Shown: piece after piece, positions 1 to 31,140 of the stretch
Numbering within the stretch: the stretch's first letter is position 1
Layout of the letters: every line of letters starts with the position of its first letter
Virus record (IMG/VR): IMGVR_UViG_3300022929_000120
Span: 1 to 31,140 of that record
Source: a virus
DNA: 31,140 bases
Direction: 5' to 3' (one strand)
Notes under the pieces: model-generated
Databases searched by the model: none
The model's input: only the letters and a program-made list of their open reading frames with translations
What the model was told of the DNA's origin: nothing
Position numbers and translations under genes: made by a program

Positions 1-2
1 CA

Positions 3-398
3 ATATACAATTCTGTAATGAGCTATGACCCGTCAAGAGGTGCTAAATTTCCAACATACCTAGCTAATCAGGCGAAGTGGAAATGTCTAAACACGTTAAC
101 GAGGAACAAAAAGTTCCAAAAATGTAATCTTGAAGAACTTTTACGACAGCCTGAAGTGGAAGGTGACTTTGAGATTCATGAACATTATGAAGTCTTTTCT
201 TTATTTAAATTATTCTTGGAAAAAGAAAAAGACCAAAGATTTAAAAAAATAATTGACATGAGATACAATTCATGGTCTAATAAGCTAACACCTTGGAGCA
301 AGGTGGCCAAATCTCTAGGGATGAGCATACAAGGAGTGATTAACATTCACAACAGATGCTTATCGAAATTTGAAAAAGAATCAGTAAATTATGTATAA
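3..398 (+). CDS. Sigma-70-like factor, 5'-truncated by the window edge
   Basis: The visible part resembles an RNA polymerase sigma factor, which would direct host polymerase to phage promoters. The frame is open back to the first bases of the window (Ile-Tyr-Asn-Ser-Val before the first Met at position 18), and this reads as the run-up to sigma region 2. Next comes YDPSRGAKFPTYL, which matches the 'fDpsrG.kFsTY' core of region 2, followed by a basic stretch. The C-terminal 50 residues (WSKVAKSLGMSIQGVINIHN) look like the helix-turn-helix of region 4. The Met at 18 is therefore probably internal and the gene starts upstream of the window. The stop overlaps the SSB start by 8 nt (ATGTATAA), so the two are probably translationally coupled. 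It is shorter and more divergent than a housekeeping sigma, as expected for a phage late-transcription factor. Confidence 0.6.
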   Translation: MYNSVMSYDPSRGAKFPTYLANQAKWKCLNTLTRNKKFQKCNLEELLRQPEVEGDFEIHEHYEVFSLFKLFLEKEKDQRFKKIIDMRYNSWSNKLTPWSKVAKSLGMSIQGVINIHNRCLSKFEKESVNYV

Positions 399-783
399 CA
401 GTATTACAGCAGTAGGGTATCTTGTAAAAGATCCAGAAACACGTCAACTTAATGGCGGTAAGTCGGTGACACGTCTTCGTGTCGGTATCTCCCCAAGCAA
501 TGCTAAAACCAAATGCTTTATTGATTTAGAGGTTTGGGACAAGTTGTCGGAAATCGCATCAAAGTACCTGACTAAAGGTCGTGAGTTTGTGTTTTCTGGC
601 GAACTAGCAATGGACACTTGGGAAAACAAAGAAACTGGAAAACCTCAATCAAAGTATTTTATCAGAGGGAATAATATTCAATTCCTAAATTCTGGTAAGA
701 AAGACGATAGTCAATCTTCTTCCCCTTCAAATGCAGCTCCAGTCTCAGCTGGTCCAGCATCTGATGATGAACCTCCATTTTAA
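391..783 (+). CDS. ssb: Single-stranded DNA-binding protein
   Basis: This protein binds ssDNA during replication and recombination. At 130 aa it has the bacterial SSB layout. An N-terminal OB fold runs from about residue 1 to 103, with strands recognisable at the start (MYNSITAVGYLVKDPETR), around FIDLEVWDKLSE, and at KYFIRGNNIQF. A Ser/Pro/Ala-rich linker follows, then the acidic tip DDEPPF, close to the classical DDDIPF tip that recruits partner proteins. The intact tip argues that it works with host or phage replication enzymes. The gene overlaps the sigma-like gene upstream (8 nt) and the glycosyltransferase downstream (TAATG), placing it inside a coupled operon. There is no strong Shine-Dalgarno, in line with coupling. 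The assignment is secure; only the partners are unknown. Confidence 0.93.
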   Translation: MYNSITAVGYLVKDPETRQLNGGKSVTRLRVGISPSNAKTKCFIDLEVWDKLSEIASKYLTKGREFVFSGELAMDTWENKETGKPQSKYFIRGNNIQFLNSGKKDDSQSSSPSNAAPVSAGPASDDEPPF

Positions 784-1856
784 TGAAGATTTTAATCGAA
801 GCCCCTCTGAACTCGTTAAGCCTCGGTAATGTTTCTTTTAACATTATCCGAGAGCTTATCGGGCGGGGTCACGATGTGGGTATTTGGCCAACAGGTAAAA
901 TCGACCTGAAGGCTTATGATATTGACGATGATCTGAAAAAGAAAATCGAAAATAGTATCAATAATAGATATAATTATCTGAGCAGTGATGTTCCAAGCCT
1001 TAAAATTTGGCATCTGAACGGTTCAGAGAATAGAAAAAATTCTAACCAATATCTATTAACATTCTATGAATGCAACCAACCCACGGACATCGAGAAGAAA
1101 ATTTCTTCAAGCCAAACTCAAACATTCTTTAGTTCTTCCTGTGCTGCTGAGTTGTTTGGCGATGTATTCTGCCCATTGGGTTTCGATAAAGACTTCAAAG
1201 AAACGGAAAAAGAATACCTAAGTGGTATTACCCATTTTGGTTTAATGGGCAAGTTTGAACATAGAAAGCATACTGCTAAAATTATTCAGACTTGGCTAAA
1301 GAAATACGGAAATGATCCGAAGTATCAATTATCTTGTTTGGTTACTAACCCTTTCTACAAGAAAGAAGATATGGATGCTACAATCAATGCTGTATTAGGT
1401 GGGGAAAGATACACTAATATTAATTTCTTACCTCATTTAGAAAAGAATTCTGAAGTTAATGAATTTTTAAATGCAATCGACATTGATCTTACTGGATTAT
1501 CTGGAGCAGAAGGCTGGAATCTTCCTGCTTTTAACGCAACTTGTCTTGGCAAATGGAGCATTGTTCTTAATGCCACATCTCACAAAGATTGGGCTACTAA
1601 AGATAACTCTATCCTCGTCGAACCTTCAGGAGAAGTAGACTGTTATGATGAAGTCTTCTTTAAAAAAGGTTCGCCTTTCAATCAAGGAACTTTCTATGAT
1701 TGGAATGAAGAGGATGTAATCAATGCTATGGAACAAGCTGAAAAGAAAGTGGGACAAGTTAACACAGAAGGACGAAAGTTAGCAGACAAGTTGACTTATG
1801 AGAACACTGTGGATGTCATTTTAGCCCGTATTTCCAAGGATTTCGATCTGGCATAA
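783..1856 (+). CDS. Glycosyltransferase, GT-B fold (GT4-like)
   Basis: Likely transfers a sugar from a nucleotide-sugar donor. The acceptor (phage DNA, virion protein or host surface) cannot be told from sequence. The 357-aa protein starts with a GT-B type N-terminal strand and helix (MKILIEAPLNSLSLGNVSFN) and the IIRELIGRGHDVGIW signature. The hinge into the C-terminal domain is HFGLMGKFEHRK (residues 151-162), like the G-K-x-E-x-R-K donor-binding loop. The catalytic-type motif is E243-G-W-N-L-P-A-F, matching the EGxxLPxxE region of GT4 enzymes, although the second Glu is replaced. No signal peptide or membrane segment is seen. It starts in a TAATG overlap with ssb, so it is co-expressed with replication genes, which slightly favours DNA or early-host modification. 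Fold call good; specificity unknown. Confidence 0.78.
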   Translation: MKILIEAPLNSLSLGNVSFNIIRELIGRGHDVGIWPTGKIDLKAYDIDDDLKKKIENSINNRYNYLSSDVPSLKIWHLNGSENRKNSNQYLLTFYECNQPTDIEKKISSSQTQTFFSSSCAAELFGDVFCPLGFDKDFKETEKEYLSGITHFGLMGKFEHRKHTAKIIQTWLKKYGNDPKYQLSCLVTNPFYKKEDMDATINAVLGGERYTNINFLPHLEKNSEVNEFLNAIDIDLTGLSGAEGWNLPAFNATCLGKWSIVLNATSHKDWATKDNSILVEPSGEVDCYDEVFFKKGSPFNQGTFYDWNEEDVINAMEQAEKKVGQVNTEGRKLADKLTYENTVDVILARISKDFDLA

Positions 1857-1875
1857 GAAGTGTTAAAGAGTTTGT

Positions 1876-2190
1876 ATGATTGATACATTATTGTACGACT
1901 TGTTTAATGACTATGGTTTTAATAACCAAAATTATGTTAAAGATAAAGGAGATTCCTTTGAACTGAAAGTGGAACTCGCTGGATTCTCGAAAGAGGATGT
2001 TGATATTGAAGCTACTGAAGATAGGCTCACAATTAAGACTAATCCAGAAGGTCGAAAGAAAACTTTCTCTGTTCAACTTTTTAAAAAGGTCGAAACAGAA
2101 TCTATTACCTGTGAAATGGATAATGGATTGCTGATTATAGACCTACCTAAAAAGGGAAGATCGAAACCAACCAAAATTAAAGTCAATTAA
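1876..2190 (+). CDS. hsp20: Small heat-shock protein (Hsp20/alpha-crystallin)
   Basis: An ATP-independent holdase chaperone that keeps unfolded proteins soluble. The 104-aa protein is nearly all alpha-crystallin domain. FELKVELAGFSKEDVDIEA (about residues 28-46) is the classic 'v.adlPGf.kedi.i' start, DRLTIK the next strand, and the GLLIIDLPK ending (about 84-92) matches the GvLxixlPK motif. The N-terminal arm is short (about 25 residues) and a brief basic tail follows. Oligomers may therefore be smaller than in host sHSPs; that is an inference. It lies 20 nt after the glycosyltransferase and is the last gene before a strong terminator. Phage-borne hsp20 is known in cyanophages and other aquatic phages, where it is thought to help virion proteins fold or assemble. 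Confidence 0.9.
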   Translation: MIDTLLYDLFNDYGFNNQNYVKDKGDSFELKVELAGFSKEDVDIEATEDRLTIKTNPEGRKKTFSVQLFKKVETESITCEMDNGLLIIDLPKKGRSKPTKIKVN

Positions 2191-2193
2191 AAT

Positions 2194-2222
2194 AACGGGG
2201 GTGGAAACGCCCCCGTTTTTAT
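2194..2222 (+). terminator. Rho-independent terminator after hsp20
   Basis: A 10-bp stem, AACGGGGGTG paired with CGCCCCCGTT (one U-G wobble), is closed by a GAAA tetraloop and followed by TTTTT and an AT-rich run. It begins four nt after the hsp20 stop and ends the ssb-glycosyltransferase-hsp20 transcript on the plus strand. The minus strand lacks a good U-tract. Confidence 0.9.
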
Positions 2223-2223
2223 T

Positions 2224-2234
2224 TATAATAAATT
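2224..2234 (+). promoter_or_regulatory. TATAAT five bases before a start codon
   Basis: A perfect TATAAT lies at 2224-2229, then AAATT, then the ATG at 2235. It sits directly behind a terminator, so the next gene needs its own promoter. The hexamer-to-ATG spacing equals that of the GTG-hexamer elements elsewhere in the window. If used as a -10 box, transcription would start at about the ATG. No clear -35 element was seen. Confidence 0.4.
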
Positions 2235-2621
2235 ATGCCTTTATATACTTATAAGCACCCAGAAACAGATGAACATAAAGATCTTTTCCAATCTATGGAC
2301 GAAGAACATATTTATATAGATGATTTTGGTGTTGAGTGGCAGAGGGTATTCTACGCGCCTAACGCCTCTATCGACTCCAACATTGATCCGTTTAGCCAAA
2401 GGCAGTTCACGGACAGCACAGGAGCAAAGAAGGGTACTATGGGTGATATGCTTGACTATTCATCAGAAATGAGCGCAAGACGAGCAGAAAAATCTGGAGG
2501 AGTAGATCCTATTAAGAAAAAATACTTTGATGATTATGCTGCTAAGAGAAATGGTCAGCGGCATATAGCAGAGAAGAAACAGACTTACGAGAGCAAGAAT
2601 GTTAAGATTGATTATGATTAA
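2235..2621 (+). CDS. FmdB-like protein lacking zinc cysteines
   Basis: Function unknown. The N-terminus MPLYTYKHPETDEHKDLF follows the 'MPtYeY.C..CG..fe' beginning of FmdB-type putative regulatory zinc ribbons. The cysteine positions are occupied by His/Pro/Glu/Thr, and the whole 128-aa protein has no cysteine. The ribbon therefore probably keeps its beta-hairpin without metal. The rest is polar and helical with a charged tail (DPIKKKYFDDYAAKRNGQRH), which could contact nucleic acid or another protein. The gene follows a terminator and has its own TATAAT-like box. Its stop codon overlaps that of the convergent LamG-like gene by two bases, so the two genes meet tail to tail with no terminator between them. 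Confidence 0.55.
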   Translation: MPLYTYKHPETDEHKDLFQSMDEEHIYIDDFGVEWQRVFYAPNASIDSNIDPFSQRQFTDSTGAKKGTMGDMLDYSSEMSARRAEKSGGVDPIKKKYFDDYAAKRNGQRHIAEKKQTYESKNVKIDYD

Positions 2622-3289
2622 AGACCAAACCTACCTTTGGTAGCATTGTAGTTTTGAAGGATCTCTGCTTGCGTAAGAGCTTTCTCATATACCCTAAAGC
2701 TTGCAATATTTCCTGTCCAATCGTATGGTGTTGCATAAATTCTAGCGCTACCTATAACTAGATCGTGAGAAAATTCAAAACTGGTTATCGTATCGGTATC
2801 TTTTAATTCAGAATTTGCGTATAATTTAGCTGAAGATCCGCTAAAAGTCAAAACTGTATGAAACCACACATTGCTTGTTATGGAAAAATCTGTGTCATTT
2901 ACATTCCAAGATCTATCTTGGATTCCCCAAGCTAATTTCCCGTTATGATACCCAGCGTAAACTCTTCTACTGTCAACCCATTGGCTATTAAAGAATAAAA
3001 ACTCATTGTCACTCGTTCCAGATTTTTTAGCCCAAACTTCATAAGTTAAATCTTGAGTTGTTGGGTTTTTTCCTGAACCATAATTAGTGCTAACTCTATC
3101 CTCCGTACCATCAAAAACAATAGAATTATCACTAAATGAAGCATTAACTATAGTTCCATTATTGCCTTGGCTACTTCTGTCATACCAAGTCGATCCACTT
3201 CCAGAATAAGACAGCTTATCGGAAGCATCCAAATTTAAAACCAATTGATCTGTAACGATATTTTTACTATTTTTAATTTTTAAGCCCAT
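2618..3289 (-). CDS. LamG/concanavalin-like virion protein
   Basis: Probably a beta-jellyroll protein displayed on the virion, for surface binding or decoration. The 223-aa protein opens with a short lead, then LVLNLDASDKLSYSGSGSTW followed by YDRSSQGNNGTIVNASF (about residues 17-53). This is the usual opening of Laminin-G-3/ConA-like domains in phage tail proteins. Other typical strands follow: SIVFDGTEDRVST, LTYEVWAKKS, VWFHTVLTFSGSSAKLYANS and NIASFRVYEKALTQAEILQNYNA, the last being the highly typical end of the domain. There is no signal peptide, as expected for a phage structural protein. It is the last gene of the minus-strand tail operon, 4 nt after a tail tube-like gene, a position where host-recognition proteins are common. 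The sugar or protein ligand is unknown. Confidence 0.82.
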   Translation of the reverse strand: MGLKIKNSKNIVTDQLVLNLDASDKLSYSGSGSTWYDRSSQGNNGTIVNASFSDNSIVFDGTEDRVSTNYGSGKNPTTQDLTYEVWAKKSGTSDNEFLFFNSQWVDSRRVYAGYHNGKLAWGIQDRSWNVNDTDFSITSNVWFHTVLTFSGSSAKLYANSELKDTDTITSFEFSHDLVIGSARIYATPYDWTGNIASFRVYEKALTQAEILQNYNATKGRFGL

Positions 3290-3293
3290 AATT

Positions 3294-4382
3294 TTAATTG
3301 GTTATCTCAAAGCTAAATCCTAAAGAATAAGTCATTTGATCATTAACACCCATCTGATAGGATGAGCTTTCCAACTTAAGATCCTCAAACGAAAATGTAT
3401 TCTGATATTCTTCTCCAGTATCCATGACTTGAATATCAAAGTTGTATCCAGACTCACTAGTAATCAAAGATGCAATCTCTCCTGTAGCAAAACCAGACAC
3501 TAAAAACTCTAGGTTAACAGATGAGGTAATTGGGTATTGAATCTTCCTTCCATATGGATAGTCGCTCCCCAAACCAAACAGATCCACTCTATTGATTGGG
3601 ATGTTGAACGAGAATGATTGTAGGTGAGCGTCACCACTGATAGGCGCACCGCCAATCTGCAAATTCTGCAATGTCACATTAACATCTGTAGGTGAGCATA
3701 ATGGCGGCTTGAATCTATTGATGTTACTGTAATAATCAAAACCACTAATACTAGCGTCAACTAGTTTCACCTCTCCAACGTTACTATTGTTACCTGAATT
3801 GAGATTAATTGCTGGTATCTCATACTCAGCTGAAGAAGCTATTTGAGTATTAATGTTGGAGCATTTATATGAGGTAGATACCACAGGCAAAGATCCTATC
3901 GAAAAACCCAAAGAGTAATTAGTTAAGAATGCATTTCCTATAGAAATGACTTCAGAGATATTATCGCTCGACAAATTAAAAGATAGATCATCATTTTCAA
4001 TCATATCTGACCCTTGATCAGGATGATTTGCTATGTAAAAATTTTGATCCTCATTAGTGTAACCCTTGAAAAAACCAGTACCATCATAAGATGGGTTTGA
4101 ATCAACAAGCCCCAACATATTTTCATTAAGCATCGCTGGGGTGTAGTAATAGCTGATAGATAAATCAACGTCTGGCATTCTAGTTATGTCATTAACGGCC
4201 AGACCTTTAGATCCAATTTGTTTGGACTTTTGTCTTTGTTGGGAAAAGCCAACTGACACGCTTTGAACAGCGCTCATGCAAGCGCCACTCATGTCGTTTC
4301 CAAATCTATCACCAGTTGTGAATGCTGGTCTCTGACCAATAATCACTAGCGCATTGTTGCTCTTTAAAATATCTCTAGCCAT
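3294..4382 (-). CDS. Tail tube-like paralogue, downstream of the tape measure
   Basis: A 362-aa structural protein homologous to the main tube candidate at 16816-17913. Both have FLTNYSLGFSIGSLPVVSTS (residues 152-171 here) versus YLTDYTLDLSVGSLPTVSVS. Both also share a C-terminal block with HLQSFSFNIPINR, YPYGRKIQYPI and ITSESGYNF, against HIQSASLSIPLSR, YAYARAVDFPI and IDDESGYNL. Length and order of blocks agree, so the genes are full-length paralogues. Lying after the tape measure and two other tail genes, this copy probably forms a distal ring or tube-initiation layer at the tail tip rather than the repeating tube (inference). The ATG is well placed: an AGGAAG Shine-Dalgarno lies just upstream, overlapping the stop of the preceding gene. 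Confidence 0.65.
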   Translation of the reverse strand: MARDILKSNNALVIIGQRPAFTTGDRFGNDMSGACMSAVQSVSVGFSQQRQKSKQIGSKGLAVNDITRMPDVDLSISYYYTPAMLNENMLGLVDSNPSYDGTGFFKGYTNEDQNFYIANHPDQGSDMIENDDLSFNLSSDNISEVISIGNAFLTNYSLGFSIGSLPVVSTSYKCSNINTQIASSAEYEIPAINLNSGNNSNVGEVKLVDASISGFDYYSNINRFKPPLCSPTDVNVTLQNLQIGGAPISGDAHLQSFSFNIPINRVDLFGLGSDYPYGRKIQYPITSSVNLEFLVSGFATGEIASLITSESGYNFDIQVMDTGEEYQNTFSFEDLKLESSSYQMGVNDQMTYSLGFSFEITN

Positions 4383-4383
4383 A

Positions 4384-5337
4384 TCAACTTCCTGTTGGGA
4401 TTACACCTAAAACATCTTCTACTAATGCCACATTTAAATCATGTGCATTATAAAACTTCCACGTATGATCCCATTCTGGACAATACATAACTTTTGGTCT
4501 ATTATAAACAGATTCTATATCATGTCTAAACCTTCTGTATCCAGCCTTATTCTCTAAGAAATGTAGCATACATTTTAGCTGCTTATCACTAATATCTGTA
4601 AAAGTATAATTAACTGGGAATGAAGCGTTGTTATCTTTTGTTTTGATTCTTTGTTTAAATGAGTTTTTAAATTCAAGAACCTCATTCTTTAGCTTTACAT
4701 CGTTCTGGAAACCAATATCAGGCTTAAAGAAAAAATCTTGAGTCCAAAATGAAGAAGACCCCGTTGGGGAGTACTCTGCTGAAGACGCATGATCCCCAGT
4801 GCAATAATAAAAATTATTTAATTTATTAGTATTATTATTCATGTACACCACATCATATTTTTCATATTCTGATGATGAGTCAAATGTGGGGACATTTAAA
4901 TTAACAAAATTCATCCCAGACCAATTAAATAGATTTGGCGCTTCATCTACAGAATAAGAAACAGCAACTTCATAGTGCTGATTATTCATATGATTGATAC
5001 CATAATTATCTGAGACCCCAGATAAAGATTTATAAATGCCGCTATTATCAATATTAAATTCAAATAATTGATTACCATTCTTACTCTCAATAAATGCAGC
5101 TATTTTTTGGGCATTGGTTTCATTGACATCATATCTAACTTGATATTCAGCCATTAAACTATTGAGTGAAGATGGAATAGAATTTATCTGAAAGTCATCA
5201 ACTTCATAAGTAAAGTTTTTTGATTTAAAAGATGCCTTCGAACCATAAACAGGAGTTAGATTGAGATCTGCATAATCAGTCTCAATTGTTACCCCAGAAA
5301 TGTTTGAATCTCTATTATAAAATAAATCAGAAGCCAT
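4384..5337 (-). CDS. Minor tail protein with duplicated domain and CBM-like insert
   Basis: Probably a distal tail protein. Two similar domains frame an inserted module. The N-terminal copy has YQVRYDVNETNAQKIAAFIE followed by SKNGNQLFEF; the C-terminal copy has FPVNYTFTDISDKQLKCMLH followed by FLENKAGYRRF. Both pair a beta strand with a helix and a 'G-x-x-x-F' strand, as in lambda gpM-like or DUF2460-like minor tail proteins. Between them lies about 50 residues with YEKYDVVYMNN, NNFYYCTGDHASS and SPTGSSSFWTQ. That is the 'Y.kgDvV...YYc..dH.s...P.....W' pattern of CBM5/12-type carbohydrate-binding modules. The longest open frame begins two codons earlier at a TTG (5343); I chose ATG 5337 (317 aa), which still overlaps the preceding gene by 11 nt. 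The fold calls are by eye; the order in the operon supports a tail-tip role. Confidence 0.6.
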   Translation of the reverse strand: MASDLFYNRDSNISGVTIETDYADLNLTPVYGSKASFKSKNFTYEVDDFQINSIPSSLNSLMAEYQVRYDVNETNAQKIAAFIESKNGNQLFEFNIDNSGIYKSLSGVSDNYGINHMNNQHYEVAVSYSVDEAPNLFNWSGMNFVNLNVPTFDSSSEYEKYDVVYMNNNTNKLNNFYYCTGDHASSAEYSPTGSSSFWTQDFFFKPDIGFQNDVKLKNEVLEFKNSFKQRIKTKDNNASFPVNYTFTDISDKQLKCMLHFLENKAGYRRFRHDIESVYNRPKVMYCPEWDHTWKFYNAHDLNVALVEDVLGVIPTGS

Positions 5338-6121
5338 GACCAATATAATTTAAATTTAAAACCGCAGAACCATTATCAGAAGCAGATAAAGACTCACTCA
5401 CTAATGTAGCATTAGGGACAGTAAGAGCTTGAATATCATCCCCACCCCGACCATCTATATCAAAAGATAATGTTTTATTTTCTCTATTAGTTAAAAAATT
5501 GAAAGCGTCTTGAGGTTGAGCCTCATCGACTTCAATTTGAACCTGAACTGCATATTCTAATGGGGGTATCAATTCTATATCAACAGCGCTCTCTTGACCA
5601 ATAGAGAAATGAGGCTTTCTATTAGCTGTAATTGAATAATCAAAACCAATGACTCTATTTGTTGTGGAGTTGTCGCATGTTATACTGATAGACCCCTGAG
5701 ATGGAATATAAATATTACTTATTGAGCTACCAACCTCACTAGACTCCTGACTAGAGCTAGTTAATTCATCCAAAACAATAAGAGAAGCATTAACTTTTGG
5801 AACAGACCCAACAGCACAATTAACAGAATAATTAGTTAAATAACCACTAGAAAAACTATAAGATAAATTATTATAGCGAATGTTACCAGTGATACTACTA
5901 GCGCCAGTATAATCTAAAACAGGATCATCATAAATCAGATGCCTACTAATAGAAACTTTCTGCTGTGTCCCACCACCAACAGTAGTTAAACCCTTCTTAG
6001 ATCCTAAAGGTTTAAGAATGTTTGCGGTGTTGGAGTATGAGAAATCTACAGAGCTGATACCAGATAACTCTGATCCAGCTATGTTGATATTTACTTCGTC
6101 ATTTAATCTTGATCCAAACAT
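5327..6121 (-). CDS. Tail tube-like paralogue, first gene after the tape measure
   Basis: A 264-aa structural protein that starts in a TAATG overlap with the tape measure stop. It carries the family signature YLTNYSVNCAVGSVPKVNAS (residues 94-113), matching YLTDYTLDLSVGSLPTVSVS in the main tube candidate. The upstream part also parallels the family (ISSVDFSYSNTANILKPLGS, compare ANYSFNISRQDVNQFGQLGK). The family's C-terminal block is weaker, with PPLEYAVQVQIEVDEAQ in its place, so the protein is a shorter, more diverged member. Position directly after a tape measure is where the distal tail protein (Dit) or tube-initiator lies in siphoviruses, and these share the tube fold; Dit-like function is therefore plausible. 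No transmembrane or signal segment was seen. Confidence 0.55.
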   Translation of the reverse strand: MFGSRLNDEVNINIAGSELSGISSVDFSYSNTANILKPLGSKKGLTTVGGGTQQKVSISRHLIYDDPVLDYTGASSITGNIRYNNLSYSFSSGYLTNYSVNCAVGSVPKVNASLIVLDELTSSSQESSEVGSSISNIYIPSQGSISITCDNSTTNRVIGFDYSITANRKPHFSIGQESAVDIELIPPLEYAVQVQIEVDEAQPQDAFNFLTNRENKTLSFDIDGRGGDDIQALTVPNATLVSESLSASDNGSAVLNLNYIGHGF

Positions 6122-9100
6122 TATCTTCTAAGTTGTCCTCCTAATCTTTGCTCATCAGCGATTACCTGCTTAACAGCAACTTTAATCCTTTCAGAAAGTT
6201 GTCTCTGTTGATCTGTAGCATCTTGTCCTGAAGTTTGAGTGTCTGTACCATTAGACCCATTAACGGTAATATTAATTTCCCCTGTAGATTGAGATGCTTC
6301 AGTAGCTAAAATTAACTCATCTAACTTTGAAACTAAATCAGTATTGTCAACCCCTGCTCCAGAGTTAAGAGCTTGTAGGTTACCTGCTCCGATATTTCTT
6401 GTGGCAGCGGCGTTCATTACGAACTCTCCACCAGAAAGCATTGCAGGTACTGTATCAACTCCACCAGCGGCAGGAATTAACCCTCCTGTAGCTCTAAGGA
6501 GAGGTAACATAGGATAACTTCCCCTTATGTCCCCATCTTCACTAAACAGATCACCCATATCACGATCCATCCCGCCACTACGAATTATTGTTGTTCTGGC
6601 AGATGAACTTTTTGGTGTGAAAGGCGTAGCTTGAGGTATTGATGTGACAGGCGTAGCTTGAGGTATCCCACTATCAAACCTTCTATTGCTGAATAAATTC
6701 TTTAAGCCCCCAAAAGTTTCCCCTCCAAATTCATTACCGCCAAAAATAGTACCTTTCAATCCAGCTCCAAGCTTAGCTCCAAATGACCCTTCTGTACCTG
6801 AGAACCCAGCCTTAAATCCAGCACCCATAGTCTTTATGAGAGCGCCAACACCAGCCGATATAGCTGCACTTTTTAGACCATCTATTAAAGCTTTTTTATT
6901 GGCTTTTTCTTGCTCTTTAGCTTGCTGCCTAGCGTTCATTTCACTAGCGTATAAATCAAAAGCCTGACGCTTAGCATCTTGGACCTTCTGGAATTGAGGA
7001 TTATTCCTTCTTCCAAACATAGTCATTCTTCCACTCTCAGCATCAAGGAAAGCTCCACTACTAGTAATGGTATCTCTGTTCAGGGCTACTGGGGTTTGAG
7101 TAGCAAAAGAAAGTAGATTTGCTGCGCCCTTAATCGCTCCAGCTCCATTCATGCCCGGGGTGGTGAACATTCCTTCGCGATCTTTGACTTGACCTCCAGA
7201 TGCAAAACCTTGAAGAGAACCATTATTTAATGCGGACATGAAACCCATACCGTATTTCCTGACAGCTTTCTTATTCATGACGAACTCACCACCCATAAGC
7301 ATAGCTGGAACGTCATCTTTAGTGCCTGAACCTCCACGGATTGGCCCCCCACCTTGTTTCCCGACCCCAAAACTATCTAAAATATCATTAACAGCGCTTT
7401 TCATGAACGCACGACTTATTAAGTTTAAGAACTCTGCCGCAGTACCAAGTAAGACATCACCAAGATTTTCTCCTTTTTGGATTGCGTCTAACATTGCGTT
7501 TCCAATATTATGAGCGAAAGAGAGAGATGCATCCTTTAAACTTTCGTTTAATTCGTTTGAATTTTCAAGTGCCGTGGGTATTGCTTCGCCCATTCTGTCA
7601 AAAACCCCCCTCTCCATCTCAAGCCTTCTAATCTCTAGTGGTAAACTTTTTGTTTTTGTCGGATCTTCTTCTACTATACGCTGCGCTATTGCAAGACGAT
7701 TAGCACTAGCAGATTCAGATCGAGAAAATGGAGCTAAATTTTTAGAGAGAGTCTCATTAATTTTAGCTAGTTCGGAAAGTGACAATTCTTGATTTTTAGC
7801 AGCATCGACACCGTCTTTTTCTGCTCTTGTATTTTCTTGTATTTCTTGCTCTAAATCGTTAACAGTCTTTTTAAATCTATTATACTCCTCTTCCACCACC
7901 CCGATTCCAATTATATTAAAAGCCTCTCTTGTTATGTCCCTCACAGTCTGCATAGCATCCACGTTAGGATCTTTTAAAGTTGAGATTTTATCTGGAAACA
8001 TGTTTTGGATAGATTTTGGAAAATCTATAGTCCTAGCTCTGGCATCAATACCAGTTTGTCCTTCACCCCCGCTGATACGCGCCAAAGATTGCTGTAACGC
8101 AGCAATTTGGTTATTTAAATCCTGCACCCTCCCTTGTCGGCCAAGCTGGTTAGCTTCCTCTTTTTGCCTCCCCAAAGATCTCAATTGAGCTTGGATTCTA
8201 GATCTTTCTTCAGCACTAACGTTTTTCTTTCCAAACTGAATTGTTTGAGCAGTCAAAGCTCTTTCCGCTTCTATTTCTTTTATTAATTGTTTTTGCTTGG
8301 TTAGCTCTGCGGTCTCGTCTTGCCTGTTTTTTAACGTCTTTGAAGAAGCCTCAAATATACCTTCATTTTGGTCGAGTTGTATCCTGAGACTTTCCATAAG
8401 GCTTTTACCTACCTCATCATTTAAACCATTAGTATTATAAATTTTCTTTACTATATCTAAGACTTTACCTTTCTTGGCAAGATCTTCAGTGCTGATATTT
8501 AAAATTTCCTTTTCTATATTTTGGATTTGTTCATCTTCGAGTTTCAATCTGGTTAACTCTTCTCTCTGTTCACCTATAAAATCTAAGTTTTTACTAGCCA
8601 AATCATTTAAAAGTTTTTGCTGCTCGGCTTTCTGTTTTAAAGCTAATAGAGCATTATCATCTATGCCTCCTAAAGCCTCAGCTCTCATAATCTGCTTATC
8701 TGTGTCGGTAAGTGTTTTAAGATTTTCTTTTCTAATCTCTATAGCGGTTCCCAGTCTAGCTTTTGCGTTAGCTAAATTAATGCTATCTATTTTAGTTCGC
8801 TTCTCTGCGGCTTCATTTATTTTTTGCTCTAAAGCTGCTAAAGCTAGAACAGAACTTATATCTGCATTTTTAGCTGATTTTAAAAAATCGCCTCTTATGC
8901 TACCTCTTTTACGCGCCTCTTCGACAGAAATACCGCCCTCTTTTTGTATCTTTGACCCAAGCCTTCTAAACTCTAGTTCGTCTTGAACTTGTTTATCAGT
9001 TATGCCCCCTTTAAATGAGCTTAGCCGCTTTTGTAAAGATTTTCCTTTTGTGGTATTCTCTGCTATAAAATCATCTATCATTTCTTGAGGCACAGCAAAC

Positions 9101-12100
9101 TGACCCCCAAAACCACTCTTTCTATTTCTGTTCGCTGTCAAATTCTGTAATCGAAACTTTAGATCTGAAGTATCTCCACCCCGTAAAAGAAGCTGCTCCA
9201 TAGATTTTTTAATATTTTCAACTTGTTCTTCGTCTGAATACCCTTCTAATTCAACATCTTTTAAAAATTCAATAGTTAGTTGATTGGCTATACCAGAAGA
9301 TTGAGCTTTTAAATCTTTTTTTACATTCTCATCTACTTTTAACTTGTTTAACTCTTCAGCTGCTCTCTTAGCGGAATTCTCAATGAGTTTACCAGCTGTT
9401 TCTATCGAGTCTGCGGTTCCGAAAAACTTATCATAACCCATAGTGAAACCTTTAGCCAATAAAGTAGCTGCTGTAGCCGCAATACCAACGGGTCCAGCAA
9501 AACGAAGTAAAGCGCCACCAACAGCTCTAAGAGTGCCTCCAAAACCCGCTTTTAAGCCACCCCTAATTGTTCCCGAAGGTGTTGCGCCCAAAATACCCCT
9601 TTTAACACTTCCAAACCCACCGCGAGCGCTTTTCAAGTTAGCACTCATTATATCTCTCCCTTTAGTTGATAACCCTCCAATCTTACCACCAAGAGATTTC
9701 AAACCGCTTATCCCCCCAACAGCTTGAATAGCTGTAAGAGCCATAACAGCTTGTGTAGCGGCTTGACTCACTTCAGCCATAACCTTAGCGGCTCCCGAAG
9801 ATTCTTCAGCCATCTCTCCCACTCCACTTTGGAATAAGAACATTACAGATTGCAAAGCGAAAAGTTTATTAGTCAAACCGTCTACAGCTTGACCTGTATC
9901 CTCTTTAGCATAATTAGGAATCGCTCCAGTAGGTTCATCACGGGTATTCGTGACAGCAAGACCCATTGGATTTTGGGCGTTGCGGAGTTTGCCGCTTTGA
10001 TTGATTCTAATTTGGCTAACTGGTAAACCAGCGGCTTTTTCTCTACCGATAGCGTCTTCTAAAGCACCTTCAGCGAAGTTAGGTATATAACCAGAGGCAG
10101 CAGTTTTACTATTAACTGTTTTAGTTTTTGCACCTGTTATGACCTTGCCTTTAACGTTATCAATAACTTGTCTAGCAAATTTATCTTTTGAATCAAGGCT
10201 GGATTTGAAATCTCCAAATTTAAAGTTTTTACTTTCGATGCCAAAGATTAAATCAAGAATATTACCTTTATCTTTTGAGAAATCTACATCAAGTTCACCC
10301 CCTTCCTGAGCTACTCCTCCAACAATAGCTTGCATTAAAGCTTCGAAAGTTGCGCCTTTAATAGCTCCAAGTGCGCCCGGGCCACCCTTCTCCATTATAT
10401 CTTTAACATTACTGGCTGTAATCTGTTTTGGCTCAGTCTTAAAAACATTTGGGTGTCCAGAGGCATCCTTAAAGTCACTAAATACGGTATTAACTCCTGT
10501 AGCTATAGCTTTCTGTATGTCTTCATCTAAAGTTAGTAATTTACTAAATTTCTTACCCGCTGAAGTTCCTTTTTTTAATTTTTTAGAAATTCCAGCCGCT
10601 GGACCTTCAAAGAAATCAATTAGCCCGTTCATTTTAGACCCATACGGTTGTTTCTTAAAATGATGATCAGACAGATTCATGCCGAACTCCATCGGCTGTG
10701 GGATGAGCATGATGGATTTGTTAGGCTGTTGGTTAGCCATGTAAGATCTTTTACCTTTGTTTCTATTTCTGTATGCGTCTATCTTTTTTCTATTTTCTCC
10801 TGTTGATTTATTATAAGCATCCCTAGCACTGTTTGATGTGAAGGAGCCATCAGGTTTTATGAAGTTCTCGGGTCTTTTTAACAAGTCTGACACGGTTGCA
10901 AAATTGGGGATATACCCACTAGCAGCCCTCACCCTCCTAGCATTAGCAGGAAGACCTATTGAAGAAGCCATATTTTGATTAAAGATCGCATCTCCACCAT
11001 TAGCATAATTAGGAACAATATACTCACTATCATTAGCGACCATTGTTCCACGCTTACCTCCGCCAAATGCAAAGTTAGGAATGACAACAGGTTTTGCAGA
11101 AGCGGGTGCGCCACCTACTCCTCTGGAAATATCAGAACTTTCCGCGCCAATAGGCAAGAATCCCCCAGCAGCTCTTTTGCCTCGCCTTGAAGCAGTTCCA
11201 GCCATGACACCGGGAGCGATAGTTCTAGCGATACCCTGCATCTTTTGCATGACCATCAACTGTTCATTCAAAGCTTTAGTAAAGAACTGGGTCTGGAGCT
11301 TCTTCTTCTCTCCTTCTGAAATATTCTGTTTTTCAATCGACAAGATAGCAGATCGAATACCCTTATCATTCAATAGGGATGCAGCTATCTGGCCCTGTAA
11401 GTTTTTCTGAGCTTCGGCAGCTTTATTTAAACCAAAGAAAGTTTTTAATGCTCCAGCTCCAAACTTAGCAAAATCTAAAAGAAGTTTTCCAATAGCCACT
11501 AAAGCTAAAGCTAATCCCGGACCACTAATTATAGTGCTAATCCCTTTGATTAATCCTTTAGCAAATTGAGATCCTATTCCATCACCATCTAAAACATCTT
11601 GTATACTAGAAACAATACTATTAAAAACACCAATAATATTCTTTAAGCTATCAGTTACTCCTATCTCACCTAGAGTATTCGCTAACTCTTTTAAATTAAC
11701 AGTTGCTACATTTACAGCGTTAGCTAAAGTTTTAGACAGCGCTTCGTTACGTTGATAAGCTTCGTTTGTAGCATTAAATGAAGTCGCTGCCACCTCCCCA
11801 CTTCTAGAGACTTTTAAGTTGTAATCTTCCAGAAGGGCAAGGAAAGGGGCAATCTGAAATTTACCAACAAGGTTATCAGCCAAGTTAACTTTCGTTGCTT
11901 GATCTAGCTTGGCGAATGTTGGCGCTAGATTTTCTATAATTTTATTAGAAGATAATACTTTCCCCTCTAAATCGGTTACCTCTACACCTAATTTTTGGAG
12001 TGACTGAAGTTTATCTAAATCTTGAATTCTGGTAAAAATAGTCTTGAGAGAGTTACCAATAACAGCTCCACCTCGTGCAGTTCTTTCTTGAAGCGCACTA

Positions 12101-12801
12101 ATAATACCAATAAGCTCATCAAACTGAACACCAGACGCAACAGCAACCGCTCCTGAACGCTTCAGACCCTCGATCAAATCTCTATCAGAAACAGCAGCAC
12201 TTGCAGCAGCAGCAGAAATCTTGTTGAGAACCTCAGTAGTTGTAAGACCAGCAGAAGAAAATGAGTTAACAGCTGCTGTTAAACCAGCTACAGAATCAGC
12301 CGCACTTAAACCAGAAAGTCGAGAGAGAACAAGCGCATCATTAAGTCTTTTAGTAACTTCTTCAGCTTTAAGACCTTGACGAGAAAGTTCCAATGCTGCT
12401 TCTGCTACGGTATCAAAAGTTTGACCTGTATTTCTAGCGATGTCAAAAATTTGATTTTTAAAACTATCAAGCTGAGATTCTGATTGTTTAAGAATGGAGT
12501 TAATATTAGTTAGGCTTTTTTCAACCTCAATAGTTGTTTTAACTAACTCCTGAAGACCCCTCGAAACAGCAGCGATAACACCTACAGACGCACCAAATGC
12601 CAAAACACGGGCGTTAGCAGCCTCCATGGATTTAGTGAATTCATCAGCTTTACCAGTTAAACGACCCAGAGGTTTTGATAGAGACTCAATACTCTTGGCC
12701 CCCGGACCCATATTAATTCTAAGATTCTTACCAGCTTTGGCAGCTGCTTGTTGAATACTTTGTTCTAAACCTGTTTGGACGACTGGTACTTGAATAGGCA
12801 T
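6121..12801 (-). CDS. Tail tape measure protein with embedded nuclease-like segment
   Basis: Sets tail length and leaves the tail with the DNA. It has 2226 residues; at the usual 1.5 angstrom per residue this implies a tail of roughly 300 nm if all of it spans the lumen. The N-terminal core (about 50-300) matches the tape measure core family, with ELSRQGLKAEEVT, AALSSAGLTTTE-like repeats and ERTARGGAVIGNSLKTIFTR. Hydrophobic stretches lie near 425-450 and 1098-1118, and long coiled coil near 1320-1570 and 1640-1700. Residues 574-965 hold five (I/V)PN(F/Y)A motifs around a PD-(D/E)XK-like segment (805-885). Two copies of the VPAML.GGEFVMN motif lie near 1831-1843 and 2118-2130. The ATG has an AAAGGA Shine-Dalgarno. 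The very long ORF is intact. Confidence 0.93.
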   Translation of the reverse strand: MPIQVPVVQTGLEQSIQQAAAKAGKNLRINMGPGAKSIESLSKPLGRLTGKADEFTKSMEAANARVLAFGASVGVIAAVSRGLQELVKTTIEVEKSLTNINSILKQSESQLDSFKNQIFDIARNTGQTFDTVAEAALELSRQGLKAEEVTKRLNDALVLSRLSGLSAADSVAGLTAAVNSFSSAGLTTTEVLNKISAAAASAAVSDRDLIEGLKRSGAVAVASGVQFDELIGIISALQERTARGGAVIGNSLKTIFTRIQDLDKLQSLQKLGVEVTDLEGKVLSSNKIIENLAPTFAKLDQATKVNLADNLVGKFQIAPFLALLEDYNLKVSRSGEVAATSFNATNEAYQRNEALSKTLANAVNVATVNLKELANTLGEIGVTDSLKNIIGVFNSIVSSIQDVLDGDGIGSQFAKGLIKGISTIISGPGLALALVAIGKLLLDFAKFGAGALKTFFGLNKAAEAQKNLQGQIAASLLNDKGIRSAILSIEKQNISEGEKKKLQTQFFTKALNEQLMVMQKMQGIARTIAPGVMAGTASRRGKRAAGGFLPIGAESSDISRGVGGAPASAKPVVIPNFAFGGGKRGTMVANDSEYIVPNYANGGDAIFNQNMASSIGLPANARRVRAASGYIPNFATVSDLLKRPENFIKPDGSFTSNSARDAYNKSTGENRKKIDAYRNRNKGKRSYMANQQPNKSIMLIPQPMEFGMNLSDHHFKKQPYGSKMNGLIDFFEGPAAGISKKLKKGTSAGKKFSKLLTLDEDIQKAIATGVNTVFSDFKDASGHPNVFKTEPKQITASNVKDIMEKGGPGALGAIKGATFEALMQAIVGGVAQEGGELDVDFSKDKGNILDLIFGIESKNFKFGDFKSSLDSKDKFARQVIDNVKGKVITGAKTKTVNSKTAASGYIPNFAEGALEDAIGREKAAGLPVSQIRINQSGKLRNAQNPMGLAVTNTRDEPTGAIPNYAKEDTGQAVDGLTNKLFALQSVMFLFQSGVGEMAEESSGAAKVMAEVSQAATQAVMALTAIQAVGGISGLKSLGGKIGGLSTKGRDIMSANLKSARGGFGSVKRGILGATPSGTIRGGLKAGFGGTLRAVGGALLRFAGPVGIAATAATLLAKGFTMGYDKFFGTADSIETAGKLIENSAKRAAEELNKLKVDENVKKDLKAQSSGIANQLTIEFLKDVELEGYSDEEQVENIKKSMEQLLLRGGDTSDLKFRLQNLTANRNRKSGFGGQFAVPQEMIDDFIAENTTKGKSLQKRLSSFKGGITDKQVQDELEFRRLGSKIQKEGGISVEEARKRGSIRGDFLKSAKNADISSVLALAALEQKINEAAEKRTKIDSINLANAKARLGTAIEIRKENLKTLTDTDKQIMRAEALGGIDDNALLALKQKAEQQKLLNDLASKNLDFIGEQREELTRLKLEDEQIQNIEKEILNISTEDLAKKGKVLDIVKKIYNTNGLNDEVGKSLMESLRIQLDQNEGIFEASSKTLKNRQDETAELTKQKQLIKEIEAERALTAQTIQFGKKNVSAEERSRIQAQLRSLGRQKEEANQLGRQGRVQDLNNQIAALQQSLARISGGEGQTGIDARARTIDFPKSIQNMFPDKISTLKDPNVDAMQTVRDITREAFNIIGIGVVEEEYNRFKKTVNDLEQEIQENTRAEKDGVDAAKNQELSLSELAKINETLSKNLAPFSRSESASANRLAIAQRIVEEDPTKTKSLPLEIRRLEMERGVFDRMGEAIPTALENSNELNESLKDASLSFAHNIGNAMLDAIQKGENLGDVLLGTAAEFLNLISRAFMKSAVNDILDSFGVGKQGGGPIRGGSGTKDDVPAMLMGGEFVMNKKAVRKYGMGFMSALNNGSLQGFASGGQVKDREGMFTTPGMNGAGAIKGAANLLSFATQTPVALNRDTITSSGAFLDAESGRMTMFGRRNNPQFQKVQDAKRQAFDLYASEMNARQQAKEQEKANKKALIDGLKSAAISAGVGALIKTMGAGFKAGFSGTEGSFGAKLGAGLKGTIFGGNEFGGETFGGLKNLFSNRRFDSGIPQATPVTSIPQATPFTPKSSSARTTIIRSGGMDRDMGDLFSEDGDIRGSYPMLPLLRATGGLIPAAGGVDTVPAMLSGGEFVMNAAATRNIGAGNLQALNSGAGVDNTDLVSKLDELILATEASQSTGEINITVNGSNGTDTQTSGQDATDQQRQLSERIKVAVKQVIADEQRLGGQLRR
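6622..6666 (-). repeat. 27-bp tandem repeat in the tape measure gene
   Basis: The 18-base unit aggcgtagcttgaggtat occurs at 6622-6639 and 6649-6666, a 27-nt period coding for two 9-residue units, IPQATPVTS and IPQATPFTP. The identity at DNA level suggests a recent slippage or duplication event in a low-complexity linker near the C-terminus. Confidence 0.8.
9907..11082 (-). repeat. Five (I/V)PN(F/Y)A peptide repeats in the tape measure
   Basis: The motif occurs at residues 574-578, 596-600, 631-635, 906-910 and 961-965. Copies three and four extend to an identical decapeptide, AASGYIPNFA, yet their codons differ at many third positions. The peptide, not the DNA, is therefore conserved. The repeats alternate with glycine-rich and basic stretches and divide this part of the protein into blocks. 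Confidence 0.75.
10147..10389 (-). other. PD-(D/E)XK nuclease-like segment inside the tape measure
   Basis: Tape measure residues 805-885. A helix GAIKGATFEALMQAIVG, with E820 in a 'G..FE' context, is followed by strand GELDVDF. Then come NILDLIFGIE with D850 and FKFGDFKSS with D864 and K866. E ... D-X13-D-X-K is the restriction-endonuclease-fold layout. It could be a cargo domain carried into the cell, or a degenerate structural insert. Called by eye only. Confidence 0.45.
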
Positions 12802-12840
12802 GATCTTGTTCCTTTATGTGTATATACACTAATATTACAC
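12802..12840 (-). promoter_or_regulatory. Tape measure leader with 12-bp palindrome and GTGTAATAT
   Basis: Read on the minus strand: gtgtaatat (12832-12840, overlapping the stop of the preceding gene), then the perfect palindrome gtgtatatacac (12818-12829), then AAAGGA as Shine-Dalgarno, then ATG. The GTGTAATAT word recurs before other genes. It may be a promoter with an operator, or only a leader; no -35 element is evident. Confidence 0.4.
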
Positions 12841-13824
12841 ATCATGACCTGCTAATCTCATCATTTGTTTCATGTCTAGCTTGCCTCCAGCCTCTTTTGC
12901 TGCTTCTGACAGAGATATAGATTTAGAATCTTTAGCTACGGTATCCATATCTTCTTTAGTCGCGCCAAAGACAGCTGAAGCGTCCGCATCATCTCTCAAA
13001 CCACCTTTATTGGAGTCTTTATTTCTCTGACTTTCAGAGTAAGCCATCAATTTATCTGGATCTTCTTTAATATTATCTGGGATATCTTCAGTGTATTGGA
13101 ATATGCTATGGAAGACCCGCGCATACATAGCAACTTTCATTTGATAAGCAGATAGTTCAATTACAGGTTTGCCATAAAAATCACTAATATTTTCGCAGTT
13201 TGATATGTACATTCCAAAAAATGGCCTCAAGACAGCGTGTTTGATATTATCTTCAGACATTTTCCCAGAAACATCTGTCATAATTTTATTCAACAATATA
13301 ACATCTCTCACCTCTAAATCAGAAAACTGCTCTTCAGTGTGTAGATTCTCACTAAGATCCGAATCTTTAAAGATGCAAAACCTAAGCATTTCATCATTAG
13401 ATCTCTTTGAAGCGTAACCTTCCGCAGTTAAGCCTACAATCTCAGCTTTTTTATGATTTAAATCATATAGCTCAACACACTTTTCTTCGATAGTTTTTTG
13501 AAAAGATTGTTTTTGAGAAGGTAAGAATACAGATTCTTTTGTCTTTTTAAGGTTTTTAACCTCTTCTGTGAGAGTCAATATCTTCATATCATCAGACTCC
13601 TCCCACAGATCTTCTTTTTTAATATAAGCTTCTCTTTCCTCTTGAGAATCAATACCTTTAGATAAAGCTATATTCTTATACTTTTCATAATAAGAGTGTA
13701 TGTATTTTTGGTCTCTTATATTTATGTGTTTAACGAATACGTCTCGACCTTCGAAAGTCGAGACGCTGTATCCGTCAAATATCTCCCCTATTAGGGAAGT
13801 ATAAAATTCGTCACTATAACTCAC
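12835..13824 (-). CDS. Possible tail assembly chaperone component, long
   Basis: I do not recognise a family. The 329-aa protein is charged and mostly helical. An N-terminal segment (FEGRDVFVKHINIRDQKYIH) resembles the 'k.v.vr.lt..d...i' opening of tail-chaperone or tape-measure-chaperone proteins. Next come a coiled-coil stretch (about 85-125), a middle domain with cysteines, and a low-complexity C-terminal tail. It lies directly before the tape measure and overlaps the preceding gene by 11 nt, exactly the place of the G/GT chaperone pair in siphoviruses. The start is GTG with no properly spaced Shine-Dalgarno, so translation depends on coupling or on a frameshift from the preceding gene. 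Function is inferred from position only. Confidence 0.45.
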   Translation of the reverse strand: MSYSDEFYTSLIGEIFDGYSVSTFEGRDVFVKHINIRDQKYIHSYYEKYKNIALSKGIDSQEEREAYIKKEDLWEESDDMKILTLTEEVKNLKKTKESVFLPSQKQSFQKTIEEKCVELYDLNHKKAEIVGLTAEGYASKRSNDEMLRFCIFKDSDLSENLHTEEQFSDLEVRDVILLNKIMTDVSGKMSEDNIKHAVLRPFFGMYISNCENISDFYGKPVIELSAYQMKVAMYARVFHSIFQYTEDIPDNIKEDPDKLMAYSESQRNKDSNKGGLRDDADASAVFGATKEDMDTVAKDSKSISLSEAAKEAGGKLDMKQMMRLAGHDV

Positions 13825-14569
13825 CCTTTTCTACTTTATCCATAATATCTTCAAACTCCTTTTGGGTTGAAGCTTGGTTATAGAACCAGAAGGCTAGAGT
13901 TGTCGAAACTTGTTTAATTACTTGCTGATAAAGTTCAGAAGCCTCTTCTTCTTTATCGTAATAATCTTCAAGCTTTTCATCATAGTCTGCTCCTTTGAAA
14001 TACTGGATAGGCTCCTCATCTTCTTCCCTTTGGATAAAGGTTAAATGAAGAGCATACCACAGCAAGAGTTTGTTTTGCGCTCTAACATCGGCAGTGTGTT
14101 CAAATAAACCTTGTAGATTTGACTCTACTTCAACCAGATCTCTTTTTACTCGGGCAATCTCTTCCTTAAGGAATTCTAGCCTCTTTTTTTGTTTTTCGTC
14201 GAGTTTTGTGGCTGAATCAAGTTTGATATATTCATTCTGAAATTCTAAAATCTGCGTGTATAGCTTACCATACTCTTTTTGACCTTCCTCAGTAAAAGCC
14301 CCTCCAGTATCACCGTATTTTTTTGCAAGCATCGCTTTGGTGAGAATACCCTGCTTAACACACTTGCTCATTTCGATAGTGTATTGAAGTTCAGCGTCTT
14401 CTAACTCGCGGCGAGAAGGTTTTTTGATTTTTACCTCAACAGGTACTTTTTCTTTTACCTTTTTCTTTGTAATAGTTACCTCTCCAGTCTTACGATTTTT
14501 CCTAGAGGTTTCTTTTTCAACCTCTTTTTCTTCATCAACCGTAAATTGGTATAATAATTTTAATTCCAT
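13814..14569 (-). CDS. Possible tail assembly chaperone component, first gene
   Basis: Function unknown; its place ahead of the tape measure suggests a tail chaperone. The 251-aa protein begins with a strand-like segment (MELKLLYQF), then a very basic/acidic stretch (KNRKTGEVTITKKKVKEKV), and is helical and coiled coil for most of its length (about 60-160). The ending (YDEKLEDYYDKEEEASELYQ) is acidic. The open frame extends to a TTG at 14593, but ATG 14569 is preferred: it has AGGA just upstream and removes a 20-nt overlap with the 95-aa gene. The 3' end contains AAAAGGG immediately before the stop, where it overlaps the next gene. Confidence 0.5.
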   Translation of the reverse strand: MELKLLYQFTVDEEKEVEKETSRKNRKTGEVTITKKKVKEKVPVEVKIKKPSRRELEDAELQYTIEMSKCVKQGILTKAMLAKKYGDTGGAFTEEGQKEYGKLYTQILEFQNEYIKLDSATKLDEKQKKRLEFLKEEIARVKRDLVEVESNLQGLFEHTADVRAQNKLLLWYALHLTFIQREEDEEPIQYFKGADYDEKLEDYYDKEEEASELYQQVIKQVSTTLAFWFYNQASTQKEFEDIMDKVEKGEL

Positions 14570-14573
14570 ATTC

Positions 14574-14861
14574 CTATTTAAATATAAATTCAACCTTGTA
14601 ATTTTCTATTTCATTTTGTACATTACGCAAGCTTTCGTTGCCAAAGTCCAAAATCCTTTTCCTAATCCAAGACACTTTATCTGGGGTAAAATGATCAGCC
14701 GCCTTAATTACTGGGTGGTATTTTTCAGGTATTCCCTCATATAATTTTTGATAGTGAAAATCATGGTCTTTCTTCATATCTTCAACCATAATCAACATCA
14801 TCTTGAACAATGAAGATACTTCATCCCCAGACTTTTTATTTAAATTTTTTTTGGCATTCAT
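14574..14861 (-). CDS. Small conserved-position protein (95 aa), function unknown
   Basis: A 95-aa, lysine-rich, helical protein with no recognised family. It has a basic N-terminus (MNAKKNLNKKSGDEV), a methionine-rich helix (FKMMLIMVEDMKKDHDFHYQ), then PEKYHPVIKAADHFTPDKVSWIRKRIL, which could be a small helical bundle. It is the first gene of the minus-strand tail operon, divergent from the neck genes, and ends just before the chaperone-position gene. In an uninverted siphovirus order it would lie between tail tube and chaperones. The region upstream contains TTATAATAA on the minus strand, a possible -10 box. Real coding is supported by tight packing and start placement. Confidence 0.6.
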   Translation of the reverse strand: MNAKKNLNKKSGDEVSSLFKMMLIMVEDMKKDHDFHYQKLYEGIPEKYHPVIKAADHFTPDKVSWIRKRILDFGNESLRNVQNEIENYKVEFIFK

Positions 14862-14904
14862 CCTTTATCCAAGTTATTATAAGAAAAAATGTGTAATTAT
14901 CTAC
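14862..14904. promoter_or_regulatory. Divergent promoter region between neck and tail operons
   Basis: This 43-bp gap separates two divergent genes. On the plus strand gtgtaatta (14891-14899) stands 14 nt before the ATG at 14905. On the minus strand TTATAATAA lies about 15-20 nt before the ATG at 14861. Both operons must start here, so promoters on both strands are likely; the exact boxes are inferred. Confidence 0.5.
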
Positions 14905-15369
14905 ATGGCTGGATTTTTATCATCTAATATGGAGTCTACAATCAATACAATGTATGATACATTGCATGAGACTTTCGCGCAAACTATCACTGTTTTCAAG
15001 AACTCCAAAAGAACTGTAATCTCTACCAACTCAAGATATAACAATATCTACGGCAGAACCAATACAGGCTCAAAATCAAATATTGAATATACAACAGAGT
15101 CCCAATCTTTTGAGGCTAGAGTTTATTACATCAATATGGAAGAGGAGTATTTATCTAATAATGAGAATCAACAAGGAACCCAGAATAAAATCATTCTTCC
15201 TAGTGGCTCTGTAAAAATTGTTGTAAAAAGTGATGCGTATGAATTTCTTCAAGAAGCCAGAAGGGTTGAGCTTGATGGTATTCGCTTCGCAATCAAAAGC
15301 GATGGCGAACCTCGTGGTTTAACCACAAATAAATTTTACACTTTCTTACTCACCCCAACTGACGAATAA
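14905..15369 (+). CDS. Head-tail connector candidate (154 aa)
   Basis: Family not recognised; a head-closure (stopper) protein is the best guess from position. The frame is open from 14803, but that start would overlap the divergent gene and add a hydrophobic, unlikely leader. ATG 14905 (MAGFLSSNMESTIN) follows the GTGTAATTA element at the recurrent 14-nt spacing. The protein starts with a helix (STINTMYDTLHETFAQ) and continues mainly as beta strands (QTITVFKNSK, FEARVYYINM, GSVKIVVKSDAYEFLQ, RRVELDGIRFAI), ending with YTFLLTPTDE. Small beta-barrel stopper proteins of siphoviruses have similar size and composition. The stop overlaps the next gene as TAATG, so the two are coupled. Confidence 0.5.
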   Translation: MAGFLSSNMESTINTMYDTLHETFAQTITVFKNSKRTVISTNSRYNNIYGRTNTGSKSNIEYTTESQSFEARVYYINMEEEYLSNNENQQGTQNKIILPSGSVKIVVKSDAYEFLQEARRVELDGIRFAIKSDGEPRGLTTNKFYTFLLTPTDE

Positions 15370-15941
15370 TGGCTCGTTTACCTAGAGATGTCCAAGCGGT
15401 CTTAGAGAAACAAGCCCCAAAAGCTTTAAAAAGACCATTCGAAAAAGATTTTAAGAAAAAGTTTCTTAAGGTCAAATCTGACATGATCAAAGAATTCCTC
15501 AGTCATCCTGTAACTATGGAGATTATGGCTGGACCTAGTAGCACCAATATAAGTGGGACTTTGGGCGGGATTTCAAATCTTTTTGCTTTTATTGGATTCG
15601 ATGCTTCGGACAAACCAATTGAGCCTATATTGCAAATGTTCGAAAATATGAATTATAATTATTCAGGAGAAGCTAAAATTGGGGTAAAGTATTATATAAA
15701 CATCCCTGAAGCTGCTGAAATTTTCAAGGCGACTCCAATGCCATGGGCTTCAGGAAGGAGTTGGGCAAGAGGAATAGAGACGGGTATATCAGGTCTTGGC
15801 TACTTACTCAGAAAAGAGAATGGTCGCTCAGGCAAAGCTATACAAACAAAAAGGAAGGTTAGATCAGGTAGATTCCAAAACACAAGCTACATATCAGCCT
15901 TAATAAATAAATATAAAAAACAATTTAATAACATCAAATGA
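15369..15941 (+). CDS. Neck or tail-completion candidate (190 aa)
   Basis: Not assigned with certainty. The 190-aa protein has a very basic, helical N-terminus (ALKRPFEKDFKKKFLKVKSDMIKEFLSHPVT) and a central hydrophobic/glycine part (GTLGGISNLFAFIGF). Next comes a strand-rich segment (AKIGVKYYINIPEAAEIFKA), and a basic C-terminus (KAIQTKRKVRSGRFQNTSYISAL) closes the chain. Basic helix first and glycine-rich core later is reminiscent of HK97 gp10-like neck or tail-completion proteins, which join tail to head. It lies between two other connector candidates and before the tail tube gene, in coupling overlap with both neighbours (TAATG and ATGA). No enzyme motif is seen. Confidence 0.5.
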   Translation: MARLPRDVQAVLEKQAPKALKRPFEKDFKKKFLKVKSDMIKEFLSHPVTMEIMAGPSSTNISGTLGGISNLFAFIGFDASDKPIEPILQMFENMNYNYSGEAKIGVKYYINIPEAAEIFKATPMPWASGRSWARGIETGISGLGYLLRKENGRSGKAIQTKRKVRSGRFQNTSYISALINKYKKQFNNIK

Positions 15942-16768
15942 AAGAACAATTTGTACATACGCTAACCAATTCGTTTATGCTCTGGTTCGATCACTTTTTG
16001 TTGGAAAAAGGTGAGGCTTACTCAAATCAAACTGGAACTTTCTACCACACCCCAGATGGTTTCTTGGATGATTCTTACGTCTCATTCTCTAGCCCATACA
16101 AACAATTTGTAACTGATTCTTCTATCTCAGGAGTAACATTGCCAACAGGTATTGCGGGTGATTCTCATTATATTGATTATGATAATGGGCGCATTGTAGA
16201 AACAGGCTCTAATTACACATCAGATTCAACAATCACAGGAACTTTCGCAGTTAAAGACTTCAACATCTATTTCACAAACGAAACAGAAGATGACTTGGTT
16301 GTGGAAAACAAATATGAACTAAATTCCAGAATCCCAACATACAATGAATCTGGAATCGCCCCATATGATCAAGTAGTTCCAGCAATTTTCTTATCAACCG
16401 CGACAATGCAGAATGAAGGTCTTGCATTTGGCGGGGAAGAGTCCACCACAGTAAGAGCTAATGCTGTGGTTCTCTCAGACGATCCATATAAACTAGATGG
16501 AGTCTTATCAATTTTCGGGGATTCTCATAATGAAGTATTTTATCCAATACCTATGAGTGGACATCCCGTCAACGAATACGGAGACCTAAAAGGAGGCTCC
16601 TATTCCTACGATACGCTATCCAGTGCGTATAATAGCAACAAACCCTTTTTAGTAGACAATGTGACTACTTCAAAACTAACAGACAAAGCAAGAAAGTCTT
16701 TAGCTAATGATCTTTATGTCGGATTTATTGATTTTGACCTAAAGATTCATAGATTTAGATTTTCTTAA
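15938..16768 (+). CDS. Neck/tail terminator candidate (276 aa)
   Basis: A structural protein of unknown family, mainly beta. It begins with a helix that would pack on a ring (MKEQFVHTLTNSFMLWFDHF). Strand and loop segments rich in Tyr, Ser and Asp follow, for example FYHTPDGFLDDSYVSFSS, SHYIDYDNGRIVETGSNYTS and NVTTSKLTDKARKSLANDLY, and the end is FDLKIHRFRFS. Lying directly before the main tube gene, it is in the slot of the tail terminator, though twice the usual size. ATGA overlap with the preceding gene gives coupling. The 47-nt gap after it contains no clear promoter beyond an AT-rich tract. Confidence 0.5.
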   Translation: MKEQFVHTLTNSFMLWFDHFLLEKGEAYSNQTGTFYHTPDGFLDDSYVSFSSPYKQFVTDSSISGVTLPTGIAGDSHYIDYDNGRIVETGSNYTSDSTITGTFAVKDFNIYFTNETEDDLVVENKYELNSRIPTYNESGIAPYDQVVPAIFLSTATMQNEGLAFGGEESTTVRANAVVLSDDPYKLDGVLSIFGDSHNEVFYPIPMSGHPVNEYGDLKGGSYSYDTLSSAYNSNKPFLVDNVTTSKLTDKARKSLANDLYVGFIDFDLKIHRFRFS

Positions 16769-16815
16769 TTTCATAAAACATCAAAAATATTGTAAACATT
16801 AAAAAATAACTTATT

Positions 16816-17913
16816 ATGGCCAGAAATAGAGTAATTTATCAATCGGAAGCGCTTTACGTCAGTGAGGACGCTGAGTCTACATCGGCAGTTAAACATGAAT
16901 CTTTAGAGCGTGTTCAATCTGCCAACTACAGCTTTAATATCTCTCGTCAAGATGTTAACCAATTTGGACAACTTGGAAAAGTTGGATCTATGGTTCTTGA
17001 AGCCCCTACAGTATCTATGGACACATCTTATTTGCTTACGGATGGATTCAACGAGAGAGCTTTAGGATTTTATGTCGGAACTGGAACTAACGCAACGTCA
17101 GGGTCTTTCATTTCAGGGCATTTAGCTGATGGTTCAGGTCGGAACTTTTACATCTCAACTGTTGGAGAAGGTGTTGACGCAACAGGTGTAACCCTTGCTA
17201 GCACACATGATGTTATTGGTATTGGTAATACTTACCTCACCGATTACACCTTAGATCTTTCCGTTGGTTCGCTCCCGACTGTATCTGTATCGTTTGAAGC
17301 TGCAAATATCAATTCTACAGCGGGAGGCTCTACAACTCTTCCTTCTGTAGATCAAGCTAATGGCACAGCTAAGACAGCTTCTGTAACTCTTCCAGCAGCA
17401 ACTAGTGGAGATTCAAGCCTTATTGCTCTTCGCCCCGGAGATATTAACGTAAACATATCATCTTTAGATAGCTCCACAATTGTGGATCTTTCCCCTGATT
17501 TAGATGCTGATGCAGTTCATATTCAAAGCGCTTCTCTTTCAATACCTCTTTCTAGATCATCTCTAGAAAGACTTGGCACTAAATACGCTTATGCTAGAGC
17601 TGTTGATTTCCCAATTCAAGCCACTCTTTCAGTCAACGCTGTCGTTAACGAGTTGACAGCAAAGAATTTAAGCGATATTATTGATGACGAATCTGGTTAC
17701 AATTTAACCTTGGTTCTTAATAACGAAGCAGGAGGCGCAGCTATGAAATACGAGATTAAAGGCGCTCAAATTCAAAGCGAATCATTCTCATCATCAATCG
17801 GTTCGAACAAATCTGTCGATTTGACGTTTATAACATCTATTGGTGGTCCTAACGATTTGGATAATGGAGTTTTTGTTAGTGGTTCTAACAGTGACGTAAT
17901 ATTCAGCGCTTAA
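16816..17913 (+). CDS. Major tail tube protein candidate
   Basis: Probably the subunit that stacks into the tail tube. The 365-aa protein is beta-rich, with Ser, Thr and Asn abundant and no cysteine. Signature: YLTDYTLDLSVGSLPTVSVS at residues 140-159, with HIQSASLSIPLSR and DESGYNLTLVLNNEAG toward the C-terminus. Three other proteins in the window share parts of it (5327-6121, 3294-4382, 30223-31050). This copy is preferred as the main tube because it follows the neck genes, has codons richer in G and C than its neighbours (for example GGTTCGCTCCCGACT), and ends at a strong terminator; all suggest high expression. It starts MARNRVIYQ; the leader has no strong Shine-Dalgarno. Confidence 0.7.
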   Translation: MARNRVIYQSEALYVSEDAESTSAVKHESLERVQSANYSFNISRQDVNQFGQLGKVGSMVLEAPTVSMDTSYLLTDGFNERALGFYVGTGTNATSGSFISGHLADGSGRNFYISTVGEGVDATGVTLASTHDVIGIGNTYLTDYTLDLSVGSLPTVSVSFEAANINSTAGGSTTLPSVDQANGTAKTASVTLPAATSGDSSLIALRPGDINVNISSLDSSTIVDLSPDLDADAVHIQSASLSIPLSRSSLERLGTKYAYARAVDFPIQATLSVNAVVNELTAKNLSDIIDDESGYNLTLVLNNEAGGAAMKYEIKGAQIQSESFSSSIGSNKSVDLTFITSIGGPNDLDNGVFVSGSNSDVIFSA

Positions 17914-17933
17914 ATAAAAGCTTAATCTAAAAC

Positions 17934-17966
17934 AAAAAGGGCGGTAGAAATACCGCCCTTTTTTAT
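17934..17966. terminator. Bidirectional terminator between convergent operons
   Basis: A perfect 13-bp stem, AAAAAGGGCGGTA with TACCGCCCTTTTT, is closed by a GAAA loop. A T-run follows on the plus strand and TTTTTGTTTT on the minus strand. It lies between the tail tube gene ending at 17913 and the minus-strand gene ending at 17986, and can stop transcription from both sides. Confidence 0.93.
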
Positions 17967-17985
17967 GTATAACGTTTATTTAATA

Positions 17986-18453
17986 TTAAGTATTGTCGCT
18001 ACCAGTCAAAACCACCCCATCAATTCCGCCCACCTGTTGAGGTTTAGCCTCATAGATGTTATAACGTGCCACTAAATCGTCTAGTTTAGCCTTAGAATCG
18101 TTTGCAAGACCTCTATAGACCTTGGACACCTCATTACGGTTAACGAACGTCACAGACGATTCTCCGTCCTTTAAAGATAGTATCTTATTATCGCTAGTTG
18201 AAGACGTTATCCCTCTCAGTGCATTCCTAGACTGTTTTTTATAATAACTATGTAAATAAAGCTCCTTATGAATAGACTGAGCCTCAGTATCTAAATCAGC
18301 GCCTGTCCCACTAAAGTCTTTATAGATCAAATTATTTAGTTCGCCCAAGTTGTTTTCCAGCCAAGCTTGAATAGAACCTGATGTAGCAATACCAGTATCA
18401 CTATCAAATTCATCCGTAAAGATATCAGATGCCAAATCGCTAATTACACTCAT
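17986..18453 (-). CDS. Head-tail adaptor candidate (155 aa)
   Basis: Family not firmly recognised. The 155-aa protein is predicted helical and acidic at the start (SVISDLASDIFTDEFDSDTG). SGSIQAWLENNLGELNNLI is similar in feel to the adaptor/head-completion proteins that sit under the portal. The middle region (AQSIHKELYLHSYYKKQSRN) has a basic helix, and the end carries a Val/Gly-rich tail. It is the last gene of the head operon, the usual place for the adaptor after capsid and accessory proteins. A GTGTAATAT element lies upstream at the 14-nt spacing, so it may be made separately from the 118-aa gene even though the gap is only 16 nt. Role inferred from position. Confidence 0.5.
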   Translation of the reverse strand: MSVISDLASDIFTDEFDSDTGIATSGSIQAWLENNLGELNNLIYKDFSGTGADLDTEAQSIHKELYLHSYYKKQSRNALRGITSSTSDNKILSLKDGESSVTFVNRNEVSKVYRGLANDSKAKLDDLVARYNIYEAKPQQVGGIDGVVLTGSDNT

Positions 18454-18468
18454 GCTTTATATTACACT
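18454..18468 (-). promoter_or_regulatory. GTGTAATAT element, 14 nt before ATG
   Basis: Read on the minus strand: gtgtaatat (18459-18467), then aaagc, then ATG at 18453. Same spacing as at 14905, 18826 and 31050. Probably a promoter whose transcript begins near the start codon. Confidence 0.45.
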
Positions 18469-18469
18469 A

Positions 18470-18826
18470 TTAATTATCTTTTTTCTTGGGGTTCTTATCT
18501 TTATCCCATTTCTTTTTGGCTTTCTCATCGGCATTTACTTTACCCACAGATTTAAGCATGTCTTGAATTTCTTCAGAAGCTTCAGCAAACATTTGTTTTG
18601 GGGCTGGGATAGGTGAGTTCTTAGCTTTATAAGCTCTAAACTCTTTAAGGATCACATCTCGCAATGTAGCTTTGTCATAATTTGGATTTATTCCGATTTT
18701 AGAAGCTAACCCCCTTAGTTCAGCTTTTCCACAAGAAGCTAACTTTTCCCTAAGCTCAGCTGTAGTTTCTGCGCCAAAATAGTTGTTTTGGCCATTACCA
18801 AATGATACGTTCTCAAAATTGTCCAT
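18470..18826 (-). CDS. Small head protein with SAP/HeH-like helices (118 aa)
   Basis: Function unknown. TTAELREKLASCGKAELRGL (about residues 21-40) with the following SKIGINPNYDKATLRDVILK resembles the two-helix repeat of SAP/HeH or Rho-N-like nucleic-acid-binding motifs. This is by eye and weak. A Pro-rich linker (NSPIPAPKQMF) and a strongly basic tail (KAKKKWDKDKNPKKKDN) follow, which also fits DNA binding. It lies just downstream of the capsid gene's terminator and has its own GTG-TATAAT element, so it is expressed apart from the capsid protein. It could be a head-completion or DNA-end-binding protein. Confidence 0.5.
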   Translation of the reverse strand: MDNFENVSFGNGQNNYFGAETTAELREKLASCGKAELRGLASKIGINPNYDKATLRDVILKEFRAYKAKNSPIPAPKQMFAEASEEIQDMLKSVGKVNADEKAKKKWDKDKNPKKKDN

Positions 18827-18841
18827 ATACTATTATACACA
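18827..18841 (-). promoter_or_regulatory. GTG-TATAAT promoter-like element
   Basis: Read on the minus strand: tgtgtataatagtat then ATG at 18826. It includes a perfect TATAAT five nt before the ATG. It lies directly downstream of the capsid terminator, so the following gene requires a promoter here. This is the best example of the recurring element. Confidence 0.55.
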
Positions 18842-18849
18842 TTATCTAG

Positions 18850-18893
18850 AAAAATAAACAAAAAAAAGAGCCGCCCCCGTAGGAGCGACTCTT
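18850..18893 (-). terminator. Strong terminator after the capsid gene
   Basis: Read on the minus strand: AAGAGTCGCTCC pairs with GGGGCGGCTCTT (12 bp, two G-U wobbles) around a very stable C(UACG)G tetraloop, then TTTTTTTGTTTATTTTT. It starts 17 nt after the capsid stop and separates the abundant capsid message from the two connector genes. Confidence 0.92.
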
Positions 18894-18909
18894 AATGTGG
18901 AGTTTTATA

Positions 18910-20040
18910 TTAGGCGGAAACAATACATCCGACAAGAGCGCGGTTGTCAAGAACCATGCGGCCCTCTTCAAGCGATCCGAAGTATCCAATCTTCTGTTGG
19001 CGAATGCTGTACTGATCATCAGCGATGAGGTTAAACTCACCACCAGAATCTTCGTCAACAGCAACAGCGCGAATAAGAGACTCGCGAGAGCGGTCGATAC
19101 CAATAACGAGATCGTCGTTAGTGGTGAACAACTGAGCGCCCGTAGAAGCGTCACCAGAGGTCTGAGCAGTGTCGAACACGTTAGTGAACTTCTTGCCAGC
19201 TCCAAGCTCAAGAATCTCCATAATGGAAATGCCGTAGAACTCAGGGAGACCAGCGTTGCTGTAAACACTCATACGAAGCTCGTCAGGAGCAGCAATACCG
19301 TCAGCCCCAGTTCCACCACTAGCAGCAGGGCCGTTAGAGGTGTTGATTGGGTTGTAAGCCATAGCGCGAAGCTTCTCGACGACTTCAGGAGAAACAATCA
19401 GGTCAGTGATTCCTTTAGCGGTTCCACCAGCAGGTGATCCACCAAGGAAAGAAGCCTGAATACGCTTAGCGCGAGTCATAAGCTTGTTGATATCGTCAAG
19501 GACGAAGTTCAAGCTTCCATGACCGTTTTCAAAAACGTGGTCAGTGCTGTTAGTGGTAGCTTCAGCGAGAGATCCCATAACTAAGCTAGCAGAAGTAGTT
19601 TCTTGCTTAGCGAGAATTTCCTGAGCGGCACGGGTGAAGGTCTTAGAGACAACGTCCATGCGAGACTTAGCAGCGTAACGACGATCAAAGCTAACAGCGG
19701 TATCAAGACCGTAGGTAGCAATTTTCATCTCAGATGCAGTAGGAAGCACCTGATTGGTAGGAAGACCACCAGCATGAGACTGGCTGTAAACCTTGATGTA
19801 ATCTTCGTCGTTGATGTCATAATAGAGATCAAGAGGGATCGAAGGATTGTCATCAGCGTTAAACTGAAGAGTCGTGAAAAGATTCGAAAGGGTAGGAGCT
19901 TGATTGATGACCTCTGCAAGCACAGGTCCAATAAACTCAGCAAGAGCTACTTGAGCTTCGTAAGCGACAGTGCGGTTACGAGAAGCCATAGCTTTAACCA
20001 ACTCGATTTGTTCTGGAGTTCTTTTTAAAGTGATTTTCAT
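18910..20040 (-). CDS. Major capsid protein, HK97-fold candidate
   Basis: Very likely the subunit of the icosahedral shell. The 376-aa protein follows the protease-scaffold and an accessory gene, as usual. Features fitting HK97-fold capsid proteins include an N-terminal helical arm (PEQIELVKAMASRNRTVAYE) and LAEFIGPVLAEVINQAPTLS. There is also a central helix with ITDLIVSPEVVEKLRAMAYN (spine/A-domain), a flexible Gly/Ala loop (NGPAASGGTGADGIA) and a C-terminal YFGSLEEGRMVLDNRALVG strand. Base composition is clearly more GC-rich and codons more restricted than in most of the window (GAGCGCGCGAAG-type runs), which points to high expression. A strong terminator follows. No single diagnostic motif is available, so the call rests on context, size and composition. 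Confidence 0.82.
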   Translation of the reverse strand: MKITLKRTPEQIELVKAMASRNRTVAYEAQVALAEFIGPVLAEVINQAPTLSNLFTTLQFNADDNPSIPLDLYYDINDEDYIKVYSQSHAGGLPTNQVLPTASEMKIATYGLDTAVSFDRRYAAKSRMDVVSKTFTRAAQEILAKQETTSASLVMGSLAEATTNSTDHVFENGHGSLNFVLDDINKLMTRAKRIQASFLGGSPAGGTAKGITDLIVSPEVVEKLRAMAYNPINTSNGPAASGGTGADGIAAPDELRMSVYSNAGLPEFYGISIMEILELGAGKKFTNVFDTAQTSGDASTGAQLFTTNDDLVIGIDRSRESLIRAVAVDEDSGGEFNLIADDQYSIRQQKIGYFGSLEEGRMVLDNRALVGCIVSA

Positions 20041-20059
20041 TTATCTGATTCTTTCTATA

Positions 20060-20680
20060 TTAGTTGAATTTGAAGACAAGGTACTCACCATCAAACTGAT
20101 CGGTAACACCATTCTGAGTGGTGCGGCTACCAGTTCCAAGAATGGTTCCAAAACATGCGCTATCAGTAGGAGCGCAACCAGTTACGGTTCCACCAGTAGA
20201 AGCTTTAATCCCGCTTCCGATAGCAAGGTCGCCACCAAGATCACCTTGGAAAGCAGCGCTAGCGATAGTAAAGATACCCTTAGTAGCAACAGGGACAGCC
20301 TCTCCGGGGAGAGCGGCCTGAAGCTCAGCAGCTTTTTGAGGATTGTAAAGAAGCTTCTCGCCGTTCTCGTCGTTCTTAGCAGTCTGAAGAAGAGTGATCC
20401 CAAGAGGAACATCTCCAGCTCCAGCTGGCTCAACTTGAAGGCTTACTTTTGGATACTGATTACGTCCAACAAAAGGATAATCAGTTTTTCCAAGATAGCT
20501 GTCAGTTCCATAAGAAACAGGGTCAGCAGAGAAGTCACCAGCAGAAACCTTCACGAAAGTTCCAGCATCGCCAGAACCAGCTCCAGTTGTGCTATCGAGT
20601 ACCATTCCATCGGCAACACGATAGAGATTGACGACATCATGTTCGTCATATTGTCTAAAAGGAAGAATTTTAAGTCCCAT
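20060..20680 (-). CDS. Capsid decoration or accessory protein candidate
   Basis: Probably a head structural protein made with the capsid subunit. The 206-aa protein is beta-rich and full of Gly, Ala and Thr. It opens with MGLKILPFRQYDEHDVVNLY, and its central part (GTFVKVSAGDFSADPVSYGT) resembles small trimeric decoration proteins. Two cysteines in TGCAPTDSACFG could form a disulfide or crosslink outside the cell. It is located between the scaffold and the capsid gene, with the same GC-richer codon use as the capsid gene, and this suggests near-stoichiometric amounts. It could alternatively be a head fibre or cement protein. No domain is identified with certainty. Confidence 0.6.
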   Translation of the reverse strand: MGLKILPFRQYDEHDVVNLYRVADGMVLDSTTGAGSGDAGTFVKVSAGDFSADPVSYGTDSYLGKTDYPFVGRNQYPKVSLQVEPAGAGDVPLGITLLQTAKNDENGEKLLYNPQKAAELQAALPGEAVPVATKGIFTIASAAFQGDLGGDLAIGSGIKASTGGTVTGCAPTDSACFGTILGTGSRTTQNGVTDQFDGEYLVFKFN

Positions 20681-20699
20681 AGTATTATTTTAGTTTAAG

Positions 20700-21365
20700 T
20701 TAAGAAATTTCAATGTTCTCACGGGAGAACGCTTTTTTAAATTTGTCAACAAGACTCTCTTCTTGAGAAGCAAGAGCCTCGTTATTGTTTGAGATGTCAG
20801 CATCAATTTGCTTTGCATTGTCAAGAGCTTCCTCGACATCAACTTCAGCAGAGGCTGTAGCAACACGCTTAGCAACTTCCTCATCAATACGAGCCTGAAT
20901 CTCAGCCTCGAAAGCTTCTTTATTAGCTTTGCTCTTATGCTTCCAAAGCACTTCAAGCTTATCAGAGAACGAAGCGTAAGCTTCTTCAGTCTCGTCAAGA
21001 GACTTCACTTCTTTAGCAAGGAATTCACGATCCTCATCAGCGAGGTCGAACTTGTTATCAAGATCGTCCATACGAGAATTGAAACGAGCGACAGCTTCTT
21101 CAGCTTTCTTCTCGTTTTCAAATCCGTTAATCCGCTCATTAGCTTCACTGAGCTTGCTTTCAAGCTCAGCTACAGAAGCCTTAAGGTCTTCATATTCCTT
21201 CTTAACAGCTTCCTTCTCGCTCGTAAGAGCCTCTTTCTCTTTCAAAAACTCTTCGTTCTTTTCGCGAATCGCCTCTGAAAAAGTCTGAGTCATGGAAGCT
21301 ACAGTCTCCTCACCGATTTTTTTCTCGACGAGGATCTCCTTTAGTTCATTAACAATGTTTTCCAT
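20700..21365 (-). other. Possible separate scaffold product from an internal start
   Basis: An in-frame ATG at 21363-21365 begins MENIVNELKEILVEKKIG, the first residues of the coiled-coil part, preceded by AAAGAAAATAACATAGCT on the minus strand. Lambda C/Nu3 and related phages make scaffold from such a nested start. The composition becomes GC-richer exactly from here on, like the capsid genes. Confidence 0.45.
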
Positions 21366-22160
21366 AGCTATGTTATTTTCTTTTGTTACAGTTTTTTTAT
21401 CTTTTTGTGAAAATTTATCTTGATCACTATCTTCTTGATCTTTATAGATACCTTTTACATCCGCAGCTGGATTAGAAGTGAATCCTATACCCAAAGGATA
21501 TATTTTTCCAGTAATCAACCTATAGATAGGTTCCCCTTTATCAGTTTTACCAGAACCACCATAAGCCTTTAAGAAACCATTCATTTCTTTGATCTTATGA
21601 GGGTCTGATACAATTGTGGCTTCGTTAAGCTTATCGCTTCCCACAGCCAAAACATAATCAGAGAAACCAACCTCCCAACTTGCAGATATTTTTTTATAAT
21701 AAGATTCGTCTTCAGGATCTGTAGATCTCTCTATAAGTTGCGCAAATTGTTTATTTGCAGATTTATAGACAACAGCTCCCAAAGCTATATTAAACGGATC
21801 TTTCTTATTTTCTAATTCTTGATTAGATAAAATCTTATTAGAGCCATACTCACTGAAACCAGCAGTGACAATATGCCCCACAATCTTATCTTTATTATGT
21901 TCAATATTAGTAGGCTTATGTATAAACTGATCGTTATACTTTAAAGCGGTAGCGGTATCAATACCATCACCGTTTCTGTTAAATACATTAACAACAGCAG
22001 CATTAAATGATACACCTAGAAGGTCTACATTCTTCTCAAAGTCAATGTTTTTTGGGACTAGAGAAGATAGCTCGCTTAATGAAGCCTTAGATACGAACTC
22101 ATCATCAACTTGATGAGCAAAAATTTCAGATTCAAAAGTAGTTGTATACTTATAAGGCAT
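20700..22160 (-). CDS. Prohead maturation protease fused to scaffold
   Basis: Builds and then digests the inner core of the prohead. The chosen start is ATG 22160 (MPYKYTTTFESEI), right after the stop of the preceding gene; the frame is open to 22277 but that leader reads as noise. Residues 1 to about 250 form a protease-like domain. H88 in KPTNIEHNKDKIVGHIV and S159 or S161 in KKISASWEVGFSDY fit the His and Ser of S78/T4 gp21-type prohead proteases, with the 'iiGhi' context typical after the His. From residue 266 (MENIVNELKEIL) to the end (486) it is an acidic coiled coil, the scaffold. The Met there and a visible shift to GC-richer codons suggest a second, shorter product. Catalytic residues are inferred. 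Confidence 0.75.
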   Translation of the reverse strand: MPYKYTTTFESEIFAHQVDDEFVSKASLSELSSLVPKNIDFEKNVDLLGVSFNAAVVNVFNRNGDGIDTATALKYNDQFIHKPTNIEHNKDKIVGHIVTAGFSEYGSNKILSNQELENKKDPFNIALGAVVYKSANKQFAQLIERSTDPEDESYYKKISASWEVGFSDYVLAVGSDKLNEATIVSDPHKIKEMNGFLKAYGGSGKTDKGEPIYRLITGKIYPLGIGFTSNPAADVKGIYKDQEDSDQDKFSQKDKKTVTKENNIAMENIVNELKEILVEKKIGEETVASMTQTFSEAIREKNEEFLKEKEALTSEKEAVKKEYEDLKASVAELESKLSEANERINGFENEKKAEEAVARFNSRMDDLDNKFDLADEDREFLAKEVKSLDETEEAYASFSDKLEVLWKHKSKANKEAFEAEIQARIDEEVAKRVATASAEVDVEEALDNAKQIDADISNNNEALASQEESLVDKFKKAFSRENIEIS

Positions 22161-22161
22161 T

Positions 22162-22602
22162 TTACTTTTTCTCCTTAACCTCCAGTTTTTCACCTTTTGG
22201 ATCAGGCTCTTTTTCATCATCTTTTGATAAAAGTTTCTTTTCAGCAGCTTCAGAGTCTTCCTTGCTAATCTTGCCATCCTTCTTCATCTTGTCGAGAATA
22301 GCTTTCTGAATCGCGGGTGGAAGTTTCTTTTGTTTATCAGTAAGTCCTCCCTCGCCATATTCATTCATCATAGCTCTCATCTTATCATACTGAACGCCAC
22401 AAGCTGCATAAGTATGCTTTTTGTCCATTCCTTCTGTATTAACAAGAGCTTTATCATCGGATGCGCACATGCTCATATAAGATTTATATAAACCTGCTTC
22501 TGACCCACTATACTTGCTAGCGATTGATACTTCCGCTTCCCCATTGTTAAAACTAACAGTTTTCTCAAGAGGCACTTCAATGTCTTCTGGATTAATTTTC
22601 AT
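22162..22602 (-). CDS. Unknown head-operon protein (146 aa)
   Basis: No family recognised. The protein sits between portal and protease-scaffold, and overlaps the portal stop by 11 nt. Residues 1-30 look like strands (VPLEKTVSFNNGEAEVSIAS). A middle section contains two cysteines (SMCASDDKAL, YAACGVQYDK). The C-terminal half is charged helix (LPPAIQKAILDKMKKDGKIS) with a long Lys/Glu tail (KDDEKEPDPKGEKLEVKEKK). The location suggests a minor head or portal-associated protein, possibly an internal core component removed by the protease. The gene ends 1 nt before the protease-scaffold ATG, so translation is likely coupled. Confidence 0.55.
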   Translation of the reverse strand: MKINPEDIEVPLEKTVSFNNGEAEVSIASKYSGSEAGLYKSYMSMCASDDKALVNTEGMDKKHTYAACGVQYDKMRAMMNEYGEGGLTDKQKKLPPAIQKAILDKMKKDGKISKEDSEAAEKKLLSKDDEKEPDPKGEKLEVKEKK

Positions 22603-24571
22603 GACTGTGATATAAAATTGCTGACGGGTAAACTTCTAAGTTATGCTTATTAGCTACACTTAAAACTTCATTCATAACATTTAATTCTTCAATAAGTTCG
22701 AAATTATCAATACAAGCTTCAAGGGTTTGATTCCATTCATTTTGCTTTGAGGCGCAAATAATCGACTCACAAAGCTTGTTAACCATCTCCTCTTGCTGTT
22801 CATTAAGGTCTCCACCGAACTTCTCCTCGGCTCTTTCTCTAGCTAAAGAATTAAATGCTTCCACGGCATAAATAGTACCTTGGATGTTTTGTCTAGTAAG
22901 TTTTTCGTTATCGACTGTTGTTGTCCCGTTTGGTCTTCCCGCAGATTTTGGAGTATCTACAGTTTGGGGTTCGTCGGAACCTTCACCCATCTGAGGCTCA
23001 ATCATTGGAATACCGCCAACAATTGGATTATAAAAGCCTTCTTTCCTTTGTTCTATAAAGGCTGTTTGTGCGGGAGCGATATCTTCCGCATTTGGGAACT
23101 TTCCATTATGGAACATCTCCATACCTTGTTGTGGGGTAAGGATACCAAGCTCCATGAGGCGAGTAGACACACGCATAAGCTGGGTCTCATCGCGCATGTC
23201 GATATCCTTCATAGTAGCGGTAGGATACGACTTAAACCCTAAGCTATTAGCTATCCTCTTAATCTCCCTCTGTAAGAAATCATTTAAGAAACAACTCCTA
23301 GCTTCTTTAAGGCGGTCAATGAATATTTGGGCTTTAACTTGTGTTGAATTATATTTTTCATCTCCAACAACAATATTTTGAAGACCTTGTTTAATATCTT
23401 CATTTAAAATCTGATATTTAGCTGGCCCAAGAACTTTGTTTAGATCTGGGATAACAAAATCTGCTTTAGTGGTATAATCAGAAACTAATACCCGACCAAC
23501 ACTCTCATTCTTGAAGAGACTCTGCATGGCATTGATATTGTTGGCGTTAATACCGCCTTTTTCTGGCTCAGCTCCCATAGTGATGAGAAGAATAACATTC
23601 TCAACAGTTCGGGTAATGGCTTGATCCATTTTCTTTAATTCAAGCTTAGCATTGATATCTTCTAATACTGGATATCCAAATGGCACTGCAAATGGCTCAT
23701 AATCTTGTTTCTTATAAAACGAAAAGCTAAGACGCTTGGGGTCTAACTCAATCTTGATACCATCTGTGTAATATGATCCATCTTTAATCAACTTCTTCAT
23801 CTCAGGGTCAAGAGAATCATAAATTAATTTATCTTCCTCTGTAGCTGGATTCTGTAAGCGGGAAAGCTCATATTCAGATAAAACTTTCTCATATGCCCCA
23901 ACATTAAATGTCGTAGCCCTCTTAGATACAATATCGAAAGGATTTAGTAATACATACTTAACTGGAATCTTATTAGCTGAAGGGTTAATGGCTCCAACTT
24001 GATTCATAAGTCGGGCATAATCCTCAACCTCAAACTCCCCATCAAACCTATAGATAAAGATGTTACCACTACGGTAATACTCACGGAAGTATTGATCTTT
24101 AAGGTTTTGAAGGTTAATACGCTTGAAGAACTGATTAAAGAACTCCCGACTCTTTTTTGTGCCACCCTCTAAGTAAATCTCTGTGTTTGCGAACTCAGAC
24201 ATAACGTCCACAGCGTTTCTGAACACTGATACGTTAGCGTAAGCTTTTTGACATAACTCAATACCCTCACGAACATTTACGCCATCAGCAGCATACTCAT
24301 AAGGGAGCATACCCTTACGAATACTAGAAAACCTATCAATAGTATTCCTTAAGGCTGCGGAGTTGACTCTAGCTGAACCTGAAGTTCCCGCAGTATTGAC
24401 TCTAGCTGTAGAAACCTTTTTATACGAAGCGTCAGAGGTGTAAAATGATTCGCCTAGTAATTCAGGCACATATTCTTCTTGAGAAGCTTGGCTCATAGCT
24501 AAATCTCCCAAGTTGTTGTTCTTGTTGAACTTATTCCAATAATCTGATCGTTTCGTATACTTCCTAGCCAT
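22592..24571 (-). CDS. Portal protein
   Basis: Forms the dodecameric ring at one vertex through which DNA enters and leaves. At 659 aa it has the portal layout. The N-terminal region includes ELCQKAYANVSVFRNAVDVM ('a...n..v...v...'). The clip and stem region follows, with FREYYRSGNIFIYRFDGEFE and the conserved beta segment NKIPVKYVLLNPFDIV. Then come the helical stem (ELKKMDQAITRTVENVILLI), a crown part with IKQGLQNIVVGDEKYNSTQV, and the helical wing (RLKEARSCFLNDFLQREIKR). It follows the large terminase by 45 nt, a gap containing the tgtgtaatataata element. The N-terminus carries a short 11-residue repeat (TARVNTAG, SARVNSAA). The family call is firm from context and motif order. Confidence 0.85.
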   Translation of the reverse strand: MARKYTKRSDYWNKFNKNNNLGDLAMSQASQEEYVPELLGESFYTSDASYKKVSTARVNTAGTSGSARVNSAALRNTIDRFSSIRKGMLPYEYAADGVNVREGIELCQKAYANVSVFRNAVDVMSEFANTEIYLEGGTKKSREFFNQFFKRINLQNLKDQYFREYYRSGNIFIYRFDGEFEVEDYARLMNQVGAINPSANKIPVKYVLLNPFDIVSKRATTFNVGAYEKVLSEYELSRLQNPATEEDKLIYDSLDPEMKKLIKDGSYYTDGIKIELDPKRLSFSFYKKQDYEPFAVPFGYPVLEDINAKLELKKMDQAITRTVENVILLITMGAEPEKGGINANNINAMQSLFKNESVGRVLVSDYTTKADFVIPDLNKVLGPAKYQILNEDIKQGLQNIVVGDEKYNSTQVKAQIFIDRLKEARSCFLNDFLQREIKRIANSLGFKSYPTATMKDIDMRDETQLMRVSTRLMELGILTPQQGMEMFHNGKFPNAEDIAPAQTAFIEQRKEGFYNPIVGGIPMIEPQMGEGSDEPQTVDTPKSAGRPNGTTTVDNEKLTRQNIQGTIYAVEAFNSLARERAEEKFGGDLNEQQEEMVNKLCESIICASKQNEWNQTLEACIDNFELIEELNVMNEVLSVANKHNLEVYPSAILYHSHEN

Positions 24572-24590
24572 TGCATTATTATATTACACA
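24572..24590 (-). promoter_or_regulatory. GTGTAATATAAT element before the portal gene
   Basis: Read on the minus strand: tgtgtaatataataatgca then ATG at 24571. TATAAT is included. The spacing to the ATG is 18 nt here, against 14 nt at the best sites. It lies in the 45-nt gap between terminase and portal. Confidence 0.4.
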
Positions 24591-24616
24591 AAAAGTAACT
24601 TTCTAACTTTTAAAAG

Positions 24617-26482
24617 TTAAGAAATAAACATTGGGGTGAATGTTTCTGTTATATCAGAGCCTTTATCGTCTAACATATCAAAATATACATTCATACCCCA
24701 GTTACCTAAGACTAAGGCTGAATAGGAGTCTTTTCGGGCTTTATCAGCGCCTCGCTGTTTGCGAAGGTTAGGAGGTAAATCAAAACTTTGTGTTCCTTGA
24801 GGCGAAGTGGTAACTTGCACTAAGGCGCATTGAACTTTTATAAGATCCATCATATCTCTTTGATGCTCTACAAAGTCAATCATTTTTGCGGCTTTGTTTT
24901 TTTCTTCAGCATCTTGATTTCTCAAAAACTTTATTTTCTCAATAGGGATGTTAGCCTTTCTTTGCATGTTGTAGTTGTCATCCATAGCGGACCCAGCAAA
25001 GTATAACCTTTTATGATCAAAAGCGGCTTGCAAGCTTTCATTAGCAAAACGAATCCATGTGGAGCTAGGCTTTCTTAAAAACACAAATTTTCTAGATTTT
25101 TTATCTATTGACCGCTTCAACTGTCTAATACCTTTAGGATAATCTTTAGGGTTATCTAAATCAGCCTCCACTGTATCTATTTTTAAATTTAATTTTTTAA
25201 ATATACCGCTTTCCTTACAAGCGCTCAAAAATTGCACACCTCCGTTGTAGTCACCCACCACCATCTCAATATTGAAGTGAGTCAACAGATAAGCCATATA
25301 TCGAATGTGTGTTTGCAGGTTAGACCCAGAAACAGCGTAGCTATGCACTACAACGCCTTTTCGCGTCTCTGGGTGCATCTTTATCAAAAGTATAGCAAAA
25401 TCGTCTGAGCTTTCACTCTCGGACCAAGAAGGGTCAAATGCGAGGATATATTTGGAGCTGGGATCACCAACAACCTCAACACACTGCCCTTCACCATCAG
25501 GAAGAGTACATGCAGCCATTTTACTAACTTTGAAGTATCCAGAACTATCATCAGTGAATACAGCGCCAAACTCTCGATCAAACTGAGATTGACTCATTGT
25601 TGATTTGGATTGGTTAATCAAATTTTGATCATATAGCTGTGGAGGCGCACAATCATAACTAAAATGCATAATAACCCTATGAGCGCCATCTTGTTTATTC
25701 TCATTGATGATTAAAGATTCATATTGTTGATAAAGCTTAAACAAATACTCAAACTTGTAGGATGCGGATGATAAACCAATAATTTTGTTGTTTGGCCATT
25801 TAGTCCTTTCGTCTTCGGTCATTTCCCCTTCCGCGATCATCTGAGTTTCTAGATCATAGATCTCTTGCCTCTCTGTAGGGTTCTCAACAACAGAAAGGAA
25901 CGGCATAATAACCTCATTGAAGATTTTCTCAGGCATAAGGAGAAGCTCGTCAATAATCATACGTTGGAAACGGAAACCACGAAGTTTCTCACCATCACCA
26001 AGAGGCAAAGCAAGAATTTTACTTCTGCCTATCTCCATAACCCATTCATCATTCATTTTAGATGTTCTGGTTATGCATTGAGATAAGAACTCAGCTTTGG
26101 GGCTTTTAGCGATATCCTCAATCTTTTTAAAGATCATCTTGGACTGACGGAACGATTTAGATATGATTCCAATCTGCACACCTTGATTCATTATAGCATC
26201 TAGGATGGCAAACACAGCAGTAGAGAATGATTTACTCATACCTCGACTCCATATACCCAAAAAGTAATCCGTCTCCATCATTGACTTAATAGCCATATGC
26301 TGAAACGGAAACAACTTAACACCTGTGAATAACTCACAAGTAAAAGATGGATTATCTCTTAAGAATTTATAAAGTAAAAGCCTAGCTTCTCCTTCTTCGA
26401 TGTAACCTTCTCTGGAAAGTACTTCTTGGTTTACTTCTTTGAACTTCTTGTACAGGTTCTGGTTGCCTTCTATCCAAGCCAT
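24617..26482 (-). CDS. terL: Terminase large subunit
   Basis: Pumps DNA into the prohead with an N-terminal ATPase and cuts it with a C-terminal RNase H-like nuclease. In the 621-aa protein the deviant Walker A is SRGMSKSF (residues 79-86) after LGIW, and Walker B is RMIIDEL with D178-E179. The coupling motif is IIGLSSAS (about 234-241). The nuclease metal ligands are probably D350 (ILAFDPSW), D411 (MVVGDYNGG) and D585 (ARKDSYSALV). All motifs are intact and in order, so the enzyme should be active. The start MAWIEGNQ lies inside the end of the ERCC4-type nuclease gene, with a 101-nt overlap, and follows a run of seven A. Confidence 0.93.
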   Translation of the reverse strand: MAWIEGNQNLYKKFKEVNQEVLSREGYIEEGEARLLLYKFLRDNPSFTCELFTGVKLFPFQHMAIKSMMETDYFLGIWSRGMSKSFSTAVFAILDAIMNQGVQIGIISKSFRQSKMIFKKIEDIAKSPKAEFLSQCITRTSKMNDEWVMEIGRSKILALPLGDGEKLRGFRFQRMIIDELLLMPEKIFNEVIMPFLSVVENPTERQEIYDLETQMIAEGEMTEDERTKWPNNKIIGLSSASYKFEYLFKLYQQYESLIINENKQDGAHRVIMHFSYDCAPPQLYDQNLINQSKSTMSQSQFDREFGAVFTDDSSGYFKVSKMAACTLPDGEGQCVEVVGDPSSKYILAFDPSWSESESSDDFAILLIKMHPETRKGVVVHSYAVSGSNLQTHIRYMAYLLTHFNIEMVVGDYNGGVQFLSACKESGIFKKLNLKIDTVEADLDNPKDYPKGIRQLKRSIDKKSRKFVFLRKPSSTWIRFANESLQAAFDHKRLYFAGSAMDDNYNMQRKANIPIEKIKFLRNQDAEEKNKAAKMIDFVEHQRDMMDLIKVQCALVQVTTSPQGTQSFDLPPNLRKQRGADKARKDSYSALVLGNWGMNVYFDMLDDKGSDITETFTPMFIS

Positions 26483-27398
26483 TTTTTTCTAATTCTTTTT
26501 CCCAAAAATATTGCAAGTCAACATTCCATAGCTTCTTGCCACAGCAGAGGATCTTGGGTATTAACGCCTCACTGTCTTTTCTCGATCCACTAAACACAAA
26601 TTGACAACAATCACTAAACTGTGCTTCAATAGATCTCATTCTGCTAAATACAAAACCCATATTGAATTTCTTATAAGCAGCACTATTTGTTTTATAAATT
26701 TTATTATAATCAGCCTCAACAACAATAAATAAAAAACACCCCAAACTCTGGCATCTTTCTATCTCCCGAATAAACCTAGCATAACCATTAGTAACAGTAG
26801 CAGCAAAATCTTGGAATGACTTTCTTTCTGCATGAGTATGAGTATAGTTTTTTGGGGGTAGTGTATAATCACCAAAGTCTAATTTAAAAACATAAGGATT
26901 TTTAAAATTTAAAGGCTTGTTCTCTCTCGTGTCTATCCAAACCTCTTGATCACTGTAATCTTCAAAAAATTCTTTACATATATTATCTCCATAAGCAGGA
27001 GTTACCCCTATTTGGCCACAGAATGCGTTGTAACCGCCGAACAGCTTTTTTATGACATCTAGCGTGGGCCAATCGCCTGTCTTCAGGTAGAGGCTTGATG
27101 GAGCGTGTTTAAGGTCTTTCTTTTTAAGCCTTTTTTTGAATTTCTCCAAAATATATTTTTTCACCTCATCTTTGGGCGCTTTCTCAAACCAGAGGTTCAT
27201 GTTTCTGGTTGTGTTGAAATCTCTAGAGAAGTACTGGCTTGCGTTTTTGAACTCGATAGGCTTTTCAGTCAGCTTATCGAAACGTGGATAGTTTTTGACA
27301 TAGTAATCACCAAGCAGCATATCGTGCTTCTTGATATGCATATGCAGACCACGTTGCGTATCAAACGCCTTGTCACACTCTTTACATTCAAATTGCAT
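26382..27398 (-). CDS. C2H2 zinc-finger ERCC4/XPF-type nuclease
   Basis: A predicted structure-specific endonuclease. The 338-aa protein has three parts. Residues 3-25 form a classical C2H2 finger (C5, C8, H21, H25). About 98-132 matches the short repeat associated with homing endonucleases (PSSLYLKTGDWPTLDVIKKL followed by FGGYNAFCGQIG). Residues 152-290 are an ERCC4 nuclease: IDTREN (D156), then G176-D177, 13 residues, E191-R192-K193, three residues, D197. This fits the catalytic GDXnERKX3D pattern, with FLFIVVEAD as the following core strand. It lies between the small-terminase candidate (11-nt overlap) and the large terminase (101-nt overlap), so a role at packaging or in resolving DNA branches is likely. 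The last 34 residues lie in the overlap and are very Arg/Gln-rich. Confidence 0.8.
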   Translation of the reverse strand: MQFECKECDKAFDTQRGLHMHIKKHDMLLGDYYVKNYPRFDKLTEKPIEFKNASQYFSRDFNTTRNMNLWFEKAPKDEVKKYILEKFKKRLKKKDLKHAPSSLYLKTGDWPTLDVIKKLFGGYNAFCGQIGVTPAYGDNICKEFFEDYSDQEVWIDTRENKPLNFKNPYVFKLDFGDYTLPPKNYTHTHAERKSFQDFAATVTNGYARFIREIERCQSLGCFLFIVVEADYNKIYKTNSAAYKKFNMGFVFSRMRSIEAQFSDCCQFVFSGSRKDSEALIPKILCCGKKLWNVDLQYFWEKELEKNGLDRRQPEPVQEVQRSKPRSTFQRRLHRRRRS

Positions 27399-28437
27399 CG
27401 TCTTTACTAATACCTAAAATTCGCGCTTTCCATTCAGCCATACCCTCCATACGTTCAGCCTCTTCTTTAATTAGCTTTTTTTGCATTTCTGCCATGCGAA
27501 CCATGTTTTTCCGCTCCTCCTCTTCTTGAAACATCTGAACGATAGCCAAAAATGACGCACTATCTTTTTGATTCTTCTTCATGCGCTCAGCACGGTCACC
27601 TTGTAGCTTTTTCGTCAAATTCTCAATACGTGTTTCACATTGATGATATTCTTGTGATTTTGCTTTTATGATCTCAGCAAGACGTACGGTCATTTCGGTC
27701 TGGTCATCAGCCACGTCAAACATATCATTAAGTTTGTTAAGGTGAGCAGAAACAACTTCCAAGTTAATGACCTCTTTACATACGTTAAGGTATAGATTCA
27801 GCTCGTCAGCGGTTAAATCGGGCTTGTCCCAACTCAAACGAATAAATTCTTGTTCGAACAACTCTCTGTCTGGCCTGTTAAGATAATTATTGATGATTTT
27901 TAAAAATCTACTATTGGAAAGATTGATTTGAAGCTTTTCTACACAGATTTGCTTTTGTCTGTTAAGCTTGTTTTCTTCTAAGCCTAATCCTGTTGCATCA
28001 TTGATTTTCTTTAACACTCGACTCGGGCTTTTAGGCGGGACGTAGTCGCTAACGGCTGCGGAATCTTGAGACGGTACGAAATCTGGATTGATCTCGTTAA
28101 TGTGCGCCAAAACCGTTCTTTGCTCATTGCTTAAGGGTTTTACTTGTTTTTGGGGGAATATAAGCTTGGCAATCTCCAAAGACGACAATCCTTCTTGGGC
28201 TTGTTGTATAATAAAGTCTTTCTGAGAATCGTTTAATTCGATTTTGTCCTGTGGTTTGCGGCGGGTTGTTTTATAATCAATATTATTCTCTAATAAGTAT
28301 TTACGCACAGCCCGACCCTCTTTCGTCCGCCCGTCCAAATCATCATCCCTAAAACATTTTTGGGTAAGCTCATTTAAATTAGAGACTTTCGCGGCATTGG
28401 CTTTTATATAATCTTTTTGCTCTTGTGTTAATTCCAT
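27388..28437 (-). CDS. Duplicated-domain DNA-binding-type protein; small terminase candidate
   Basis: Possibly the small terminase subunit, which recognises DNA for packaging; this is inferred from place and build, not from a family match. Residues 2-55 and 67-120 are an ungapped internal duplication. ELTQEQKDYIKANAAKVSNL aligns with ELNDSQKDFIIQQAQEGLSS, each 54 residues, and looks like a helix-turn-helix unit. A Pro/Ser linker follows, then helices (about 155-270) and a long charged coiled coil (about 270-335) that could drive ring assembly. It is directly upstream of the ERCC4-type nuclease and the large terminase. The start is ATG 28437, preceded by GGAGGAG; a GTG one codon earlier is also open. 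The stop of the sigma-like gene overlaps as TGATG. Confidence 0.55.
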   Translation of the reverse strand: MELTQEQKDYIKANAAKVSNLNELTQKCFRDDDLDGRTKEGRAVRKYLLENNIDYKTTRRKPQDKIELNDSQKDFIIQQAQEGLSSLEIAKLIFPQKQVKPLSNEQRTVLAHINEINPDFVPSQDSAAVSDYVPPKSPSRVLKKINDATGLGLEENKLNRQKQICVEKLQINLSNSRFLKIINNYLNRPDRELFEQEFIRLSWDKPDLTADELNLYLNVCKEVINLEVVSAHLNKLNDMFDVADDQTEMTVRLAEIIKAKSQEYHQCETRIENLTKKLQGDRAERMKKNQKDSASFLAIVQMFQEEEERKNMVRMAEMQKKLIKEEAERMEGMAEWKARILGISKDDAI

Positions 28438-29114
28438 CACTCCTCCTTATCTTGTTTTAAAATTTTTATTGCAATCTTTTGAAATTTACATTTGAGATTC
28501 TTTACCTGTCTGTAGCCAATCTTACGATTAGTATCAGACAATTTATACCCCATATACTTAGCAACATCTTCTTCCGAACAATCTTCAAAATATAACATAT
28601 AATATGCCTCATAAAGCTTTTCACCAAGTTTTTTGCGCATTTTATCATTAAGCTTATCTATGTCAGCATCATAATCAAAATATGAACTGCATTTAACATT
28701 CACCACATTCTCATTATCATCCAAACTAGATGCTGTTTTCAATTCTAGCCCAAATTTTTTCTTCTTGGCCCATTTTGCATAATCTTTGCACGAAACATCT
28801 TGATTACCACTCAATGTTTTAGCACATAACTCATCTCTTGCATAAATACATGTCGAACAAGGCTTTATATAAGAACCATAGTGATTTCTTATAAGATTCC
28901 ACATGCGATTCGTGATTACACGACTAAGCCATGGCTCCAGTGGGCGCGACTGATCCCACATATGCCACTTCTGGGCTATATGAGATTTTACTACCTGCTC
29001 AACATCCTCAAAGTCAAACCATTTTATAGCGTCTAAACGCCATCTTGACTTTTGCTTCTTAACTGCACGATCTATGAGGTCTTGATAGTCTTCATATCTT
29101 TTCTTTTTTGACAT
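28437..29114 (-). CDS. Sigma-70-like factor with cysteine insert
   Basis: Probably a phage-specific transcription initiation factor. In the 225-aa protein, residues 33-80 match sigma region 2: FDFEDVEQVVKSHIAQKWHM ('dfeDl.Qev.l') and LEPWLSRVITNRMWNLIRNH ('f..wl..ia.n...n..R'). Residues 165-215 look like region 4, with FEDCSEEDVAKYMGYKLSDT as the helix-turn-helix. Between them is an unusual insert with C86-x2-C89, C97 and C109, which could bind zinc. It overlaps the zinc ribbon gene upstream (TAATG) and the small-terminase candidate downstream, so it is co-transcribed with packaging genes. It may read the recurring GTGTAATAT elements. It could alternatively be an RNA polymerase-binding factor without promoter specificity. 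Confidence 0.7.
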   Translation of the reverse strand: MSKKKRYEDYQDLIDRAVKKQKSRWRLDAIKWFDFEDVEQVVKSHIAQKWHMWDQSRPLEPWLSRVITNRMWNLIRNHYGSYIKPCSTCIYARDELCAKTLSGNQDVSCKDYAKWAKKKKFGLELKTASSLDDNENVVNVKCSSYFDYDADIDKLNDKMRKKLGEKLYEAYYMLYFEDCSEEDVAKYMGYKLSDTNRKIGYRQVKNLKCKFQKIAIKILKQDKEE

Positions 29115-29437
29115 TAAGGCTTAGAAGTGAATTCATCAAAATCGTATGATCCCTTCCCCTTATAATCTGGTGGAGTGTTCTGCCCCGCCAAAGAACCAAT
29201 AGTAAAAGTTTTAGGCTTTTCGATTTCTACATCTAGCCTCCGCAGCTGCGGTACGAACTCAGCATCAGTTTCGTCATCCGAAACTAAAGACGCTTTAGTC
29301 TGACTGGGAGCTTGCTCCACAGCCGCTTGAGATTGTTGCTGACCTCCAAAACTTGTCCCGCATTTAGAACAAAAATTAGGTTTAGCAAAATTATATTCAA
29401 TCTTAACCCCACAATTATAACAAAAAATGTGACTCAT
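29114..29437 (-). CDS. Zinc ribbon protein (107 aa)
   Basis: Small protein with an N-terminal zinc ribbon: C6-x2-C9 and C23-x2-C26 in FCYNCGVKIEYN and NFCSKCGTSFGG, the common zinc-ribbon-2 pattern. The rest is low-complexity and acidic, with Gln/Ala/Ser runs and an ending YDFDEFTSKP. Such ribbons often join DNA, RNA polymerase or another protein, so it may work with the sigma-like factor whose gene overlaps it by TAATG. A gtgtaatta word (29464-29472) lies upstream, at the end of the phoH gene. Function otherwise unknown. Confidence 0.7.
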   Translation of the reverse strand: MSHIFCYNCGVKIEYNFAKPNFCSKCGTSFGGQQQSQAAVEQAPSQTKASLVSDDETDAEFVPQLRRLDVEIEKPKTFTIGSLAGQNTPPDYKGKGSYDFDEFTSKP

Positions 29438-29471
29438 CTTACAATTATATCAAAATTAGTAAGTAATTACA

Positions 29472-30197
29472 CTAATTTCCACTTTCTAGCTTCTTAATAA
29501 TGAATTTTAATATTTTACTGCGCACAATATCGCTCTCATTGAACGAAAATGTGTGAATTCCCATTTCTTTTGAATCATCATCATCGAATTTGTCGAACAT
29601 TGGCTTGAATCCACTTTTTCCATTGATATCACTTTGAAAAAAATCGCCTCCGATAATAATTTTACTGTTTTCTCCTATACGAGTGATTAAGGTAGTCAGT
29701 TCTTTTAGTGTGAAATTCTGAGCTTCATCAGCAAACACCAGTTTATTCTGCCAACTCGCCCCACGAAGAAAGTTTATTGGGACCGCAGACACTTTTTCTT
29801 GCTGTTTTAGGTAAGTGGCATCTCCGGGAGCGACAATTTCTTCCATTTTGTCATAAAGTGGACCCAAAAACGGGTCAAACTTCTCTGTGATGTCTCCGGG
29901 TAAGCTCCCCAACCCCCTATCTGCACTTTCTGCAATACTTCGTACATACAAAATATCTTTAGAGAAATCCTCCTCCAGTAATTTTAACATTCCGTATAGA
30001 GACATGTAAGTCTTTGAGCTTCCCGCAGGGCCAGAAACAAAAATAATCTTCGTATCTTTTCCAAGTATAAGATCTAAAAACCTTTTTTGTTTGGGGCTGA
30101 ATCTAAAATTCTTTTTATTAAACTTTATTGATCTCTCAAAATCCGCTGACAATCGAAACGGAACCTCCTTTTGCGTAGCAACCTTTTTTCGGGCCAT
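29472..30197 (-). CDS. phoH: PhoH-like P-loop ATPase
   Basis: A member of the PhoH family, widespread in marine phages; its precise role is unknown, with RNA-related or ATPase activity proposed. In the 241-aa protein: FSPKQKRFLDLIL (33-45), then Walker A GPAGSSKT (56-63). RGLGSLPGDITEKFDPF (94-110) is the family signature 'G.LPGd..eK..P'. Walker B is LVFADEAQN (153-161), followed by the IIGGDFFQSD sensor (181-190). All hallmarks are present and ordered. A basic N-terminal extension of about 30 residues precedes the core. It is the first gene of a run that continues into the zinc ribbon and sigma-like genes, with a gtgtatata element upstream. Confidence 0.93.
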   Translation of the reverse strand: MARKKVATQKEVPFRLSADFERSIKFNKKNFRFSPKQKRFLDLILGKDTKIIFVSGPAGSSKTYMSLYGMLKLLEEDFSKDILYVRSIAESADRGLGSLPGDITEKFDPFLGPLYDKMEEIVAPGDATYLKQQEKVSAVPINFLRGASWQNKLVFADEAQNFTLKELTTLITRIGENSKIIIGGDFFQSDINGKSGFKPMFDKFDDDDSKEMGIHTFSFNESDIVRSKILKFIIKKLESGN

Positions 30198-30217
30198 ATG
30201 TATCTTATATATACACC
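30198..30217 (-). promoter_or_regulatory. GTGTATATATAAG element before phoH
   Basis: Read on the minus strand: ggtgtatatataagatacat then ATG at 30197. It resembles the other GTGTA elements, with the G of GTG 19 nt from the ATG. Not clearly the same spacing as the best sites; promoter use is inferred. Confidence 0.35.
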
Positions 30218-30222
30218 TATTA

Positions 30223-31050
30223 TTACAAAATCACTTCCTTTATTGTTGCTTTCGTCACTAGTGTCCCGCCTCCATCCATAGAGTAACCTTCCGATACCAC
30301 ATGCGCCCCAGCATTCACTATTAAATCAAAATCAGTACTATCATAACTCACCCCAACACTAGAAGAGTCTTGCAATGCAACCCCAAATATACTGGTTAAT
30401 TTACTACCGCTAAAATCAATCAACTCATTCAACCCTGTAGACTGCACATTCATCTCCACTTCTACCCCATCCACTAAATGACTTGTCGCTTGCTGCGAAC
30501 CCAACGTATAAACGGGGGTTCTGGAGTATGTTTTATTATATGTTAAATTATCAATTATATTCGCGGCCACAACACTACCAGCATTAGTCAAGGTGCAATC
30601 GTGACCATAGATTATATTTTGGGTATCTAAATCATCATTTACTGAACTATCATCTATCCCAGCTAAAGCTGTAGTACTAGGACTATAACAACTAAACGAA
30701 GCGCTTCCAACCACAGGCTCAAAAGGTTTAACCGTCAAACTAAAATCATCAATAAAACAACCACTATATTGATTACCCCCAACATCTAAAATCATCCCAT
30801 TAGCTCCAGTACCATGATAGTTATCAAACAAATGATACAACCCCTCATAACTACCAGCATCACTCCTCAATAAAAAATCCACCGTTATCTTACAATCAAC
30901 ATCACCATTAAACCGCAACTGATCATCAGCGTCGATATTCGCGGCCAATTGTCTTTTTACTTCATTTTTAGTGGAAAAATCTACACCCACTCTTGTTCCC
31001 AAGATTGGACTACCTGCATCCACCTTCACCACCATATTCCGATATGTCAT
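30223..31050 (-). CDS. Tail tube-like paralogue at the right end
   Basis: A 275-aa beta-rich protein, Ser/Thr/Asp-rich, probably structural. Residues 98-121 (CFIDDFSLTVKPFEPVVGSA) resemble the tube-family signature YLTDYTLDLSVGSLPTVSVS. It is the most diverged of the four paralogues, so the relation is tentative. The first part (MVVKVDAGSPILGTRVGVDF) is unlike the others. It is separated from the other tail genes by about 13 kb and lies upstream of phoH, an unusual position for a tail gene; it could be a virion decoration or another tail part. The start codon has a GTGTAACAT element 14 nt upstream. No cell-surface signal is seen. Confidence 0.5.
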   Translation of the reverse strand: MTYRNMVVKVDAGSPILGTRVGVDFSTKNEVKRQLAANIDADDQLRFNGDVDCKITVDFLLRSDAGSYEGLYHLFDNYHGTGANGMILDVGGNQYSGCFIDDFSLTVKPFEPVVGSASFSCYSPSTTALAGIDDSSVNDDLDTQNIIYGHDCTLTNAGSVVAANIIDNLTYNKTYSRTPVYTLGSQQATSHLVDGVEVEMNVQSTGLNELIDFSGSKLTSIFGVALQDSSSVGVSYDSTDFDLIVNAGAHVVSEGYSMDGGGTLVTKATIKEVIL

Positions 31051-31066
31051 ACTCTATGTTACACTT
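31051..31066 (-). promoter_or_regulatory. GTGTAACAT element, 14 nt before ATG
   Basis: Read on the minus strand: agtgtaacatagagt then ATG at 31050, with the same 14-nt spacing as at 14905, 18453 and 18826. Further upstream the sequence is AT-rich (aatataatatag), which could be the core promoter. Confidence 0.45.
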
Positions 31067-31095
31067 TTCTATATTATATTCGCGGCTTATTAGTT

Positions 31096-31140
31096 TTATT
31101 TTTTTATTATTGGTTTTTGATGGAGATTCAGTCCCACCAA
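31096..31140 (-). CDS. Possible C-terminal end of a truncated gene
   Basis: On the minus strand the frame beginning at 31140 reads LVGLNLHQKPIIKK and then a stop at 31096, compatible with the end of a gene lying beyond the window. A second frame is also open across the edge and runs into the next gene before stopping. Fifteen codons cannot decide between them, so this is reported only as a possible gene end. Confidence 0.2.
   Translation of the reverse strand: MVGLNLHQKPIIKK

What the first reader, a model, noticed from the sequence alone, without database searches (positions are those of the whole stretch)
26382..27398. XPF/ERCC4-type nuclease with C2H2 finger beside the large terminase
The ERCC4 pattern (GD, 13 residues, ERK, 3 residues, D) is unusually clear. 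It is joined to a classic C2H2 finger and a homing-endonuclease-associated repeat. Many phages place an HNH nuclease next to terminase to help packaging; here an XPF-type enzyme takes that position, hinting at a different way to cut branched or concatemeric DNA.
Basis: partly seen in the sequence, partly recalled or inferred. Interest (0 to 1): 0.65.

Follow-up and report, generated by a model that had tools for sequence, protein, structure and literature searches.

The report
XPF-type nuclease in phage packaging operon
A large, uncultured group of aquatic tailed phages carries, next to the gene for its DNA-packaging motor, a zinc-finger enzyme related to the branch-cutting DNA-repair nuclease XPF, which probably trims branched DNA so that the genome can be packed.

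Summary
The minus-strand ORF 26382-27398 (338 aa) encodes an N-terminal C2H2 finger, a helical linker domain and an ERCC4 (XPF-type) nuclease domain. It lies between a conserved 350-aa gene (gA, possible small terminase) and terL, overlapping both. Pfam, PHROGs and an AlphaFold model (XPF/Hef/Mus81, Z 10-12) agree. Among 182 distinct homologues the catalytic residues are invariant apart from a conservative E/D swap, and selection is purifying (dN/dS about 0.09). The third claimed element, the homing-endonuclease-associated repeat, is only a sub-threshold resemblance. In every viral contig where it could be tested (TerL down to 52% identity) the gene lies between gA and terL; the few gaps hold one or two extra genes. 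This argues against a mobile homing gene. Known phage ERCC4 nucleases are solo domains in replication/recombination regions. Five other resolvase families were not found in seven long contigs. Best reading: a structure-selective nuclease that debranches concatemers during packaging, working like T4 endonuclease VII but unrelated to it. Packaging linkage is inferred from position and co-inheritance; cutting and TerL/portal binding are untested. New variant of a known kind: phage ERCC4 is known, this architecture and fixed location appear unreported.

The parts
26382..27398 (-). 338-aa C2H2 + helical + ERCC4 nuclease gene (nuc)
   Evidence: ORF; Pfam ERCC4 and PHROG 3490; AF2 model
27324..27392 (-). 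C2H2 zinc finger, residues 3-25 (C5, C8, H21, H25)
   Evidence: Pfam zf-C2H2 22.3 bits, sub-cut-off; ligands kept in 176-179 of 182 distinct homologues
26955..27317 (-). Helical N-terminal domain, residues 28-148; 96-134 weakly resembles HNH_repeat PF18780
   Evidence: Helices in AF2 models; no confident PDB fold; PF18780 only sub-threshold and only in relatives
26529..26951 (-). ERCC4/XPF nuclease domain, residues 150-290
   Evidence: Z 12.1 to A. pernix XPF, 11.3 to Hef
26922..26933 (-). Catalytic D156-T-R-E159
   Evidence: D156, R158, E159 in 182/182
26868..26873 (-). Catalytic G176-D177
   Evidence: D177 in 182/182
26808..26828 (-). Catalytic E191-R-K193-xxx-D197
   Evidence: R192, K193, D197 in 182/182; position 191 D in 137 and E in 45
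26382..26482 (-). Arg-rich C-terminal tail, shared with the start of terL
   Evidence: Disordered in model; pN/pS 1.45, absent in many relatives: constrained only by the terL frame
24617..26482 (-). Large terminase terL, 621 aa
   Evidence: Terminase_6N and PHROG terL; nuclease-domain Asp residues D350 and D411 kept in distant L279
27388..28440 (-). Conserved 350-aa protein gA; small-terminase candidate by position only
   Evidence: No family match; upstream of nuc in nearly all relatives
28437..29114 (-). Sigma-factor-like protein in the same gene string
   Evidence: Sigma70_r2 E 5e-4, sub-cut-off
22592..24571 (-). Portal protein candidate
   Evidence: phrog_16240 portal E 7e-4; position after terL in relatives

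Best explanation
A catalytically intact, metal-dependent, structure-selective endonuclease made with the late packaging genes. Its ERCC4 domain nicks or cuts branched DNA (flaps, Y-forms, four-way junctions) in the replication concatemer, and its N-terminal C2H2 finger plus helical domain bind DNA and perhaps the packaging complex. It clears branches that would stall the TerL motor: the job of T4 endonuclease VII, done by an unrelated fold. Shown: fold (predicted), active-site conservation, purifying selection, fixed place in the packaging string. Inferred: branch specificity (from XPF/Hef/Mus81), coupling to TerL/portal (from position and co-inheritance), DNA binding by the finger.
For: ERCC4 by sequence and by predicted fold. 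Catalytic residues invariant apart from E/D at 191 in 182 distinct sequences and the motif in 56 of 56 of a further clade. dN/dS 0.09. gA directly upstream in 153 of 168 and terL directly downstream in 180 of 184 distinct loci; the gaps examined hold extra genes; in the more distant clade 76 of 76 testable loci keep nuc upstream of terL. Distances of nuc correlate with terL, gA and portal (Spearman 0.75-0.77). RuvC, RusA, endonuclease VII, RecU and T7 endonuclease I not found in the long contigs, with controls ringing, although the phage has a UvsX-like recombinase, so branched intermediates are expected. Other phages carry ERCC4 near Sak4-like, exonuclease and primase genes or between primase and ArpU, i.e. 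in recombination modules. T4 gp49 is portal-bound and rescues stalled branched packaging (PMC9958956; PMC3485210).
Against: No biochemistry. The HhH2 domain that helps XPF/Mus81 bind DNA was not seen. XPF-type enzymes work as dimers, often with a pseudo-nuclease partner; no partner identified. Contigs are not known to be complete, so an undetected resolvase is possible; lambda Rap was not tested. Gene neighbourhood does not prove physical coupling.
Confidence: 0.5

Rival explanations
1. A general recombination/replication resolvase or flap nuclease that happens to be transcribed with the packaging genes, without a direct packaging role.
For: All known phage ERCC4 genes examined lie in replication/recombination regions; other resolvase families not found.
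Against: It is fixed between gA and terL in all testable members rather than in the UvsX/primase/helicase/polymerase region of the same genomes.
Confidence: 0.22
2. A packaging helper that makes or stimulates the site-specific cos/pac cut, as the HNH protein gp74 does for HK97; the zinc finger would supply sequence recognition.
For: Position next to terL; C2H2 finger at the N terminus in nearly all members; precedent of HK97 gp74 (PMC9410871).
Against: XPF-type nucleases are known for structure, not sequence, selectivity (family knowledge). TerL keeps its own nuclease-domain Asp residues. A single finger gives little specificity.
Confidence: 0.17
3. A free-standing homing endonuclease, active or domesticated, with an ERCC4 catalytic core and homing-type N-terminal modules.
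For: Weak HNH_repeat-like stretch in some relatives; C2H2 finger; the region does attract mobile elements: intein-like insertions in terL and an HNH-type ORF between gA and nuc in L145.
Against: Present in all testable loci, vertical-like distances, strong purifying selection, overlap with both neighbours; the real homing-type elements in the same region are sporadic.
Confidence: 0.07

Closest known systems
Solo phage/halovirus ERCC4-type nucleases (PHROG 3490: HF2, HSTV-2, HRTV-27, phi105, A9Y)
   Same: Same ERCC4 domain type with the D(T/S)RE, GDY and ERK motifs; HRTV-27 aligns at 38% over 83 aa
   Different: About 145-180 aa, no C2H2 or helical domain, in replication/recombination regions rather than next to terL
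Archaeal XPF and Hef nuclease domain; eukaryotic XPF, Mus81
   Same: Predicted fold (Z 10-12) and active-site motif
   Different: Here no helicase and no HhH2 domain seen; N-terminal C2H2 plus helical domain instead
T4 endonuclease VII (gp49)
   Same: Proposed role: debranching DNA for packaging
   Different: Unrelated family: PF02945 absent in G001, G003, G004 while T4 rings; gene 49 lies between nrdD and pin in T4
HK97 gp74 HNH packaging helper
   Same: Phage nuclease tied to terminase
   Different: HNH fold, stimulates cos cleavage (PMC9410871)
ERCC4-domain EP364R family of large eukaryotic viruses
   Same: Viral ERCC4 domain with fold match
   Different: A different kind of virus; no C2H2 or terL context examined

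Membership tests
ERCC4/XPF nuclease domain (PF02732) | Profile score above the curated cut-off | tested here: met
   29.9 vs 24 bits; all 11 members of A3 match
ERCC4/XPF nuclease domain (PF02732) | Active-site D..(E), GD, (E/D)RKxxxD | tested here: met
   182/182 apart from E/D swap at 191; 56/56 more
ERCC4/XPF nuclease domain (PF02732) | XPF-like nuclease fold | tested here: met
   AF2 pLDDT 88; Z 12.1, rmsd 2.7 A, 124 residues to 2bgw
XPF/Mus81 endonucleases (full architecture) | C-terminal tandem HhH2 domain | tested here: inconclusive
   No HhH match in the Pfam scan and a disordered tail after residue 306; no dedicated search
XPF/Mus81 endonucleases (full architecture) | Structure-selective cleavage, dimeric | not testable with these tools
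   Needs biochemistry
C2H2 zinc finger | CX2CX12HX3H with hydrophobic core | tested here: met
   Ligands in 176-179/182; Pfam sub-cut-off in the window; model overlays a C2H2 finger at 0.7 A over 26 columns, E 1.9
HNH_repeat, homing-endonuclease-associated (PF18780) | Profile score above cut-off 26 bits | tested here: not met
   None in the window; 13-15 bits in three relatives
T4 endonuclease VII | Endonuclease_7 domain | tested here: not met
   No PF02945 match in this protein or in the long relatives, T4 control positive
HNH packaging nuclease (HK97 gp74-like) | HNH domain | tested here: not met
   No HNH match for this protein

The most novel reading that the evidence does not exclude
A dedicated packaging-coupled XPF-type debranching nuclease: a resolvase class beyond the five viral superfamilies listed in PMC3485210 (endonuclease VII, endonuclease I, Rap, RusA, RuvC-like), recruited to the terminase/portal by its C2H2-helical module and essential in a major uncultured phage group.
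Probability: 0.4. Interest if true: 0.68.

Novelty: new variant of a known kind. Interest (0 to 1): 0.5.

Why it matters
Packaging motors stall at branches, and T4 endonuclease VII is the main studied example of a motor-associated resolvase. A second, unrelated enzyme in the packaging string of an abundant phage group would show convergent solutions and give a small, assayable phage XPF-type nuclease free of the eukaryotic partner complex. It would also put a testable function on a gene shared by hundreds of phage contigs that had no detectable whole-protein relative in the phage collection searched.

Tried and rejected
Whole-protein relatives in 50,697 phage records: none by tblastn with the window protein, the gA protein or the sigma-like protein. 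A hit to Escherichia phages phiWec188/190 was rejected: no finger or nuclease motif in the translated protein. Solved-structure sequence searches returned only zinc fingers and one unrelated beta-sandwich. The N-terminal domain alone gave no PDB match at E <= 0.001; the top hit was DsrC-like at E 0.34. Searching 395 genomes of the phylum of G015 (a Flavobacteriaceae MAG) found only phage-like contigs of that same MAG, so the host is not settled. Apparent absences of nuc in L265-L267 come from a proline-rich membrane-protein gene just before terL at a contig edge, not from shown loss. The apparent stop in L084 and the 'TGA' in L279 are normal ends of the gene, not recoding. The C-terminal tail is not evidence of function: it is constrained by the overlapping terL frame.

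Full report
What is there. The finding lies on the minus strand. ORF 26382-27398 encodes 338 residues. Residues 3-25 form a C2H2 finger, 28-148 a helical domain, 150-290 an ERCC4 nuclease domain, and 307-338 a disordered tail. Pfam ERCC4 passes its cut-off (29.9 vs 24 bits) and PHROG 3490 'ERCC4-type nuclease' matches at 2e-9. The window is an unclassified 31,140-base virus record with tape-measure and minor tail proteins, so a long-tailed phage.

Fold. AlphaFold gives mean pLDDT 88. Foldseek's best PDB matches are XPF, Hef and Mus81; VIA-align gives Z 12.1 to Aeropyrum pernix XPF over 124 residues at 2.7 A, 11 to Hef, about 10 for human XPF and Mus81-Eme1 chains, and 9.6 for ERCC1. Viral matches are ERCC4 proteins of haloviruses and large eukaryotic viruses. 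The N-terminal domain alone has no confident known fold apart from the finger. The claimed homing-type repeat scores 13-15 bits against a cut-off of 26 in three relatives, at the same spot in the protein, and nothing in the window.

Conservation. Across 182 distinct homologues D156, R158, E159, D177, R192, K193 and D197 never change; position 191 is D in 137 and E in 45; zinc ligands are kept in 176-179. A more distant clade, in whose first member TerL is 52% and nuc 38% identical to the window's, has the full motif in 56 of 56 and the C2H2 pattern in 53 of 56 distinct sequences. Median dN/dS is 0.09, against 0.03 for terL and about 0.04 for gA and portal. The last 32 residues show pN/pS 1.45 in the region shared with terL, and many relatives end earlier, so this tail is not under detectable selection as part of the nuclease.

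Place. Order along the minus strand is PhoH, zinc ribbon, sigma-like, gA, nuc, terL, portal. It recurs in the relatives. Among 195 distinct nuc loci, gA is directly upstream in 153 of 168 testable and terL directly downstream in 180 of 184. The exceptions examined have another gene in the gap: a repetitive, beta-helix-like protein, an HNH-type ORF, a staphylococcal-nuclease-like ORF, or a subtilisin-like protease (these labels are read from sequence, not tested against libraries). In a scan anchored on distant TerL, 76 of 76 testable loci keep nuc upstream of terL. Three contigs that seemed to lack it end just inside another inserted gene. Pairwise distances of nuc correlate with terL, gA and portal at 0.75-0.77, somewhat below the 0.86-0.93 among those three; that is compatible with mostly vertical inheritance at a faster rate, though some exchange is not excluded.

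What it probably does. XPF-type nucleases cut branched DNA (family knowledge). Phages with recombination-dependent replication make branched concatemers; this group has a UvsX-like recombinase, DnaB-type helicase, primase and polymerase. RuvC, RusA, RecU and T7 endonuclease I were not found in seven contigs of 43-104 kb, nor endonuclease VII in the same seven; for endonuclease VII and endonuclease I the T4 and T7 positive controls rang. A family scan of 36 further proteins of one contig listed no resolvase among the 25 families shown, of 32. Contigs are not known to be complete, so this is suggestive only. In other phages ERCC4 sits in recombination modules: between primase and ArpU in A9Y and between primase and a transcriptional activator in phi105, and, in Verrucomicrobiota genomes, near Sak4-like, exonuclease, primase and SSB genes. 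T4 gp49 is the precedent for a motor-associated resolvase (PMC9958956), and the viral resolvase superfamilies listed in PMC3485210 do not include ERCC4. The best reading is therefore a debranching nuclease serving packaging. It is unlikely to replace TerL's own nuclease, whose D350 and D411 are kept in the distant relative. Branch preference and contact with TerL or portal are inferences.

Rivals. A recombination resolvase that merely shares the operon (about 0.22), a cos/pac-cutting helper like HK97 gp74 (0.17; PMC9410871), and a homing-type enzyme (0.07). Universality, purifying selection and overlap with both neighbours argue against homing; real mobile elements in the same region are sporadic (intein-like insertions in terL, one HNH-type ORF).

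Novelty. ERCC4 nucleases in phages are annotated already. The C2H2-helical-ERCC4 architecture, fixed in the packaging gene string of a large group, had no whole-protein match in 50,697 phage records, and the few papers found that name ERCC4, phage, terminase and nuclease together do not describe it as far as I read (one was opened). It is a new variant of a known kind.

Noticed in passing
L176:5930-8998; L144:1377-4571; also L146, L165, L170, L172, L173, L174: In-frame insertions of about 1.1-1.3 kb in terL at two nearby sites in the P-loop region (before S of SRG, and after GMSK), starting with Cys and ending in His-Asn: they look like inteins.
   Followed up: partly
L107:8500-9704: A 1.2-kb interruption of terL after residue 113 in a Verrucomicrobiales-binned contig; intein or intron not determined.
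   Followed up: no
L145:2608-3243: HNH-type ORF, apparently a free-standing homing endonuclease, inserted between gA and nuc in one phage.
   Followed up: partly
L241:3946-5001; L243:563-1615; L244:3893-4978: Subtilisin-like protease with a C-terminal membrane segment encoded between nuc and terL in a sub-clade.
   Followed up: no
L226:3404-4084; L258:3458-4075; L264:1700-2371; L241:2395-3021: Repetitive, beta-helix-like protein encoded between gA and nuc in another sub-clade.
   Followed up: no
L272:3720-4067: Small ORF resembling staphylococcal nuclease between gA and nuc in one contig.
   Followed up: no
window:28437-29114: Sigma-factor-like protein with a Cys-rich insert, conserved next to the packaging genes; no relative found in the phage collection.
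   Followed up: partly
window:27388-28440: Highly conserved 350-aa protein of unknown family, with a long charged, probably coiled-coil C-terminal half; candidate small terminase by position.
   Followed up: partly
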